Origin: Azospirillum sp. TSA2s
GTDB lineage: Bacteria > Pseudomonadota > Alphaproteobacteria > Azospirillales > Azospirillaceae
DNA: 64,000 bases
Direction of reading: 5' to 3'
Assembly: GCF_004923315.1 (NCBI RefSeq)
Contig: NZ_CP039647.1
Coordinates: 744,001 to 808,000, forward strand
Positions 1 through 64,000 of this stretch are shown piece by piece (position 1 is the stretch's first letter; each line of letters opens with the position of its first letter). The translations under genes and the position numbers were made by a program. Below the pieces are notes generated by a model, which was not told the DNA's origin, did no database searches, and was given only the letters and a program-made list of their open reading frames with translations.

Positions 1-23
1 GAGAATTTGGGAAAGGCTGGAAA

Positions 24-48
24 GATTATCCGGCGTGAGTTGATAATC
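24..48. promoter_or_regulatory. Inverted repeat upstream of LysR gene, candidate operator
   Basis: GATTATC (24-30) and GATAATC (42-48) form a perfect 7-bp inverted repeat with an 11-bp spacer, ending 22 bp before the LysR start. LysR regulators often bind dyads of this kind near their own promoter, so autoregulation is a reasonable inference. The gene to the left lies outside the window. Confidence 0.4.
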
Positions 49-70
49 GCGGCGAACCAAGGCGGCGGGG

Positions 71-1042
71 GTGCGCATGGACCGGCTGACGAGCTTGACG
101 GCCTTTGTGCGGGTGGTGGAGTGCGGCGGCTTTTCCGCGGCGGCGCGGCGGCTGAACCTGTCCGTCACCATGGTGAGCAACCATGTCCAGGCGCTTGAGG
201 ACCGGCTGGCGGTCCGCCTGCTGAACCGGACCACGCGGCGGGTCAGCCTGACCGATGCCGGTCGGGCTTATTACGACCGCTGCATCACCATCCTCGCCGA
301 GCTGGAGGCCGCCGACGAGCTGGCCGTGGCGCTGAACGCGACGCCACGGGGCACCCTGCGCCTTCACATCGGCACGCACCTCGCCCGCTTCATCGCGCCG
401 GTGATTGGCGACTTCGTCACGCGCTACCCGGCGATTTCGGTGGAGTTGACCATCGGCGAGGCTTCGGTGGACATCGTGGACGAAGGATTTGACCTGGCGG
501 TGCACCCGTTGCAGCCGCAGAACACCAGCCTGATCTGCCGGCGGCTGACGCCCTGGCGGCATGTGCTGTGCGCGGCGCCGGCCTATCTCGAAAAGCACGG
601 CGCTCCCGAAAGCCTGGAGGATCTGGCGAACCATAATTGCCTGCGCTACAGCCATTACCCATTCGGCAATGAGTGGCGTTTCACCGGCCCGGACCAGTCG
701 GACCTGTCGGCTCGGGTGTCGGGCAATCTGGTGACCAACAGCGCGGAAACCCTGCTGCTGGTCGCCTTGAGCGGCGAGGGTCTGCTGCTGCTGCCCAGCT
801 TTATCGTACTGGACGCTTTGCGCAGCGGAGCCCTATGCCGGCTGCTGCCGGACCACCGGCCGGTGGAGTTCGCCATCAACGCCATCTATCCGCACCGCGA
901 TCACCTGTCCACCAAGGTGAGAACCTTCATCGACCTGCTGGCCGTGCATTTCGCCCGGCATCGCGAATGGCTGAACCCCTTCGACCCCTCCTCCGCGCGG
1001 TCGGGAGCCGGACCCGACGGATTGCCCCCGCACCAGGACTGA
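71..1042 (+). CDS. LysR-family transcriptional regulator
   Basis: A 323-residue DNA-binding regulator of usual LysR length. The N-terminal winged helix-turn-helix spans about residues 4-62, with the typical pattern LTAFVRVVECGGFSAAARR and the LNRTTRRVSLTDAG end of the domain. The rest is the effector-binding domain of the substrate-binding type, in the subgroup that resembles DsdC/AaeR-like solo LysR regulators. The start is a GTG at 71; an in-frame ATG at 77 is equally plausible. A dyad at 24-48 may be its own operator. The effector and targets cannot be read from the sequence. The next gene on the same strand is 210 bp away and has its own operators. Confidence 0.9.
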   Translation: MRMDRLTSLTAFVRVVECGGFSAAARRLNLSVTMVSNHVQALEDRLAVRLLNRTTRRVSLTDAGRAYYDRCITILAELEAADELAVALNATPRGTLRLHIGTHLARFIAPVIGDFVTRYPAISVELTIGEASVDIVDEGFDLAVHPLQPQNTSLICRRLTPWRHVLCAAPAYLEKHGAPESLEDLANHNCLRYSHYPFGNEWRFTGPDQSDLSARVSGNLVTNSAETLLLVALSGEGLLLLPSFIVLDALRSGALCRLLPDHRPVEFAINAIYPHRDHLSTKVRTFIDLLAVHFARHREWLNPFDPSSARSGAGPDGLPPHQD

Positions 1043-1078
1043 ACGGTCCCACAGGCGGCTTCGCCACTCGGTCGCCTA

Positions 1079-1103
1079 AACGCGGACAAAGATAGTCTTC
1101 GTT
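1079..1103. promoter_or_regulatory. Operator copy 1 of a 25-bp palindrome (Rrf2-linked)
   Basis: AACGCGGAC, a 7-bp spacer, then GTCTTCGTT. The right arm differs at two positions from the perfect complement GTCCGCGTT. The same 9-7-9 design recurs at 1121-1145 and in front of the Rrf2 gene at 2534-2558. It starts 42 bp before copy 2, about four helical turns. Confidence 0.7.
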
Positions 1104-1120
1104 TTCCGCTTGTGCGGAGA

Positions 1121-1145
1121 AACGCGGACTGATACTGTCTGCGTT
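1121..1145. promoter_or_regulatory. Operator copy 2 of a 25-bp palindrome (Rrf2-linked)
   Basis: AACGCGGAC, spacer TGATACT, then GTCTGCGTT. This is the best-matching copy, with one mismatch between the 9-bp arms. It ends 106 bp before the start of the NmrA-type reductase gene, so together with copy 1 it probably controls that gene. Confidence 0.75.
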
Positions 1146-1251
1146 ATTGGATGGGCAGCCGGATCGCGGTGATCCGCAAGCTTCGAACGCCCGCCGCCAT
1201 TTCCGGCTTTTCAATCGGGCACCGGATGCCCGTCGGACAGGAGAGGGACTC

Positions 1252-2007
1252 ATGAAAATCGTCGTCATCGGTGGAACGGGGCTGATCGGTTCCAAGCTTG
1301 TCGCCATCCTGAGCGCCAGCGGCCATGAGGTCGTGGCCGCCTCGCCCAGCAAGGGCGTGAACACCGTCACCGGCGAGGGACTGGCCGAGGCGCTGGCCGG
1401 CGCTGCGGCCGTCGTCGACGTGTCCAATGCCCCGTCCTTCGACGAAAAGGTCGTGACTGACTTCTTCCGGACCTCCGGCGGCAATCTGGCCGCGGCCGAA
1501 GCGAAGGCCGGTGTCCGCCACCATGTCACCCTGTCGATCGTCGGCACCGACAGCGTCGCCGACCTCGGCTATTTCCGTGCCAAGGTGGAACAGGAACGGC
1601 TGATCGCGCAGTCCGGCATCCCCTACACCATCGTCCGCGCCACCCAGTTCCTGGAATTCCTCGCCGGCATCGCCGATGGCCATGCCGATGGCGACACGGT
1701 GCGGCTGGCGCCGGTGCAGTTCCAGCCGATTGCCGCGGACGATGTGGCCACCATTCTGGCCGAGACCGCCCTGGCGCAGCCGCTCAACGGACGCATCGAC
1801 ATCGCCGGTCCGGACCGCGGTCCCTTCGCCGACATCATCGGCCGTTATCTCAAGGCAGTGGGCGACCGCCGCAACGCCGTCGGCGATCCGGCAGCTCGCT
1901 ATTTCGGCGGCAGCGTCACCGAATTTTCCCTGGTCCCCACCGGCCCGGCCCGCCTCGGCCGGATCAGCCTGACCGACTGGTTCGAACGGTCCAAGGCCGG
2001 CGCCTGA
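1252..2007 (+). CDS. NmrA-like NAD(P)-binding SDR family oxidoreductase
   Basis: A 251-residue protein of the atypical short-chain dehydrogenase group (NmrA/quinone-reductase-like). It opens with a Rossmann strand and the glycine motif GGTGLIGSKL at about residues 7-16, binding NAD(P). The central part contains TLSIVGTD and the VRATQFLEFL region typical of NmrA-like members. I chose the ATG at 1252 because GGAGAGGG lies just upstream; a longer reading frame begins at 1147 but would run through operator copy 2. It probably acts on a small redox metabolite or quinone. A cupin gene follows 72 bp later and may be co-transcribed. The two upstream operators shared with the Rrf2 gene suggest redox- or stress-linked control. 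Confidence 0.85.
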   Translation: MKIVVIGGTGLIGSKLVAILSASGHEVVAASPSKGVNTVTGEGLAEALAGAAAVVDVSNAPSFDEKVVTDFFRTSGGNLAAAEAKAGVRHHVTLSIVGTDSVADLGYFRAKVEQERLIAQSGIPYTIVRATQFLEFLAGIADGHADGDTVRLAPVQFQPIAADDVATILAETALAQPLNGRIDIAGPDRGPFADIIGRYLKAVGDRRNAVGDPAARYFGGSVTEFSLVPTGPARLGRISLTDWFERSKAGA

Positions 2008-2079
2008 TCGACTTTCCGGCCCAAGGCGTCGCTACCCGGCGTCCAATCAAAACCCCTCGATTGCTGAAGGAGCAGACCC

Positions 2080-2496
2080 ATGAAGCGCTTTATCGCCCCC
2101 CTCTTGTTCGTGACCCTGCCGTTCGCCACGGCGCTCGCCGATACCCCCCAGTCGAAAAATGCCAAGGTGACCTTGGTCTACGAACACGCACTGCCCGACG
2201 TGCCTGGCAAGAGCGTCAAGGGCGTGCTGGTCGAATATGGTCCGGGCGGCTATTCGCCTGCCCATACCCATGCGAAGTCGGCGCTCATCTACGCCACCGT
2301 GCTGGAAGGGGCGATCCGCAGCAAGGTCAATGACGGCCCGACCAAAACCTATCGGGTGGGCGAGAACTTCACCGAACTGCCGGGCGACCATCATGGGGTC
2401 AGCGCCAACGCCAGCGACACCAAGCCGGCGAAGCTCCTTGCGGTCTTCGTGGTGGACACCGCCGACACGGAGCTGACCACGCTGGACAATAAGTGA
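2080..2496 (+). CDS. Small periplasmic cupin-domain protein
   Basis: A 138-residue protein with a clear signal peptide (MKRFIAPLLFVTLPFATALA, cleavage after about residue 20). It has one cupin beta-barrel, with the metal-type motif GGYSPAHTHAKSALIYATVLEG at residues 56-77 and the second cupin motif around LPGDHHGVSANAS. The histidines H62, H64 and H106-H107 could hold a metal. The start has AAGGAG upstream. Its position after the NmrA-type gene and before the Rrf2 gene suggests a small redox- or stress-response unit. The substrate is unknown. Confidence 0.8.
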   Translation: MKRFIAPLLFVTLPFATALADTPQSKNAKVTLVYEHALPDVPGKSVKGVLVEYGPGGYSPAHTHAKSALIYATVLEGAIRSKVNDGPTKTYRVGENFTELPGDHHGVSANASDTKPAKLLAVFVVDTADTELTTLDNK

Positions 2497-2533
2497 CGGG
2501 GAAGTTGCGGAACAGGGATGGCTTGCGCTTTTA

Positions 2534-2558
2534 AACGCGGATTATTAGTGTCCCTGTT
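2534..2558. promoter_or_regulatory. Operator copy 3, upstream of the Rrf2 gene
   Basis: AACGCGGAT, spacer TATTAGT, then GTCCCTGTT. It has the same 25-bp length and 9-7-9 spacing as the copies at 1079 and 1121. It ends 24 bp before the Rrf2 start codon, the position expected for an autoregulatory site. Confidence 0.7.
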
Positions 2559-2582
2559 CCCCATTTTCTATCGGAACCGGCC

Positions 2583-3113
2583 ATGGCACATCTCACCGTC
2601 AGCGTCGAGTACGGCATTCACTGCCTTCTCTGGCTGGTCTCATCGGGCAACCAGCCACTGAGCAGCCGTGACCTGGCCGAACTGCAGGGCATCTCGTCGT
2701 CCTTTCTGGCCAAGATTTTCCCGAAGCTCGAAAAGGCCGGACTCGTCATGGCCAGCGAAGGCGTGCGCGGCGGCTATCGGCTGGCCAAAGCGCCGGAGGA
2801 CATCACCTTTCTGGACATCGTCGATGCGATCGAAGGCGACAAGCCGCTTTTCGATTGCCAGGAAATCCGCGGTCGCTGCGCCGTGTTCGGGGAGCGACCG
2901 CCCTCCTGGGCGACATCCGGTGTCTGTGCGGTGCATGCGGTGATGCTGCGCGCGGAAAAGGCGATGCGGGCGGAATTGGCCAAGGAGACACTTGCCAGTG
3001 TCGCCAATACATTCAGCCTAAAGGCACCGGCGGAATTCTCCGACAAAATTGCACACTGGATGCAGGACCGGTTCAATGCCCGGACCTCGACACGCACGTC
3101 GCGATCCAAATGA
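2583..3113 (+). CDS. Rrf2-family transcriptional regulator
   Basis: A 176-residue regulator. The winged helix covers about residues 1-75: LTVSVEYGIHCLLWL, the recognition helix region ISSSFLAKIFPKLEKAGLV, and the wing GVRGGYRLAK. Rrf2 proteins such as IscR and NsrR sense iron-sulfur status, nitric oxide or redox state through three cysteines. Here the candidates are C92, C99 and C115, plus C14 in helix 1. Their spacing is wider than the C-x5-C-x5-C of IscR, so cluster binding is not certain and a thiol switch is possible. The protein probably binds the 25-bp palindromes at 2534, 1121 and 1079, giving autoregulation and control of the NmrA-type gene. Confidence 0.9.
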   Translation: MAHLTVSVEYGIHCLLWLVSSGNQPLSSRDLAELQGISSSFLAKIFPKLEKAGLVMASEGVRGGYRLAKAPEDITFLDIVDAIEGDKPLFDCQEIRGRCAVFGERPPSWATSGVCAVHAVMLRAEKAMRAELAKETLASVANTFSLKAPAEFSDKIAHWMQDRFNARTSTRTSRSK

Positions 3114-3506
3114 ATCGTCCGTCATCCCCAGGCGGGACGCAGAGCATCGGACATTGAGCTTGGATGCGGCGTCGGGACTGAGATAACGACCATAACATTC
3201 ATAGGATATGAATGATTTATATCGCCGGCCATCACGTTGCCGTGCGACCTGCTCACAAGCCTCATTGACGGCTGCAGCACTTCGCTCCATTCAACCGCGC
3301 ATTCTGGATATCCATCCAGCTCCCGACGCCAAGTGCGACAATCTGTCCGCTCTTAAAGATATATTTTTTGAGCATATTATATCCACAGCATCAAGCGGCC
3401 GGCGCCAACGGCGACACGCTCAATGCACCTGACACGTCACGCTGTGGACGCCGTCGACAACCGCCGACAGAGCGTACCGGCGCACTGGAGCCGAGGAGCT
3501 CAGATC
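3114..3506. promoter_or_regulatory. Leader of the alternative oxidase gene with two dyads
   Basis: This 393-bp stretch holds no convincing gene and is richer in A+T than its surroundings. Two dyads stand out. ATTCAT-5-ATGAAT is perfect at 3197-3213. GATATA (3358-3363) and TATATC (3378-3383) flank an AT-rich core with TTGAGC. Alternative oxidase genes in some bacteria are induced by nitric oxide through NsrR, so these are candidate regulator sites. Neither is a clear match to a motif I can name. Confidence 0.4.
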
Positions 3507-4169
3507 ATGAATACCTTCATCCTCACCACGCATCATACGCCTCGCAACGTCAGTGACCGCATTGCGCTGGGCTTCACCAAGGTGCTGCGCCTGCTGGCCG
3601 ACACCTTCTTCGCCAAGCGCTATGGACATCGCGCCATCGTCCTGGAAACGGTGGCGGCGGTTCCGGGCATGGTCGGCGCCACACTGCAGCATCTGCGCTG
3701 CCTGCGCCGCATGCAGCATGACCAGGGCTGGATTCACACCTTGCTCGACGAGGCCGAGAATGAACGCATGCACCTGATGACCTTCATCGAGGTGGCGAAG
3801 CCGAACTGGCTGGAACGCGTCCTGATCCTGCTGACCCAGGGGGCTTTCTACAACGCTTTCTTCCTGCTGTACCTGATCTCGCCGCAGACGGCCCACCGGG
3901 TGGTCGGCTATTTCGAAGAGGAAGCGGTCATCAGCTACACCGGCTACCTCGCTGAAATCGACGCCGGCCGACATGCGAACCCGCCGGCCCCGCGCCTTGC
4001 CATCGATTACTGGCAGCTTCCGGAAACCGCCACCCTGCGCGATGTCGTGCTCGCCGTCCGCAATGACGAGGCCAACCATCGCGACGTGAACCACGGCTTC
4101 GCCGATACGCTGGCCGGCCGGCCGGCCGCCGATGCGGATCACCGTGACGAATCGCGCAAGGCGGCTTGA
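3507..4169 (+). CDS. aox: Alternative oxidase (cyanide-insensitive quinol oxidase)
   Basis: A 220-residue di-iron quinol oxidase that would pass electrons from ubiquinol to oxygen without pumping protons, at the inner membrane face. All iron ligands expected for the family are present: E47 in the LET motif, E86 and H89 in NERMH, a glutamate of FEEEA at 137-139, and E188 and H191 in NDEANH. I chose the ATG at 3507 because GAGGAG lies upstream; an upstream frame from 3423 lacks a good ribosome site. The protein is at the short end of the family, as is usual for bacterial forms. Alternative oxidase is uncommon in bacteria, and its role here may be respiration under nitric oxide, cyanide or redox stress. 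The Rrf2 gene just upstream fits such a role. Confidence 0.93.
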
Positions 4170-4487
4170 TCGAAGGTGCCAAGGTGGCCGTTTTCGCCCG
4201 CAATGCGAAAGTCCGGCAGAACCGGCCGCCAAAGCTCAGGTTCCGATGCTGGCCGTCGCCGGTGAAGAACGTATTTGGGCGGTGCCGCTTTTCGTCTGAT
4301 GACGTCATCTCTCAAGAATCGGGAGCCTCGGGAATCCCGGCCCCGTGCACCATCTCCAGCCAAACGCTGCCGAAGGCATTGCTCCAAAAGAGCACGCACG
4401 AGGATCTTGAGAAACCTCCGCCATGACCGTATCGTTCTTGTGCCGCAGATAGACTGCGGCGTTCTTTCAGCAAGGAGCTTGCTGAGC
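4170..4487. promoter_or_regulatory. Leader of the NAD salvage operon with a small hairpin
   Basis: This 318-bp gap contains no convincing gene. Close to the nadM start, GCCGCAG (4442-4448) and CTGCGGC (4454-4460) form a perfect 7-bp stem with a 5-nt loop, 28 bp before the start codon. It could be an operator for a NAD regulator or an RNA hairpin. It does not match the NrtR or NadR motifs as I know them. Confidence 0.35.
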
Positions 4488-5645
4488 ATGGTTTCTACCA
4501 ACAGCACCGGACGCGAGTCCGGCACCCTGTCGTTGCCGAGGAAGACCGCGGTTCCCAATGCCCAAGGCGCCCTGGCCACCAGAGCGGATAGCGCCTTGGC
4601 ATACGATTTTCTAGTTTTCGTCGGCCGCTTCCGCCCGTTCCATATCGGCCATCTCACCGTCATGCAGCGGGCTTTGTCGCTGGGGCGCCATCTGATCGTG
4701 CTGGTCGGATCGTCGCGTCAGGCGCGCAGCCACCGGAATCCCTTCCGCTTCGAAGAGGTGCGCTCCTGCATAGCAGACGCCTTCACACCGGAAGAGTGCG
4801 AGCGCATCACGGTGCTTCCCCTCATCGACCGCTACAACGACCTGGAATGGATCCGCGATGTCCAGGCCGCGGTGCATGGTGTCGTCGTGCAGCATCACCG
4901 GCCTGCCGATGGCTCCACCCCAAGGGTTGGCCTGATCGGTCATTCGAAGGACCACAGCAGCTACTATCTGCGCATGTTCCCGCAATGGGGCGCCGTGGAA
5001 TGCATGAACTGCCGGGGGATTTCGGCCACGCCCATCCGCGACGCCTATTTCGCCGACGCGGCGGCGGCGCTGGAGGCATGGAAAGAGGCATTGCCCGCGA
5101 ATGTCACCGCCTTCATGGCGGAGTTCGCACGCACCGACGAGTACAAGCGGCTGGCCGAGGAAAGCGCCTATATCGCCAAATATAAGGCAGGCTGGGCCAA
5201 CGCACCTTACCCTCCGACCTTTCTGACCGCCGATGCCGTGGTGGTCCTGTCCGGTCACGTTCTGCTGGTCGAACGCCGGGGCCTGCCGGGACGCGGTTTG
5301 CTGGCACTGCCCGGAGGCTTCGTCGGCCAGCATGAGCGGATCAAGGACGCCATGATCCGCGAGTTGCGAGAGGAGACGAAGCTCAAAATTCCAGCGGGCT
5401 TTCTGGAGGGCGGCATCCGCGCCAGCCAGATCTTCGATCACCCCTACCGCTCGACGCGCGGGCGCACGGTGACTCAAGCCTTCCTCATCCAGCTCAAGCC
5501 CACCGACGAAGGCTTTCCCAAGGTGCGTGGCGGTGACGACGCCAAATCGGCCCGCTGGATGCCGATCGCGGAAATCGATCCCGAACAGATGTTCGAGGAT
5601 CACTTCCATATCATCCAAACACTGATCGCGTTGTCCAACAACTGA
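4488..5645 (+). CDS. nadM: Bifunctional NMN adenylyltransferase / Nudix hydrolase
   Basis: A 385-residue two-domain enzyme. The first half (about residues 40-210) is a nucleotidyltransferase with the HIGH signature in FRPFHIGHL at about residue 52 and the ISATPIRD motif. It joins ATP to NMN (or NaMN) to make dinucleotide. The second half is a Nudix hydrolase whose box starts at about residue 279 and runs GFVGQHERIKDAMIRELREE; the usual glycine near its end is replaced by lysine. This matches the NadM-Nudix fusions of cyanobacteria and Francisella. The ATG at 4488 has AAGGAG upstream, and the frame extends further upstream without support. It is the first gene of the NAD operon. Confidence 0.93.
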   Translation: MVSTNSTGRESGTLSLPRKTAVPNAQGALATRADSALAYDFLVFVGRFRPFHIGHLTVMQRALSLGRHLIVLVGSSRQARSHRNPFRFEEVRSCIADAFTPEECERITVLPLIDRYNDLEWIRDVQAAVHGVVVQHHRPADGSTPRVGLIGHSKDHSSYYLRMFPQWGAVECMNCRGISATPIRDAYFADAAAALEAWKEALPANVTAFMAEFARTDEYKRLAEESAYIAKYKAGWANAPYPPTFLTADAVVVLSGHVLLVERRGLPGRGLLALPGGFVGQHERIKDAMIRELREETKLKIPAGFLEGGIRASQIFDHPYRSTRGRTVTQAFLIQLKPTDEGFPKVRGGDDAKSARWMPIAEIDPEQMFEDHFHIIQTLIALSNN

Positions 5646-5730
5646 GTGCGGTGTCCATCCGGCGCTGCAATCCAGCATGACGACCAAGCCCGCCGGACAG
5701 ACCGGCGGCATTCGGCAAAGGAGCTTTGCC

Positions 5731-7443
5731 ATGTCAACCACTCCGTCCACCACTCTGCGCATCGTCTGCGTCCAGGCCAACCCCACGGTCGGCGCCCTCC
5801 AGGATAACTTCGCCATCATCCGCCGCCGCCGCGAGCAGTACCGCGGCAAGGCCGACCTGCTGGTGTTCAGCGAATGTTTCGGCACCGGCTATCCGCTTCA
5901 GGATCTGGTGCTGCGTCCGGGCTTTCGGCGCGATTTCCGCACGGCGCTCGACGCGCTGGCCGGCGAGATGCGGGGCGACGGCGGACCGGCGGTGCTGGTC
6001 GGCGGTCCGCTCGACGGCGCCGCCCTGCCCCACAACGCAGCCTTTCTCATCGAGACCGACGGTTCGATGAAGATCGTGCTCAAGCACACGCTTCCAAACG
6101 ACGAGGTCTATGACGAGAAGCGGGTTTTCGCCCCCGGCCCGCTGCCCTCGCCCGTCGATTTCCGCGGCTTCCGCTTGGGCATCGCCATCTGCGAGGATTT
6201 CTGGCACGGCAAGGTCGCCCAGTCCCTGGCGGCCGAAGGGGCAGAGGTGCTGATCGTACCGAACGGCTCGCATTTCAGGACCGGAAAGCAGGCGGTGCGG
6301 CTCGCCATCGGCCGGCGCACGGTCAAGGCCACCGGCTTGGCCGTCCTCTACGTCAATCAGATCGGCGGACAGGACAGCCTGGTGTTCGATGGGGGAAGCT
6401 ATGTGATGGACCGGGCCGGGCTGGTGATCGCCCAGGCCGGCTTCCGGGAATGCGAGTTCGACATCACGCTGGAGCGCGGCGAGGACGGAGCCGTCGCTCT
6501 GCGGCGCGGCGACGTGCTCGGCATGCTGCCGAACGGTTACCCCGAGGAGACCGAGGCCATGTACCAGGCGTTGGTGCTGGGCTTGCGCGACTATGTGAAC
6601 AAGAACGGTTTTCCCGGTGTGGTGCTCGGCATGTCGGGCGGCATCGACAGTGCTTTGTCGGCCGCCGTCGCGGTGGACGCGCTTGGCGCCGGGCGCGTGC
6701 TGCCGGTGCGCATGCCGTCGCCCTATACCTCGGCGGAGAGCATGGAGGATGCCGAACGGGCCGCCACCCTGCTCGGCACCCGCCTGCTCACCGTGCCGAT
6801 CGCGCCGGCGATGGCCGCCTTCGACGGCATGCTCGCTCCGGTCTTCAATGACCTGCCGGTGCCGGTGGCGGACACCACGTTGGAGAATGTCCAGGCGAGG
6901 GCGCGCGGCATGACCCTGATGGCCCTGTCCAACCGGCTTGGGCTGATGGTGCTGAGCACCGGCAACAAGAGCGAGATGAGTGTGGGCTATGCGACCCTCT
7001 ACGGCGACATGTGCGGCGGCTATTCGGTGCTGAAGGACGTCTACAAGACGGTCGTCTTCCGTCTGGCACGCTGGCGCAACACGCACCGCGCCGAAGGCCT
7101 GCTCGGCCCGCAAGGGGCCGTGATGCCGGACCGCATCATCGCCAAGCCGCCGAGCGCCGAACTGCGCGAGGGGCAGACAGACGAGCAGGCGCTGGGCGCC
7201 TACGAGCATCTTGACGCGGTGCTCGCGACCATGGTCGAGGGTCTGAATGGGGCGGACCGTGCCGCCGAACTGGCGAGCGCTGCCGTCGGCCAGCCGATTT
7301 CCACCGCCTATGCCGAGCGCATCGCCCGCATGACGGCGCGTGCGCAGTACAAGCGCGACCAGAGCCCTCCGGGCGTCGTCGTCACCGAACGGACCTATGG
7401 GCCGGGCTGGCGTCTGCCGGTCACCAACCATTACGGGCTGTGA
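5731..7443 (+). CDS. nadE: Glutamine-dependent NAD+ synthetase
   Basis: A 570-residue enzyme that amidates nicotinate adenine dinucleotide to NAD+ with ATP and glutamine. The N-terminal nitrilase-type glutaminase carries the triad E48, K118 and C154 (SECFGTGY, LKHTLPN, AICEDFW). The C-terminal synthetase has the ATP pyrophosphatase loop MSGGIDSALS at about 302 and the STGNKSEMSVGY motif. The start at 5731 follows AAAGGAG; an earlier frame start at 5677 lacks this. Length is normal for the glutamine-dependent form. It lies 85 bp after nadM and 30 bp before pncB, so the genes are very likely one transcript. Confidence 0.95.
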   Translation: MSTTPSTTLRIVCVQANPTVGALQDNFAIIRRRREQYRGKADLLVFSECFGTGYPLQDLVLRPGFRRDFRTALDALAGEMRGDGGPAVLVGGPLDGAALPHNAAFLIETDGSMKIVLKHTLPNDEVYDEKRVFAPGPLPSPVDFRGFRLGIAICEDFWHGKVAQSLAAEGAEVLIVPNGSHFRTGKQAVRLAIGRRTVKATGLAVLYVNQIGGQDSLVFDGGSYVMDRAGLVIAQAGFRECEFDITLERGEDGAVALRRGDVLGMLPNGYPEETEAMYQALVLGLRDYVNKNGFPGVVLGMSGGIDSALSAAVAVDALGAGRVLPVRMPSPYTSAESMEDAERAATLLGTRLLTVPIAPAMAAFDGMLAPVFNDLPVPVADTTLENVQARARGMTLMALSNRLGLMVLSTGNKSEMSVGYATLYGDMCGGYSVLKDVYKTVVFRLARWRNTHRAEGLLGPQGAVMPDRIIAKPPSAELREGQTDEQALGAYEHLDAVLATMVEGLNGADRAAELASAAVGQPISTAYAERIARMTARAQYKRDQSPPGVVVTERTYGPGWRLPVTNHYGL

Positions 7444-7473
7444 CCCGGTCAGCGAGAACAGGAGGTTTCAGCC

Positions 7474-8790
7474 ATGCTCGTCAATTTCAGCAGCCGCGCC
7501 CACAACCACAATTTCGCCACCGACTTCATCGTCCGGTCTCTGCTCGACACCGACTGGTACAAGCTGGCGATGCTGCAATTCATCTGGCGGCATTTCCGCG
7601 ACGTGAAGGTCCGCTTCAGCCTGATCAACCGCACCCGCTCGGTGAAGTTGGCCCGGATCATTGACGAGGCCGAACTGCGCCGCCAGCTCGACAATGTGCG
7701 CTCGCTGCGCCTGAAGCGGTCCGAGGCGGTCTGGCTGCAAGGCAACACCTTCTATGGGCAGCGCGGGATCTTCCGGCCCGAGTTCGTCGCTTGGCTCGCC
7801 GACGACTTCGCCCTGCCCGACTACCGGCTGTCGGAGGAGGACGGCCAGTGGCGCCTGGATTTCGAAGGGTCGTGGGCAATGACGACGATGTGGGAGATCT
7901 ACGCCCTCAGCGTCATCAACGAGTTGAAGACGCGCGCCGCGCTCGCCAGCATGACCGAGACCGAACTCGACATCCTCTACGCCCGCGCCAAGGTGCGCCT
8001 GTGGGACAAGATCGAGCGGTTGCGCCCGCTCGAGGACCTCAGCCTTTCCGATTTCGGCACGCGGCGGCGGCACAGCTTCCTCTGGCAGGAATATGTCGTG
8101 GAGACGATGGCGGCCGAACTCGGCCCGCGCTTCATCGGCACCTCCAACACCCATCTCGCCATGAAGCACGATCTGGAGGCCATCGGCACCAACGCCCACG
8201 AGTTGCCGACGACGGTTGCGGCACTGGCGCGGAACGACGACGACCTGCAGGTGGCGCAGTACGATGTGCTGCGGCTGTGGCAGGAGACCTATGGCGGCGC
8301 GATGCTGGTTTTCCTGCCGGATACCTTCGGATCGACCCAGTTCCTGAAGGACGCGCCGGACTGGGTGGCGGACTGGACCGGAATGCGGGTGGATAGCAAG
8401 GAGCCGGTGACGGCGGGCGAGGAATACATCGCCTGGCTCGAACGGCACGGCCGCGATCCCCGCGAGAAGCGCGTCCTGTTCAGCGACGGGCTGGATGTCG
8501 AGGATATCGTGAAGCTTCACCAAACCTTCGGTGGCCGCATCCGCGACGGTTATGGCTGGGGCACCCTGCTGACCTCGGATTTCCGGAACTGCCACCCGCG
8601 CAACGGCCAGGGGCTCGATCCGCTGAGCCTCGTCTGCAAGGTGACCGCGGTCGAGGTCGATGGCGCCTGGAAGGGAGCCGTGAAGCTCAGCGACAATTAC
8701 GAGAAGGCCACCGGGCCGGCCTCCGAAGTCGCCCGCTATCGTGCCATCTTCGGCACCGAGGGCGTCGCCAACGTCCCGGTGCTGGTCTGA
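7474..8790 (+). CDS. pncB: Nicotinate phosphoribosyltransferase
   Basis: A 438-residue enzyme of the Preiss-Handler route, turning nicotinate and PRPP into NaMN. The N-terminus LLDTDWYKLAMLQFIW is the classic PncB start of domain. The phosphorylatable histidine of the family fits H242 in AIGTNAHELP, and the phosphate-binding part VLFSDGLDVE lies near residue 335. AGGAGG precedes the ATG. It follows nadE by 30 bp and precedes the nicotinamidase-like gene by 17 bp. Together these genes cover every step from nicotinamide to NAD+. Confidence 0.95.
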   Translation: MLVNFSSRAHNHNFATDFIVRSLLDTDWYKLAMLQFIWRHFRDVKVRFSLINRTRSVKLARIIDEAELRRQLDNVRSLRLKRSEAVWLQGNTFYGQRGIFRPEFVAWLADDFALPDYRLSEEDGQWRLDFEGSWAMTTMWEIYALSVINELKTRAALASMTETELDILYARAKVRLWDKIERLRPLEDLSLSDFGTRRRHSFLWQEYVVETMAAELGPRFIGTSNTHLAMKHDLEAIGTNAHELPTTVAALARNDDDLQVAQYDVLRLWQETYGGAMLVFLPDTFGSTQFLKDAPDWVADWTGMRVDSKEPVTAGEEYIAWLERHGRDPREKRVLFSDGLDVEDIVKLHQTFGGRIRDGYGWGTLLTSDFRNCHPRNGQGLDPLSLVCKVTAVEVDGAWKGAVKLSDNYEKATGPASEVARYRAIFGTEGVANVPVLV

Positions 8791-8807
8791 ACCGGAGGAG
8801 AGAAGCC

Positions 8808-9572
8808 ATGACCGAGTCCATTATCAGCCCCGCCATTGGCCCCGGCGCCGCTCTGGAGGCCGTCGCCGCCGCCCTGCCGGTGCGAAGCACCAGCGTTTCG
8901 CTGGCCGGCAAACGGGTTGGGAAGCTCGACGTCGATCCGGTGAACGGGTTCGCCGCCATCGGCGGCGGCAATCTGGCGCCGCCGGTCGCCAATGCCCAGG
9001 TCAGCCGCATGATCGCCGAGATCGACCGCACCGACCGGCTGTTCCTCTCGGCAGGCTATCCCATCGCGGTGTTCCTCGACACCCATGAATCGGGCAAACC
9101 CGAATACCCCTACCCGCCCCACTGCGAGGCCGGCACCGGTGAGGAGAATCTGGTCGAGGCGTTGTCCTGGCTGGACGGCGCCCCCGGCGTCACGCTGATG
9201 CGCAAGGACTGCATCAATGGCGTGGTCGGGACGACCGACCTCTCGAGCGGGCGGAACCGGCTGTTCGACTGGATCGCCGCCAACGGCATCGAGACGCTTG
9301 TTGTGGACGGCATCTGCACCGACATCTGCGTGCTTCAGGCGGTGCAGGCTCTGCTGTCGGCGCGCAACCACGGCATGACCGGACCGCTGCGCGAGATCGT
9401 CGTGTATGAGCCGGGATGCGCCACCTACGATCTGCCGCTCGCCACCACCCGCAGCCTCGGCCTGCCCGACACCGCGGCCCACCCGCAGGCGGTCGCCCAC
9501 CACATCGGGCTGTATCTGATGCAGGCGAGCGGCGCCATCATCGCCGACGAGCTTGTCTTCCGCGGCGCGTGA
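8808..9572 (+). CDS. Isochorismatase-family cysteine hydrolase, probable nicotinamidase
   Basis: A 254-residue member of the isochorismatase-like hydrolases. The expected catalytic triad is visible: D43 (LDVDPVNGF), K133 (LMRKDCINGV) and C174 (GICTDICVLQ). Metal-binding positions of nicotinamidases fit D85 and H87 of FLDTHESG. By position at the end of nadM-nadE-pncB it most likely deamidates nicotinamide to nicotinate and feeds pncB. Sequence alone does not exclude another amidase substrate, and it is longer than typical E. coli PncA (about 213 residues). GGAGGAGAG precedes the start. Confidence 0.85.
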   Translation: MTESIISPAIGPGAALEAVAAALPVRSTSVSLAGKRVGKLDVDPVNGFAAIGGGNLAPPVANAQVSRMIAEIDRTDRLFLSAGYPIAVFLDTHESGKPEYPYPPHCEAGTGEENLVEALSWLDGAPGVTLMRKDCINGVVGTTDLSSGRNRLFDWIAANGIETLVVDGICTDICVLQAVQALLSARNHGMTGPLREIVVYEPGCATYDLPLATTRSLGLPDTAAHPQAVAHHIGLYLMQASGAIIADELVFRGA

Positions 9573-9584
9573 CCGCAAGCGCCG

Positions 9585-10808
9585 TCAGGTCGGCGCGATC
9601 ATGTGCGGGACGAAGCGGCTGGTGTTGCCGGTGATCAGGGCGCGGTCCTCGCGGATTCCCAGACCGCAGGCCTTGTCGCCGGCCATCCACACGCCGAGGA
9701 CGGCATGGTTGCCATCGGCCTCCGCCAGCGGCGTGAAGGCCTGATAGACCCAGCCCTCGTCGACATAGGGCCCTTCGGTCTGCGCAATCGGCTGGCCGAC
9801 CGGGAAGCCGGCGGCGTCGAGGGTGGCGATGCTGACGTTGCTGCCCTCGCGGCCGAGCAGCGGCTTCGCCACCACCATGCTCCCAGCCGGAAAGCCGGTG
9901 CGGTCGAGGGCCGTCGGCAACAGGTTAGGGTGGCCAGGGTTCAGTTCCCACAGCAGGGCGAACAGCCCCTTCGACGCCATCAACATCTTCCAGGCCGGCT
10001 CGATCATCCGGATCCGCCCTTGAGCGGCGGCGGTCACCAGTTCACGGCCGGTCGTCTCCCGGATCATCCAGTCCCAGGGATACAGCTTCATCAGGTGCCG
10101 GATCGGCAGACCGGCCTCATCCAGAAAACAGCCGGAGGCGTCGTCGTAGCGGATCGCCTGGATCGGCATCGCCTTGGTGGTCATGCCGGCGCGCAGCGCC
10201 AGGGTCTGGAGATAGGCGATGGTCGCCTCGTCCTCCGGATGCGGCATCAGGCAGGCGAAATGCACCGCCTCGGCCTGCGATGCCATAGTGGGAGATGCCA
10301 GGGCGGGAAACACCTGCATCCGCGCCTGCCAGCGCTCGACCAGGGCCTCCTCCAGGCTGTTGAACTGGTCGGCGTCCGGATGGACGTCCTGAAGCCAGCA
10401 CCATTGGGCGACGGCGGTCTCATAAAGCGAAGTCGGCGTTTCCGCATTCAACTCCAGCGCCTTCGGCGCCCCGCCCTTGCCGTCCCAGGCGAAGTCGAAA
10501 CGGGCGTAGAGCGCCATGTCCCGCCCCCCGCGCTCCGCCCAGCTTGCCTCGATGGCGGGAGCCGCCCAAGGGGGAAGTCCGACCGCCTCGTAAAGACCGC
10601 GCGTCACGACATGGCCGACCGCGTCCTCGCACAGCCGGTAAACCTCCTCGGCGGCGGCCTCCAGCGTCTCGATTTCGGCGAGGGAGAAGCGCCAGTAAGC
10701 GCTTTCGTCCCAGTAGGCCGTGCCGTCGGCATCGGTGTGGAAGGGAAAGCCGATCTCGTCGAGCTTGGTCTGCCACTGCGGGCGGGGGGCTGTCGGGACG
10801 CGCTCCAT
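9585..10808 (-). CDS. Glutathionylspermidine synthase-like ATP-grasp protein (YgiC/YjfC type)
   Basis: A 407-residue protein matching the C-terminal ATP-grasp synthetase domain of glutathionylspermidine synthase. Visible motifs are the WDESAYWRFS region near residue 33, ALELNAETPTSLYE near 115-128, and the ATP-grasp end KPLLGREGSNVSIA near 315-328. It has no amidase domain, as in E. coli YgiC and YjfC. Those proteins are thought to form an amide bond on an unknown peptide or polyamine. Its stop is only 12 bp from the convergent nicotinamidase-like gene. It is the third gene of a minus-strand set with DUF1190 and DUF350 genes, a recurring combination. Confidence 0.9.
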   Translation of the reverse strand: MERVPTAPRPQWQTKLDEIGFPFHTDADGTAYWDESAYWRFSLAEIETLEAAAEEVYRLCEDAVGHVVTRGLYEAVGLPPWAAPAIEASWAERGGRDMALYARFDFAWDGKGGAPKALELNAETPTSLYETAVAQWCWLQDVHPDADQFNSLEEALVERWQARMQVFPALASPTMASQAEAVHFACLMPHPEDEATIAYLQTLALRAGMTTKAMPIQAIRYDDASGCFLDEAGLPIRHLMKLYPWDWMIRETTGRELVTAAAQGRIRMIEPAWKMLMASKGLFALLWELNPGHPNLLPTALDRTGFPAGSMVVAKPLLGREGSNVSIATLDAAGFPVGQPIAQTEGPYVDEGWVYQAFTPLAEADGNHAVLGVWMAGDKACGLGIREDRALITGNTSRFVPHMIAPT

Positions 10809-10812
10809 AGCC

Positions 10813-11397
10813 TCAGCTCCCCGAAAAGCCGCGCGACGAACCGGTTGAGCCGAACCCGGCGCTGCGCCCGCTCGTGGTGACCGAGAAGGACTTGCCCGCG
10901 TTGCCCGAACCCGGCCGGTAGTAGGAACCGGAACTGGAAGCCACGCCCCCGCTGCCCTGGCGAATCTCGTCCCGGCGCTGCGGCGGGAGCGGTGTCTCGG
11001 CGATCCGGGTGTTGCCGCTGCGGGCGTAACCCTGACGGTCGAAATAGACCGGCTGGGCGTAACCGCCGGTCAGGCTGCGGCCGATCATGAAGCCGACCAG
11101 TGCCGGAACGAAGACGTTCCCCGTGCCGCTTCCCACGCCTTCATTTGCCGGAGTGCAGGCACCATCGCCCATCTCCGCTTCGCAGGCCTCCCGGCTGGAG
11201 AAACGGGGTGCGCCCGCCAGATGCTCTTCGCGCGCAGCGGCAAAGGCCTCGGCACAGTCGCTTGCCGGCTTCTCGGCAGTGCAGGCTTCGACGGAGGGAT
11301 AGACGGTCGCCTCTTCAGGGCCGTCATCGCCGCAAGCGAACAAGACCGGGCTGATGCCGCCCAGCAGCAGGGCCGCCACGGTGCGCGAGCGCTTCAT
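10813..11397 (-). CDS. DUF1190 family lipoprotein-like protein (YgiB type)
   Basis: A 194-residue protein. The first 22 residues look like a lipoprotein signal (GGISPVLFAC, with C22 as the likely lipidated cysteine). The middle has paired cysteines (C38, C48, C70, C78), as in the YgiB/DUF1190 family. It also has a short hydrophobic stretch, FVPALVGFMIG. The C-terminal 60 residues are rich in Gly, Ser and Arg and probably disordered. The stop lies 4 bp before the ATP-grasp gene, so the two are translationally linked. The function of the family is unknown. The glycine-serine tail could be the peptide substrate of the adjacent ligase, which is inference only. Confidence 0.8.
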   Translation of the reverse strand: MKRSRTVAALLLGGISPVLFACGDDGPEEATVYPSVEACTAEKPASDCAEAFAAAREEHLAGAPRFSSREACEAEMGDGACTPANEGVGSGTGNVFVPALVGFMIGRSLTGGYAQPVYFDRQGYARSGNTRIAETPLPPQRRDEIRQGSGGVASSSGSYYRPGSGNAGKSFSVTTSGRSAGFGSTGSSRGFSGS

Positions 11398-11416
11398 CGG
11401 AAAGCCTTTCCTCGGA

Positions 11417-11830
11417 TCAATAGGTCAGCGAGCCGTAGTTCAGCAGCCCGACCGCTATGGACAGGCTGGCAAGCAAGATACCGTAAGCGGTGCGGTCGGC
11501 TTCGACACCGGCCCGGAAATCCGGCAGCAGCACGCGCGAACCGGTGACGTAGACCAGAAGCTGCGACACCAGCGCGATCACACCCCACACCGCCAGATCG
11601 ACGATGCTGGTGGTGTGGGAGGCGACGCTCGTCAACGGCAGGGCGAAGCCGATCATGGCGCCGCCCAGGGTCAGGGCCGCGGTCGTATTCCCCTGACGGA
11701 CCAGGGCCAGATCGCGATAGGGGGTGACGGCGGTGTAAGCCAGGATGAACAGCAGCAGGAACCCCAGCATCACGACAGCGAAGAGCAAATATGACGGAAG
11801 GGTTGTCAGAGACTGGAGAATTGGCGTCAT
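11417..11830 (-). CDS. DUF350 integral membrane protein (YjfL type)
   Basis: A 137-residue protein with four predicted membrane helices (about residues 14-33, 47-66, 75-95 and 112-133), as expected for DUF350/UPF0719. I chose the ATG at 11830; a longer frame to 11947 adds a low-complexity tail without a ribosome site. It is the first gene of the DUF350-DUF1190-ATP-grasp set. In E. coli the same three families sit in the yjf cluster, suggesting a membrane-anchored peptide or polyamine modification system. The role is unproven. Confidence 0.82.
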   Translation of the reverse strand: MTPILQSLTTLPSYLLFAVVMLGFLLLFILAYTAVTPYRDLALVRQGNTTAALTLGGAMIGFALPLTSVASHTTSIVDLAVWGVIALVSQLLVYVTGSRVLLPDFRAGVEADRTAYGILLASLSIAVGLLNYGSLTY

Positions 11831-11842
11831 ACCTTCATCCAA

Positions 11843-11873
11843 CGTTGCATCGCCACCCCCTAGCGTTGCATCG
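11843..11873. promoter_or_regulatory. Direct repeat CGTTGCATCG spaced 21 bp
   Basis: CGTTGCATCG occurs at 11843-11852 and again at 11864-11873, a spacing of two helical turns. It lies 13-43 bp upstream of the DUF350 start on the minus strand. Paired direct repeats at helical spacing are typical for response-regulator or activator binding, but the position downstream of a likely promoter could also suit a repressor. Confidence 0.4.
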
Positions 11874-12016
11874 TTCCTGGGCGTTCGACAAGGACGGATC
11901 GGGATGGCGGGGGGCAGAGCGCTGCGGCTCATAAGCGGTATATCCATGGGCTAGGACCGGCGCGCCGCGACCTATACTTTTTCGTCATTGCGCCCGTAAA
12001 ATGGCGTCGTCACCTT

Positions 12017-12036
12017 GTGAGTGAACATTCATTCAC
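12017..12036. promoter_or_regulatory. 20-bp palindrome, probable TetR operator
   Basis: GTGAGTGAAC followed directly by ATTCATTCAC forms a 20-bp dyad with two mismatches between arms. TGAATGAATGTTCA-type palindromes are common TetR/AcrR operators. The site ends 11 bp before the start codon of the TetR-family gene, consistent with repression of this gene and the lipid operon behind it. Confidence 0.65.
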
Positions 12037-12047
12037 ATGGAGGCGTC

Positions 12048-12632
12048 ATGTCCACCGATGTTCGCCACAAGGTCCGCGATGCCGCCATCGCGCTGTTCGC
12101 CCAGAAAGGGGTGAAGGCGACGACGGTCCGCGACATCGCCCGTTCCGCCGGGGTGTCGGAGGGAGCGCTCTACCGCCATTGGCCGAGCAAGGAGGAGCTG
12201 GCGGCCGACCTGTTCGCGGCGGAATACACGGCCATGTCGCAAAGCCTGCGGGACGCGGCGGGCCAAGGTCCGGCGCCGGAGCGGCTGCGGCGGGTCATCC
12301 GCCACGCTTTCCATCTGGCGGAGGCGGCTCCCGACCGCACCCGTTTTCTCCTGCTGTCGCAGCATGAATCGCTGCCCCTGGTGCCCAGGGGCCAGGAGAC
12401 GCCGGTCGACGTGATCTGCGGCATCGTCGCCGATGGGATCGCGGAGGGCAGCATCGTGCCGGCCGACCGTGATGCGCTGTCCCACATCGTCATCGGCGCC
12501 ATCGTGCTGAACGTGCAGTCGCAGGTCTACGGCCGGCAGACGGCACCGCTCTCCAGCCTCGCCGACCCGATTGCCGACGCGATCCTCACCGGCATCGCAA
12601 CCCCCACCGCCAGGACCGGAGCCGGACAATGA
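12048..12632 (+). CDS. TetR/AcrR-family transcriptional regulator
   Basis: A 194-residue regulator. The helix-turn-helix is clear at about residues 5-50 (RDAAIALFAQKGVKATTVRDIA, then AGVSEGALYRHWPSKEEL). The C-terminal ligand domain is variable. The start at 12048 is preceded by GGAGG. It overlaps the next gene by 4 bp (ATGA), so it is the first gene of the phospholipid operon. Its ligand may be a lipid or acyl-CoA, an inference from context. The palindrome at 12017-12036 is the likely operator. Confidence 0.9.
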   Translation: MSTDVRHKVRDAAIALFAQKGVKATTVRDIARSAGVSEGALYRHWPSKEELAADLFAAEYTAMSQSLRDAAGQGPAPERLRRVIRHAFHLAEAAPDRTRFLLLSQHESLPLVPRGQETPVDVICGIVADGIAEGSIVPADRDALSHIVIGAIVLNVQSQVYGRQTAPLSSLADPIADAILTGIATPTARTGAGQ

Positions 12633-15600
12633 ACGCGTCATCCCTTCTCGCGTCGCGGCGCTTTCTGCCGCTGTTCCTGGCACAGTTCCTCGGCGCCTTC
12701 GGCGACAATGTCCTGCGCGGCGCCATCGCGGTGCTGGCGGTGTATGGCGTGTCCGGCGAGGGCGCGCTGAGCGGGGCGATGATTTCGACCCTGGCGGCGG
12801 GCGCCTTCACCCTGCCCTTCCTGCTGCTGTCCGCCACCGCCGGCCAGCTGGCCGACCGCTACGACCGGACGCTGATCGCCCGCATCGTCAAGCTGGCGGA
12901 AATCGGGCTGATGGCGATGGCCTCCTGGGGCATCGTCGCCGCCGACCTGCCGGTCCTGATCATCGCGCTGGTCGGCATGGGTGCCCATTCGACGCTGTTC
13001 GGGCCGGTCAAATACGGCCTGCTGCCCGACCTGCTCGAGCCGTCCGAACTGACCGCCGCCAACGGTCTGGTCGAAGCCGGAACCTTCGTCGCCATCTTGC
13101 TGGGCACCATCGCCGGCGGCTCGCTGGCCCTGCTCCACCCCTGGGCGGTGCCGGGTATGCTGGGCGCTTCCGCGGTGCTGGGTCTGGCCGCGTCGCTGTT
13201 CATCCCGCGCGCCGGCAATGCCGACCCGGCGGTGCATGTCGGCCTCAACCCGCTGTCGGTGACGGTGCGGGTGCTGCGCTCAGTCGCCGGCGACAGGGCG
13301 TCAATGCGGGCGATCCACGGCATCTCGGTGTTCTGGGGCGTCGGCGCGGTGGTGATGGCGCAATTCCCGTCCATCGCCCGCGAGACGCTGGGAACCGACA
13401 GCGGTGGCGCAACCCTGCTGCTGGCGGTGTTCGCCATCGGTGTGGCCGCCGGCTCGGTGTTCGCCGGCCTTAGCCACCGCACGCCGTCCACCGCCGACGC
13501 TGGCCACGCCGCGCTGGCCGGTCTGGTCGCCGCCATGGCAGGCGCCGTCCTACCTCTGTTGACACCGGTCGCCCCGGCGGCGGAGCCGCTTACGCCGCTG
13601 GCGCTGCTGGCCCAGCCCTGGGCGTTGCCGCTGCTGGCCGACCTGTTCGTCATCGCCGCCGCCGGCGGGGCCTTTGCCGTTCCGCTCTATGCGCTGATCC
13701 AGTACCGGGCGGCGGCGGGAACCCGCGCCCGCGTCATCGCTACCGCCAATGTGGTCAACGCGCTCTACATGGTGGCCGGCTCGGCCGTCGCCGCCGGGAT
13801 GCTGGCGCTGGGTGTCTCGCCGCTGACGGTCGCGTCGGTGGGCGGCGCCAGCATGGTGGTCGCCGTGGTGATGACGCTCGCCGTCGATGCGCAGGCGCTG
13901 ATGCGCGTGGTCTTCCGCGGCCTGTTCCGGCTGGCCTTCCGTGTCGAGGTCCGCGGGGCGGAGCATCTGGACGGTCTCGACGGCGCCGCCGTGGTGACGC
14001 CGAACCACCAGTCCTTCTTGGACGGCGCTCTGCTCGCCGCCTTCCTGCCGGGCATGCGCTTCGCGGTCGACACCCACATCGCCAAGCATCCGCTGGTCAA
14101 GCCGTTCCTGGCGATCGCCGACCATGTCACGATCGACCCGACCAACCCGCTCGGCACCCGAATCCTGGCCCGTGCGCTTGCCGACGGCGACAAGGTCTGC
14201 GTCTTTCCGGAAGGGCGGATCACCGTCACCGGGTCGCTGATGAAGATCAACGGCGGCCCCGGCATGATGGCCGACAAGGCCCGCTGCCCGGTGGTGCCGG
14301 TCTGCATCGAGGGCGCCCAGCGCTCGGTCCTGTCGCGGATGAAGGGCCGGCTGCGGCTCGGCCTGTTCCCGCGCATCACCATCACCGTTCTGCCGCCGGT
14401 CATGACTCCCGAGGTTGACGGTCTGGTCGGTAAGAAGCGGCGTGCCGCCCTGAAGTCCTGGCTGTCCCGCGTGATGACGGAGAGCGTCTTCGCCGCCCGC
14501 CCGCGGCAGGAAACGCTGATGCTGGCCCTGCTCGACGCCCGCCGCAAGTCCGGGGCACGGGAGGATGCCGTCCAGGACGGCGATTTCTCCACCCTGTCCT
14601 ATCGTGCGCTGGCAGCCCGCGCCCTGGTGCTCGGCCGCATCCTGACGCGCGGTACGCAGGCGGATGAGCCGGTGGGCGTGCTGCTACCGACTGCCTCGCC
14701 GACGGCGGCGGTGTTCTTCGGCCTCGCCGCCCATGGCCGGCCGGCCGCCATGCTGAACTTCACCGCCGGTCCAGATGCGGTGAAGGCCGCCTGCCGCGCC
14801 GCCGGGGTGCGCCGGATCGTCACCTCCGCCCAATTCATCGAGAAGGCCCGCCTCGGCGCGCTGGTCGAGGCGCTGGCCGCCGACCACGCCATCATCCATC
14901 TGGAAGAGGTCAAGCGCGGGCTGCGGCTGGACGACAAGCTGCGCGCCCTGGCGGCACTGGTCGCGCCGGAACGGCTGCTGCCGCCGCAGGGCAGCGGCGA
15001 CGACATCGCCGCCATCCTGTTCACCTCCGGGTCGGAGGGACCGCCGAAGGGCGTGGCCCTCAGCCATGGCAACCTGCTCGCCAACATGGCGCAGGTGGCG
15101 TCGGTGGTGGACTTCAACCGTCAGGATGTGGTGTTCAACTGCCTGCCGGTCTTCCACTCGTTCGGCCTGACCGGCGGCATGCTGCTGCCGATCCTGAACG
15201 GCGTGAAGACGGTGCTCTACCCCAACCCGCGCCATGTTCGGCTGATCCCGGAACTGGTCTACCAGACCAACGCCACCGTCCTGTTCGGCACCGACTTTTT
15301 CCTGAACGCCTGGGCGCGGTCCGCCGACCCCTACGACTACCGCTCGCTGCGCCTCGTCTTCGCCGGGGCCGAGCGGCTGCAGGACGAGACGCGGCGCGTC
15401 TACACCGAACGGCTGCGCGTCCATCTGCTGGAAGGCTACGGCACCACCGAGACCGCGCCGGTGATCGCCGTCAACACCCCGGCCCGCTTCCGCTCCGGCA
15501 GCGTCGGACAAGCCCTGCCCGGCATCGAGACCGAACTGGTGCCGGTGCCCGGCGTCGACGCCGGCGGGCGGTTGCGGGTGCGCGGGCCGAACGTGATGAA

Positions 15601-16042
15601 GGGCTACCTGCATGCCGACCGTCCGGGCGTGATCCAGCCGCCGGCCGATGGCTGGCACGACACCGGCGACATCGTCGAGATCGACGCCGACGGCTTCATC
15701 CGCATCGTCGGCCGGGTCAAGCGCTTCGCCAAGGTGGCGGGCGAGATGATCCCGCTCGGCCTCGTCGAAGAATTGGCGTGCCTCGCCGATCCTGACGCCA
15801 CGCATGCCGCCGTCACCCTGCCCGATGCCAAGCGCGGCGAGCGGATCGTGCTGGCGACCACCAGCGTCGTCCTGGCCCGCGATGCGCTGGTCGCTACCGC
15901 ACGCAGCCGGGGAGCGCCCGAAATCGCCATTCCGCGCGATATCCTGCGCATCGACGCCGTCCCGCTTCTGGGCACCGGCAAGACCGATTATCCGGCCGTG
16001 ACGCGGTTTGCCGCGGACGCCGCAGCCAAGGAGCCTGCATGA
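12629..16042 (+). CDS. Three-part fusion: LplT-like transporter, PlsC-type acyltransferase, acyl-ACP/CoA ligase
   Basis: A 1137-residue fusion. Residues 1-410 are a major-facilitator membrane domain of LplT type (lysophospholipid flippase; FLAQFLGAFGDNVLRGAI near the start). Residues 425-625 are a PlsC acyltransferase with NHQSFLDG at about 458 and FPEGRIT at about 526. Residues 640-1137 are an AMP-forming ligase with TSGSEGPPKG near 797 and GYGTTE near 935. In E. coli LplT and Aas are separate proteins that recycle lysophosphatidylethanolamine by import and re-acylation. Such complete fusions occur in other proteobacteria. The gene overlaps both neighbours by 4 bp. Confidence 0.93.
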   Translation: MNASSLLASRRFLPLFLAQFLGAFGDNVLRGAIAVLAVYGVSGEGALSGAMISTLAAGAFTLPFLLLSATAGQLADRYDRTLIARIVKLAEIGLMAMASWGIVAADLPVLIIALVGMGAHSTLFGPVKYGLLPDLLEPSELTAANGLVEAGTFVAILLGTIAGGSLALLHPWAVPGMLGASAVLGLAASLFIPRAGNADPAVHVGLNPLSVTVRVLRSVAGDRASMRAIHGISVFWGVGAVVMAQFPSIARETLGTDSGGATLLLAVFAIGVAAGSVFAGLSHRTPSTADAGHAALAGLVAAMAGAVLPLLTPVAPAAEPLTPLALLAQPWALPLLADLFVIAAAGGAFAVPLYALIQYRAAAGTRARVIATANVVNALYMVAGSAVAAGMLALGVSPLTVASVGGASMVVAVVMTLAVDAQALMRVVFRGLFRLAFRVEVRGAEHLDGLDGAAVVTPNHQSFLDGALLAAFLPGMRFAVDTHIAKHPLVKPFLAIADHVTIDPTNPLGTRILARALADGDKVCVFPEGRITVTGSLMKINGGPGMMADKARCPVVPVCIEGAQRSVLSRMKGRLRLGLFPRITITVLPPVMTPEVDGLVGKKRRAALKSWLSRVMTESVFAARPRQETLMLALLDARRKSGAREDAVQDGDFSTLSYRALAARALVLGRILTRGTQADEPVGVLLPTASPTAAVFFGLAAHGRPAAMLNFTAGPDAVKAACRAAGVRRIVTSAQFIEKARLGALVEALAADHAIIHLEEVKRGLRLDDKLRALAALVAPERLLPPQGSGDDIAAILFTSGSEGPPKGVALSHGNLLANMAQVASVVDFNRQDVVFNCLPVFHSFGLTGGMLLPILNGVKTVLYPNPRHVRLIPELVYQTNATVLFGTDFFLNAWARSADPYDYRSLRLVFAGAERLQDETRRVYTERLRVHLLEGYGTTETAPVIAVNTPARFRSGSVGQALPGIETELVPVPGVDAGGRLRVRGPNVMKGYLHADRPGVIQPPADGWHDTGDIVEIDADGFIRIVGRVKRFAKVAGEMIPLGLVEELACLADPDATHAAVTLPDAKRGERIVLATTSVVLARDALVATARSRGAPEIAIPRDILRIDAVPLLGTGKTDYPAVTRFAADAAAKEPA

Positions 16043-16731
16043 TGGAGACCTCCGCAACCGCCGCCAAAACTGCCGCCGCCAAGTCTGCCGCCGACCGGCG
16101 CCCCATCGCCACCCGGTCGGCCCGCTGGGCGCAACGGCTGGCGGCGTGGCTGACCACGACGCCGGTGTCCCCCAACCAGATCTCGCTGCTGTCGGCGGTG
16201 TGGGCGGCAATCGGCGGCGTCCTTCTGCTGCAGGGCGGTGTCCTGGCCTGGATCGGCGCCGCGCTGTGCGTCCAGTTGCGCCTCGTGTGCAACCTGCTCG
16301 ACGGCATGGTCGCGGTGGAAGGCGGCAAGGGATCGCCGGTCGGCGCGCTCTATAACGAGATTCCCGACCGTGTCGCCGACACCGCCTTCCTGGTGCCGCT
16401 GGGCTACGCCGCCGGCCTGCCCTGGCTCGGCTGGGCCGCGGCGCTTGCCGCCACGATGACCGCCTATGTCCGCACTTTCGGCGGCGCCTTGGGGCTGGCG
16501 CAGGATTTCGGCGGCGTGATGGCCAAGCAGCGACGCATGGCCGCCCTCACCGTCGCCCTGCTCGCCCAGGCGGTCGAGCATGCGCTGTGGGGCACGAGCT
16601 ACAGCCTGCTTGCGGCGGCCTGGATCATCATGGCCGGAAGCCTGCTGACCGTCGCGACGCGCACACTCGGCGTCGCCCGCCGCCTGAACGCCCAACATCT
16701 GGAAGCCCATCAACCGGAGGCCCGGTCATGA
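16039..16731 (+). CDS. CDP-alcohol phosphatidyltransferase family protein (YnbA-like)
   Basis: A 230-residue integral membrane enzyme. The CDP-alcohol phosphotransferase motif is present near residues 93-115 in the form DG-x2-A-V-x8-G-x3-N-x3-D. The usual Arg after Ala is Val and the third Asp is Asn. This variant resembles E. coli YnbA as I recall it. The enzyme would displace CMP from CDP-diacylglycerol with an alcohol to make a phospholipid; the alcohol is unknown. Five or six membrane helices fit the hydrophobic pattern. It overlaps the fusion gene before it and the PlsC gene after it. Confidence 0.85.
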   Translation: MMETSATAAKTAAAKSAADRRPIATRSARWAQRLAAWLTTTPVSPNQISLLSAVWAAIGGVLLLQGGVLAWIGAALCVQLRLVCNLLDGMVAVEGGKGSPVGALYNEIPDRVADTAFLVPLGYAAGLPWLGWAAALAATMTAYVRTFGGALGLAQDFGGVMAKQRRMAALTVALLAQAVEHALWGTSYSLLAAAWIIMAGSLLTVATRTLGVARRLNAQHLEAHQPEARS

Positions 16732-17426
16732 ACGCTCTTTTCCAACCGGCGCTCCGCCATGGTTTGCTGGGGTTGACCCGCCTGCTGGTCGGTGCCCGCG
16801 CAAGCTGGGAAGGCAGTGCTCCCGCAGACGTTCCGCGCATCTATTTCGCCAACCACACCAGCCATCTCGACACGCTGGCCGTCATGGCGGCCCTGCCGGC
16901 GAAGCTGCGGGCGCGCACGCATCCGGTGGCGGCGCTCGACTATTGGGGCGGCTCGGCACTGCGCCGCGCGGTGGCGGTGGGATGCCTGAACGCGCTGCTG
17001 GTCGACCGCACCGGCAAGGCGACCGCGGAGGTGATGGATGCCATGGCGGCGGTGCTGGAAAGCGGGCAGTCGCTGATCCTCTTTCCCGAAGGCACGCGCG
17101 GCGACGGCACCGTGGCGCCGTTCAAGAGCGGTCTCTTCCATCTCTCCCAACGTGTGCCAAATGCCGAACTGGTGCCCGTCTTCATCGAGAACCTGCACCG
17201 CGTGATGCCGAAAGGCATGCCGCTGCTGGTGCCGCTGATCTGCACCATGCGCTTCGGCGCGCCGCTGGAACCGGTCGAGGGCGAGGACAAGGCGGCATTC
17301 CTGGAGCGGGCGCGCGCCGCGCTGGTGTCGCTGTCCCGGCCCGGCTCGCAGTCCGCCTCTCAGTCCAACTCCCAATCCGGCTCCCAGGCCAACCCCCAGC
17401 CCTCTGACCAACGGACCACCCGATGA
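16728..17426 (+). CDS. 1-acyl-sn-glycerol-3-phosphate acyltransferase (PlsC family)
   Basis: A 232-residue acyltransferase. The catalytic motif is NHTSHLD at about residues 42-48, and the phosphate-binding motif is FPEGTRGDG at about 121-129. It would acylate lysophosphatidate to phosphatidate at the membrane, giving the substrate of the next gene. The start at 16728 overlaps the preceding stop and has GGAGG upstream. The last 30 residues are a Ser/Gln-rich tail (SQSASQSNSQSGSQ) outside the catalytic domain, which looks like repeat expansion. Confidence 0.9.
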   Translation: MNALFQPALRHGLLGLTRLLVGARASWEGSAPADVPRIYFANHTSHLDTLAVMAALPAKLRARTHPVAALDYWGGSALRRAVAVGCLNALLVDRTGKATAEVMDAMAAVLESGQSLILFPEGTRGDGTVAPFKSGLFHLSQRVPNAELVPVFIENLHRVMPKGMPLLVPLICTMRFGAPLEPVEGEDKAAFLERARAALVSLSRPGSQSASQSNSQSGSQANPQPSDQRTTR

Positions 17427-18400
17427 GCAGCGTGATGAACTCAGTGATGACTGTTTTCACGACCACCGAACCGCTGTTCCTCTGGCTGTCGGGCGCTGCC
17501 CTTGGCCTGCTGGTCGTCGCCACCCTGATCGGCACCGTCCTGGCCTACCGCGTCCAGACGCCGGCCGGACGCGACACGGTGCGCAACCTGAACGCCCGCA
17601 TCCGTTCCTGGTGGGTGATGGTGGCGCTGTTTGCCGCGGCGATGCTGCTGGGCAGCGTGGTAACGCTGGTCCTGTTCACCCTGCTCTCCTATCTGGCGCT
17701 GCGTGAGTTCATTACGCTGACGCCGACCCGGCGCGGCGATCATGCCGGGCTGTTCCTGTCCTTCTTCGTGGTCGTGCCGCTGCAATACTGGCTGATCGGG
17801 ATCGGCTGGTACGGGCTGTTCTCGATCTTCATCCCGGTCTATGTGTTCATGGCACTGCCGTCGCTGTCGGTGCTGGGCGCCGACCCCACCGACTTCCTGA
17901 CCCGCACCGCAAAGGCGCAGTGGGGGCTGATGCTGGCGGTCTATTGCACCAGCCACGCGCCGGCCCTGCTGTGGCTCGACATCCCCGGCTACCAGCTGCC
18001 CAGCGCCCTGCTGCTGCTGTACCTGATGACGGTGGCGCAGTTGAGCGACGTCTTCCAGTACGTCTTCGGCAAGGTGTGGGGCAAGACCCGGCTGTCGCCC
18101 GGCATCAGTCCGTCCAAGACGGTGGAAGGGCTGGTCGGCGGCGGGCTGACCGCCGTCGCCATCGGCACCGGGCTGCACGTCATCACGCCCTTCTCGCCGC
18201 TCCAGGCGGCGGGAATGTCGCTGATCATCGTGATCGCCGGATTCTTCGGCGGCTTCGTCCTGTCGGCGATGAAGCGCGACCTCGGGGTCAAGGATTGGGG
18301 CACCATGATCGAGGGGCATGGCGGCGTCCTCGACCGCCTCGACTCCATCGTGTTCTCGGCGCCGCTGTTCTTCCACCTCACCCGCTACTGGTTCACCTGA
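17423..18400 (+). CDS. cdsA: Phosphatidate cytidylyltransferase
   Basis: A 325-residue multi-pass membrane protein. The CdsA signature lies at the C-terminus, in SAMKRDLGVKDWGTMIEGHGGVLDRLDS (about 279-306), with the conserved KR, KD and final D residues. It makes CDP-diacylglycerol from phosphatidate and CTP, which the CDP-alcohol phosphatidyltransferase two genes upstream can use. The gene overlaps plsC by 4 bp and ends the operon. It is probably a second CdsA specific to this unit, as with ynbB in E. coli, since a housekeeping copy would be expected elsewhere. Confidence 0.92.
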   Translation: MSSVMNSVMTVFTTTEPLFLWLSGAALGLLVVATLIGTVLAYRVQTPAGRDTVRNLNARIRSWWVMVALFAAAMLLGSVVTLVLFTLLSYLALREFITLTPTRRGDHAGLFLSFFVVVPLQYWLIGIGWYGLFSIFIPVYVFMALPSLSVLGADPTDFLTRTAKAQWGLMLAVYCTSHAPALLWLDIPGYQLPSALLLLYLMTVAQLSDVFQYVFGKVWGKTRLSPGISPSKTVEGLVGGGLTAVAIGTGLHVITPFSPLQAAGMSLIIVIAGFFGGFVLSAMKRDLGVKDWGTMIEGHGGVLDRLDSIVFSAPLFFHLTRYWFT

Positions 18401-18460
18401 CCAAGGGATGCGCCTGACAACGGGCAAACGTTCGAGTGGTGCCCCACAATTGCGACACAC

Positions 18461-19300
18461 TCAATCGGGGCTACGGCCGTGTGTCCGGAAGAAACCGTTG
18501 AGTGTGTCGAACGGCTCGGCTTCGGAAAGGGCATCGAAACGGCCATGATCGGCCAACATCCGCGCCGCCCGGAGAAAGCCGCCCCACGCCGCGCGGCTGA
18601 GTGCGCTTCCAAGGCTGATCCGTCGCACGCCCAATTCGGCAATCTGCTGCACCGACAGACCGATCGGCGAGGAGACAAGCAGGTTGAGCGGCTTGGGTCC
18701 CACAGCATCGACCGCCGCCTTTATCACGCTCGGATTCCGCAGGCCCGGCGCATACAGGACGTCAGCCCCCGCCGCCGCGTAGGCAGGCAGCCGGCGCAGC
18801 ACCTCCTCGACGGCCGCCGAATGATCGACCAGCACGGCTTCGCAACGGGCGGTCAGGAGAACGCCCGTGCCTCGCAGCGACTCCGCCGCCGCCGCAATAC
18901 GTTCGACGCCGTGGGAAAAATCATACAGCGGCTTTGATGGATCGCCGGTGGCGTCCTCCACGGACAGGCCGGCCACGCCGGTTTCGGCGCAGAGCCGCAC
19001 ATTGCGGGCCAGCCCCTCGACGTCATGGGCATAGCCGGATTCGAAGTCGGCATTCACCGGCAGATCGGTCGCCTGAACGATGTCGGCGATGTGGGACAGC
19101 ATGTCTGCGCAAGACACCGCCCAATCAGCATCGGGAAGCCCCCGCGAAAAGGCAAATCCTGCCGAGGTGGAGGCCAATGCGCGGAACCCGAGATGTTTCA
19201 GCATCATGGCGCTGCCGATATCCCAAGGGTTGGGAATGACGAAGCAGCCGTCCTTGTGCAGGTCGGAGAACGCGGTGCGAGTTTTGCTGTGATCGGCCAT
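18461..19300 (-). CDS. Isocitrate lyase / PEP mutase family enzyme
   Basis: A 279-residue TIM-barrel enzyme of the phosphoenolpyruvate mutase/isocitrate lyase superfamily. It has the N-terminal PNPWDIGSAMML pattern, the NADFESGYA motif carrying magnesium ligands (about residues 81-89), and GLSVEDATGDP near 113. Members make or cleave C-C or C-P bonds in 2-oxo acids (oxaloacetate hydrolase, methylisocitrate lyase-like, PEP mutase). The lyase KKCGH motif is absent, so it is not a true isocitrate lyase. I prefer the ATG at 19300 over the GTG three bases before. It stands alone, convergent with cdsA and divergent from the sigma-factor gene. Confidence 0.85.
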   Translation of the reverse strand: MADHSKTRTAFSDLHKDGCFVIPNPWDIGSAMMLKHLGFRALASTSAGFAFSRGLPDADWAVSCADMLSHIADIVQATDLPVNADFESGYAHDVEGLARNVRLCAETGVAGLSVEDATGDPSKPLYDFSHGVERIAAAAESLRGTGVLLTARCEAVLVDHSAAVEEVLRRLPAYAAAGADVLYAPGLRNPSVIKAAVDAVGPKPLNLLVSSPIGLSVQQIAELGVRRISLGSALSRAAWGGFLRAARMLADHGRFDALSEAEPFDTLNGFFRTHGRSPD

Positions 19301-19628
19301 CACGGACTCTTTCTGAATTGGCAGCGCGGTCTCGGCTGAATGCCTCCCGCAAGGTACGGCAGCGGTCCGGCACAGTCCATTGGCAACGGCGGATGCCCCG
19401 CCGGCGGCCTTGGTTCTGACCCCATTTCACCGCGATCCGGGCATGAAGGGCGTCCTACGATAATAAGAATCGTTCGCATTCTAAGTTCGGTGCGGCTATA
19501 CCGGTGTGACCGGCATCAAAGGCGAAGGCCCCACGGATGCCGGTCCCTTCGCATCCGCCAGTCCGCGCATCCGTGACCGATACCTGCCCCCCCGCCCTGT
19601 CCGATGACCTCCGTTCCTGGCCCGCCCG
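19301..19628. promoter_or_regulatory. Intergenic region with Fur-box-like site before the ECF sigma gene
   Basis: This 328-bp gap between divergent genes holds no gene. At 19459-19482 lies an A+T-rich segment containing ATAAGAATCG and TTCGCATTCT, similar to Fur-box spacing (GATAATGATAATCATTATC consensus) but imperfect. FecI-type sigma genes are usually Fur-repressed, so this is the likely iron-responsive site. It sits about 150 bp before the start codon. Confidence 0.45.
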
Positions 19629-20153
19629 ATGACCGGCCCTGTCGGCAATTGGGCGCGCAGGATCGCGGAACTGTTCGATGCGCATCGGCTGCGGGTGGAG
19701 CGTGCCATCGCCCGGCGGACCGGCGATCCGCAGACGGCGGGCGATCTGGCGCAGGATGCCTTCCTGCGGTTGGCGCGCCTGCCGGACGGCGAGGCGGTGC
19801 AGAATCCGGCCGGTCTGCTCTATGTGGTGGCCGACCGCATTGCGCTGGACCATTGCCGGGCAGCCCGGCGCCAGCGGATGCGCGAGGCGGGTCCGCCCGA
19901 CGAGGAGTTGCCGGCCGCAGGTCCCGCCGCCGACGCGGTGGTGGAGCGGAACCAGACCATGGCCCGGCTTCGCGGTGCCATCGATGCCCTGCCGCCCAAG
20001 ACCCGCGAGGTCTTCCTGCTCTACCATGTCGAAGGCCTACCCTACCGCGCCATCGGCGAACGGCTCGGCATCTCCCCACGCACGGTGGAGTACCATCTGC
20101 GCACGGCGCTGGAACAATGCCGCGCCCATATGAAGCGGCGCCCGCCGCGATGA
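19629..20153 (+). CDS. fecI: FecI-type ECF RNA polymerase sigma factor
   Basis: A 174-residue ECF sigma factor. Region 2 covers about residues 10-80 (AGDLAQDAFLRLARL), and region 4 about 110-165, with LPPKTREVFLLYHVEGLPYRAI and the helix-turn-helix LGISPRTVEYHLRTAL. It directs polymerase to iron-uptake receptor genes when freed or activated by its FecR partner. The fecR-type gene follows after about 100 bp, and the receptor gene would follow directly if the inserted element at 21275-26779 were removed. The symbol states the family, not proven ferric-citrate specificity. Confidence 0.9.
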   Translation: MTGPVGNWARRIAELFDAHRLRVERAIARRTGDPQTAGDLAQDAFLRLARLPDGEAVQNPAGLLYVVADRIALDHCRAARRQRMREAGPPDEELPAAGPAADAVVERNQTMARLRGAIDALPPKTREVFLLYHVEGLPYRAIGERLGISPRTVEYHLRTALEQCRAHMKRRPPR

Positions 20154-20254
20154 TCGGCAATTTCCGTTCCCCTACAGGCAATTTTCTTTGAGGGATCGGC
20201 CTCCGCCGGTCGTCTTACCAAACACGGGGCAACAGGAGCTTGCGGCAAGACGCG

Positions 20255-21301
20255 ATGGACCATCGGGATGAACGGCAGAAGGACCCGGCAGACGGGGAGC
20301 CGGCGGACGGCGGACCGGATGGGGACCGGCTGTTCTCGGAAGCCAATGCGTGGTTCTTTCGCCTTCAGTCCGACGACCTCACCCCGGCGGAGCGTACCGC
20401 ATTCGCCGAGTGGCTGGCCCGCAGCCCGGCTCATTCCCGCGCCTGGAGCGAACTGCGGACCCTCCTGCACGACCTGAAGGAACCTGCCCGTGCCGCCTAT
20501 GCCGGGTCCCGCATCGCGGCCCCCCGACGCCCTGTGGCAGCCCAGGTGCGGCGCTTCGCTGCGGCGCTGGCGGTCCTGCTGGTGGCCGGCGGGCTCGGCG
20601 TCTGGCGCGGACCGGCGCTCTACCAGAATGCCGTCGCCGATCAGGTGACCTCGACCGGGCAGAGGCGGACATTGGCCCTGCCGGACGGCTCCACCGCCGA
20701 GATGAACGGCGACACCGCACTGGTTCTCGATTTCCGGGATGGTGAGAGGCGAGTCCGGATTCTGCGCGGAGAGGCATGGTTCCACGTCACCCGCGACCCC
20801 GACCATCCCTTCGTCGTCGATGGCGGAGCGGGTGCCGCCCGCGTGCTGGGCACCCAATTCAGTGTCCGGCGTGAGGACGACCGCACGACAGTGACGGTCG
20901 GCGAGGGGCTGGTGGAGGTCGCCGCCCATCGAAACGCCGACAGCCACGCCCCCTGGCCCGACAGCATCCGCCTGCACCCCGGCGAAAGCGCGGAGGCCGA
21001 CCCCCACGGCCTGACCGGGCCACGGGCGGTGGATCCCGCCGTTGCATTCGCATGGCGCCAGGGTCAGATCGTCTTCCGTCAGCAGTCACTCGCCTCGGTC
21101 ATCACAGCGCTGAACCAGCAATGGCCGGGCCGCGTGGTCCTGCTGAACGACGAGGTGGCGGAGCGCGTGGTTTCCGGCGTCTTCGCGCTCGACCGGCCGG
21201 ATGCCGTGTTCGATGCGCTGGAGCGCGGCCTCGGCGTGCGCGCCATCCGCATCACCCCCTACCTGACCCTGCTTGAGGGGAGCGCGACAGGTGTCAGGTA
21301 A
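20255..21301 (+). CDS. fecR: FecR-family anti-sigma/signal transducer with transposon-altered C-terminus
   Basis: A 348-residue inner-membrane protein that relays receptor occupancy to the FecI sigma factor. The cytoplasmic DUF4880 part is at about 20-65 (EANAWFFRLQSDDLTPAERTAF). One membrane helix follows (AAALAVLLVAGGLGVW), then the FecR domain (TLALPDGSTAEMNGDTAL to TVGEGLVEVAA) and a secretin/STN-like end. I use the ATG at 20255; a TTG at 20240 is too close to the ribosome site. The last eight residues, EGSATGVR, are encoded by the left terminal repeat of the inserted element. The original ending, rebuilt across the junctions, is YLTLLR followed by TGA. Function is probably kept because only one native codon was displaced. 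Confidence 0.9.
   Translation: MDHRDERQKDPADGEPADGGPDGDRLFSEANAWFFRLQSDDLTPAERTAFAEWLARSPAHSRAWSELRTLLHDLKEPARAAYAGSRIAAPRRPVAAQVRRFAAALAVLLVAGGLGVWRGPALYQNAVADQVTSTGQRRTLALPDGSTAEMNGDTALVLDFRDGERRVRILRGEAWFHVTRDPDHPFVVDGGAGAARVLGTQFSVRREDDRTTVTVGEGLVEVAAHRNADSHAPWPDSIRLHPGESAEADPHGLTGPRAVDPAVAFAWRQGQIVFRQQSLASVITALNQQWPGRVVLLNDEVAERVVSGVFALDRPDAVFDALERGLGVRAIRITPYLTLLEGSATGVR
21270..21274. repeat. Left copy of 5-bp target-site duplication TGCTT
   Basis: TGCTT directly precedes the left 51-bp terminal repeat. An identical TGCTT directly follows the right terminal repeat at 26780-26784. A five-base duplication is the mark of a transposition event; Tn3-type elements make duplications of this length. 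Confidence 0.85.
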
Positions 21302-21325
21302 ACAACGCCGCCATTATCAACCAAA
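21275..21325 (+). repeat. Left terminal inverted repeat (51 bp)
   Basis: It begins GAGGGGAGCGCGACAGG and ends ATCAACCAAA. Its reverse complement matches 26729-26779 with four substitutions and no gaps. Its first 27 bases are read as the last codons and stop of fecR. Confidence 0.88.
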
Positions 21326-21556
21326 GGGTTCTGTTGCAAAGTCGGCGTTTGGGTGGAAGTCATTATAGTTTCAACAACTTCAGGCAGCAGCCCCGAACAG
21401 GGTGGCGATGAAGGAGACCTGGCTGCCCATGTCTTTGGCGGGAATGGCGGCCCTTGAACGGGTCCTTCATGGATCGCATCACCCTGCCACCCCAACAGCC
21501 AAAAGGGGCTGGGTTCTATCCGATCCGGGCGGCGCCGAAAAAGCTGCGACAGAGCC
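21326..21556 (-). pseudogene. Internally deleted IS6-family insertion sequence relic
   Basis: The left end reads GGGTTCTGTTGCAAAGTCGG, close to the IS6/IS26/IS257-type terminal repeat (GGTTCTGTTGCAAA). The right end, CTGCGACAGAGCC at 21544-21556, is the matching opposite end. Only about 230 bp separate them, against about 800 bp in a full IS6 element. On the minus strand the residue string MKDPFKGRH, a start typical of one IS6 transposase group, is followed after a shift of frame by SFIATLFGAAA-stop, a plausible transposase end. It abuts the terminal repeat of the large element with no gap. No 8-bp duplication is visible around it. Confidence 0.55.
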
Positions 21557-21576
21557 GTTGACGGTGCCGTCGGGAA

Positions 21577-24500
21577 TCAGGAACCCGTCCGCGTCGAGGG
21601 CTGGTCTGCCAAGGCGCATCTGATGGCGGCCAGCAATGGGTCCGGACTGAGTGGCTTATGCAGCAGCAGGAAGCCGCTGGCACTCGCCTCCCGGATGCGT
21701 TCGGGCGAGGTATCGCCGGTCAGGAGGATTCCAGGCAGTCGGACGGCGAAGTGCCGCGCAAGCCGCCTGATCACCTCCGATCCGTTTTCCGTGCCCTTGA
21801 GCCGGAAATCGGCGATGACTAGGTCTGGCGCTTGGTTCGCCAAGCGTTTCACGGCGGTATCGCCGTCCGGTGCCGCCACCACCTCATACCCCTGTTCCTG
21901 AAGAAAGGCGGTGACCCCGTCGAGGACCGCCGGGTCGTCGTCGACCACCGCGACCCGCTCGCCGTTGCCTCCGTTGGGTATCGGCGTCTCCTCGTCCTTC
22001 GGAACGGGATCGTTCTGACTGGCTAACGGAACAAGGATCTCGAACATCGATCCCCGTCCCGGCGTCGACCGAACCCGGATCGGGTGCTGAAGCAGCGTGG
22101 CGAGGCGTTCCACGATGGCAAGCCCCAACCCCAGCCCCTGCCGGCGGTCGCGCTCCGGATTGTCGACCTGATGAAACTCCTCGAAGATCGAGGCCAGCTG
22201 GTTCGGCGGAATGCCGCGCCCGGTGTCCCAAACCTGGATGCGCAGGTTCGTGCCGGCACGGCGGCACCCCACCAGGATGCCGCCCTTGTCGGTGTATTTG
22301 ATCGCGTTGGCGATGAAATTCCGCAGAATGCGCTCCAGCAGCTTGGGATCGCTCCGCACCGCCAGGTTGGTCGGAATGCAGCGCAACTCCAGGCCGGCTG
22401 CTTCGGCCAGTGGCGAAAATTCGGCGCACAGTGAAGCGATCATCGTCTGGATCGAGCAGGACCGCAGCATGACCTGGATGATGCCGGCGTCCAGCCGCGA
22501 CACGTCCAGGATATCGTCAAGCATGACGGTCATGGCGCCCAGCGCGTTGCCCATGCTGGCCAGCAGCTTGGCTGCCGCCTCGCCCTGAGGCTGCATGGCC
22601 ACCAGATGATGGAACATGATCAGGGCCTGCACCGGCTGCCGCAGATCATGGCTGGCAGCGGCGAGAAAGCGGGTCTTGCTGGCGCTCGCCTGTTCGGCCG
22701 CGGCCTTGGCGGCGGCGAGGGCCTGGCGGACGCGCACCTGCTCGGTGACGTCCTCCATCGCCAACAGGATCAGCCTGCCCGCCTGATTCAGGCGGCGGGC
22801 GTTCAGCAACAGGGTGCGTCGGGTGAGGTTCCGGCCATCGGCGTCTTGGCCGCCGGCCTCCTGGTTATCGGTGTCCCGACCGACGGTCAGTTCCAACGCC
22901 TCGATGACCGTGCCGTTGGGGATGATCCGTTCCAGCGCCCGGCGCAATCCGGGATCGGCCAGCAGACCGCCGGCCATTTCGGCCAGCCGGGCGCCCAGCA
23001 CGTCCTCCGGCGTGGTGGCGAAGATGTGATGGAAGGCCGCGCTGGCGCCGACCACCTGCAGCGTCTCGTCCAGCACAAGCAGAGGTTCGCGCACCGTGTC
23101 GACGATGGCCTGGGCGAAATCGCGCTCCGCCCGCGCTGCGCGCAGCACCCCGGCCCGCTCGATGACCAGCCCCAGCACGCTGGCGATGGCTTGGACGAAT
23201 TCCAGGTCGGCGTCTCCGAACCGTCCCGCCGTTTGGCTGAGCACCGCGAGAACGGATGGTCCCCGCGTCCCGTCGCCGAAGGGGATGCCAAGGCCGCTGA
23301 CGGCCGGACCGCCGGGCAGCGCCAGAGGGGAGCGGACGCGCTGATCGGTGGCGAAATCCTCGACGATCAGCGGCTGCCGGGACCGGAACACCCGTCCGAC
23401 CAGCGTTGCCATGTCGGTGGAGATCCTGACCGCGGGGTCTTGCGGAACGGAAAATCCGACGCTACCGAGGAGGACAAGGTCGTCGGCATCCCCGGTGCGG
23501 CGGCCGGACGGATCGTCGCCGGGGCCGAGGATGGCGACGCCGTCCACGCCCAGCCCTTCGGCGATGAGGTGGGCCGCTTCCGCCAGCGTCTCCGGCCCGT
23601 CGGCTCCGACGGGATCCTTGCGTCCGAGATCGGCGATCAGCTTGTACTGGCGGGCACGCAGAGCCATGGCCAGGCTGGTTCGTTTCAGCGGCGTCACGTC
23701 GCTGAAGGTAATGACGACGCCCTCCACCTGCGCGTGCTGGGTGCGGTAGGGCTGGATACGGCGCAGGTACGTGGTGTCGCCGTCCATCGACACTTCCCGT
23801 TCCGACGGCGTCATGGACGACAGCACGGAGCGGATGTCGGTCAGCAGGTAGGGATCGGAGAAATGGCGGGCGATGTCGGTGATCGGGCGTCCGGTATCCT
23901 GCGGCAGCAGGGCGAACATCCGGGTCGCCGGCGGAGTGAAACGCTTGATCCGCAGATCCGATGACAGGAAGACCGTGGCGATGTCGGTGCTGCTCAGCAG
24001 ATTGCCGAGGTCGTTGGTGGTCGCCTCCAGCTCGTCGACCTTTTCATGGAGCTGGGTGTTCAGCGTGCTGAGTTCCTCGTTGAGGGATTGCAGCTCTTCT
24101 TTCGATGTCTCCAGTTCTTCGGTGGTCGACTGGTACTCCTCGCCGATCGACAGGATCTCCTCGTTGGCGACCCGCAATGCCTCGCTGGTCGCGCTGAGTT
24201 CCGCGATGGTTTCGTTCAACTCCTCGCGGGTCATGCGCAGCTCGCTTTCGAGCTGTTCGACGCTGTCCATGGCGGCCGGCAGCACCGGGGCCTCGCCGGG
24301 CGGGATGCTTGGTGCCGCGTCGCCGGCGGTGAAGGTCACCAGCAGCAGTTCGTTGCCGGCCCGAGGGAAGCGCACCGGGATCACCAGGATGGTCACCGGC
24401 ACCATAACCCCTTGGCGCTTGTGTCTGATCCCCGAGATCTGGACCCGTCCGTGCGAAGCGAGCGCCTGGGCGATGGCGCGGCGCAGTTGCAGGCGCAACT

Positions 24501-26232
24501 CCCCGCGCGTCATCGCCGTCAGGTCCCAGGGCGGCTCCCCCGTCGGCAGGTCGAGAAACTCGCCGGTCGGACCGAACAGGTATTGGACCCGATGCTGACC
24601 GTCGATCAAAACAGCCGCAGGCGCATATTCCAGCAATAGCGCCTGTCGGATCAGGTCGGCCGGGCTGTTGCCGCGCAAGGGGGTGGGCGGCGCCGGCAGC
24701 GTGATCGCGGATCGCCCGCCCGTGGACGGAACCGACATCGCGCTGCCGCGGGTGGTGCCGACCTTCCGGTAAAGGCGCCATTTCTTGGATAATGGCCGGA
24801 ACAGGTCGGAGCGCGCGTCGATGGTCTCCGCGGTGCCGAGGAGCAGGCCGCCATTCTCGACCAGAGCAAAATGGAACAGTGCGAAGATGGCCTTCTGCAC
24901 ATCCGGCTCGATGTAGATCAGCATGTTGCGGCAGCTGATGAGATCGAGCTTGGAAAACGGAGGATCGCTGAGCAGGTCGTGCTGAGCGAAGGATACCGCG
25001 TCGCGCAACGGCTTGGCCACCTTGTAGCCGCCTTCGGCCTTGGTGAAGAAGCGGTCGAGCCGTTCGGCGGACACGTCCACGGTGATGGTTTCCGGATACA
25101 GGCCGGTGCGGGCGATGGTCAGCGCCCGGCTGTCCACGTCGGTGGCAAACACCCGGAAGTCGGGGGACGATCCATTCTGCGCGCAGGCCTCCAGCAGCAG
25201 GATGGCGATGGAGTAAGCCTCCTCCCCGGTGGCGCAGGCCGGGACCCACACGCGGATCGGCTTGCCCGCCGGCCGGCTCCGCACCAGCGGGGCGATGAAA
25301 TCGTCAGCCAGGGCCTCGAAAGCCGGACCATCGCGGAAAAAGCGGGTCACGCTGATCAGAATGTCGCGGGACAGCAGTTCGATCTCGGCGGGGTGCGTGC
25401 CCAGAAAGGCCCGGTATTCCGACATGTCGCCGATGTGGTGAATTCCCATTCGCCGTTCGATGCGGCGGGAAAGCGACCGCGGTTTGTAGGCCCGGTGGTC
25501 TCGCTTGGTCTGTACGTTCAGCAGGTCCAGGATGCCATCCAATGCACCGTCCGGCGCCTCTACACTCTGTAACGCCACGGGGCCGAGATAGGGCTGGTGA
25601 ACGAAGTCGACGATGACGCCCGGCATGCGCTCCGGCGCCAGGATGTAGTCGGCCAAACCGGTGGCGATGGCACTGTTCGGCATGCCGTCGAACTCGGCGG
25701 TCGTCGGGTCCTGGACGACCACCAATCCGCCGCACTCTTTGATCGAGCGGAGGCCGTTGGTGCCGTCCGCCCCGGTCCCGGACAGCACGACGCAGATCGC
25801 CTTCTCATGCTGGTCGGTCGCCAGCGTACGGAAGAAGATGTCGATGGGCAGGCTGGCATCGGCCGATATCTTCGGTTCGCGAATACGCAGTTGGCCGGCC
25901 TCCATGGTCGGCAACAGGCCCGCCGGAGCGATGTATATGTGATCGGCCTCCAGCAGAATGCCGTCATGCGCCGTTTGGACCGACAGCGGCGTTGCTTTTG
26001 CCAGCAGATCGGACAGCAGCCTCTCGTTGTTCGGAATCCGGTGCTGGATAACAACGAAGGCGAGGCGGCTGGCCGTCGGCACGGCGCCGAGCAGCGCGGT
26101 GATGGCCTTCAGGCCGCCGGCCGAGGCGCCGATTCCGACGATTGCCAAAGGACCGGTCTGGGTGTCCCGCCGTTCGGTCCGAGCCATGGGCTCCTGGCCA
26201 TATCGGTCCGAGCCTTCATCCGTTGAAATCAT
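21577..26232 (-). CDS. Giant CheB-CheR-PAS-GAF-PAS hybrid histidine kinase with receiver domain
   Basis: A 1551-residue signalling protein. A CheB methylesterase domain comes first, with triad S37 (GASAGG), H64 (VIQH) and D156 (GTGADG). A CheR methyltransferase domain follows at about 235-500 (VWVPACATGEEAYSIA). A long Glu-rich coiled coil lies at about 645-735, then PAS, GAF and a second PAS. The kinase has H1195 in ASHDLRQP and an ATPase with NAIKY, DTGRGIP and GLGLGLAI. A receiver domain ends the protein with D1475 in VIADFRLKG. CheB/CheR/PAS/kinase proteins of this kind are known in alphaproteobacteria, with roles in stress, development or cell aggregation. I chose the ATG at 26232, which has GGAGG upstream. 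It is the only full gene of the mobile element. There is no receptor-methylation partner nearby. Confidence 0.92.
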   Translation of the reverse strand: MISTDEGSDRYGQEPMARTERRDTQTGPLAIVGIGASAGGLKAITALLGAVPTASRLAFVVIQHRIPNNERLLSDLLAKATPLSVQTAHDGILLEADHIYIAPAGLLPTMEAGQLRIREPKISADASLPIDIFFRTLATDQHEKAICVVLSGTGADGTNGLRSIKECGGLVVVQDPTTAEFDGMPNSAIATGLADYILAPERMPGVIVDFVHQPYLGPVALQSVEAPDGALDGILDLLNVQTKRDHRAYKPRSLSRRIERRMGIHHIGDMSEYRAFLGTHPAEIELLSRDILISVTRFFRDGPAFEALADDFIAPLVRSRPAGKPIRVWVPACATGEEAYSIAILLLEACAQNGSSPDFRVFATDVDSRALTIARTGLYPETITVDVSAERLDRFFTKAEGGYKVAKPLRDAVSFAQHDLLSDPPFSKLDLISCRNMLIYIEPDVQKAIFALFHFALVENGGLLLGTAETIDARSDLFRPLSKKWRLYRKVGTTRGSAMSVPSTGGRSAITLPAPPTPLRGNSPADLIRQALLLEYAPAAVLIDGQHRVQYLFGPTGEFLDLPTGEPPWDLTAMTRGELRLQLRRAIAQALASHGRVQISGIRHKRQGVMVPVTILVIPVRFPRAGNELLLVTFTAGDAAPSIPPGEAPVLPAAMDSVEQLESELRMTREELNETIAELSATSEALRVANEEILSIGEEYQSTTEELETSKEELQSLNEELSTLNTQLHEKVDELEATTNDLGNLLSSTDIATVFLSSDLRIKRFTPPATRMFALLPQDTGRPITDIARHFSDPYLLTDIRSVLSSMTPSEREVSMDGDTTYLRRIQPYRTQHAQVEGVVITFSDVTPLKRTSLAMALRARQYKLIADLGRKDPVGADGPETLAEAAHLIAEGLGVDGVAILGPGDDPSGRRTGDADDLVLLGSVGFSVPQDPAVRISTDMATLVGRVFRSRQPLIVEDFATDQRVRSPLALPGGPAVSGLGIPFGDGTRGPSVLAVLSQTAGRFGDADLEFVQAIASVLGLVIERAGVLRAARAERDFAQAIVDTVREPLLVLDETLQVVGASAAFHHIFATTPEDVLGARLAEMAGGLLADPGLRRALERIIPNGTVIEALELTVGRDTDNQEAGGQDADGRNLTRRTLLLNARRLNQAGRLILLAMEDVTEQVRVRQALAAAKAAAEQASASKTRFLAAASHDLRQPVQALIMFHHLVAMQPQGEAAAKLLASMGNALGAMTVMLDDILDVSRLDAGIIQVMLRSCSIQTMIASLCAEFSPLAEAAGLELRCIPTNLAVRSDPKLLERILRNFIANAIKYTDKGGILVGCRRAGTNLRIQVWDTGRGIPPNQLASIFEEFHQVDNPERDRRQGLGLGLAIVERLATLLQHPIRVRSTPGRGSMFEILVPLASQNDPVPKDEETPIPNGGNGERVAVVDDDPAVLDGVTAFLQEQGYEVVAAPDGDTAVKRLANQAPDLVIADFRLKGTENGSEVIRRLARHFAVRLPGILLTGDTSPERIREASASGFLLLHKPLSPDPLLAAIRCALADQPSTRTGS

Positions 26233-26728
26233 GACCGGCCTCCAGCCCATACCTCGATCCCGACCCACGATGGTCTTAGCCGATACCACCATACCGCCAT
26301 ACCGAACCTTTTTGGTGGGATGGCAGCGAGTTGGGCGGCATTAGGCCGGTATGCGGACGACGACCAATTCATATGTTCAGAAGTCTACAGCATGCCGTCG
26401 TGTGTTTGGAAAATTATAAGCATTAGCGGTATAGTTTCGTATGCACGACGACGTTAAAGCGTCCGGTATCCCTGAATTCTTGACCATGAAATCGCGGCAG
26501 TCATTCGATTGTATTCAAGATGCCATCTTCGACTCCGTGTGATATTCCACTGGAATGTATGGTTCAGCCCATGGGAAAATCGCTTGCGCGGATCCTGATC
26601 GCCCAGAAACCCTCTGGTCCCATCCTCCCCCGGCCCTCCAGCTTCCGGCCGTCTTTCGTTACGCTGTCGGGCGCCAATTCCGGCGGACCAAGGACGGCAG
26701 GATCAGCATCCGCTCCGCCATAGCTGTC
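26233..26728. promoter_or_regulatory. A+T-richer leader of the kinase gene inside the mobile element
   Basis: About 500 bp without a convincing gene. The segment 26360-26530 is clearly lower in GC than the rest of the window (for example TTGGAAAATTATAAGCATTAGCGGTATAG). It may hold the promoter of the kinase gene (minus strand). The part at 26560-26728 has no assignable content and could contain remains of deleted transposon genes or a resolution site, though I cannot identify one. Confidence 0.35.
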
Positions 26729-26779
26729 TTTGGTTGATGATGGCGGCGTTGTTTACGTGACACCTATCGCGCTCTCCTC
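26729..26779 (-). repeat. Right terminal inverted repeat (51 bp)
   Basis: It begins TTTGGTTGATGATGG and ends TATCGCGCTCTCCTC, and is the inverted partner of 21275-21325. It is followed directly by TGCTT and then CGCTGA, the displaced end of fecR. Confidence 0.88.
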
Positions 26780-26784
26780 TGCTT
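26780..26784. repeat. Right copy of 5-bp target-site duplication TGCTT
   Basis: It is identical to 21270-21274 and directly adjoins the right terminal repeat. The next six bases, CGCTGA, are the original last codon and stop of fecR. Confidence 0.85.
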
Positions 26785-26798
26785 CGCTGAAAAAATCC

Positions 26799-26820
26799 GG
26801 GAGGTCTAAAAAAACTTCCC
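26799..26820 (+). terminator. Hairpin in the native fecR-fecA gap
   Basis: GGGAGGT (26799-26805) can pair with ACTTCCC (26814-26820), including one G-U pair, around an A-rich 8-nt loop. Such hairpins between fecR and fecA type genes can stop transcription or stabilise the receptor mRNA. In the unbroken locus it would lie just after the fecR stop. Confidence 0.4.
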
Positions 26821-26919
26821 AGGGATCTCCGCATCCCCATCGTCATCACCGGGAAAGAAGAGAATGAGACGCAGTCGCAGAACGTGGCGCGGTCTCTCAC
26901 CGGATGACAGAGGCGAGCG

Positions 26920-29433
26920 ATGGCATTGGCGAAGATTGGGTCGAGGATTGGGGCGAAGACCGGAATGACCGGGGTGATGATCGGGCGCCGGGGCAGCGTC
27001 GCTGGTGAGCGGTTCGGCCGCGTGTTCCTGGGGCGTTTGCTGGCGACGACGGTGCTGATCGCGCCGGGCCTCCTGCTCTCCCACATCCCCGCAGCGACGG
27101 CGCAAACGAATCCGGCCGGCGCGGTGACCTTCGCCATTGCGCCGCAATCGGTGGACGGGGCGCTCGCCGCCTTTTCCGCCGCGACACGCATCCAGGTGCT
27201 GAGCCCCGGCGCGGTGACGCAGGGCGTCAACTCCCCCGGCGTCAGCGGTTCGATGTCGGCGCGCGAGGGGCTGAACCGCCTGCTGTCCGGCACCGGGCTG
27301 GTCGCCCGCTTCCTCAACACCGAAACCGTGACGGTCGAGCGCGTGGCCGCCGTTGGCGCCATCCAACTCGACCCGGTCCAGATCGAAGGACGCGGGGCCC
27401 CGAGCAGTCCCGGCGCCCTGCCCCCGGCCTATGCCGGCGGTCAGGTGGCGCGCGGCGGGCGCATCGGCGCGCTGGGCAACCAGGACGCGATGGATGTTCC
27501 GTTCTCCGTCACCGGCTACACCGCCGAAACCATCCGCAACCAGCAGGCGGATACCGTCGCCGATGTGCTGGCCAACGATCCGGCGGTGCGCAGCGGCCTC
27601 GGCTATGGCAACTTCGCAGAGAGCTTCGTCATCCGCGGCTTCCAATTGATGGGCGAGGATCTGTCGATCGACGGACTCTACGGAACCGCACCGCGCCAGA
27701 TCGTCGCCACCAACATGTTCGAACGGGTGGAGGTGCTGAAGGGCGCCAACGCCTTTCTGAACGGCGCGGCCCCCAGCGGGTCCGGCATCGGCGGCGGAGT
27801 GAATCTCGTGCCCAAGCGGGCGGAGGACGAACCGCTGACCCGCCTGACCGCCAGCTATGCCATGGACAGCCGCTTCGGCCTGTCCGCCGATGTCGGCCGC
27901 CGGTTCGGCGATGCCAACCAGTTCGGCGTGCGCGTCAACGCCGCCGTCCGCGGCGGCGAGACCGCCATCGACGACGAGGAGCGGACGCTGAAGCTCGGCT
28001 CCCTGGCGCTCGACTATCGCGGCGAGCGCACCCGCGTGACGCTCGACGTCGGGACCCAGACCCAACGGGTGGAGCAGGGCCGCCCGGTGGTCTATTTCGG
28101 CAACTTCGTCCCGGCGGTGCCGTCGGCGTCGCAGAACTATGCGCAGCCCTGGTCCTATTCGCAGATGCGCGACACCTTCGGCCAGATCCGTGCCGAATAC
28201 GACATCCTGCCGAACCTGACCGCTTACGGCGCCTTCGGCCTGCGCAGCATGCGCGAGGACGGCGACTATGCCTCCCCCACCGTCACGCGGGTCGACGGCA
28301 CCGGCACCGTCAGGCGCCTGACCGTCCCGCGCGAGGATTTCACCAGCACCGGCCAGGCCGGCATCCGGGCCGACCTGCACACCGGCCCAATCAGGCACCA
28401 GCTGAATGCCGGCGCCTCCGCGCTGCGGACGACCAACAACAACGGCTTTGAATTCGGCGCGACCTCCGCCATCAACCTCTACCGCATGGTCGGGCTGCCG
28501 CGCCCGGCGACGACATCGTCCAGCGGCATGGTCGGCGATCCGCCGAAGGTCAGCGAGTCCGTGCTGCGCAGCGTCTATGCGTCGGACACGCTGTCGATCC
28601 TCGACGACCGGGTGATGGTCACCGCCGGCCTGCGCCAGCAGAACATCCAGGTCCGCGGCTTCAACCGTGCCACCGGCGCCCGCACCTCCGATTACGACCA
28701 GTCGGCGCTGACGCCGGTGGTCGGGCTGGTGGTGAAGCCGACCGAGGAACTGTCGCTCTACGCCAACCGGATCGAGGGGCTGGCGCAGGGTCCGACCGCC
28801 CCGTCCACGGCGGCCAATGCCGGAGAGATCTTCGAGCCCTACCGCTCCGTCCAGTACGAGGTCGGCGGCAAGCTGGACTTCGGCAGCTTCGGCGGCTCAC
28901 TGTCGCTGTTCCAGACCACCCAGCCCAGCGGCGTCACCGACGCGTTCACCCGCATCTACAGCGTGTCCGGCGAACAGCGCAACCGCGGCATCGAGCTGAT
29001 GCTGTATGGCGAACCGGTGCAGGGCGTCCGGCTGCTGGGCGGCGCCACCTTCATCGATCCGGAGATGACCGATACCGGAAGCGCCGCGACCGAGGGCAAG
29101 GACGCCGTCGGCGTTCCGCGCCACCAGTTCAATGCCAACGTCGAATGGGACCTGCCCTTCCTTCCGGCCTCCTTCCCCACCGTGACACTGACCGGGCGCG
29201 TGATCCACACCGGGTCGCAGTATCTCAACACCGCCAACACGCTGAAGATCCCTAGCTGGACCCGCTTCGACGTCGGCGCGCGGATGGTCACCGACATCCG
29301 GAACCGTCCGGTCACCGTCCGGGCGGCGGTGGAGAACGTCACCGACAAGGCCTATTGGGCGTCGGCCTATGGCGGTTACCTGAGCCAGGGCGCTCCGCTG
29401 ACCGCCAAGCTGTCGCTGTCGGTCGATTTCTGA
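26920..29433 (+). CDS. TonB-dependent siderophore receptor with N-terminal signalling (STN) domain
   Basis: An 837-residue outer-membrane receptor for a ferric siderophore. A long signal region (about 1-65) ends at the AATAQT site. A STN/secretin domain follows (FAIAPQSVDGALAAFSAATRI to TGLVARFL), which touches FecR in the periplasm. The plug domain starts near residue 190 (MDVPFSVTGYT, then SFVIRGFQL). The rest is the 22-strand barrel, ending in the terminal phenylalanine of SVDF. The closest type is the FhuE/FpvA/FoxA-like siderophore group. It is the natural third gene after fecI-fecR but is now 5.6 kb away because of the inserted element. Confidence 0.93.
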   Translation: MALAKIGSRIGAKTGMTGVMIGRRGSVAGERFGRVFLGRLLATTVLIAPGLLLSHIPAATAQTNPAGAVTFAIAPQSVDGALAAFSAATRIQVLSPGAVTQGVNSPGVSGSMSAREGLNRLLSGTGLVARFLNTETVTVERVAAVGAIQLDPVQIEGRGAPSSPGALPPAYAGGQVARGGRIGALGNQDAMDVPFSVTGYTAETIRNQQADTVADVLANDPAVRSGLGYGNFAESFVIRGFQLMGEDLSIDGLYGTAPRQIVATNMFERVEVLKGANAFLNGAAPSGSGIGGGVNLVPKRAEDEPLTRLTASYAMDSRFGLSADVGRRFGDANQFGVRVNAAVRGGETAIDDEERTLKLGSLALDYRGERTRVTLDVGTQTQRVEQGRPVVYFGNFVPAVPSASQNYAQPWSYSQMRDTFGQIRAEYDILPNLTAYGAFGLRSMREDGDYASPTVTRVDGTGTVRRLTVPREDFTSTGQAGIRADLHTGPIRHQLNAGASALRTTNNNGFEFGATSAINLYRMVGLPRPATTSSSGMVGDPPKVSESVLRSVYASDTLSILDDRVMVTAGLRQQNIQVRGFNRATGARTSDYDQSALTPVVGLVVKPTEELSLYANRIEGLAQGPTAPSTAANAGEIFEPYRSVQYEVGGKLDFGSFGGSLSLFQTTQPSGVTDAFTRIYSVSGEQRNRGIELMLYGEPVQGVRLLGGATFIDPEMTDTGSAATEGKDAVGVPRHQFNANVEWDLPFLPASFPTVTLTGRVIHTGSQYLNTANTLKIPSWTRFDVGARMVTDIRNRPVTVRAAVENVTDKAYWASAYGGYLSQGAPLTAKLSLSVDF

Positions 29434-29469
29434 ACGCTGCAGTCCTGACGGCGGCATGAGGAGTGCCCG

Positions 29470-30618
29470 ATGACCAACCGAACCATCCGGATTTGGACAC
29501 TGATCCACAAATGGACCAGCCTGATCTGCACGCTCTTCATGCTGCTGCTGTGCCTGACCGGCCTGCCGCTGATCTTCCATGACGAGATCGAGGCGCTGAC
29601 GGCGGAGGACACCCTTCCGTCCATGCCGGCCGAAACGCCCCTGAAATCGTTGGACGAGGCGGTTGTCTCGGCGCTGGCCACATATCCCGGCGAACGTCCG
29701 CTGTTCCTCAGCTTCGACGAGGACCGGCCGGTGGTGAACGTCACGACCGGCCCGACCGCCCGCCCGCCGGTGTCGCAGATGCACATCTCCGCCATCGACC
29801 TGCGCACCACGCGGATCCTGGCCGACCTGAATGACGACGAGGGCTTCATGCATGTGATGCTGCGCCTGCATGTGGACATGTTCGCCGGGCTGCCCGGCGA
29901 ACTTTTTCTCGGCTTCATGGGCTTCCTGCTGTTCCTCGCCACCCTGTCCGGCGTGGTGATCTATGCTCCTTTCATGCGCAAGTTGTCCTTCGGCACCGTG
30001 CGGGCCGGGCGCAGCAGGCGACTGAAATGGCTCGACCTGCACAACATGCTGGGGATCGTCACGCTGATGTGGGTGATGGTGGTCGGACTGACCGGCGTCA
30101 TCAACACCCTGTCGGTGCCGCTGGTCGCCTATTGGCGTTCCAACGAGCTGGCGGCGATGATCGCCCCCTATGAAGGCAAGCCGATGCCGGAACGCTTCGC
30201 CTCCGTCGACGCGGCCGTCCGCACGGCGATGGAGGCCGCCCCCGGCATGCGCCCGCAATTCATCGCCTTCCCCGGCGTGCGGTTCTCCAGCAACCATCAT
30301 TACGCGGTGTGGCTGAAGGGAGCCACGCCGGCCACCAACCGGATCCTGACCCCCGCCCTGATCGACGCGGAAACCGGGGCCTTCACCGATATGCGCTCCA
30401 TGCCCTGGTACATGCTGGCGCTGCGGCTGTCGCAGCCGCTGCATTTCGGCGATTACGGCGGGCTGCCGATGAAGGTCCTATGGGCGGTGCTGGACGTGCT
30501 GACCATCGTCATCCTCGGCAGCGGCCTGTATCTGTGGATCGCCCGCCGCCGCGGCGCACAGGAACAGGCCGGCGCAAGCCCCGGCCTGCGCGCCGTCGCC
30601 GGGGAGGCCGCGGAATGA
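29470..30618 (+). CDS. PepSY-associated transmembrane protein (iron-uptake, PiuB-like)
   Basis: A 382-residue inner-membrane protein with four main membrane helices. Helix 1 is at about 14-35 (WTSLICTLFMLLLCLTGLPLIF), helix 2 near 140-165, helix 3 near 190-215 and helix 4 near 335-360. PepSY-type loops lie between them. Conserved histidines are found at HKW (residue 13) and in LDLHNMLG. Such proteins lie next to siderophore receptors and are thought to reduce or release iron. It begins 37 bp after the receptor gene and overlaps the next small gene by 4 bp, so it is part of the receptor operon. Confidence 0.88.
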   Translation: MTNRTIRIWTLIHKWTSLICTLFMLLLCLTGLPLIFHDEIEALTAEDTLPSMPAETPLKSLDEAVVSALATYPGERPLFLSFDEDRPVVNVTTGPTARPPVSQMHISAIDLRTTRILADLNDDEGFMHVMLRLHVDMFAGLPGELFLGFMGFLLFLATLSGVVIYAPFMRKLSFGTVRAGRSRRLKWLDLHNMLGIVTLMWVMVVGLTGVINTLSVPLVAYWRSNELAAMIAPYEGKPMPERFASVDAAVRTAMEAAPGMRPQFIAFPGVRFSSNHHYAVWLKGATPATNRILTPALIDAETGAFTDMRSMPWYMLALRLSQPLHFGDYGGLPMKVLWAVLDVLTIVILGSGLYLWIARRRGAQEQAGASPGLRAVAGEAAE

Positions 30619-30800
30619 AGCCGCGCACTCCCCTCCCCCTGCCGGCGATCTTCGGCATTCCAATCGCAATCGCGCTCGTCACCACCGCCGGGCTCGTCAC
30701 CGCCCTGCTGGACGACGGCCTGATGGACGCGCTGTCATGGGCGGCGCTGTCCGTCCCCATTCTGGTGGCCGCTTGGGCCTGGCGGAAACGCGAGCGCTGA
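30615..30800 (+). CDS. Small two-helix membrane protein downstream of PepSY gene
   Basis: A 61-residue protein with two hydrophobic helices (about 11-31 and 38-55) and a basic tail, WRKRER. Its ATG overlaps the stop of the PepSY gene (ATGA), with GGGAGGCC upstream, so translation is coupled. Small membrane proteins of this size are common next to PepSY iron-uptake proteins. Function unknown; probably a partner subunit. Confidence 0.7.
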   Translation: MKPRTPLPLPAIFGIPIAIALVTTAGLVTALLDDGLMDALSWAALSVPILVAAWAWRKRER

Positions 30801-30827
30801 CGCCGCCTCCCGACATCACGGCGGGGA

Positions 30828-30845
30828 CCGGATGATAACATCCGG
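30828..30845 (+). terminator. Hairpin after the iron-uptake operon
   Basis: CCGGATG (30828-30834) and CATCCGG (30839-30845) form a perfect 7-bp stem with an ATAA loop, 27 bp after the last stop. There is no T-run, so termination strength is uncertain. Confidence 0.5.
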
Positions 30846-30939
30846 CACGGTTATCGATCCGAAATAATGCATTGACGGAACTGGTGGATCCGGGAAACCT
30901 CAGTCTCTTGACAATAGGGACACCAAGGTTCCGCGCCCG

Positions 30940-32805
30940 ATGCAGTCGCCCACCCGGAACGCCTCTCCAACCCCCGCACCGGCGGCCACGCCACCTTTGC
31001 TCAGCGTCGAGGACCTGTCCGTCGCCTTCGGCGGACAACGCGTCATCGAGGATCTGAGCTTCCGTGTTGATCCGGGACGGACGCTGGCGATCGTCGGCGA
31101 GTCGGGGTCGGGCAAGTCGGTGACGTCGCTGTCGGTGATGCGGCTCGCCGACATGGTGGGGGCGCAATACCCCACCGGCCGCATCCTGTTCCAGGGCAGC
31201 CAGGGGCCGCGCGACCTGCTGACAGCCACGCAGAAGGAGATGCGGGCGATCCGCGGCAAGGAGATCGCCATGATCTTCCAGGAGCCGATGACCTCGCTGA
31301 ACCCCGTCTTCACCATCGGCGACCAGCTCGGCGAAACGCTGATCCTGCACGAAGGCATGGGCAAGGCCGCAGCAGCGGAGGAGGGCCGGCGACTGCTCGA
31401 CATGGTCCGCCTGCCGGATGCCGCCCAGATCCTGAAGCGCTACCCGCACCAGCTCTCGGGCGGCATGCGCCAGCGGGTGATGATCGCCATGGCGCTGGCC
31501 TGCCGGCCCAGGCTGCTGATCGCGGACGAACCGACGACCGCGCTCGACGTGACGATCCAGGCGCAGATCCTGACCATCATGCGCGACCTGCAGGCCGAGC
31601 TCGGCATGGCGATGATGTTCATCACCCACGATATGGGCGTGGTGGCCGAAATGGCGGACGACGTCGTCGTCATGTGGAAGGGCCGCAAGGTCGAGGAGGG
31701 CCACGCCGCCGATCTGTTCGCCACCCCGCGCCAGCCCTATACCCGCGCGCTGCTGGCCGCAGTGCCGCGGCTTGGCGCCATGGCGGGACAGGATCACCCC
31801 CGCCGCCTGCCGCTGACCGTTCTCGACGGCGACCACGTCACCACCGTGGGCGAGGCCCGGGTGCAGGACACGGCCGACTACGGCGCAGCCCCCCTTCTGT
31901 CGGTCCGCGACCTGTCCGTCCGGTTCAAGTCCAGGACCAACTGGCTCGGCCGCGCGACGCATCAGGTCCATGCGGTGACGCAGGTCTCCTTCGACATCCA
32001 TCCGGGCGAAACGCTGGCCCTGGTCGGCGAGTCCGGCTCCGGCAAATCGACGATCGGGCGCACCATCCAACAGTTGCAGGAGGCGACCTCGGGCCGCATT
32101 TCGTTCCGCGGCCGGCCGCTGTCGGAGATGGGGGCGGCTGACCGCAACCGGCTGCGGCGCGACGTCCAGTACATCTTCCAGGATCCCTTCGCGTCGCTCG
32201 ACCCACGCAAGACGGTCGGCTTCTCGATCGCGGAGCCGATCCGCACCCATGGCCTGCTTGACGGCGAGCGGGAGATCCGCAAACGGGTGGACGGCCTGCT
32301 GGAGCGGGTCGGGCTCGCCCCCGCCCACGCCGCCCGCTACCCGCACGAATTTTCCGGTGGCCAGCGCCAGCGCGTCTGCATCGCCCGCGCGCTCGCCTCC
32401 GACCCAAAACTGATCATTGCCGACGAGGCGCTGTCGGCACTCGACGTGTCGATCCAGGCGCAGGTCATCAACCTGTTCATGGACCTTCAGGCCGAACGCG
32501 GCCTCGCCTATCTTTTCATCAGCCACGACATGGCGGTGGTGGAGAAGATGAGCCACCGGGTGGCCGTCCTCTTCCTCGGGCAGATCATGGAGATGGGAAG
32601 CCGGCGGCAGATTTTCGAAAGCCCGGCGCACGACTACACGCGCCGCCTGCTGTCCGCTGTACCGGTCGCCGACCCCTCGCGGCGGAGCCGCCGGGCCCTG
32701 CTGGACGGGGAAATCCCGAGCCCGGTCCGCGCCGTCGGCGACGATCCCGCGGTCCTGCCGCTGGAAGAGGTGCAGCCGGGGCATTTCGTCCGCCGGAGCG
32801 CATGA
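30940..32805 (+). CDS. Peptide ABC transporter, two fused ATP-binding domains (DppD-DppF type)
   Basis: A 621-residue protein with two nucleotide-binding domains in tandem. Walker A loops are GESGSGKSV (about residue 51) and GESGSGKST (about 365). Each half has a signature, LSGGMRQRV and FSGGQRQRV, and a Walker [13 protein letters not shown] and [12 protein letters not shown]. The C-terminal extensions of each half have the oligopeptide-transporter form ([20 protein letters not shown]). This matches the GsiA/YejF layout. It powers the two permeases encoded downstream. The next gene starts 50 bp after its stop. Confidence 0.93.
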
Positions 32806-32855
32806 CCCGGCGCCCTCGTCAACCAACAACAACCATCGATCAAGGAACAGGTGTC

Positions 32856-34391
32856 ATGGCATTGGGAGTGAAAGGGATCAAGGCCGCGTTTGTGGCGACG
32901 CTGCTGAGCGGGGCGGCCTTCATGGCGACGCCCGCAGATGCCGCCGGGAAACTGACGATCTCGTCGCCGCAGGATCCCGGAAGCTGGGACCCGATCGACA
33001 CCTTCCTGGTCAACTGGGCCTCGGTCGGCACCAACATCTTCGACGGTCTGACCTACCGCGGCCCGGACCGCAAGCTGGTGCCGGGGCTGGCGGAATCCTG
33101 GACCGAGATGGACGGCGGCAAGCGCATCCGCTTCAAGCTGCGCGGCGGCGTGACCTTCCACAACGGCGAGCCGTTCAACGCCGCCGCCGTGAAGTTCACC
33201 TTCGACCGGCTGCTGGGCGAGGAAGGGGCGAAGGGTCCGCAGCGCTCCAACTACATCGCCATCGACAGCGTCGAGGTCATCGACGACACCACCGTCGATC
33301 TCAAGCTGAAGGCTCCCGATCCGGTCCTGCTGACCAAGCTGGCCGGCTATGGCGCGATGATCGTCCCGCCGAACTACATCAAGGAGAAGGGCGACGCCTT
33401 CTTCAACGTCAACCCGGTCGGCACCGGGCCGTTCAAGTTCATCTCCTACGCCCCAAAGACCGGCATCAAGCTGGAGGCCAACCCCAACTACTGGGGCGGC
33501 GCGCCGAAGCTGTCGGAGGTCGAATACCGCTTCATCACCGAACCGGCCACGGCGGTCGCCGAGCTTCAGGCCGGCCGCGTCGACGTCGTCCTGCCGCCGA
33601 CCATTCCCATCGGCATGGTCCCGGTGATCCAGGCCGATCCGAAGCTGACGCTGCTCAGCGTGCCGGGGCCGACGGTGGACGCGCTGCGTTTCAACACCAA
33701 GAGCGGCATCACCGCCGACCCGCGGGTGCGCAAGGCGCTGATCATGGCGGTGGACCGCGCCGCCATCGTCAAGTCGATCCTGGCCGGCCAGGCGTCGGAA
33801 ATCGCCAGCTTCCAGGGCGAGCTGTCCTTCGGCTACGACCCGGCGCTGAAGCCGCTGCCCTTCGATCCGAAGGGGGCGCAGGCCCTGCTGGCCCAGGCTG
33901 GCGTGAAGCCGGGCGCCACGGTGCAGATCGACATCCGCGGCAACGACGCCACGATGAACGAGGTGGCCCAGGCCGTCGCCGCCTATCTGGGCGCGGTCGG
34001 CGTCGTCGCGACGATCAAGCCGTATGAGACCAACGTGCTGCTGAACGACATCATCCCGCAGGGCAAGACCGGCGCAATGTTCCAGCAGAAATGGGGCGGC
34101 TGGACCTTCGACTACGACAACACCGCCTACGCCATGTACCATTCCGGCGAGAAGTGGAACCCGTACGAGCAGGATGCCGATCTCGACAAGCTGCTGGAAT
34201 CGCAACGCGCCATCACCGACGTGGCGGAGCGCGAGCGCATCCTGAAGCAGATCGCGCACACCGTCGCCGACAAGGCGCTGGAGATGCCGCTCTACAACTC
34301 CAACGCCATCTACGGCGTCGCCAAGCGGGTCAAGAACTTCCCGCCGGCCTCGGACAACCGTCCGAAGCTGACCGAGGTGACGGTGGACTGA
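32856..34391 (+). CDS. Peptide ABC transporter periplasmic binding protein (SBP family 5)
   Basis: A 511-residue binding protein. The signal peptide covers residues 1 to about 28 (AAFVATLLSGAAFMATPADA). It shows the family 5 pattern: YRGPDRKLVPGLAESWTEMDGGKRIRFKLRGGVTFHNGEPF in the first lobe, then PVGTGPFKF and NPNYWGG. It captures oligopeptides or similar solutes. I take the ATG at 32856, with AAGGAA upstream, rather than the longer frame from 32802. It is followed by two permease genes and an M14 peptidase gene. Confidence 0.93.
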   Translation: MALGVKGIKAAFVATLLSGAAFMATPADAAGKLTISSPQDPGSWDPIDTFLVNWASVGTNIFDGLTYRGPDRKLVPGLAESWTEMDGGKRIRFKLRGGVTFHNGEPFNAAAVKFTFDRLLGEEGAKGPQRSNYIAIDSVEVIDDTTVDLKLKAPDPVLLTKLAGYGAMIVPPNYIKEKGDAFFNVNPVGTGPFKFISYAPKTGIKLEANPNYWGGAPKLSEVEYRFITEPATAVAELQAGRVDVVLPPTIPIGMVPVIQADPKLTLLSVPGPTVDALRFNTKSGITADPRVRKALIMAVDRAAIVKSILAGQASEIASFQGELSFGYDPALKPLPFDPKGAQALLAQAGVKPGATVQIDIRGNDATMNEVAQAVAAYLGAVGVVATIKPYETNVLLNDIIPQGKTGAMFQQKWGGWTFDYDNTAYAMYHSGEKWNPYEQDADLDKLLESQRAITDVAERERILKQIAHTVADKALEMPLYNSNAIYGVAKRVKNFPPASDNRPKLTEVTVD

Positions 34392-34489
34392 CCGCCCGTC
34401 CGGCACCGCCCTTCCCCCTCGGGGAGCGGCGGCGCCGGTTGTGGTTTTGCTCCATTTTATCAGGCCCGTTTTTTCCAGGGTGGCACGTT

Positions 34490-35413
34490 TTGGCCGGTTT
34501 CCTTCTCAAGCGCCTGATCCAGGCGATCTTCGTCATGGTGGTGGTGACGCTGGTCGTCTCCTTCGCGATCCGCCTGACGGGCGACCCGGCCCTGATGCTG
34601 ACGCAAGGGGCGGGCAGCATCACCGAACAGGACCTGGAGCGCATCCGTGAGGCGCTGGGGGTCAACCGGCCCTTCCTCGTCCAGTATGGCGGCTTCCTGA
34701 CCGGACTGCTGCGGTTCGACTTCGGGAACAGCTTCCTTGGCGGCACCCCGGTGTCGCGGCTGATCGCCGACGCGCTGCCGGCCACGCTGCTGCTGGCGCT
34801 GATATCGATGGCCGTTTCCATCGCCCTGTCCATCCCGCTCGGCATCCGGGCGGCGACGGCGCGGGGCGGGGTCGCCGATCAGGCGATCCGCATCCTGTCG
34901 CTGGTCGGCCTGTCGGTGCCCAACTTCTGGCTGGCGACGATGCTGGTGCTGCTGTTCGCCATCACATTGGGCTGGCTGCCGCCGAGCGGGATGGAAAGCC
35001 CCTCCAACTTCGTTCTGCCGGCGGTCACCATGGGCGTCATCCTGACCGCGACCAACGTGCGGCTGGTGCGCAGCGCCATGCTGGAAACCCTGCAGTCGCA
35101 GTATGTCATGGTGGCGCGCGCCAAGGGGCTGAGCGAAGGCAAGGTCCTCTACAAGCACGCGCTGCGCAACTGCGCCATCCCGCTGATCACCTATTTCGGC
35201 TTGCAGTTCGGCGGCCTGCTGGGCGGCATCGTCGTGGTGGAGCGCGTCTTCAACTGGCCGGGGCTCGGCACGTTGGCCTTCGACGCGGTGGCCGCGCGCG
35301 ACTACCCGGTGCTTCAGGGCGTCATCACCGTCCTGTCGCTGCTGATCGTCGGCGTCAACCTGCTGGTCGACATCGCCTATGGGCTGGTCGATCCGCGCAT
35401 CCGGACCTCGTGA
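34490..35413 (+). CDS. Peptide ABC transporter permease (DppB type)
   Basis: A 307-residue permease with six membrane helices and the conserved cytoplasmic loop LQSQYVMVARAKGLSEGKVLYKHALRNCAIPLI near residue 205. The N-terminus LLKRLIQAIFVMVVVTLVVSF is typical. The start is uncertain: no ATG fits and the TTG at 34490 gives the right length. It overlaps the next permease gene by 4 bp. Together they form the membrane channel. Confidence 0.9.
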   Translation: MAGFLLKRLIQAIFVMVVVTLVVSFAIRLTGDPALMLTQGAGSITEQDLERIREALGVNRPFLVQYGGFLTGLLRFDFGNSFLGGTPVSRLIADALPATLLLALISMAVSIALSIPLGIRAATARGGVADQAIRILSLVGLSVPNFWLATMLVLLFAITLGWLPPSGMESPSNFVLPAVTMGVILTATNVRLVRSAMLETLQSQYVMVARAKGLSEGKVLYKHALRNCAIPLITYFGLQFGGLLGGIVVVERVFNWPGLGTLAFDAVAARDYPVLQGVITVLSLLIVGVNLLVDIAYGLVDPRIRTS

Positions 35414-36273
35414 CCGCCATGGCCGCTGCGCTCTCCTTCCTGCGCTCCCCGCGCTTCCGCAACCTGGAATTCCTGCTCGGCGCGTCGCTGACCCTGGTCA
35501 TCTGCCTGGCCGTGCTCTTTTCCGACCAGCTGTTCCCCGGGGGGGCGGAAAAGATGGACCTGCTGGCCCGTTTGTCCCCGCCCTTCCGGACTGCGGCGCA
35601 CCCGCTGGGCACCGACCCCCTGGGGCGGGACGTGCTGGCCCGCGTGGTTGCGGGCGGCAAGATCTCGCTGCTGGTCGGTTTCGTCTCGGTCGCTGGGGCG
35701 GCAGTGATCGGCGTGCTGATGGGCCTGATCTCCGGCTATTACCGCGGCATCTGCGACATCGTGGTGATGCGCTTCGCCGACGTGCAGCTGGCGCTGCCCT
35801 TTATCCTGCTGGCGATCACCTTCATCGCCATCGTCGGCGGCAGCCTGACCAACACCATCATCCTGCTGATTGTGTCGCAGTGGGTGCAGTACGCACGCCT
35901 CGTCCGCGGCTCCGTCCTGGCATTGCGCGAGCGGGAGTTCATCCAGTCCGCCCGCGCCATCGGGGTGAAGGATTGGCGGATCATCGTCCAGCACCTGCTG
36001 CCGAACCTGATCGGCCCGGTGATCGTGCTGCTGACGCTGAACGTCGCCAACAACATCCTGCTGGAAAGCAGCCTGACCTTCCTCGGGCTCGGCATCGATC
36101 CGACCATCCCCAGTTGGGGCGGCATGCTGGCCTCAGGGCGCACCTATCTCCAGGTCGCTTGGTGGGTCAGCGTCTTCCCCGGCCTTGCCATTCTTCTGAC
36201 CGTGCTGGGCCTGAACCTGCTCGGCGACTGGCTGCGCGACAGCCTCGATCCCACCGGGAGAACGTCTCGATGA
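35410..36273 (+). CDS. Peptide ABC transporter permease (DppC type)
   Basis: A 287-residue permease with the DppC signature. It has an N-terminal helix followed by HPLGTDPLGRDVLARVVAGGKISLLVG (about 61-86) and the EAA loop LREREFIQSARAIGVKDWRIIVQHLLPN. The GTG at 35410 overlaps the previous stop; the ATG at 35419 is an alternative. It overlaps the following peptidase gene by 4 bp, so transport and peptide cleavage are coupled. Confidence 0.92.
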   Translation: MTAMAAALSFLRSPRFRNLEFLLGASLTLVICLAVLFSDQLFPGGAEKMDLLARLSPPFRTAAHPLGTDPLGRDVLARVVAGGKISLLVGFVSVAGAAVIGVLMGLISGYYRGICDIVVMRFADVQLALPFILLAITFIAIVGGSLTNTIILLIVSQWVQYARLVRGSVLALREREFIQSARAIGVKDWRIIVQHLLPNLIGPVIVLLTLNVANNILLESSLTFLGLGIDPTIPSWGGMLASGRTYLQVAWWVSVFPGLAILLTVLGLNLLGDWLRDSLDPTGRTSR

Positions 36274-38024
36274 CCGTCCTGTTCGAAGCCTCGTTCGAGC
36301 GGACGCTCGACCGGCTGTGCGCCCAGCTGAACGGCGGCGCCCAGAGCGGCAATCTGGTGGAGGCCTGGACCTTCGACGACGCGCGAAGCCGCCGGGCCAC
36401 CGAACGGCGCCTCGCGGAGCGCGGCGTGTCCGCCCGCCTTCGCAGCGCCTACAAGCCCCTGCTGCATTTCTTCCTGGAGGAAGTGCAGCGGCGCGATCTG
36501 GCCGCCGTGACCGTCGCCTATCCGGTCCACCAGCAGGCGCCGGCGAACCGCTTCCTGCTGGAGGCCTATCCGCTGGCCACCCTGCTGGACGGGGTGGAGG
36601 TGGCGTTCCGCCCGCGGGCGGACGGCGCGTTCCATTACGACGTGACGCTGACCTTCAAGGACGGCCGGCGGGAGGAGCAGCGGGTGGCCGCGCCCAACCG
36701 CGTCCACACCGACATGGCGGGGGAGACAAGCGTATCGCCGACCGGTTGGCTGCGCCTGGGCAACAATGAGGACGGGGAAAGGCTGGAGACCGATTACGAG
36801 CGGCTGTTCGAAGCCGCCATGACGGCGATCATTGCCCACCCCTGGGCCGGCGGGGAGCCCTATTTCGAGGAACTGAGCATCCGCGCCGACTATCCGGCAG
36901 AGGACGAACCGCTGGGCTTCGCCGACGAGGTTGTGAGCCTGCGCGAGGCCTTGCACGAGGACTTCTACTTCTCCCTGCTGGAGGTGTTCCAGCGCAAGTC
37001 CGGCCGGCCGCTCGGCGACCGCGGGCTGAAGCCGGGCCAGATCGCACCGGATATCGGGCTGAGCGACGGCGTGGTGCGGGTGCGGGTGGAGTTGCGTCCC
37101 CTGTCATGCGACGCCGCCACGGCCGCCGACGAGCCACTCGACGCCCCGTTGCTGGACAGCGCCGCCGCTCCGATCGGGGACGCGGCAATCCGTGCCGGAC
37201 TGGAGCGGATCGGCGGCGAGCCGTTCGAGGCGGGGACGCGCAGCGGGCGCCGGGTGCTCGCCCGCTATGTGCGGGGCAGCGACGCGCCGGTGATGATCAG
37301 CGGCGGCCAGCACGCGAACGAGACGACCGGCGTGGTGGGCGCCCTGCGCGCGGCAAGCCGGCTGGCGCAGCGTCCGGGGGCGCACTTCACCGTGTCGCCC
37401 CTGGAGAACCCGGACGGCTACGCCCTGCATCAGCGGCTGCGAGGCGGCAATCCACGCCACATGCACCATGCGGCGCGCTACACTGCGCTCGGCGACGACC
37501 TGGAATACCGCAACCCTGTGGAGGCCGGCCCCCATCTCAATGAAAAGGCCATCCGGCTGGAGGCGGAACGGTTGAGCGGTGCCCGTCTCCACCTGAACCT
37601 GCACGGCTACCCCTCGCATGAATGGACCCGGCCGCTGTCGGGCTATGTACCGCGCAACTTCGCCCTGTGGACCCTGCCCAAGGGTTTCTTCCTGGTGATG
37701 CGCCACCATGCGGGTTGGGAGACGGCGGCGGAGCGCCTGCTCAACCGGGTGACGGCGCATCTGGCCACAATTCCGGAGTTGGCGGCCCGCAACGCCGAAC
37801 AGATCGCGCTCTACGAAATCCATGCCGGCGAAACCGGATTCCGCCTCATCAACGGCTTCCCCTGCCTGTCGTCGCTGGATGAACGCAGCACGGTGCCGGT
37901 GACGTTGATCACCGAATATCCGGACGAGACCATCTACGGCGACGCCTTCATCCAGGGCCACACCGCGCAGATGGCGACGGTGCTTGCCGCCTACGAAGCC
38001 TGGCAGGAGCTTGTCGTGAGCTGA
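36270..38024 (+). CDS. M14-family zinc carboxypeptidase-like protein
   Basis: A 584-residue protein whose C-terminal half (about 320-584) is a metallocarboxypeptidase domain. Zinc ligands fit H and E of GGQHANETTG (about 347-356) and the later histidine in HLNLHGYPSHEW. The catalytic glutamate fits TEYPDET. The N-terminal 300 residues are unassigned. It would trim peptides or amide-linked acids brought in by the ABC transporter of the same operon. There is no signal peptide, so it is cytoplasmic. A strong hairpin follows the stop. Confidence 0.85.
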   Translation: MTVLFEASFERTLDRLCAQLNGGAQSGNLVEAWTFDDARSRRATERRLAERGVSARLRSAYKPLLHFFLEEVQRRDLAAVTVAYPVHQQAPANRFLLEAYPLATLLDGVEVAFRPRADGAFHYDVTLTFKDGRREEQRVAAPNRVHTDMAGETSVSPTGWLRLGNNEDGERLETDYERLFEAAMTAIIAHPWAGGEPYFEELSIRADYPAEDEPLGFADEVVSLREALHEDFYFSLLEVFQRKSGRPLGDRGLKPGQIAPDIGLSDGVVRVRVELRPLSCDAATAADEPLDAPLLDSAAAPIGDAAIRAGLERIGGEPFEAGTRSGRRVLARYVRGSDAPVMISGGQHANETTGVVGALRAASRLAQRPGAHFTVSPLENPDGYALHQRLRGGNPRHMHHAARYTALGDDLEYRNPVEAGPHLNEKAIRLEAERLSGARLHLNLHGYPSHEWTRPLSGYVPRNFALWTLPKGFFLVMRHHAGWETAAERLLNRVTAHLATIPELAARNAEQIALYEIHAGETGFRLINGFPCLSSLDERSTVPVTLITEYPDETIYGDAFIQGHTAQMATVLAAYEAWQELVVS

Positions 38025-38043
38025 CAGGCTCCATCATGGCATG

Positions 38044-38069
38044 CCCAGGCCCACGAGAGTGGGCCTGGG
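38044..38069. terminator. Strong bidirectional terminator hairpin
   Basis: CCCAGGCCCAC (38044-38054) and GTGGGCCTGGG (38059-38069) form a perfect 11-bp stem with a GAGA loop. It lies between two convergent genes, 20 bp after the peptidase stop and 30 bp before the stop of the minus-strand binding protein. Confidence 0.8.
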
Positions 38070-38099
38070 GCTGTCGGTTAAGCCGGGCCGGTGACCCGC

Positions 38100-39326
38100 T
38101 TACTTCTCCACCAGCGGGCAGCCACCTTCAGACAGCGGGCGGAACGCTTCGGGGCCGGGGATGGTCTTGACCAGCTTGTAGAAGTCCCAAGGTCCCTTCG
38201 ACTCTTCGGGTTTCTTGACCTCGAAGAACAGCATGTCGTGGACCGCCCGGCCATCGACGCGGACGCTGCCCTTGCCGAACAGGGGATCATCGGTCGGCAG
38301 GTCCCGCATCTTGGCGGCGACGACGGTGGCGTCGGTGCTGTTCGCCGCCTTGACCGCCTTCAGGTAATGGAGGGCGCCGGCATAGACGCCGGCTTGGTTG
38401 CCGGTGGGACGGCGCCCGTCCATCCGGGCGGCGAAGCGGTCGGCAAAGGCGCGGGTGCCGGGATTCAGATCCCAATAGAAGGCCTCGGTCAGATACAGTC
38501 CCTGCGCATCCTTCAATCCGACGGCGGCGACGTCGCTCAACTGCATCAGCAGGGCGGCCAGCCGCTGGCCACCCGCGGTGATGCCGAACTCGGTCGCCTG
38601 CTTGACCGACCCGATGGTGTCGCCCACCGCGTTGGCCAGCCCGATGACCTGCGCGCCGCTGCCCTGCGCCTGTAGCAGGTAGGAGGAGAAATCGGACGCG
38701 TTTGGCGGATGGCGAACGCTGCCGACGATGGTGCCGCCCATGCTCTTGACCACCGCCGAGGCGTCGCGCTCCAGCGCATGACCGAAGGCGTAGTCGGCGG
38801 TCATGAAGAACCAGCGCTTGCCCCCGCTCTCCGTCACCGCCCGCGCCGTGCCATTGGCCAGCGCCCAGGTATCGTAGGTCCACTGGATGGTATTGGCGGA
38901 GCATTTCGGGCCGGTCAGCTCGGTCGTGCCGGGACCGGATGCGATGAAGACCGCCTTGGAGTTGCGCGTCACCTCGTTCACCGCCAGCGCCACCGACGAG
39001 AAGGGCACGTCCAGAATCGCGTCGACATGCTCCTGGTCCAGCCAACGGCGCGCGGTGGCGGCGCCGATGTCGGGCTTGTTCTGGTGGTCCGCGTGGATGA
39101 CCTCGATGGTGACGCCGGGCAACTCCTTGGCGAAATCCTCCGCCGCCAGCTCCGCAGCCACCACCGAGCCCCGGCCGGTGCTGTCGGATGCGAAGCCGCT
39201 CATATCGGTCAGCACCCCCAGCTTCACCCGTTGGGACGCGATCTCGGCCGATGCCGGGACGGTGCCGATCGACAATGCGACGAGGCTCGCCGCGGCCATG
39301 CCGGCCAGCGTGTATCCGGTCTTCAT
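38100..39326 (-). CDS. Orphan Liv-type ABC substrate-binding protein
   Basis: A 408-residue periplasmic binding protein of the branched-chain amino acid (type I, LivJ-like) family. A signal peptide covers about residues 1-28 (GMAAASLVALSIGTVPASA). The family start VKLGVLTDMSGFASDSTGRGSVVAAELA follows. I chose the ATG at 39326 with GGGAGGA upstream. No permease or ATPase gene is next to it, so it must borrow a transporter or act as a sensor. It lies 51 bp after the HMG-CoA reductase gene on the same strand and is probably co-transcribed, hinting at a branched-chain or mevalonate-like ligand. Confidence 0.9.
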   Translation of the reverse strand: MKTGYTLAGMAAASLVALSIGTVPASAEIASQRVKLGVLTDMSGFASDSTGRGSVVAAELAAEDFAKELPGVTIEVIHADHQNKPDIGAATARRWLDQEHVDAILDVPFSSVALAVNEVTRNSKAVFIASGPGTTELTGPKCSANTIQWTYDTWALANGTARAVTESGGKRWFFMTADYAFGHALERDASAVVKSMGGTIVGSVRHPPNASDFSSYLLQAQGSGAQVIGLANAVGDTIGSVKQATEFGITAGGQRLAALLMQLSDVAAVGLKDAQGLYLTEAFYWDLNPGTRAFADRFAARMDGRRPTGNQAGVYAGALHYLKAVKAANSTDATVVAAKMRDLPTDDPLFGKGSVRVDGRAVHDMLFFEVKKPEESKGPWDFYKLVKTIPGPEAFRPLSEGGCPLVEK

Positions 39327-39377
39327 CAAGGTCCTCCCCTTATTCATTTTGATGCTCTACGGTTTTGCCCGCTGCCG

Positions 39378-40667
39378 TCAGGCGCCGGAAACTCCACCAC
39401 GCAGGTCCCGCAGGATCTCCTGGGCGATGTCCTGGCGCACGCTGCCGCGCTGCACCAGCGCAGCGGCGACGCGATCGATCTCGTCGCCGACCGCGCCGGC
39501 CATCATCGCGATGTTCTGGGCGTGCAGAGCCATGTGGCCTTTCTGGATGCCGGTGGTCGCCAGCGCCTTCAGCGCCGAGAAGTTCTGTGCCAGCCCAACC
39601 GCGGCGATGATGCGGGCGAGACGTTCGGCGCTGGTCACGCCGAGGATCGCCAGACAGGCCTGCGCCGTCGGATGCGCCTTGGTGGCGCCACCGATCAGCC
39701 CGACCGCCATCGGCAGTTCGATGGAGCCGCTGAGCTGTCCGTCGGCGGTTACCTCGAAGCGGGTCAGGCTGCCATACTGGCCGCTGCGGGCGGCAAAGGC
39801 ATGGGCGCCGGCCTCCACCGCACGGGTGTCGTTGCCGGTCGCCAGCACGACGGCGCTGACGCCGTTCATGATCCCCTTGTTGTGGGTGGCGGCGCGATAC
39901 GGGTCGGCGGCTGCGAAGTGATAGGCGCTGATGATGCCATCGCGCACCGACTCGCCGCCAATCTGGTCGAGCGGCCACACCGCATGCGCCCGCGCCAGCC
40001 GACGGTCGGCCAGATTGGACAGGATGCGCAGATACACCCGGCCGCCGCTCCAGGCGGCGATGTGGGGGGCCAGCTTCTCCGCCATGCTGTTGACGGCGTT
40101 GGCGCCCATCGCGTCGCGGGTATCGACGATCAGATGGGTCACCAGCATCGGGCCGCCCTGGCTGTCGAGCACACGCACCTCGACATCGCGGAAGCCGCCG
40201 CCGAAGGACAGCAGTACCGGGTCGCAGCCGTCGCAGATCGCCTTGATCTCCTCGCGCCGCCCGAGGATGCGCAGGCGGGCCGCGTGGGGGTCGGCCACAT
40301 CGACCGCCTGGATCTGGGCGATCATCAACGTGCCGGACATCGAGGTGGTGAAGCCGCCGGCGTCATAGCATTGCCGGGCCGCGTTGCAGACCGCGGCGAC
40401 GACCGACGACTCCTCCGTCGCCATCGGGATCAGCACATCCTCGCCGTCGACCCTCATATTGGTCGCGACTCCCAGCGGGATGTTCATCGACCCGATCACG
40501 TTCTCGACCAGACGGTCGGCAAGGCCCAGATCCAGGTTCCCGGTGTCCGACAGCCGCGCTGCGGCCGCCGCATCGAGGCCGGCGAAGTCCGAGACGATGC
40601 CCAAGCGCTCCGCCGGCGATTTCTTGTGGAATCCGGAGATGCGGGAACTGCGGGTGGTGTCGATCAT
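39378..40667 (-). CDS. mvaA: Class II hydroxymethylglutaryl-CoA reductase
   Basis: A 429-residue enzyme of class II HMG-CoA reductases (Pseudomonas mevalonii type). Catalytic residues fit Glu in MATEES (about 85), Lys in HNKGIMNGV, Asp in TGNDTRAVEA and His in GHMALHAQNIAM. In bacteria without the mevalonate isoprenoid route this class runs in the oxidative direction, turning mevalonate to HMG-CoA for catabolism. I chose the ATG at 40667; the frame runs further upstream into the regulatory gap. Neighbours are an orphan binding protein (downstream) and a divergent MocR regulator. No HMG-CoA lyase is in the window. Confidence 0.93.
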   Translation of the reverse strand: MIDTTRSSRISGFHKKSPAERLGIVSDFAGLDAAAAARLSDTGNLDLGLADRLVENVIGSMNIPLGVATNMRVDGEDVLIPMATEESSVVAAVCNAARQCYDAGGFTTSMSGTLMIAQIQAVDVADPHAARLRILGRREEIKAICDGCDPVLLSFGGGFRDVEVRVLDSQGGPMLVTHLIVDTRDAMGANAVNSMAEKLAPHIAAWSGGRVYLRILSNLADRRLARAHAVWPLDQIGGESVRDGIISAYHFAAADPYRAATHNKGIMNGVSAVVLATGNDTRAVEAGAHAFAARSGQYGSLTRFEVTADGQLSGSIELPMAVGLIGGATKAHPTAQACLAILGVTSAERLARIIAAVGLAQNFSALKALATTGIQKGHMALHAQNIAMMAGAVGDEIDRVAAALVQRGSVRQDIAQEILRDLRGGVSGA

Positions 40668-40832
40668 TCCTGAACCCTGTCGTACACTTTGTGGATGCAT
40701 CCCCCTCCGGCGCCGCACGGCGGCGCGCACCGGATGGAGCAATGAGGGCGGGACAATGCTGGTGCTGGTTGAACGGGCGCCGCGGGCTTCCCCACCATCA
40801 CCATTCGTTCCATTGATGATCAGTGATACAAA

Positions 40833-40900
40833 GGGACGGCACAAGGGACAGTTTCCCGAAATCTCCGGGACACTGTACCAGCGCATTCATTGGGACACTG
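40833..40900. promoter_or_regulatory. Four direct GGGAC repeats between mvaA and the MocR gene
   Basis: GGGAC starts at 40833, 40845, 40867 and 40892. The last two share the nine bases GGGACACTG, and the second reads GGGACAGTT. They lie 14-81 bp before the MocR-type gene. MocR/GabR/PdxR regulators are known to bind direct repeats, so this is the probable binding region for autoregulation and mvaA control. Confidence 0.5.
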
Positions 40901-40913
40901 AAGCGGTGACGCG

Positions 40914-42296
40914 ATGACACGGGTGGGCAGCATCGTCGACAGGATCGCCGGCCTGATCGGCGAGGGCCTGTTGAAACCGGGGGAGCGCCTCCTGTCGGTG
41001 CGGGCCGGCGCCGTCGAGCACGGCGTCTCGAAGAACACGATGGCGGAGGCCTACGACCGTCTGGTGGCGCTGGGCCATGTCGAGGCGAAGCAGGGGGCCG
41101 GCTATTATGTCGCCCGCGTCCGCCACGCGGCGGTCGGACAGCAGTCCGCCCATGTCGCAGAGGCGGTGGACTTCGTGTCGCTGCTGCGCGAACAGCTGGT
41201 GCAGAGCTATGCCGTGCGGATCGGCGACGGCCGCCCGCCGCCGTCCTGGATGGAGCGGTTCGAGGTCGGCGGCAATCCGAGATTCACGGCCGCAAGCCGC
41301 GGCCTGACGCCGGACCACGGCTACGGCTCCCCCTGGGGCTTCCTGCCGTTGCGGGAGCGGCTGGCGCTGACGCTCGGCGAACGGTCGATCACGGCGTCGC
41401 CGGACCAGATCCTGCTGACCCAGGGCGCCAACCACGCACTCGACCTCGTGGCCCGCCAGATGCTGGAACCGGGGGACACGGTGCTGGTCGACAGCCCCGG
41501 CTATTATCCACTGTTCGGCAAGCTCCGGCTGTCGCGCATCAACATCGTTGGCGTCCAGCGGCGTCACGACGGCCCCGACCTCGACGATCTCGCCGCCAAG
41601 GCCGCCGCCCACAAGCCGAAGCTGTTCTTCACCCAGTCGCTGGCGCACAACCCGACCGGCGGCTCGATCACGCCCGCCGTCGCGCACCGCCTGCTGCGGA
41701 TTGCCGAACAGCACGGCCTGTACGTCGTCGAGGACGACCCCTTCGCCGATGTCCTGCCCGCCGCCAGCCCGCGCCTCGCCGCGCTCGACCAGCTGGAGCG
41801 GGTCATCTATGTCGGCACCTTCTCGAAGACCCTGTCGGCCAGCCTGCGTGTCGGCTATGTCGCAGCGAAACGCCCGCTGATCGACCGGCTGTGCGACGTC
41901 AAGATGCTGACCGTCGTCAGCACCTCCGACTATGTCGAGCGGATCGTCTACGCCTTCATCGCCTCCGGCCAATATCTCCGGCACCTGCGCCGGCTGAAGA
42001 CGCTGATCGGGGAGCATACGGAAAAGGCGACGCTCGCCCTGACCCGCATCGGCGTCCGACTGCCGCCGGCTGCTTCCGGCGGATATTATCTGTGGGGTGA
42101 ACTTCCCGACCGCATCGACGAGGCGGAACTGGTACGCCAAGCTGCGGAACAGGGGATTTTCCTGGCGCCCGGCACGCTGTTCCTGCCGACGCGGACGGCC
42201 ACTGCGCCGGCGATGCGGATCAACATCGCCTACGCCGACGACCCCCGCTTCATCGCATTTCTCGGCGACCGTCTGCACCCACAGGGCGCGCGGTAA
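40914..42296 (+). CDS. MocR-family regulator (GntR helix-turn-helix fused to aminotransferase domain)
   Basis: A 460-residue regulator. The N-terminal GntR-type winged helix covers residues 5-70 (GLLKPGERLLSVRAGAVEHGVSKNTMAEAYDRLV). The C-terminal fold-type I aminotransferase domain carries the PLP-binding lysine in GTFSKTLSASLRVGY (about 300-314), with LTQGANHALD and HNPTGG earlier. MocR proteins use PLP adducts of amino acids or amines as effectors. It is divergent from mvaA and probably controls it. The effector is not predictable. Confidence 0.92.
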   Translation: MTRVGSIVDRIAGLIGEGLLKPGERLLSVRAGAVEHGVSKNTMAEAYDRLVALGHVEAKQGAGYYVARVRHAAVGQQSAHVAEAVDFVSLLREQLVQSYAVRIGDGRPPPSWMERFEVGGNPRFTAASRGLTPDHGYGSPWGFLPLRERLALTLGERSITASPDQILLTQGANHALDLVARQMLEPGDTVLVDSPGYYPLFGKLRLSRINIVGVQRRHDGPDLDDLAAKAAAHKPKLFFTQSLAHNPTGGSITPAVAHRLLRIAEQHGLYVVEDDPFADVLPAASPRLAALDQLERVIYVGTFSKTLSASLRVGYVAAKRPLIDRLCDVKMLTVVSTSDYVERIVYAFIASGQYLRHLRRLKTLIGEHTEKATLALTRIGVRLPPAASGGYYLWGELPDRIDEAELVRQAAEQGIFLAPGTLFLPTRTATAPAMRINIAYADDPRFIAFLGDRLHPQGAR

Positions 42297-42335
42297 CCGG
42301 CGCCGCGGCGACCCGCCGCTTCGCCACAACGGGCA

Positions 42336-43268
42336 CTATCTGCGGTCGCCATCCCGGCGGCTTTCCTCGACGACCCAGCGGCGGAAGCGGTCGCGACGCT
42401 CATCCGGCTTGCGCCGGCTGGAGACGACGAGGAAATAGCCCCGTTCCGTCTGGATCGGCCGGTCGATCAGGGCAACCAGATGCCCGTCCCGCATCAGCTC
42501 GGCAATCAGCGGGCTCCATCCCAGCGCCACCCCCTGGCCCATCAGGGCAGCCTGCAGGACCAGCGGGTAATTGTTGAAGGTCAGATCATGGCCGCCGGCC
42601 GGCACGGGCAGCCCGTGCAGGGTGAACCAGTCACTCCAGGACAGCCAGGCGGCCGGCCCGACGCTTTCCAGATGCAGGAGCGGCAGGGACGACAGATCGG
42701 CCGGGGAAGCGGCGCCCCCGGCGGCGAACGGGGCGCGGCTCGCCCGGAAGGCAGGGCTGCAGACCGGCAGGACCCGCTCAGGGAACAGGAGTTCCGCCTC
42801 GCAGCCGGGCCAATGGCCGTGACCGAAGGTGATGGCGATGTCCGCCGCCTCGCGGCGGAGGTCGATCGCGTTCTGCGTCGTCACGATCCGCACATCCAGC
42901 TCGGGCAAAAGTTGGCGCAGGGCGCCGAGACGCGGCAGCAGCCAGCCGGAGGCGAAACCGAAGTCGGTGGCGACGTTCAGAACGCCCGGCCGTTGCCGAT
43001 CGCGGATGCGGGTCACCGCATCGCCGATGCCGTCCAGCGCCTCACGCGTCGCCTCGTAGAGCCGCACGCCGTCCGGCGTCAGCGCAACTCCGCGGTGCAG
43101 GCGACGGAACAGCGCCGTCCCCAGATCGGCCTCCAGCCAGCCGATCTGGTGGCTGACGGCCGATTGGGTGCAGGCAAGCTCGCGGGCGGCAGCGCTGAAG
43201 CTGAGCAGCCGGCCGGCCGCCTCGAAGAAAAGCAGGGTGCGCAGCGGCGGCAGGCGGTCCTTTCCCAT
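42336..43268 (-). CDS. LysR-family regulator, putative choline-sulfate utilisation factor
   Basis: A 310-residue LysR regulator of the GcvA-like type. The DNA-binding part is at about 8-66 (LLFFEAAGRLLSFSAAARELACTQSAVSHQIGWLE). It is divergent from a choline sulfatase gene, which matches the known family of choline-sulfate LysR factors that sit next to betC. A LysR-type dyad lies in the shared promoter region (43334-43349). The 5' leader has CGGTATGAAG close to the start, as does the leader of the sulfatase gene. Confidence 0.88.
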   Translation of the reverse strand: MGKDRLPPLRTLLFFEAAGRLLSFSAAARELACTQSAVSHQIGWLEADLGTALFRRLHRGVALTPDGVRLYEATREALDGIGDAVTRIRDRQRPGVLNVATDFGFASGWLLPRLGALRQLLPELDVRIVTTQNAIDLRREAADIAITFGHGHWPGCEAELLFPERVLPVCSPAFRASRAPFAAGGAASPADLSSLPLLHLESVGPAAWLSWSDWFTLHGLPVPAGGHDLTFNNYPLVLQAALMGQGVALGWSPLIAELMRDGHLVALIDRPIQTERGYFLVVSSRRKPDERRDRFRRWVVEESRRDGDRR

Positions 43269-43275
43269 GAGCGAC

Positions 43276-43370
43276 CTTCATACCGGCATGATGAGACAGG
43301 GGCTTCACGCCCGCTGTTGGGTGCGTCAATTCTATCGTTCTCGAACGATCTGTCCATAAACGGTATGAAG
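43276..43370. promoter_or_regulatory. Divergent promoter region with matched 10-bp leaders and a LysR-type dyad
   Basis: CTTCATACCG (43276-43285) and CGGTATGAAG (43361-43370) are exact inverted copies, each 7-9 bp before one of the two divergent start codons. In between lies ATCGTTC-TC-GAACGAT (43334-43349), a perfect 7-2-7 dyad placed about 30 bp before the sulfatase start. The dyad fits a LysR operator. The matched leaders may be a second regulatory site or shared ribosome-site sequence. Confidence 0.55.
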
Positions 43371-43379
43371 TAGGCGGAT

Positions 43380-44921
43380 ATGGCACGGCGCCCCAACATC
43401 CTCATCCTCATGGCCGACCAGATGATCCCGCAGGCGCTCGGCGCCTACGGCAACCCGACGGTACGGACGCCGCACATCGACCGCTTGGCGGAGGGCGGCG
43501 TGGTGTTCGACAGCGCCTACTGCAACAGCCCGCTCTGCGCGCCCTCGCGCTATGTCTTCCTGTCCGGGCGGTTGCCCTCGGCCATCGGCGGCTACGACAA
43601 CGCCGCCGAATTTCCCTCCGCGGTCCCCACTTTTGCCCATTACCTGCGGCTGGCCGGCTACCAGACCATTCTGTCCGGCAAGATGCATTTCTGCGGGGCC
43701 GACCAGCTTCACGGCTTCGAGGAACGGCTGACCACCGACATCTATCCGGCCGATTTCGGCTGGACGCCGGACTGGACCCGGCCCCAGGAGCGGCCGAGCT
43801 GGTATCACAACATGAGTTCGGTGCGCGACGCCGGCCCCTGCCTGCGCACCAACCAGCTCGACTTCGACGAGGAGGTGGTTTTCACCTCGGAGCGCAAGCT
43901 GTACGACATCGCCCGTGGCCGGCGGGAGCGCCCCTTCTGCTTTGTGGTATCACTGACCCATCCGCACGACCCCTACGCCATCACCGAACGCTACTGGAAC
44001 CGCCACACCGACGCGGAGGTGCCGCTGCCGCGCGTCACCCTGCCGCCCGACGCGATGGACCCGCATTCACGGCGGTTGCGCCATGTCTGCGCGATGGACG
44101 AGATGCCGCTCAGCGAACGGCAGATCCGCAACGCCCGCCGCGCATACTATGGTGCCGTCGCCTATGTGGACGACCAGATCGGTCGGCTGATGGGCGCACT
44201 GGAGGAAACCGGACTGGCCGAGGATACCGTCATCGTCCTGCTGTCCGATCATGGCGACATGCTTGGCGAACGCGGGCTGTGGTACAAAATGAGCTTCTTC
44301 GAGTCCGCCTGCCGCATCCCGCTGATCATCCGGGCGCCAGGCTGGTTTCAGGCCGGGCGGATCGCCGCCTCGGTCTCGTCGATGGACCTGCTGCCGACCC
44401 TGGTCGAGTTCGCCCATGACGGGGCGGCGCCAGGCTGGCGGACGCCGATCGACGGGCGCAGCCTGCTGCCGCACCTTCAGCGCAGCAGCGGCCATGACGA
44501 GGTGATCGGCGAATATCTCGCCGAAGGTGCCCTGGCCCCCATCGTGATGATCCGGCGCGGTCGCGACAAATTCATCCATTCACCGGCCGATCCCGACCAG
44601 CTCTACGATCTGTCCGACGATCCGGACGAACTGGTGAACCGGGCAGAGCAGCCCGCTGCCGGCTCGGCGGCGGCCGATGCCCTGCGACGCTACCGCGCCG
44701 AGGTGGAACAGCGCTGGGATCTGGCGCGCCTGCATGAGGAGGTTGTCGCCAGCCAGCAGCGGCGCCTCCTGGTGGCCGATGCGCTGCGCCAGGGGCAGCA
44801 CCGCTCCTGGGATTTCCAGCCCTTCACCGACGCAGGCACCAGCTATATGCGCAACCATCTGGATCTCGACGATCTGGAAGCCATGGCCCGCTTCCCGCGC
44901 CCTGGCACCCCGGCGCATTAA
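43380..44921 (+). CDS. betC: Choline sulfatase
   Basis: A 513-residue sulfatase that hydrolyses choline-O-sulfate to choline and sulfate. The sulfatase signature CAPSR begins at C53, which is converted to formylglycine. The metal-binding start ILILMADQM and the later LSDHGDMLGERGLWYKMSFFE motif (about 288-308) are as expected. The C-terminal half has the EVEQRWDLARLHEEVVASQQRR region typical of choline sulfatases. It is divergent from its presumed LysR regulator and precedes a choline-binding protein gene. Choline would feed glycine betaine synthesis or carbon and nitrogen supply. Confidence 0.93.
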   Translation: MARRPNILILMADQMIPQALGAYGNPTVRTPHIDRLAEGGVVFDSAYCNSPLCAPSRYVFLSGRLPSAIGGYDNAAEFPSAVPTFAHYLRLAGYQTILSGKMHFCGADQLHGFEERLTTDIYPADFGWTPDWTRPQERPSWYHNMSSVRDAGPCLRTNQLDFDEEVVFTSERKLYDIARGRRERPFCFVVSLTHPHDPYAITERYWNRHTDAEVPLPRVTLPPDAMDPHSRRLRHVCAMDEMPLSERQIRNARRAYYGAVAYVDDQIGRLMGALEETGLAEDTVIVLLSDHGDMLGERGLWYKMSFFESACRIPLIIRAPGWFQAGRIAASVSSMDLLPTLVEFAHDGAAPGWRTPIDGRSLLPHLQRSSGHDEVIGEYLAEGALAPIVMIRRGRDKFIHSPADPDQLYDLSDDPDELVNRAEQPAAGSAAADALRRYRAEVEQRWDLARLHEEVVASQQRRLLVADALRQGQHRSWDFQPFTDAGTSYMRNHLDLDDLEAMARFPRPGTPAH

Positions 44922-44923
44922 AA

Positions 44924-44941
44924 CGGCGCGCTGGCGCGCCG
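44924..44941. terminator. GC-rich hairpin between betC and the choline-binding protein gene
   Basis: CGGCGCGC (44924-44931) and GCGCGCCG (44934-44941) form a perfect 8-bp inverted repeat 3 bp after the betC stop. It lacks a T-run. It may be a weak terminator or mRNA processing site that adjusts expression of the following gene. Confidence 0.45.
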
Positions 44942-44975
44942 GACGTCGACCATCACCCGACAGGAGGGAGAGCAC

Positions 44976-45986
44976 ATGCGTGCACCGGAGCTTGCAATGG
45001 GCGGTTTGACAGCGGGGCGTTCGGCACTGGCCGGTCTGGTGGTCGTGATCGGGATGACGACCGGCGCGCTGGCGATTTCGGCGGCTGCATCGGCATCGGC
45101 ATCGGCGGCGGAGCCCGCGAATTGCCAGACGGTGAGGATGGCTGATCCTGGTTGGACGGACATCACCGCGACCAATGCGGTGGCGGGAGCGCTGCTGGGA
45201 GCCATGGGCTATCAGCAGAAGATCGAGACGGTCGCCGTGCCGATCATTTTCCAGGGGCTGAAGACCGGTCAGATCGATGTCTTCCTCGGCAACTGGATGC
45301 CGGCCCAATCCACCTTCCTCGACAAGCTGATTGCCGAGAAATCGGTCGAGATCGTGCGCCCGAACCTGGAGAACGCCAAATTCACCCTGGCGGTGCCGAC
45401 CACGGTGGCCAATGCCGGCGTGCACAGCTTTGCCGACCTCGCCCGGTTCGGCGACCGGTTCGAAAAGAAGATCTACGGGATCGAGCCGGGAGCGCCGGCG
45501 AACCAGAACATCCAGCGCATGCTCGACAAGAAGGATTTCGGGCTGGAGGGCTGGACCCTGGTCGAATCGAGCGAGCAGGCCATGCTGGCACAGGCGATGC
45601 GCCGGACGCGCAGCAAGGATTGGGTGGTCTTTCTCGGCTGGCAACCGCACCCGATGAACACCCGGATCGACATGACGTATCTCAGCGGCGGCGACGCCTA
45701 TTTCGGTCCGAACTATGGCAGCACCACGGTCAACACCTTGTTCCGGCGTGGCTACGGCACCGAATGCACGAATGTCCACCGCCTGTTCAGCCAACTCGCC
45801 TTCACCGTCGAAATGGAGAACGAGATCATGGCCGCCATCACCGAAGACAAGAAAGCCCCCAAGGACGCAGCGGCCAGCTACCTGAAGGCGCATCCCGACC
45901 TGCTCGGCCCCTGGCTGGCCGGCGTGTCGACCCGCGACGGCAAGGACGCTGCCACGGCCGTGCACATGGCATTAGGCCTGAAGTGA
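44976..45986 (+). CDS. choX: Choline ABC transporter substrate-binding protein
   Basis: A 336-residue periplasmic binding protein of the glycine betaine/choline type (OpuAC family). The signal region runs to about residue 45 (LVVVIGMTTGALAISAAASASASA), with a run of Ala-Ser dipeptides. The mature part begins CQTVRMADPGWTDITATNAVAGALL, and FLGNWMPAQ and WVVFLGWQPHPMN are family features that build the aromatic choline box. CAGGAGGGAG precedes the start. No choline permease or ATPase gene follows. This is unusual, since choX, choW and choV are normally together. Confidence 0.9.
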   Translation: MRAPELAMGGLTAGRSALAGLVVVIGMTTGALAISAAASASASAAEPANCQTVRMADPGWTDITATNAVAGALLGAMGYQQKIETVAVPIIFQGLKTGQIDVFLGNWMPAQSTFLDKLIAEKSVEIVRPNLENAKFTLAVPTTVANAGVHSFADLARFGDRFEKKIYGIEPGAPANQNIQRMLDKKDFGLEGWTLVESSEQAMLAQAMRRTRSKDWVVFLGWQPHPMNTRIDMTYLSGGDAYFGPNYGSTTVNTLFRRGYGTECTNVHRLFSQLAFTVEMENEIMAAITEDKKAPKDAAASYLKAHPDLLGPWLAGVSTRDGKDAATAVHMALGLK

Positions 45987-46016
45987 CGCAACCAAACGAG
46001 AAGGAGACGTACAACC

Positions 46017-46124
46017 ATGCTGGCCGCGTTGCGCGCATGGGTCCGGGCCCGCTTCCCCTCCTGGTTCAGGCCGACCTACCGGCCTGAACGCCATTACATG
46101 CGGGGTCCCTCCGGTTTGCGATGA
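46017..46124 (+). CDS. Possible 35-residue small protein after choX
   Basis: An open frame of 35 codons with AGAAGGAG 8 bp before its ATG, 31 bp after the choX stop. The product is basic and rich in Arg, Trp and Pro (LRAWVRARFPSWFRPTYRP). Its last codons overlap the terminator hairpin at 46107-46134. The strong ribosome site favours translation; nothing else supports a function. It takes the place where the permease gene normally lies. Confidence 0.35.
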   Translation: MLAALRAWVRARFPSWFRPTYRPERHYMRGPSGLR

Positions 46125-46134
46125 GGCCGGAGGG
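46107..46134. terminator. Terminator hairpin between convergent choX and livF units
   Basis: CCCTCCGG (46107-46114) pairs perfectly with CCGGAGGG (46127-46134) around a 12-nt loop. It lies 16 bp before the stop of the minus-strand livF gene, so it can serve both directions. Confidence 0.65.
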
Positions 46135-46149
46135 GGAAGGGCCGCCGGA

Positions 46150-46866
46150 TCATACGGCAACCATCTCCATCAGCCGGGCACGATCGGCCGGGGAGGCCGC
46201 TTCACCATGGAGCGTGATGCGTCCCCGTTCCACCGCGTAGAAGCGGTCGGCAACATCCAGGGCGCGGTGAATGTTCTGCTCCACCAGCAGGATGGTCAAT
46301 CCCGCCCGCTTCAGTTCCGTGATGATCGCGAAGATCTCGTCGACGATCATCGGCGCCAGACCTTCCGTCGGCTCGTCGATCAGCAACAGCCTGGCGGTAC
46401 CCACCATCACGCGGGCCATCGCCAGCATCTGCTGCTCGCCGCCGGACAAGGTGGTGCCGAGTTGCCGGCGCCGTTCGGCCAGCCGGGGGAAGCGGGCGAA
46501 GGCCTGTCCGATCGCCTGTTCATTCTCGCGGCGCGCCCGGCCGGGACATTGGCGCAGCCCCAGCCGCAGGTTCTCCTCGACGCTGAGGCCCGGAAAGATG
46601 CGGCGATCCTCCGGCACCAGCCCGAGCCCAAGGCGGGCAATCGCGTCGGGCGTCTGCCCGGCCAGATCGACGCCGCCGAAGCGGATCGTGCCGGAACTGG
46701 CCGGCACCCAGCCGGCGACGGATTTCAGGATGGTGGTCTTGCCGACGCCGTTGCGGCCGAACAGCCCGACCACTTCTCCCGGCCCGGCCTGCAGGGACAC
46801 CCCTTGCAGAACATGGCTCAGGCCGTAATGCGCGTGCAGGTTCTCAATGGAAAGCATGGGTATCAC
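46150..46866 (-). CDS. livF: Branched-chain-type ABC transporter ATPase LivF
   Basis: A 238-residue ATPase. Walker A is GRNGVGKTT, the signature is LSGGEQQML, and Walker B is LLLIDEPTEGLAP. The YGLSHVLQGVSLQAGPGEVVGLFG start is typical of LivF. The GTG at 46866 overlaps the livG stop; the ATG at 46857 is the alternative start. It is the last gene of the ten-gene catabolic operon. Confidence 0.92.
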   Translation of the reverse strand: MIPMLSIENLHAHYGLSHVLQGVSLQAGPGEVVGLFGRNGVGKTTILKSVAGWVPASSGTIRFGGVDLAGQTPDAIARLGLGLVPEDRRIFPGLSVEENLRLGLRQCPGRARRENEQAIGQAFARFPRLAERRRQLGTTLSGGEQQMLAMARVMVGTARLLLIDEPTEGLAPMIVDEIFAIITELKRAGLTILLVEQNIHRALDVADRFYAVERGRITLHGEAASPADRARLMEMVAV

Positions 46867-47642
46867 CCGTGTCCGAAATAGGCGGCCTGTACGGCGGGAT
46901 CGGCACGCACCACGGCGGGCGGCCCTTCGGCAATCTTCCGGCCCTGGGCCATCACGACGACATGGTCCGACAGGCTCATCACCAACCCGATGTCGTGTTC
47001 GATCAGCAGCACCGTCAGGTCGCCGGCCAGCGAGCGGATCAGCGCACCGGTGTCCGCCGTGTCGCCGTGGCTCATGCCCTGGGTCGGCTCGTCCAGCAGC
47101 AGCACCCGCGGCTCGGCGGCCAGCGCCACCGCGATCTCCAGCCGCCGCTGTTCCCCGTGCGACAGGTTGCCGGCAAGCTCGCGCGCCTTGGCCGACAGGC
47201 CGAAGCGCTCCAGAAGCGCGTCGGCCTTGGCGAGCGCACGACGGCTGTGGCCGACCGGACGCAGCGCGTGCCAGGGCCTCTCCAGCACCTGCGCGGCGAT
47301 CCGCAGGTTCTCCAGCACCGGCAGCTCGAAGAACAGGTTGGTGATCTGGAAGGACCGCGCCAGTCCGGCAGCGAGCAGGCGGTCGGGGGACCGCCCGGTG
47401 ACATCGGCGCCGTCCAGGGCGACCCGACCGCCGGTCGGGCGGATGGCGCCGCTGATCAGGTTGAACAGCGTGCTCTTGCCCGCCCCGTTCGGACCGATGA
47501 CCGAGGTAATCCGTCCGGCCGCAGCCTCGAAGCCGACGCCCGCCACCGCCTGGAGCCCGCCGAAGTTCACCGACAGGTCGCGCACGCCCAATGCACAGGC
47601 GCCGCCTGCGCTGGCCGCCGCCTTGAGGGAGGATGCCGTCAT
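46863..47642 (-). CDS. livG: Branched-chain-type ABC transporter ATPase LivG
   Basis: A 259-residue ATPase with the LivG pattern: LSVNFGGLQAVAGVGFEAAAGRITSVIGPNGAGKST, LSHGEQRRLEIA and LLLDEPTQGMS. The C-terminal LIEHDIGLVMSLSDHVVVMAQG region is typical. It overlaps livM by 4 bp and livF by 4 bp. With LivF it drives uptake of the solute bound by the LivK-type protein encoded upstream. Confidence 0.93.
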   Translation of the reverse strand: MTASSLKAAASAGGACALGVRDLSVNFGGLQAVAGVGFEAAAGRITSVIGPNGAGKSTLFNLISGAIRPTGGRVALDGADVTGRSPDRLLAAGLARSFQITNLFFELPVLENLRIAAQVLERPWHALRPVGHSRRALAKADALLERFGLSAKARELAGNLSHGEQRRLEIAVALAAEPRVLLLDEPTQGMSHGDTADTGALIRSLAGDLTVLLIEHDIGLVMSLSDHVVVMAQGRKIAEGPPAVVRADPAVQAAYFGHG

Positions 47643-48691
47643 GGCGTCGTCCCCCCGGTTTCAGCTCTTGAGTCGCCGCGGCGACTCAACCGGGCCAGCA
47701 GCGCGCCGACCAGCCCCTTGCGCAAGAAGATGACGGACAGCATGAAGATGACCCCCACGACGATCAGGTGATGTTCGGTCCAGGATCCGACGACCGAGCG
47801 CAGAGCGGTCAGCAGCAGGCTGCCCACCACCGGCCCGACCAGCGTGCCGACGCCGCCGACGATGACGGTGATCACCGCGTTGCCGGAGGTTTCGAAGAAC
47901 ATCAGTTCGGGCGAGACGAAGCCGCGCAGCATCGGGTACAGCGCCCCCGCCACCGCGGCGACGCAGGCCGCCAGCACATAGACCGCCAGCTTGTAGCGCC
48001 AGGCGTTGAAGCCCAGGAACGGCACGCGCTTCTCGTTGGCGCGGATGGCGGCCAGCGTCCGGCCGAACGGCGCGTCCATCAGATAGGACAGCCCGGCATA
48101 GGCCGCGACGGTCAGCCCCAGCACCAGCAGGAAGAAGGACAGCGGGTCGGCGGTGTCGAGACTGAACGGCCCAAATCCGACCTGGACCTGCGGGATGCCG
48201 ATCAGCCCGTCCGACGCGCCCAGCGCGCGGGTGTTGTAGACGGTCTTGGCGGCGACCTGGGCCAGCCCGAAGGTGATGAGGGCGAAATAGACGCCCTTCA
48301 CCCGGTTGGCGATGACGCCGCCGATCAGGCCCGCCACGCCGCCCGCCAGCAGGGCCGCCGCCATCGCCAGCCAGAAGCTGGGGGAGACATCGCGCAGGAC
48401 GAGCGCCGAGACATAGGCGCCCAGCCCGAAATACAGCGCCTGCCCCAGCGACAAGAGGCCGGTGTAGCCCAGCAGCAGGTCGACGCTCATCGCCAGCCCG
48501 GCGAAGATCAGCGCCTCGGTCGCCAGACGCAGGTAGAAGCCGTTGTCGGTCGCCCAGGCGACGGCGGCCAAGCCCAGCGCCGCCGCCAGGAAGGCCAGCG
48601 CCAGCCAATGGACCGGGGCCAGACGGGACAATCCGGACGCCGGCCGGGTGCTGCCGGGATCGGAGAGGGTGTGCAATGTGGCCTCAGGCAT
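47639..48691 (-). CDS. livM: Branched-chain-type ABC transporter permease LivM
   Basis: A 350-residue permease with about nine hydrophobic helices. It has the LivM features GLAMSVDLLLGYTGLLSLGQALYFGLGAY and the cytoplasmic loop LAAIRANEKRVPFLGFNAWRYK. The first 30 residues are a polar extension. It overlaps livH by 8 bp and livG by 4 bp. Confidence 0.93.
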   Translation of the reverse strand: MPEATLHTLSDPGSTRPASGLSRLAPVHWLALAFLAAALGLAAVAWATDNGFYLRLATEALIFAGLAMSVDLLLGYTGLLSLGQALYFGLGAYVSALVLRDVSPSFWLAMAAALLAGGVAGLIGGVIANRVKGVYFALITFGLAQVAAKTVYNTRALGASDGLIGIPQVQVGFGPFSLDTADPLSFFLLVLGLTVAAYAGLSYLMDAPFGRTLAAIRANEKRVPFLGFNAWRYKLAVYVLAACVAAVAGALYPMLRGFVSPELMFFETSGNAVITVIVGGVGTLVGPVVGSLLLTALRSVVGSWTEHHLIVVGVIFMLSVIFLRKGLVGALLARLSRRGDSRAETGGTTP

Positions 48692-49577
48692 GTCCCAGCC
48701 TCCCGAACAGGCCCTGCGGCCGGACCATCAGCACCAGCACCATGATCCCGAACACCAGCGGATCCGACCAGACCGGCGAGATGTAGAGGCTGGACAGCGC
48801 CTGGACCTGGGTCAGCAGCAGGCCGGCGATCACCGCCCCCTGGATCGACCCCATGCCGCCGACGATCACCACGGTGAAGGCCATCAGGATGAAATCGCGC
48901 CCCATGGTTGGGAACACCGAATAGATCGGCGCCAGCAGCACGCCGGCCAATCCGGCCAGCGCCACGCCGAAGGCGAAGGTGCCGGCATAGACCCGGCGCA
49001 CCGGCACGCCCAGCGACGAGGCCATGTCCTTGTCGAAGGCGGCCGCCCGCACCATGGCGCCAAGCCCCGTCCGGAAGACCACCAGCCAGACCGCGGCGAT
49101 CAGCGCAAGGCCGAAGCCGATCAGGAACAGCCGGTAGTTCGGCAGGAACATGCCGAGGATCTCGGTGCCGCCCTCGATGGGATTTTCGGGTCGCAGGGTG
49201 TTTGGGCCATAGACCAGCTTCAGCAGGTCCTCCAGGATCATCCCCAGCCCGAAGGTCAGCAGCAGGGTCAGGATGTGGCGGTCGCGGCTGTGGAAAACCC
49301 GCGCGATCAGCCAGCGCTCGGCCAGCCAGCCGATGGGGAGCATCAGCAGCGGCACCAGAACCAGCAGCGCCCAGAACCCGACGCCCAGCCCGGCCAGGGT
49401 CAGCGCCAGGAAGGCGCCCATGGCGTAGAATTCGCCATGGGCCATGTTGATGACGTCCAGCAGCCCGAAGATGATGGTCAGGCCCAGCGCCATCAGAACG
49501 ACGGCAACCCCGAGCGACAGACCGTTCAGCGCCTGCGGCGCCAGGACGAATTGCAGATAGTCGATGAGATCGGCCAT
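48684..49577 (-). CDS. livH: Branched-chain-type ABC transporter permease LivH
   Basis: A 297-residue permease with about eight helices and the LivH features GLTIIFGLLDVINMAHGEFYAMGAF and the loop VRAAAFDKDMASSLGV. I prefer the ATG at 49577, 9 bp after AAGGAG; an ATG at 49583 is too close to it. It overlaps livM and follows the binding-protein gene by 25 bp. Confidence 0.92.
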   Translation of the reverse strand: MADLIDYLQFVLAPQALNGLSLGVAVVLMALGLTIIFGLLDVINMAHGEFYAMGAFLALTLAGLGVGFWALLVLVPLLMLPIGWLAERWLIARVFHSRDRHILTLLLTFGLGMILEDLLKLVYGPNTLRPENPIEGGTEILGMFLPNYRLFLIGFGLALIAAVWLVVFRTGLGAMVRAAAFDKDMASSLGVPVRRVYAGTFAFGVALAGLAGVLLAPIYSVFPTMGRDFILMAFTVVIVGGMGSIQGAVIAGLLLTQVQALSSLYISPVWSDPLVFGIMVLVLMVRPQGLFGRLGHA

Positions 49578-49602
49578 GGCCATCGGCTCCTTGACTGCGT
49601 CC

Positions 49603-50814
49603 TCAGAAGCGGGTGCAGAGGTCCGGCCCGATGGCCTTCTCGCCCGGAACGGTGCCGACCACGTCGAAACGGTTGTTGGTGCCGTCCGACGAGATGCGCA
49701 CGGCGTACATGTCCTGGACCGCCTGATGGTCGCCGGCCCGCATGGTCTTGGTGCCCTGCGGCGTGTTCCAGCTCAGCCCTTCCATCGCCTTGCGCAGCGC
49801 CTCGGTGTCGGTGCCGCCGGCCTTCTCGACCGCCGCCTTGAAGAAGCCGATCAGGCCGTAGCTGTCGGCGCCGTAGAGGTCGGGGGCGGTGTCGTAGGCC
49901 TTGCGGAAGGCGGCGACGAAGGCCTTGTTCTCGGGCGTCGCCAGTTCGGCGGAATAGCCGACGCCGGTGACGAAGCCGTCGGCCGCCTTGCCGATGGCGC
50001 CGATGTTCTGGGCAGTGACAGTGCCCGACGCGCCGACGATGGTCAGGTTACGCAGCAGTCCGTACTCGCCCATCTGCGTCAGCAGCCGCACGGTATCGTT
50101 GCCGGCGGTGGAGGTGTAGAGCACGCTGGGCCGCGCGGCGCGGAGCTGGCCGAAATACTGCGAGTAATCCTTGCTGCCGAGGGGCGCGAAGACCTCGCCG
50201 GTCGATTGCGCGCCGGTCTTCTCCGCCGCCTCCTTGAAGGCCGCGACGGTGGAGCGGCCCATCTCGTAATCGGGGCCGAGATAATAAACCTTGGCCTTCG
50301 GCTTGTCCTTCGCCAGCCATTCCGCCAGCGCCGCCGACTGCTGACCCGCCCGCGCGTTCACCCGGAAGACGTTGGGCGAGCATTTGTCGGTGGTGATGGC
50401 GTCGGAGAAGGAGACGGTGGTGGCGATCAGCCGCCCGTTGCGCTCGGCAAGCTGGCCGACCGCCAGGGTGGAGCCGGAATTGACGGTGCCGGTCAGGAAA
50501 TCGACCTTGTTGACCTGGAACAGCTTCTCCGCCTTCTGGGTGGCGACGGCGGGATTGGCCTCCTCGTCCTCGAACAGCAGCTCGACCTGACGGCCGAGAA
50601 TGCCGCCGGCGGCGTTGACCTCCTTCGTCGCCAGTTCCAGGCCCCAGCGGACCTGCTGGCCGATCGGCGCGTAGGTGCCCGACAGCGGGGTCACCACCCC
50701 GATGCGGATCGGCTCGGCGGCCAGCGCCACTCCCGGCGCCACCAATGGGGCCGCCAGAAGGGCCAGCAGCGGCGGCAGGGCGTAGACTGACCTGAAAAGA
50801 GCGTTCTTGGACAT
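49603..50814 (-). CDS. Liv-type ABC transporter substrate-binding protein
   Basis: A 403-residue periplasmic binding protein of the LivJ/LivK superfamily. The signal peptide is about residues 1-32 (LPPLLALLAAPLVAPGVALA). The mature start, IRIGVVTPLSGTYAPIGQQVRWGLELA, is the classic type I fold opening. Proteins of this family bind amino acids, short amides, or aromatic acids such as benzoate and phenylpropanoids. With a CoA ligase and a molybdenum hydroxylase in the same operon, an aromatic or heterocyclic acid is more likely than leucine. That is inference. Confidence 0.92.
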   Translation of the reverse strand: MSKNALFRSVYALPPLLALLAAPLVAPGVALAAEPIRIGVVTPLSGTYAPIGQQVRWGLELATKEVNAAGGILGRQVELLFEDEEANPAVATQKAEKLFQVNKVDFLTGTVNSGSTLAVGQLAERNGRLIATTVSFSDAITTDKCSPNVFRVNARAGQQSAALAEWLAKDKPKAKVYYLGPDYEMGRSTVAAFKEAAEKTGAQSTGEVFAPLGSKDYSQYFGQLRAARPSVLYTSTAGNDTVRLLTQMGEYGLLRNLTIVGASGTVTAQNIGAIGKAADGFVTGVGYSAELATPENKAFVAAFRKAYDTAPDLYGADSYGLIGFFKAAVEKAGGTDTEALRKAMEGLSWNTPQGTKTMRAGDHQAVQDMYAVRISSDGTNNRFDVVGTVPGEKAIGPDLCTRF

Positions 50815-50864
50815 GGATGGTCTCCCTCACTGGCGCGATGCCGCGCCCTGTTGTTGGAAAGGCG

Positions 50865-50890
50865 GCGCCCGCTCGTTCGATGGCGGGCGC
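50865..50890 (-). terminator. Intra-operon hairpin before the binding-protein gene
   Basis: GCGCCCGC (50865-50872) and GCGGGCGC (50883-50890) form a perfect 8-bp stem in the 107-bp gap between the crotonase gene and the liv genes. It may act as a processing or partial termination point that gives more or less transporter than enzyme. Confidence 0.45.
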
Positions 50891-50921
50891 TCGACGTCGG
50901 CGCCGAAACCGGAACCGGGGA

Positions 50922-51746
50922 TCAGTTGCCCTTGAAGACCGGCTTGCGCTTCTCGTGGAAGGAGGCGACGCCTTCCTTGAAGTCCTCCGAGCCGCGCAGG
51001 CGGCCGTAGGCCTGCCCCTCGATCTCGATAGCGCCGTTGACCGACACGTTGTTGCCGCTGTTCAGCACGCCCTTGATGGTGCGCTGGGCCAGCGGCGAGA
51101 AGCCGCGCAGTTCATCGACCAGGGCGGCAACCGTCGCTTCCAATTCGGCGTCGGCGACGCAGTCGGTGACGAAGCCCCAGTCGGCGGCCTGACGGCCGGG
51201 GATGCGCTTGGCCCGCATCACCATGTCCTTGGTCCGGCAGATGCCGATCATGTGCAGCAGGCGGGCCGACCCGCCGGAACCGGGGATCATGCCGATGCGC
51301 ATCTCCGGCAGGGCGAACTGCGCGGTCTCCGACACGATGCGGAAGTCACAGGCGAGCGACAGCTCGAAGCCGACGCCGAAGCAATAGCCACGGACCTGGG
51401 CGATCACCGGCTTGCGGCAGCGCTCCGGGGCGGCGATGTTGACCGCCAACTCCGACACATGCTCCGCCGACTTCTCCATGAAGCCGGCGATGTTGCCGCC
51501 GGACGAGAAGTTCTCGCCCTCGGCGCGCAGGACGATCACCCGCACCTTGGGATCGCGGTCCAGCACCGCGAACACGGCGGCGAACTGGTCGCGCTGGAGC
51601 ATGCTGACGATGTTGAAGGGCGGACGGTGCAACACGATGTCGGCGCGCTCCAGGGATTCGTCGATCTCCACGCGGAAACCGTCGAGATCGGCGAGCAGGC
51701 TGTCGGTGCTGTCGAAACGGTAGGGGGTCACGGTCGGGAACTCCAT
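50922..51746 (-). CDS. Enoyl-CoA hydratase/isomerase (crotonase) family protein
   Basis: A 274-residue crotonase-fold enzyme. The oxyanion-hole segments are visible as GENFSSGGNIAGF (about 77-89) and the CFGVGFELSLACDFRI region (about 122-137). The second part, ALPEMRIGMIPGSGGSARL, follows. The acid residue usual in the first helix is not obvious, so hydratase activity is not certain; hydrolase or ring-opening reactions also occur in this family. It lies 15 bp after the CoA ligase gene, suggesting it acts on the CoA thioester made by that enzyme. Confidence 0.87.
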   Translation of the reverse strand: MEFPTVTPYRFDSTDSLLADLDGFRVEIDESLERADIVLHRPPFNIVSMLQRDQFAAVFAVLDRDPKVRVIVLRAEGENFSSGGNIAGFMEKSAEHVSELAVNIAAPERCRKPVIAQVRGYCFGVGFELSLACDFRIVSETAQFALPEMRIGMIPGSGGSARLLHMIGICRTKDMVMRAKRIPGRQAADWGFVTDCVADAELEATVAALVDELRGFSPLAQRTIKGVLNSGNNVSVNGAIEIEGQAYGRLRGSEDFKEGVASFHEKRKPVFKGN

Positions 51747-51761
51747 GGATGAAGGCAGTGT

Positions 51762-53363
51762 TCAGGAGAGTGTCGGGCTGTGTTCGGCCGGCTTGTGTTC
51801 AGTGGGCTTGTGTTCAGCGGGCTTGTGTTCGAGCGCGAATTCGCCGGCCTGAAGCTTGCGGCGCAGGATCTTGCCGACCGGCGATTTCGGGATTTCGTCG
51901 AGGAAGACGTACTCGCGCGGGCGCTTGAAGTTGGCGAGGCCGGAGGTGCGGCAATGGTCGTCGAGATCCTTCGCCTCGACGCCGCGGGCGCGCTTGACGA
52001 AGGCGACGACCCGCTGGCCCCAGCGCTCGTCGGGCAGGCCGGCGACCGCGACCTCCAGCACGCCGTCATGAAGCGACAGCACGCTTTCGATCTCGACCGG
52101 CGAGACATTCTCGCCGCCGGTGATGATCATGTCGTCGACCCGGCCGGTGACGAAGAGGTCGCCGTCGGCGTCGAGGAAACCGATGTCGCCGGTGAAGTAC
52201 CAGCCGGCATGCAGCGCCTTGGCGTCGGCGTCCGGCCGATTCCAATAACCTTCGAAGGACTCGTCGCCGGACAGGTCGGCGACGATCTGCCCCTCTTCTC
52301 CGGCCGCGGCGCACGCGTCGGGATCGAAGCTGCCGAGGCGGACGATGCGGATGCGCTGGTTCAGCGCCGCCTTGCCGGCCGATCCCGGCTTTGCCGGGGC
52401 GTTCTGGTCGATGGTGAAGGTGTAGATCTCGGACGAGCCGTAATGGTTGACGAACAGCTCGGGCCGGAAGGCGGCGTCCAGCCGCTTCAGCAGGCCGTCG
52501 GTCATCGATGCCCCGGCAAAGCCCAGCTTGCGCACCGACGACACGTCGCTCCGCGCGAAGTCCGGGTCGGCCAGCAGGTCGTGGTACAGCGTCGGCACCA
52601 GATAGAGACAGGTCAGCCGCTCCGCCGCGATCAGTTCAAGCGCGCGGCCGGTGTCGAAGCGCGGCAGGCAGACGAAGCAGCCGTCGACCAACGCCATCGC
52701 CAGCAGCGAACGCACTCCCATCGTGTGGTAGAGCGGCATGACCCCCAGCGTCCGCTCGCCCCGGCGGTAACAATTCTGGGCGACGTGTGCGATTGCGGAG
52801 GCGCGCTCCGTCCGGTGACGGCGCGGCACGCCCTTGGGCTTGCCGGTGGTGCCGGAGGTGTAGAGGAACAGCGAGACATGCTCTGCCATGGCGCGCGGCT
52901 GCGCTTGGGCCATCTCGCTTTCCAGCAGATCGGCGAAGCGGTGGTCGCTTCCATCGCCCGGATCGCCGACCGCCCAATCGCCAATCACAATGCGGGGCAG
53001 CGCCCGCGCCGCAGCGGAGTCCCGGACGGCGTCGGCCGAAACATCCTGATAGAAGAGGGCGCGCACCTCGGCGTCGGGCAGGCAATAGTCCAACTCGTCG
53101 GCCTTCACCCGCCAGTTCAGCGGCACGACAGCGATGCCGGCCAACTGGCAGGCCCAATGGATGGTCGCCATCTCCCAAGTGTTCTGCAGCGCGGTGGCGA
53201 TGCGGTCGCCGGGGCGCAAGGCCAGCCGGTCGAAGGCACCGACCAGCCGGCGGATGCGCTCCAGCCATTGCGCGTAGGTCAGCCGCAGATCACCGTCGAT
53301 AATGGCGACCGCGTCGGGGCTGCGCTCCGCGCTGGCGAGGATGCTGCGGCCGAGGTCAAACAT
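51762..53363 (-). CDS. AMP-dependent acyl/aryl-CoA ligase
   Basis: A 533-residue adenylate-forming enzyme. The P-loop is LYTSGTTGKPKGVPRRH (about 168-184), and YGSSEI and GYWNRPDADAKALHAGWYFTGDIGF follow. The catalytic lysine is in KSPVGKILRRKL near 500. It joins a carboxylic acid to CoA. The C-terminal 22 residues are a low-complexity tail made of repeats of the unit EHKPA/T, encoded by a 15-bp tandem repeat at about 51777-51836. The gene overlaps coxS by 8 bp. The operon context favours an aromatic or hydroxylated acid. Confidence 0.9.
   Translation of the reverse strand: MFDLGRSILASAERSPDAVAIIDGDLRLTYAQWLERIRRLVGAFDRLALRPGDRIATALQNTWEMATIHWACQLAGIAVVPLNWRVKADELDYCLPDAEVRALFYQDVSADAVRDSAAARALPRIVIGDWAVGDPGDGSDHRFADLLESEMAQAQPRAMAEHVSLFLYTSGTTGKPKGVPRRHRTERASAIAHVAQNCYRRGERTLGVMPLYHTMGVRSLLAMALVDGCFVCLPRFDTGRALELIAAERLTCLYLVPTLYHDLLADPDFARSDVSSVRKLGFAGASMTDGLLKRLDAAFRPELFVNHYGSSEIYTFTIDQNAPAKPGSAGKAALNQRIRIVRLGSFDPDACAAAGEEGQIVADLSGDESFEGYWNRPDADAKALHAGWYFTGDIGFLDADGDLFVTGRVDDMIITGGENVSPVEIESVLSLHDGVLEVAVAGLPDERWGQRVVAFVKRARGVEAKDLDDHCRTSGLANFKRPREYVFLDEIPKSPVGKILRRKLQAGEFALEHKPAEHKPTEHKPAEHSPTLS
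51777..51836. repeat. 15-bp tandem repeat in the 3' end of the CoA ligase gene
   Basis: About four imperfect copies of a 15-bp unit (GGCTTGTGTTCAGCG on the plus strand) encode the tail EHKPAEHKPTEHKPAEH. Such in-frame repeats expand and shrink by slippage without frameshift. Confidence 0.75.
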
Positions 53364-53886
53364 GGGCGACCTCCTCCATCGTCCGGCCCGTGACCTCCAT
53401 CACGGCGCGGACGATGCCGGCATAGCCGGTGCAGCGGCAAAGATGGCCGCTCAGCATGTCGCGTAGCTCCTCTTCGGTGGGTTTGGGAATGCGGCCCAGG
53501 TAATCGGTCAGCGACATCAGGATGCCGGCCGTGCAGAAGCCGCATTGCAGGGCGTGATGCTGGCGGAAGGCCTCCTGAAGCGCGGTCATGCGCCCCTGGT
53601 TGGCCTGCGCCAGCCCTTCGACGGTGTCGATGCGCCGGCCGTCGGCCTGCACCGCCAGGGTCAGGCAGGCGCGGGAAGCCACGCCGTCGATGCGGACAGT
53701 GCAGGCGCCGCAGACGCCGTGTTCGCAGCCGACGCGGGTGCCGTGGGCGCCCAGTTCGTGGCGCAGGAAATCGCTGAGCAGCAGGCGCGGATGGGCGTGG
53801 CCGGTACGCGGCGTGCCGTTCAGGACGATGGAGACGGCATGGCGCGTCTCCGCCGCCAGCGGCGATGTTGATTTCAGCGGCGGCAT
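53356..53886 (-). CDS. Molybdenum hydroxylase small subunit, two [2Fe-2S] clusters (CoxS type)
   Basis: A 176-residue iron-sulfur subunit. The plant-ferredoxin type site is CEHGVCGACTVRIDG with a fourth cysteine in SRAC. The second cluster site is CGFCTAGI and CRCTGYAGIV. It moves electrons from the molybdenum site in the large subunit to FAD in the medium subunit. It overlaps coxM by 13 bp and the ligase gene by 8 bp. Confidence 0.93.
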   Translation of the reverse strand: MPPLKSTSPLAAETRHAVSIVLNGTPRTGHAHPRLLLSDFLRHELGAHGTRVGCEHGVCGACTVRIDGVASRACLTLAVQADGRRIDTVEGLAQANQGRMTALQEAFRQHHALQCGFCTAGILMSLTDYLGRIPKPTEEELRDMLSGHLCRCTGYAGIVRAVMEVTGRTMEEVAHV

Positions 53887-54710
53887 GACAGGGCCTCCTC
53901 AAGGACGGTGCGGCCGATCCGGCGGACGAGGTCGCGGCGGTAGCGAGCGGTGGCGTGCTGGTCGTCGTCGCCGCCGAGATCCCAGGCGAAGGCGTTCAGC
54001 GCCTCGTCGAGGTCCGGCGGCAGCCTGCCAGCGGCGAGCGGCCAGGAGCGCAGCGTCGGCCGGTCCGCCACCCCGCCGACAGCGAGGCTGGCGCGCTCCC
54101 CATCCACTGTGGCGGCGCAGGCAGCGATGGCGAAATCGCCATGCCGCATCGACTGCTCCCGGAAGGCATGGCCGCTGCCCGGACGGGCCAGCGGGAAGCG
54201 GACGCATTCGACGATCTCGTCCGACGCTTTCACGGTGGTCAGCGGCCCCAGGAAGAAATCGGCGGCGGCGACGGTGCGACGGCGGCGCAGGTTGCGCAGC
54301 ACCACCTCGCCGCCGGTGGCGACCAGACAGAGCGGCGTCTCGGCGCTGGGGTCGGCATGAGCGACCGATCCGCAGAGCGTGCCGCGGTTGCGGGTCTGGA
54401 AATGGCCAACCCACGGCAGGGCGGCGGCCAGCAGAGGCACTTCCTGGGCCAGGGTCGGACGGGCCAGAACCTCGGCCTGGGTGACGGCGGCGCCGACGGT
54501 CAGCCAGCCATCGTCGGCGCGCAGCGTGCGCAGCTCCTCCAGCCGGCCGAGGTCGATCAGCAGGCGCGGCTGCACCAGCCGCATGTTCAGCATCGGCATC
54601 AGCGACTGGCCGCCGGCGATCACGCGGGCGTCGTCGCCCCCGGCCGCCAGCGCCGCCAGCGCGTCGGCGACGGTCGCCGGCCGCAGATAGTCGAAGGATG
54701 CGGGTTTCAT
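53874..54710 (-). CDS. Molybdenum hydroxylase medium subunit, FAD-binding (CoxM type)
   Basis: A 278-residue FAD subunit. FAD-binding motifs are AGGQSLMPMLNMRL (about 32-45) and TRNRGTLCGSVAHADPSAE (about 108-126). It starts in the 4-bp overlap with the large-subunit gene and ends 13 bp inside the small-subunit gene. The set belongs to the CO dehydrogenase/xanthine oxidase family, but nothing marks it as a CO enzyme. Confidence 0.93.
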   Translation of the reverse strand: MKPASFDYLRPATVADALAALAAGGDDARVIAGGQSLMPMLNMRLVQPRLLIDLGRLEELRTLRADDGWLTVGAAVTQAEVLARPTLAQEVPLLAAALPWVGHFQTRNRGTLCGSVAHADPSAETPLCLVATGGEVVLRNLRRRRTVAAADFFLGPLTTVKASDEIVECVRFPLARPGSGHAFREQSMRHGDFAIAACAATVDGERASLAVGGVADRPTLRSWPLAAGRLPPDLDEALNAFAWDLGGDDDQHATARYRRDLVRRIGRTVLEEALSCRR

Positions 54711-57700
54711 CGCTTGAGTCCCAGAAGGCGCAGCAGGCGCGCCAGAAGTGACGGGTGTTCGGCCGGTGCGGCGGTGCCACCGGCGCGCGCCACCAGCTTC
54801 TCGAAGAACTGGCCGATCAGCAGGCGCGACGCGCTGTCCAGCATCCGGCCGCCGACCGCAGCGACCTTGCCGCCGACCGACGCGCCATACCGGTAGGTGA
54901 CGCGCGTGCCGGTGGGCGTGCGCTCCAGCGTGACATGCCCGGTGCCGCTGCCCGATCCGAGCGCACTGGTGCCGCTGCCGGTCAGGGTCAGCGCGTTGGG
55001 CGGGTCGAGGTCGGACAGCGCCACCTCCGCGGTGTAGCGGCCACGCACCGGGCCGATGCCGACAACAACCTCCGCCCGGTAGGCGTTGGGACCGACGAGG
55101 TCCAGCGCCTCGCAGCCGGGCAGCAGCGCCGCAAGCTCCTTCGGGTCGAGCAGGATGGCCCAGACCTGTTCGGGGCTCGCCGGCACCTCGCGGCTGCCCT
55201 CCCCGGTCAGGCCGCGCCCGCCCTTGATCGCGGCTTTGTCGGCGGCCGACGGCGGAATTTCCCTGGCGCCGGCCCCCGGCGCCGGTCGCGGCGGTTCAGG
55301 CGGATGGATCAGCGCCGCCAGTTTAGCGGGGGTGATCGGCAGGGACGGCGGCCCGTCCACGGAAACGGCAGACAATGCATCGGCCACCGCGTTGGCGAGG
55401 CAGACCGGCGTGCTCATGCAGTTCCCCTCCCCCACCCCCTTGGCGCCGAGCGGCGTTACCGGCGACGGGCTTTCACGGTGAAGGATGACGGGAACCGGCA
55501 CCTCGCAGGCGGTCGGCACCAGATAGTCGGCGAAGGTGCCGGACAGGAAGCGGCCGTCATCGCCATAGGCGTATTCCTCGTACAGCGCGGTGCCGACGGC
55601 ATGGGCGAACCCGCCGAGGATCTGGCCTTCCACCAGCAGCGGGTTCAGCAGCCGACCGGCATCGTGCATGGTGACGTAGCGGTCGATCCGCACCGCGCCC
55701 GTTGTACGGTCGATTTCCACGCCGCAAAAATCGAAAATGAAGCCGTAGCAGGCCGAACTGTTGATGTGGTCGGCGTCGGTCGGCGCCTTCAGCGGCTCCG
55801 GCGTCCAGAAGGCGGTCTCGCGCAGCGCCGCCTCCTGCCCGTCGGGCAGCGTGCCGGGCGCCCAGTGGCCGGCGGCGGCAACGCGGGAGAAGGACAGGCT
55901 GTTGTCCGGGTTGGCCTCGGAGAAGACCTTGCCGCCGGCAAAGCGCACATCGTCGGCCCGGCAGTTCAGTTGGCCGGCGACCAGCGCCGCCATGCGCCCG
56001 CGCAGCCGGGTCGCCGCCACCTGGGCCGCCCCCGCAACCGCCCCGGCGAAGCGGCTGGAATAATTGCCCGACGCGATCGACCAGGCGTCCTTGCCGGTGT
56101 CGAGGTCGGTATTGACGCGGATGTCTTCGAAGCGCAGGCCGAAGACGTCGGCCACCACCTGGGCCAGCACGGTGCGGTGCCCCTGCCCCTGGGGGGCGGA
56201 CGCCACCGTCACCGACACGCCGCCGGTGGGATCGACGGCGACGCTGGCGGTCGCCTGCGCGCCGTTCTTCGGCCCGGCCTTTCGCCGTTCATCGGCGGTC
56301 AGGACGGTCGTGATGTAGCCCATATTGGAGATCGACGGCTCCACCACCGCGGCGTAGCCGATGCCGTAGAGCCGCCCCTCCGCCCGCAGCGCGTCGCGCC
56401 GCGCCTTCAGCGCGTCGAGCGCACCCTCGTGCACCGCCTGCTCCAGCGTCGCGCGGTAATCGCCGCTGTCGAGCGTCCCGCCCGACGCAGTGCGGTAGGG
56501 CATGGCGTCGGCCGCCACCAGATTGCGGCGGATGACGTCGAGCGGGTCCAGTTCCAGTTCCGCCGCCACGCGGTTCATCAGCCGCTCCAGCCCATAATAG
56601 AGCTGCCCGCCGCCGAAGCCGCGGTTGAGGCCGGTCGGCGTCTTGTTGGTGACGACGATGCGGTTGGTCACCGCCAGATGGGGAATGTCGTAGGCGCCGG
56701 TCAGGTTGCCGTGGTTGCGGTAGAGCGAGGCCGGTTCCGGCGCCCGCAGATAGGCGCCGCAATCCTCGGTCTGCTCCATCCGCAGCGCCAGCACCCGGCC
56801 GTCCGGCTCCACCGCCGCGTCGATGCGCATGCGGCGCGCGGTGGCGGAGGTGGCGGCCATCAGATGCTCCAGCCGGTCCTCCACCCACTTCACCGGCCGG
56901 CCGGCGACGCGGGCGCACAGCCCCATCAGCACGACATAGGGGAACACCGCCTGCTTGTTGCCGAAGCTGCCGCCGGAATGGGGCGGCGTCTTAAGCCGCA
57001 ACCGCGATCCCGGGACGTTCAGCGCCTTCGCCATCACCGGATGGACGGCGAAGGGTCCGGAGAAGTTCGACAGCACCTCGTAGGAATCCTCGGCCGCGTC
57101 ATAGTCGGCCAGGACGACGAAGCATTCCATCGGGGTGCAGGAGTTACGCGGATATTCGACTTCGACCGACACGGTGCGGGCGGCATTGGCAAATGCGGTA
57201 TCGGGATCGCCGTAACGGAAGCTGCGGCTGTTGACGAGGTTGGAGCCCACCGCCGGATGGAGCGGCTCCGACCCTTCCTCCAACGCCTGGGCAATCGAGG
57301 TCACCGGCGGCAGCGGGCGGTAGCGCACCTTGATGCGATCGAGCGCGTCTTCGGCCAGATAGCGACTGTCGGCCAGCACCACCGCCACCGGTTCGCCGAC
57401 ATGGCGCACGCGGTCGATGGCGAGACACCAATGCTCCATCGGCGCGCGGATGCCGACCAGGAACGCGCTTGCATGGCGTTTGGCGTCGGCTCCGGTCACC
57501 ACGGCGGCGACGCCGGGAACCGCCAGCGCGGCAGTGATGTCGATGCCCAGAAGGTCGGCATGGGCGTGCGGCGAGCGCAGGATCGCGGCGTGGAGGGTGC
57601 CGGGCTTCACCGGCAGATCGTCGGCATAGCGGGCAACGCCGGTCAGCAGCGCCGCATCCTCGACCCGCGGCATCGCGCGACCGACGAATGGCGCCGGACT

Positions 57701-57757
57701 TGCTTTGATTTCAATGGCCTGCGTGGCGGTCGCAGGGGCCGTTTGGGTGGCCGTCAT
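54707..57757 (-). CDS. Molybdenum hydroxylase large subunit fused to a CoxG-type domain
   Basis: A 1016-residue protein. Residues 20 to about 800 form the molybdopterin-binding large subunit (CoxL/XdhB type). Visible are GLNRGFGGGQLYYGLERL, SAPQGQGHRTVLAQV, and the catalytic glutamate E777 in GVGEGN. The CO dehydrogenase motif with Ser-selanyl cysteine (AYRCSFR) is absent, so it is not a CO dehydrogenase. Residues about 850-1016 form a CoxG/SRPBCC domain (REVPASPEQVWAILLDPKELAALLPGCE), normally a separate membrane-recruiting protein. The fusion ends in the basic stretch LLARLLRLLGLKR. I chose the ATG at 57757, 6 bp after GGAGG; an ATG at 57763 abuts it. It heads the operon and probably hydroxylates an aromatic or heterocyclic substrate or oxidises an aldehyde. 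Confidence 0.9.
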   Translation of the reverse strand: MTATQTAPATATQAIEIKASPAPFVGRAMPRVEDAALLTGVARYADDLPVKPGTLHAAILRSPHAHADLLGIDITAALAVPGVAAVVTGADAKRHASAFLVGIRAPMEHWCLAIDRVRHVGEPVAVVLADSRYLAEDALDRIKVRYRPLPPVTSIAQALEEGSEPLHPAVGSNLVNSRSFRYGDPDTAFANAARTVSVEVEYPRNSCTPMECFVVLADYDAAEDSYEVLSNFSGPFAVHPVMAKALNVPGSRLRLKTPPHSGGSFGNKQAVFPYVVLMGLCARVAGRPVKWVEDRLEHLMAATSATARRMRIDAAVEPDGRVLALRMEQTEDCGAYLRAPEPASLYRNHGNLTGAYDIPHLAVTNRIVVTNKTPTGLNRGFGGGQLYYGLERLMNRVAAELELDPLDVIRRNLVAADAMPYRTASGGTLDSGDYRATLEQAVHEGALDALKARRDALRAEGRLYGIGYAAVVEPSISNMGYITTVLTADERRKAGPKNGAQATASVAVDPTGGVSVTVASAPQGQGHRTVLAQVVADVFGLRFEDIRVNTDLDTGKDAWSIASGNYSSRFAGAVAGAAQVAATRLRGRMAALVAGQLNCRADDVRFAGGKVFSEANPDNSLSFSRVAAAGHWAPGTLPDGQEAALRETAFWTPEPLKAPTDADHINSSACYGFIFDFCGVEIDRTTGAVRIDRYVTMHDAGRLLNPLLVEGQILGGFAHAVGTALYEEYAYGDDGRFLSGTFADYLVPTACEVPVPVILHRESPSPVTPLGAKGVGEGNCMSTPVCLANAVADALSAVSVDGPPSLPITPAKLAALIHPPEPPRPAPGAGAREIPPSAADKAAIKGGRGLTGEGSREVPASPEQVWAILLDPKELAALLPGCEALDLVGPNAYRAEVVVGIGPVRGRYTAEVALSDLDPPNALTLTGSGTSALGSGSGTGHVTLERTPTGTRVTYRYGASVGGKVAAVGGRMLDSASRLLIGQFFEKLVARAGGTAAPAEHPSLLARLLRLLGLKR

Positions 57758-57764
57758 CGTCATC

Positions 57765-57779
57765 CTCCGGTTACCGGAG
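57765..57779. promoter_or_regulatory. Palindrome overlapping the ribosome site of the large-subunit gene
   Basis: CTCCGGT-T-ACCGGAG is a perfect 7-1-7 dyad directly upstream of the large-subunit start. On the minus strand its second arm contains the GGAG of the ribosome site. It could be an operator for the AraC regulator or, as RNA, a 6-bp hairpin that hides the ribosome site. Confidence 0.5.
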
Positions 57780-57847
57780 AAGACTAGACCGTTCGCCCCG
57801 CAAAGCTTTTACCGTGGAGTGTCGCGATTTACCCTAGCGTCTCATTT

Positions 57848-58723
57848 TCATGCATGTCCGGCCTCAGGCGGCCCCTCGCCTGCCCGGTCCACCAGATTGA
57901 CGACGCGGCGGTATTCGGTGGGCGTCACGCCCTGGTGGTTGCGGAAGAAGCGGCTGAAATGGCTGGGCGCCGAAAAGCCGAGCCGGCCGGACACCTCGGT
58001 GGCGCTCTCCAGCCCGGCGGCCATGGCGTCGATGGACGCTTCCATCCGCAGCACGTTGAAATAGAGCGCCGGGGTGATCGCCATCGTCTGCTGGAACAGT
58101 CGGAACATGTGGGCACGCGACAGACCGGCTGCGGCAGCGACGCGGCCGGCGTCGAATTCCTCGCCCAGGGTTCCCCGCATGAAACGAATGGCCTGACGGA
58201 TGCGGAAGTCGCCGGCAGCCGGGGCGGCATAGCGCGTGCCGCCCAGCGTCCGCCATTCGGAGAAACGGTCGATGATGGCGATCATCAGGTCGAACAGCGC
58301 CTCCTCCATCCGCTCGCCCGACGGATCGTCATACAGCAGTTCCGCTGCCATACGGTCGGCCAGCCGGCGGATGTACGGCGTCAGCTCGCCGCAGGACTGC
58401 GCGAAGAAGCCGGGATTGCCGCTGGCGTTGAGTTCCCTCTGCATGGCGCCAAGCCAGCGCGGTTCGATGTACAGCGCCAGGATGACCGTGCGCGGAGCGC
58501 CCGGCTGGTGGGCATAGGAATGGGCCTCCCAGCTGTTGACCAGAACCGCAGTGTCGTCGCGCAGCGGATAGAGCTGTTCCCCCACCGCGAAACGGGTGTC
58601 GGCACCGGACGCCTTGATCAGCACATGGCAATGGGGATGCGCGTGATGGATCAGCGCATTGTCCATGTCCAACAAGGCGACGCGGCCAAAGCTTCCCTGA
58701 TGGATGCGCATCGCTTTCGACAT
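57848..58723 (-). CDS. AraC-family transcriptional regulator
   Basis: A 291-residue regulator. The N-terminal cupin-like sensor contains HAHPHCHVLIK (about 27-37). The C-terminal double helix-turn-helix covers about 180-280 (AAAAGLSRAHMFRLFQQTMAITPALYFNVLR, then EVSGRLGFSAPSHFSRFFRNHQGVTPTEYRR). It lies 90 bp upstream of the molybdenum hydroxylase gene on the same strand and is the likely activator of the ten-gene operon. Confidence 0.9.
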   Translation of the reverse strand: MSKAMRIHQGSFGRVALLDMDNALIHHAHPHCHVLIKASGADTRFAVGEQLYPLRDDTAVLVNSWEAHSYAHQPGAPRTVILALYIEPRWLGAMQRELNASGNPGFFAQSCGELTPYIRRLADRMAAELLYDDPSGERMEEALFDLMIAIIDRFSEWRTLGGTRYAAPAAGDFRIRQAIRFMRGTLGEEFDAGRVAAAAGLSRAHMFRLFQQTMAITPALYFNVLRMEASIDAMAAGLESATEVSGRLGFSAPSHFSRFFRNHQGVTPTEYRRVVNLVDRAGEGPPEAGHA

Positions 58724-58779
58724 GGCGTCCGATCCCTTTCTACCCGCCCGCAGCCAGCGGCCGCAGGGGTAATCTTCGA

Positions 58780-58798
58780 TAGTTTGCTTTACAAGCTA
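58780..58798. promoter_or_regulatory. TAGTTTG-5-CAAGCTA dyad without an adjacent gene
   Basis: A 7-5-7 inverted repeat with one mismatch, in the style of MarR-family operators. On its right only about 125 bp of unassigned sequence remain before the IS630-type element. It may be the upstream site of the AraC gene or the leftover promoter of a gene removed by the insertion. Confidence 0.3.
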
Positions 58799-58923
58799 AT
58801 CATCAGCGGCCGCCTTTACCAGATCCATCGGACGGGATCCCTTGGACGCATGGCTGCCGGTAACGGGAGAAGGAGCGGCAGAAAGAAGTGCCGGCCTGCT
58901 GCCCGAAGATGGCGGATCGACCT

Positions 58924-60139
58924 TAGTGGTGCATCCACCAAGTTGTTTAGACATTCGGGAGCGCGGCGACACCCAGTCGGCTCGGCGCGCGATGGCGCCT
59001 GCGTCGGCCCCAGACGAAGGGGTGCTTGTGCACGTTCCAGTAGGCGGTGGCCCGTTCCACCGCGGCCTCGATCTCGGCCCAGGCATCGAACCGGCGCCCT
59101 TTCAGCGCCAGTGAGCGCAGCACTTTCCACCAGGGCTCGATGAGGTTCAGGTAGGCGGCGTACTTGGGCTGGAAGACGAACTCCCAGCGCGGGTGGGCGA
59201 GGTTGAACAGCAGCACGTCCGGGCCGGAGTGACAGTTCAGGTTGTCGAGCACGGCGTAAACCCGCTCTACTGCCGGGTCGATCCAAGCCTCGACCCGGCC
59301 CAGGAAGTCGATCCAATTCGCGGTGGTCCGGCCCTCATAGGTTGCCGTGAGGGCGTCTCCTGTGGCCGGGCGGAAGGCGCCGAACACGTACCCGGCCACG
59401 TCCCGCCGGCCGTAGTCGATCTCCTGCTTGGCGCGCTCGGCCTTCAGGCCGGCGGGCCGGACGAGCCGGCGACCCGGATAGCTCTTGCTCGCCTGCGGCC
59501 CCATCTCGTCGAGACAGACGACTACGCAGCCCGTTGGCGGGGCGGTGTAGAGCTGCTCAATCGGCCCCTTTTTTTGGCGAAGTCCGGATCGACCCGCGCC
59601 CCGAACCACGTCTCCTCCTGGCGCCACTTCAACCCCTCCTGGACGAAGATCTCGGCGATGCGGCTGCGCTTCATTCTGATCCCTTTCTCCGACAGGTGGG
59701 CCACCAAGCGGTCCAGCGTCCACGAGGCGAAGGGCAGGCCCAGCTCGGCGGGCGGGGTCAGGGCGGTGTCGATCACAGCGCTGCGCTCGGCCGCGGTATA
59801 GGTGGGCGGGCGCCCCGACCGCACGTCTTCCTCCAGACCGTCGAAACCGCGGGCCTTGAAGCGCTTGAGCCAGTGGCGGACGGTCTCGCCGCACAGGTCC
59901 ATGCGCTCTGAGATGGCCGGCGCGGTCAGGCCCTCGACCGAATGCAGGACGATCTGCGCCCGCCGGACGAGACCGGCGCCCAACGTGCGTGAGCGTGCCA
60001 TCGTCCTCAACTTCTCCAACTCCTCGTCGCTCAAGTCCTGCACGCGGATGGCCATGGCCCGGCTCCAGGGCGGTGGGTTTCCCTCACCAACCGCTCCGAA
60101 GCTCTGGAGTTCCAATCAACTTAGCGGATGCACCACTTA
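58924..60139 (-). mobile_element. IS630-family insertion sequence
   Basis: Ends are inverted copies of GTGGTGCATCC: left TTAGTGGTGCATCCACCAAG from 58923, right GCGGATGCACCACTTA up to 60139, with further matches inside. TA dinucleotides lie at both borders, as expected for IS630 targets. The single transposase is on the minus strand in two overlapping frames. Boundaries are good to a few bases. Confidence 0.8.
58947..60055 (-). CDS. IS630-family transposase, two frames joined by -1 frameshift
   Basis: The first frame (60055 to 59522) encodes the helix-turn-helix part: MAIRVQDLSDEELEKL and AISERMDLCGETVRHWLKRF. The second frame (down to 58947) encodes the DDE domain, with CLDEMGPQ, AVLDNLNCH and AYLNLIEPWWKVL. 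The frames meet at a run of seven A residues followed by G (plus-strand T-run 59569-59575). The heptamer A AAA AAG is a known -1 slippery site and would give about 370 residues. Frameshift expression is common in IS630 elements, so the element may be active. I start the first frame at the ATG at 60055. Confidence 0.8.
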
Positions 60140-61300
<1,161 letters not shown>

Positions 61301-61321
61301 ACAAGACAGTTGCTCATCCGA

Positions 61322-62180
61322 TGATCACCCCTCTGGAAACCCGCTGATCTGCTGTCGGTTTCCTGTGCCTTTGGCACAGAGAGGCGGGCATGGGACCGAC
61401 AGTTGCGGACTTGGTTGCAGGGCTCATCGACCGGATCGAGGATCGGACTGCCGGCCCCGGGCGTCCGCCAATGTCCACCGTGGAGGTCATCGAAACCCTC
61501 CGCTTCTTCCTGCGTGAGGGCGTCCAGTGGCGCGAACTTCGGGCGGCGGACGGGCGCGCCTCAGGCTCAACCCTGCGCCGCCGCTTGGACAAATGGGACA
61601 CGACAGCGTTGCTCCGCCGTGTCCATGCCGTCCTCGTCCGTATGGCGCGCTCCGGTCCCGATGCCGCCGCTTGGGACGTCGTGGTCGACAGTTGTTCGGT
61701 ACGTGCAAAGCACGGTGGTGAGTTGACCGGCCCGAATCCCACCGACCGCGGCAAGCCCGGCACCAAGTATCACGTGGTGGTCTCCACTGACGGCCTGCCA
61801 CTGGCGGTCATGCCGTCTGCCGCCAATGTCCATGACACCATGCTCTTCCCCGACTTGCTGCGCCTGGCCCAGGTGGTCTGCGCCGCCATTGCCAAGCTCT
61901 ACGCCGACGCAGGCTACGACAGTGCCGATAACCGTTGGCTCTGCTTACGTGACGGGGTTCAACCGCACATCCGCAAGATCGGCGAGCCCCACGGCTCGGG
62001 GCTGGGAAAGGTCCGATGCGTTGTCGAGCACGGCTGCGCTTGGCTACTCGCGAACAAACGCCTGGATCGACGGCAGGATAGGCTCGGACGGATCGTCCTC
62101 TCCTTGCTCACTGCCGCCGCCATCTTCATCATCGCAAACCGCCTCAGTGCATTCTGAAGACCGCCCCTAAGAGGCGATCA
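61322..62180 (+). mobile_element. IS5-family insertion sequence
   Basis: Borders are approximate. TGATCACCCCTCTGG near 61322 and the complement of GAGGCGATCA ending at 62180 may be the terminal repeats. A small hairpin, CTGTGCC-TTT-GGCACAG (61363-61379), lies just before the transposase start. It is packed between the IS110-type gene and recombinase fragments. Confidence 0.5.
61390..62157 (+). CDS. IS5-family transposase
   Basis: A 255-residue DDE transposase of the IS427-like group. The N-terminal part is a DUF4096-type domain (STVEVIETLRFFLREGVQWRELR). The catalytic region has VVDSCSVRAKHGG (first Asp), ADAGYDSADN (second Asp) and the RCVVEHGCAWLLANKRLD stretch near the final Glu. It is in a single frame here, whereas many relatives need a frameshift, and it appears intact. 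Confidence 0.85.
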   Translation: MGPTVADLVAGLIDRIEDRTAGPGRPPMSTVEVIETLRFFLREGVQWRELRAADGRASGSTLRRRLDKWDTTALLRRVHAVLVRMARSGPDAAAWDVVVDSCSVRAKHGGELTGPNPTDRGKPGTKYHVVVSTDGLPLAVMPSAANVHDTMLFPDLLRLAQVVCAAIAKLYADAGYDSADNRWLCLRDGVQPHIRKIGEPHGSGLGKVRCVVEHGCAWLLANKRLDRRQDRLGRIVLSLLTAAAIFIIANRLSAF

Positions 62181-62515
62181 GCGACCGTCCGCTCGGCACC
62201 TCCTGGGACGACATAAGCGGGGCCGCCAGCGGGCCTCTGGTCGACTTCCTCCAGCTCTGCCTGGAGGCGCTGGGCTACACGCCGACCAAGAATGCCTTGC
62301 ACAACCGGGACGACTACCAGCTGCCGTTGCACCTCCTTCCGCCATCCTTTGCCACCGATCTGGAGGCATGGATGCGGCGGCTGTCCGGCGCCGATCCGCT
62401 GGACGACCTGGGTCCGGCCTGCCCGTTGCGCCCCAGCTCGCCGAAGACCGCCCGCGGCCATGTGCTGCGTTTCGCCGCCTCCGTCGTACGTGCCGGCGAG
62501 GAGCCCCAAGACGAT
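62181..62515 (+). pseudogene. Fragment of a site-specific (tyrosine) integrase, N-terminal part
   Basis: An open stretch reads RPLGTSWDDISGAASGPLV and continues through LHLLPPSFATDLEAWMRRL to LRPSSPKTARGHVLRFAASVVRAGEEP. The DPLDDLGPACPLRPSS then helix pattern resembles the SAM-like core-binding N-terminus of integrases. No catalytic R-H-R-Y region follows. Both ends are cut, on the left by the IS5-type element and on the right by a serine recombinase fragment in another frame. Confidence 0.55.
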
Positions 62516-62816
62516 CGAGGACGGGCCGTATCACGAGTCGATGAAGGAGCGCCTGACCAGCCTGGAAGCGGGCAAAGCCCAGTTGCTCCCCGCAGCGGAG
62601 GAGTCCGACGCCGATCTGCCGGCGGTACTGCTGCCCCTCTACCGCCGCAAGGTGGAAGCGCTGAAGGCGGCCCTCGCTGGCGGCGAGGACAGCGCCAAGG
62701 CGATGGAAATGGTGCGGATCATGATCGAGCGCGTTGCCCTGTTGCCCTCCCCTGCCGGGGCGGGGTTGGACGCCGACCTGCATGGCGAACTGGCCGGCAT
62801 CCTGGCTGTCTGCTAG
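62510..62816 (+). pseudogene. C-terminal fragment of a large serine recombinase
   Basis: The frame reads SPKTIEDGPYHESMKERLTS and continues with LPAVLLPLYRRKVEALKAAL and IMIERVALLPSPAGAGLDADLHGELAGILAVC before the stop. The YRRKVEALKAAL coiled-coil and the LIERVxLxP motif are typical of the last 100 residues of large serine recombinases. The catalytic domain is missing. It is joined out of frame to the integrase fragment. Confidence 0.65.
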
Positions 62817-63196
62817 GGCGCTGCTCAGATGCGCAAGGCTCAGACGCACGAACGCCCCGGACATTTCGAACAGGGCCGTCAGTGTCGGTGGTTGCGGGGG
62901 CACGCAACCACCGAGAATTGAGTTCGTCAGTTATCAGAATCTGAGCTTCGGGAAATATGAGGCAGAGGAATGTAGCGACATACTGGCTTGTCTTGCTTCG
63001 GCACTACTCCAAGCTTAGCCCTCAGGCAGTGAATATCGAATTTCTCCGAACCAAAGAGCCTATTCAGGGTAGGGATTTGTCGCGGAAGGGCTGACAATCC
63101 CACCCGCATATTTAACAGCGTTCAGATTTTCTTCAGAAAATCGCGGTCTCATTGCCAGTTGCTACTAGCAACTTCTGCCCCGGCGAAAGGGCCGTG
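62817..63196. other. Non-coding stretch with two hairpins
   Basis: No gene is seen in these 380 bp, and GC falls in 62930-63160. CGGTGGTTGCG (62886-62896) and its complement (62903-62913) form a perfect 11-bp stem with a 6-nt loop, probably a terminator. GATTTTCT (63125-63132) and AGAAAATC (63135-63142) form an AT-rich 8-bp dyad about 55 bp before the next gene, possibly a regulatory site or promoter feature. Confidence 0.5.
62886..62913. terminator. 11-bp stem hairpin after the recombinase fragments
   Basis: The arms are exact complements and the loop is GGGGCA. It separates the mobile-element cluster from the repeat-rich gene and could insulate transcription. No T-run follows. Confidence 0.55.
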
Positions 63197-64000
63197 ATGA
63201 CAGACCCTCAGAAGGCCGACGCACCGTCCGCTCCGCTCATGACCATCCCTGAGGCGCTCGCTTCGGAAGCGGCAGAGGTGCTTCTGATCGGAAATCGGCA
63301 AGCGCTGCTTGCAGTGCAGGAGAAGATGGCGGAAGCCTTGAGCAGCCAAGGCTTCCCTGGAAACGCCGCAGGCACGCTCGCGGAAGGCTGGATGCATGAC
63401 TTCGCCGATGGACTCGGCGCCCACGCCACGCCGGATGCCGCCATCCTCCAGGCGAACCGGATCGCTGCGGGTGCCGCCGCGCGCATGACTCAGGCGATGC
63501 AGGATGCGGCATCCCTGACCGGCGAGCAGCGGATGGCAACGGCATTGGCCCAAGGACAGGGAGTGGACGCGCAATCACTGTCCGTCCCGGGCTCGGCAGC
63601 CGACCTGTCCGCCGCTCTGTTCAACGGCGTAATGGACCCGCTCGCCCGGCCGGCGGGGGCGGCGGACCCGGTTGCCGCGCTGGCACAGTCCCTGAGCGCG
63701 CCGACGGCCCATACGCCTCCTTCAGCGCCTCCGGTTTCTCCGGTGGACCAACTGACCGCCGCGCTGGCCTCGGGCGCGGGCGTGCAGGAGGCCGTCAAGG
63801 CATTGGGAAGCAATCAGAACAGCCACTTCGCCGATACGCTCGAACGGGCACTGTCCAGGGGTGCCGAGTCCGACGCAGCGGTCACCGCAGCCCAGGAACT
63901 GAGCGCCAGCAGCGAGGTTTTGGCCCACTCCGCCTCGGTTGCCCAGTCCTACGGAAGCCATTTGCTCGCCACGCTCGCGTCCGGAGGCGCGGAGGCGCGC
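63197..64000 (+). CDS. Start of a repeat-rich Ala/Ser protein, cut by the window end
   Basis: At least 268 codons are open to the end of the window. The ATG at 63197 has GAAAGG upstream; a GTG directly before it is also possible. The product is rich in Ala, Ser, Gln and Leu, with few aromatic residues and no signal peptide. Imperfect repeats are visible: SHFADTLERALSRGAESDAAVTAAQ and SHLLATLASGGAEAR, both with a helix followed by a G-A-E turn, and an earlier weak copy in VDQLTAALASGAGVQEAVKAL. This looks like the N-terminus of a very large repetitive protein, for example an exported adhesin or cell-surface filament. I do not recognise the family. Confidence 0.7.
   Translation, partial: MTDPQKADAPSAPLMTIPEALASEAAEVLLIGNRQALLAVQEKMAEALSSQGFPGNAAGTLAEGWMHDFADGLGAHATPDAAILQANRIAAGAAARMTQAMQDAASLTGEQRMATALAQGQGVDAQSLSVPGSAADLSAALFNGVMDPLARPAGAADPVAALAQSLSAPTAHTPPSAPPVSPVDQLTAALASGAGVQEAVKALGSNQNSHFADTLERALSRGAESDAAVTAAQELSASSEVLAHSASVAQSYGSHLLATLASGGAEAR

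Follow-up and report, generated by a model that had tools for sequence, protein, structure and literature searches.

The stretch of DNA analysed here, referred to as the window, comprises 64,000 nucleotides of the Azospirillum sp. TSA2s genome (G000; 8.1 Mb, 10 contigs) and corresponds to G000:C6:744001-808000. A gene for a FecR family protein (20240..21301, plus strand; the A. oryzae record names the FecR family), the last residues of which are changed by an insertion, is separated there from an intact gene for a fecA-like, TonB-dependent siderophore receptor (26920..29433, plus strand), the conserved upstream sequence of which starts immediately after the inserted element. The element is bounded by inverted repeats at 21275-21326 and 26728-26779 that are identical at 48 of 52 positions, or 47 of 51 over the first 51, as had been reported in a sequence-only reading of this DNA. 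The repeats are far above background, since the runner-up inverted pair within 20500-27500 extends over only 32 nt at 75% identity. The outer side of both repeats is abutted by the pentanucleotide TGCTT (21270..21274 and 26780..26784), likewise as stated in that reading; a random 5-bp direct repeat has a probability of approximately 1/1024.

Read from the left, the element consists of the outer 33 bp of a Tn3-family terminal repeat (21275..21307, plus strand; 31/33 identical, by-eye count, to the right end of the intact transposon at locus L050 described below), a 19-bp stub that represents the end of an IS1595-family IS (21308..21326, plus strand), an internally deleted IS6-family copy of ∼230 bp (21327..21556), a gene for a hybrid histidine kinase (21577..26292, minus strand), the upstream region of that gene, with a GC content of 50% (26293..26606), a 140-bp remnant from the terminus of the IS1595-family IS to which the left stub also belongs (26607..26746, minus strand), and the right outer 33 bp of the Tn3-family repeat (26747..26779, minus strand). 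The kinase gene is the single large ORF with recognisable domains, the remainder being IS remnants. Inspection of ORFs and a domain search of the element revealed neither a transposase nor a resolvase gene, nor an IS1595-type transposase gene, and no stretch similar to tnpA or the resolvase gene of L050 is left, in keeping with the earlier statement that the element lacks a transposase gene.

The IS6-family assignment is based on matches of query positions 1-125 and 119-234 of 21327-21556 to the two ends of an 849-bp stretch (G010:C3:447859-448707), the middle of which is missing here (ends compared by eye), and on plasmid matches annotated as IS6 family transposases, three in Azospirillum and one in Indioceanicola. 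This copy ends ∼20 bp from the kinase stop codon and so separates the left end from the kinase. An IS6-family composite would have two copies flanking the cargo; here there is one, internally deleted, on the left, and the right flank gave matches of IS1595 type only. The 457-bp right inner stretch is matched in 5 of 45 genus genomes, in three by the kinase start only, and its remainder occurs only in this genome and in A. oryzae. The same distribution holds for the kinase upstream region when the 45 genus genomes and the plasmid collection are considered together. A promoter scan of 26293..26606 returned a sigma-70-like match on the plus strand only, and none on the kinase strand.

The insertion site in related genomes

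A search with the end of fecA gave a match in 31 of the 45 genus genomes and a close match, defined as at least 79% identity over at least 1,361 of 1,611 bp, in 22. Two of these 22 carry the element, namely the present genome and A. oryzae COC8 (G024), which has it at the same site with 95.7% identity over 13.6 kb including the flanks; the other 20 are without it at this position. In all 19 relatives that were aligned the junction is empty, with the point of insertion present as a single copy and with fecR running into the fecA upstream sequence, and the twentieth (G005), which was looked at apart, is uninterrupted at the element's insertion point. G005:C110 (L132, ∼2430-3302) has a different insert of ∼870 bp in the fecR-fecA gap, ∼11 bp beyond that point. 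FecR ends in ITPYLTLLR in the three relatives that were translated, and in the window it ends in ITPYLTLLEGSATGVR, reading into the repeat, so that the protein is altered only at its last residues. The sequence-only reading had noted that excision restores a natural FecR ending, which the sequence confirms, and had placed the insertion at a defined point, which is supported; it had also named occupancy of the same place in all related genomes, with no empty site, as the observation that would overturn it, and this check did not overturn it.

With TGCTT on both sides of the element and an empty junction in the 19 aligned relatives, the 5-bp target duplication characteristic of Tn3-family mobile units is present. 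The fecR-fecA gap received a Tn3-ended unit, with a 5-bp duplication of the target, in an ancestor from which this strain and A. oryzae had not yet diverged. Two observations are counted against the interpretation preferred below: one copy of the duplication reads CGCTT in A. oryzae, where it is the right copy that differs, and only one insertion site of the kinase cassette is known, which does not amount to repeated mobility. No kinase with the same ends was found at a second site in the 45 genus genomes or the plasmid collection. Four records in the plasmid collection cover at least 80% of the element, but only that of A. oryzae KACC 14407 reaches its ends, the B510, TSH58 and A. brasilense records covering the kinase part only. 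Since the KACC 14407 record is 100% identical to COC8 over 15,505 bp, it was not counted as a second witness.

The hybrid histidine kinase

The kinase ORF encodes 1571 residues from its first ATG. The giant CheB-CheR-kinase gene reported previously is present as a single large gene; the length of 1551 residues given for it would correspond to a later start. Pfam domains are arranged in the order CheB, CheR_N, CheR, PAS, GAF, PAS, HisKA, HATPase and receiver, and inspection by eye showed the motifs of CheB (serine, histidine and aspartate) and of CheR, together with the histidine of HisKA and the aspartate of the receiver. The kinase part is closest to a NahK/ErcS-type model, with a score below the cut-off (359.5 of 400 bits), and no membrane or chemoreceptor domain was detected in the protein. 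The domain content suggests a soluble sensor that may feed a phosphorelay and that is headed by enzyme domains of the adaptation type.

Comparison with the A. oryzae copy revealed 69 synonymous and 36 non-synonymous changes (dS 0.058, dN 0.010, dN/dS 0.18), and the neighbouring 250 bp of non-coding sequence are 92% identical. On this pattern the kinase is intact and under purifying selection, and the gene has been maintained since the insertion, which implies that the host retains this cargo for signalling.

Relatives of the kinase at 81-83% protein identity are present in five genomes (G018, G033, G021, G031 and G030), with a common surrounding locus in G033, G021 and G018, the same spacing in G031, and the pieces on separate contigs in G030. 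DNA homology between these relatives and the window is limited to the coding part (21623 to 26156-26188), and as a result the boundary of capture is unreadable. In A. oryzae the CheB-CheR paralogue that neighbours the kinase at the relatives' locus is present and the kinase is absent there, which fits relocation of the kinase and also plain loss. At G038:C43 (L128, ∼4090-5476) a transposon from the Tn3 lineage in question breaks up a further kinase relative; this was considered as a second cargo case and rejected, since the kinase there lies outside the transposon end.

Composite nature of the terminal repeats

At other places the outer 33 bp of the repeats are found on their own, in many cases followed by CTAAG. 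The terminal repeat is a composite, in which a 33-bp Tn3-type end has been joined to the terminus of an IS1595-family IS, and the view of the 51-bp repeat as a single transposon end has to be abandoned. The suggestion of a divergent Tn3-like donor was correct as to Tn3-type origin, but the lineage is neither divergent nor unknown, being that of the ISAli20-like Tn3 transposons, intact members of which reside in Azospirillum. Full copies with tnpA, the search for which had been recommended, do exist: an intact relative that shares the outer 33 bp lies on a plasmid of A. ramasamyi (G027:C7; L050 6008-11564), spans 5,557 bp with TTCAA on both sides, and encodes a 985-residue Tn3 transposase, a resolvase, an enoyl-CoA hydratase and a TetR regulator. 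Its TnpA scores 1064.7 bits against NF033527 (cut-off 500) and is 74.6% identical to an A. lipoferum TnpA annotated as ISAli20 family, the transposon of which has related ends.

When repeats of ∼38 bp were compared, the outer 33 bp were common to the window, L050 and a 17.7-kb element of the same genome (see below), and the next 5 bp, CTAAG in the latter two, were replaced in the window by the end of an IS1595-family IS. The lack of CTAAG, with which the 38-bp Tn3 end would finish on its inner side, bears on the competence of this copy for TnpA and is counted against the preferred interpretation. The end pattern, with up to 3 mismatches allowed, was matched in 21 of 45 genomes, and a reversed-pattern control in 0. 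Equal 5-bp flanks were seen in five inverted pairs, these being the window, C10 (TATTT), G027 (TTCAA), the outer pair of G006 (TTACA) and G025:C6 (CTCCA). Also counted against the preferred interpretation are the unequal flanks of eight distinct short inverted pairs (L020, L023, L025, L026, L033, L034, L039 and L042) and of the ISAli20 locus itself (L267; AATTT/TTCCA). Two 262-bp units examined for duplications, G044:C8 and G026:C1, have unequal flanks (AGGAT/AGCAT and GACCT/GATAC). At G006:C29 (L055 6688-8439), two short Tn3-ended units surround ∼1.25 kb, with TTACA shared by the outermost ends, in an arrangement that resembles a TIME-COMP.

The inner part of the repeats recurs with the outer part in the same genome. 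A second pair of fused ends at C10:258830-260078, with the same 50-odd bases and its own TATTT duplication, surrounds an IS1595-family transposase gene that is broken into two ORFs, which score 74.8 and 55.4 bits and both miss the family model's 75-bit cut-off. With only the inner part of the IS as query, and hence without bias towards its ends, a search of 82 family genomes at E ≤ 1e-100 gave 15 places, distributed over 12 of the genomes, which reduce to 14 loci since two have identical flanks. At nine of these 14 loci the IS is situated at a Tn3-type end, either 33-34 bp inside it or, in G036, against its inner side, and the ends concerned are of two kinds (GAGG...ACAACG or GGGGTSAC...TATACG). 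Two further loci seem by eye to be of this type (G073 and G075), with G069 being ambiguous. Loci with the IS at Tn3-type ends comprise C10 and others in G036, G007, G025, G012, G008 and G022 (L009, L199, L201, L215, L129, L204, L203 and L020). To our knowledge, homing of an IS 33-34 bp inside Tn3-family repeats is familiar only from IS110-type elements.

Plain 8-bp duplications at other sequences, AGTTGACT and TAGGTCAA, flank the IS at two of the 14 loci, and in G036 the IS is bordered on each side by AACAACGC at two contig ends, provided that these belong together. In C10, G025, G007:C21 and G022, where Tn3-type ends lie on both flanks of the IS, and in G007:C37, the adjoining 8 bp are inverted rather than direct copies (by eye), which argues against simple targeting and indicates later products as opposed to fresh insertions. 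Partners for five single fused ends (G025, G024:C35:32338, G036:C2, G012 and G003) were not found over 15-38 kb. A plasmid of A. brasilense 2020WEIHUA_K (L302 2619-6173) has a fused end of the Tn3/IS1595 type at a distance of ∼1.8 kb from the gene for a response regulator and of ∼2.2 kb from one annotated as "ATPase domain-containing protein"; a gene for a histidine kinase follows beyond these.

Transposases and other loads of the Tn3 lineage

A model of the Tn3 catalytic domain matched six pieces in the present genome, equating to three split tnpA genes, all of which are interrupted; a fourth tnpA fragment (C2:94988-96280) is N-terminal, 31% identical and without the catalytic domain. Two of the split genes encode products 98% identical to the L050 TnpA, the third being 37% and 52% identical in its two parts. 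All three are broken at residues 752-753 by a 3,412-bp stretch, 100% identical between copies and with two tyrosine recombinase genes, that looks like a site-specific element homing to tnpA. Its copies are located at L053 2649-6060 (G000:C6), at L059 7185-10596 (G000:C10) and across the ends of contig C2 (L054/L012). Uninterrupted close TnpAs are encoded in G027 and G002 (90%), with 75% identical ones in G027 and G025, and A. oryzae COC8 has a single TnpA match at E ≤ 1e-50, with 31% identity. Since the tnpA genes are interrupted here and A. oryzae has only the 31% identical TnpA, the kinase cassette looks stranded in this genome unless a helper enters.

The 17.7-kb element of the same genome (C6:107385-125129; L053 1886-19630) has ends of the same type and carries genes for a KaiC-type ATPase, a hybrid kinase, a GAF kinase, a LysR regulator and an MFS transporter; its flanks, GTGAA and GAGAA, agree at 4 of 5 positions, which is counted against the preferred interpretation. 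Copies of the KaiC/hybrid-kinase pair occur in G022 with 98-99% identity and in G038 with 95% identity, the latter beside a piece of the lineage's tnpA. The stretches fetched from G038 and G022 gave no Tn3-type end, and that from G022 no tnpA, and the pair is also encountered at 80-87% identity in many genomes, including this one, outside such elements where looked at. These data support, but do not prove, the notion that the Tn3 lineage moves signalling genes. The wider proposition, that ISAli20-like Tn3 transposons are a working vehicle spreading hybrid kinases in Azospirillum, with the CheB-CheR cassette and the KaiC/hybrid-kinase pair as two loads of one lineage and the fused Tn3/IS1595 end as a new functional type of end, is rather improbable on present evidence.

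Origin of the element

The element is probably a non-autonomous member of the Tn3 family, of the mobile-insertion-cassette kind, that was helped in trans and inserted once before the split between this strain and A. oryzae. It is not an autonomous Tn3 transposon, which would have TnpA and a resolvase inside, as it holds the kinase and IS remnants only; nor does it resemble an IS1595-family IS or composite, for which an 8-bp outer duplication and an IS transposase would be expected and where the outer duplication observed is 5 bp. Transposon ends around a passenger, the lack of a transposase and the signs of insertion are those of a mobile insertion cassette, the passenger of which may or may not have been aboard at insertion. 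Mechanistically, an ISAli20-like transposon would have provided TnpA in trans, which would have joined ends and target in the replicative manner of Tn3 elements, and the product would have been resolved by TnpR, also in trans, or by recombination. At some time an IS1595-family IS, of a type that seems often to land 33 bp inside Tn3-type ends, may have entered the ends, IS6-family activity may have joined the 3' end of the kinase gene to the left IS stub, and the IS copies would later have eroded. Because neither entry of an IS into an end nor entry of cargo into the middle changes the duplication, the latter dates the outer ends and not the cargo. The earlier conception of a mobile cassette moving a large signalling protein is thus sound with respect to the insertion of a Tn3-ended unit, whereas the presence of the kinase on board at landing is unproven.

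Alternative histories differ chiefly in when the kinase came aboard. It is possible, although on balance doubtful, that a small fused-end unit, consisting of an IS1595-family IS within Tn3-type ends like the 1.25-kb unit of C10, landed at the site, with IS6-family activity bringing in the kinase later. Kinase-free units fused at both ends do exist elsewhere (C10:258830-260078 and G022:C5:5681-6377), and the space that separates the left stub from the 3' end of the kinase gene is taken up by the IS6-family copy. However, no kinase-free unit occupies the fecR-fecA site in any of the 22 genomes with a close fecA match, the kinase is flanked neither by a second IS6-family copy nor by an 8-bp repeat (by eye), and both ends seem to have the L-type IS end facing outwards, judged from one base with the left scored undecided, which would be unexpected from a single IS unit. 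An alternative to be entertained only tentatively has a complete Tn3 transposon landing with the kinase as ordinary cargo, followed in place by IS1595-family insertions in both ends and by deletions that removed tnpA and tnpR. The intact relative and the 17.7-kb element do bear cargo between tnpA and the resolvase end, signalling cargo occurs on the same Tn3 lineage, and the IS in G036 lies within a Tn3-type end and has AACAACGC on each of its sides, if the two contig ends belong together; this course of events, though, requires two hits in the ends and two deletions, and nothing resembling the tnpA or resolvase gene of L050 remains inside.

An origin as a TIME-COMP, in which two separate fused-end units flanked the kinase, moved with it as a composite and later eroded to their outer parts, is unlikely. 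TIME-COMP elements with 5-bp duplications are among those described (PMC4133298), and both ends here seem to bear the same kind of stub, pointing outwards; however, a TIME-COMP has a complete TIME at each end, and neither flank of the present element is complete, the left retaining 52 bp of a fused unit and the right 173 bp, with the inner ends absent. There is practically no chance that transposition was not involved and that the repeats are fortuitous or a normal fecR-fecA spacer, given their length and identity and the 5-bp duplication; nothing in favour of this view was encountered, and the empty junctions in relatives refute it. The preferred reading remains that of a cassette of the mobile-insertion kind, assisted in trans.

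Significance and relation to known systems

The element places a hybrid kinase, kept under selection, inside transposon ends for which a recognisable helper lineage exists in the same genus. A survey of two-component systems in Azospirillum describes the expansion of hybrid kinases as having occurred mainly by horizontal transfer (PMC4618731); the main text of that article has no word beginning "transpos" and no "insertion sequence", "mobile genetic" or "genomic island". If the vehicle proposition considered above were true, it would supply the physical means by which hybrid kinases were acquired horizontally in the genus, as phylogenies had already suggested. A Tn3-type end with an IS end as its inner part, in addition, makes the end requirements of TnpA directly testable.

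Non-autonomous Tn3 elements with passenger genes are a described class that includes TIME-COMPs and mobile insertion cassettes (MICs) (PMC4133298; PMC13367494). The sequence-only reading considered a mobile cassette with such cargo to be undescribed, which does not apply to the class but does apply to the type of cargo among the literature matches listed. Neither a kinase on a non-autonomous Tn3 element nor insertion of an IS1595-family IS into Tn3 ends is described in the titles and abstract openings of those matches, which are mostly without subscription papers. The class of element is therefore known, and the cargo and the fused ends are new variants of it.

With the TIMEs and TIME-COMPs (PMC4133298; PMC13367494), the element shares Tn3-type ends without a transposase, 5-bp duplications and passengers moved in trans. 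TIMEs are described there as being of ∼250 bp and TIME-COMPs as having a TIME at each end, whereas the ends in the window are fused to IS1595-family stubs and enclose a single signalling gene of 4.7 kb. The ISAli20-type Tn3 transposons of A. lipoferum 4B and, in the related form, A. ramasamyi resemble the element in the outer 33 bp, in 5-bp duplications (TTCAA in the A. ramasamyi copy) and in belonging to the same genus, but they encode TnpA and a resolvase and their end continues as CTAAG, whereas the window element lacks both genes and its end continues as that of an IS1595-family IS. In MICs, such as those of the Tn3-like TnXax1 group of Xanthomonas, transposon ends likewise surround passenger genes without a transposase, although that group belongs to another branch of the Tn3 family and carries other cargo. 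The IS elements IS4321 and IS5075, which are of the IS110/IS1111 type, insert into Tn21-type ends and so provide a parallel for an IS homing to Tn3-family terminal repeats; the IS in the window differs in that it belongs to the IS1595 family and is flanked by 8-bp duplications at two loci elsewhere.
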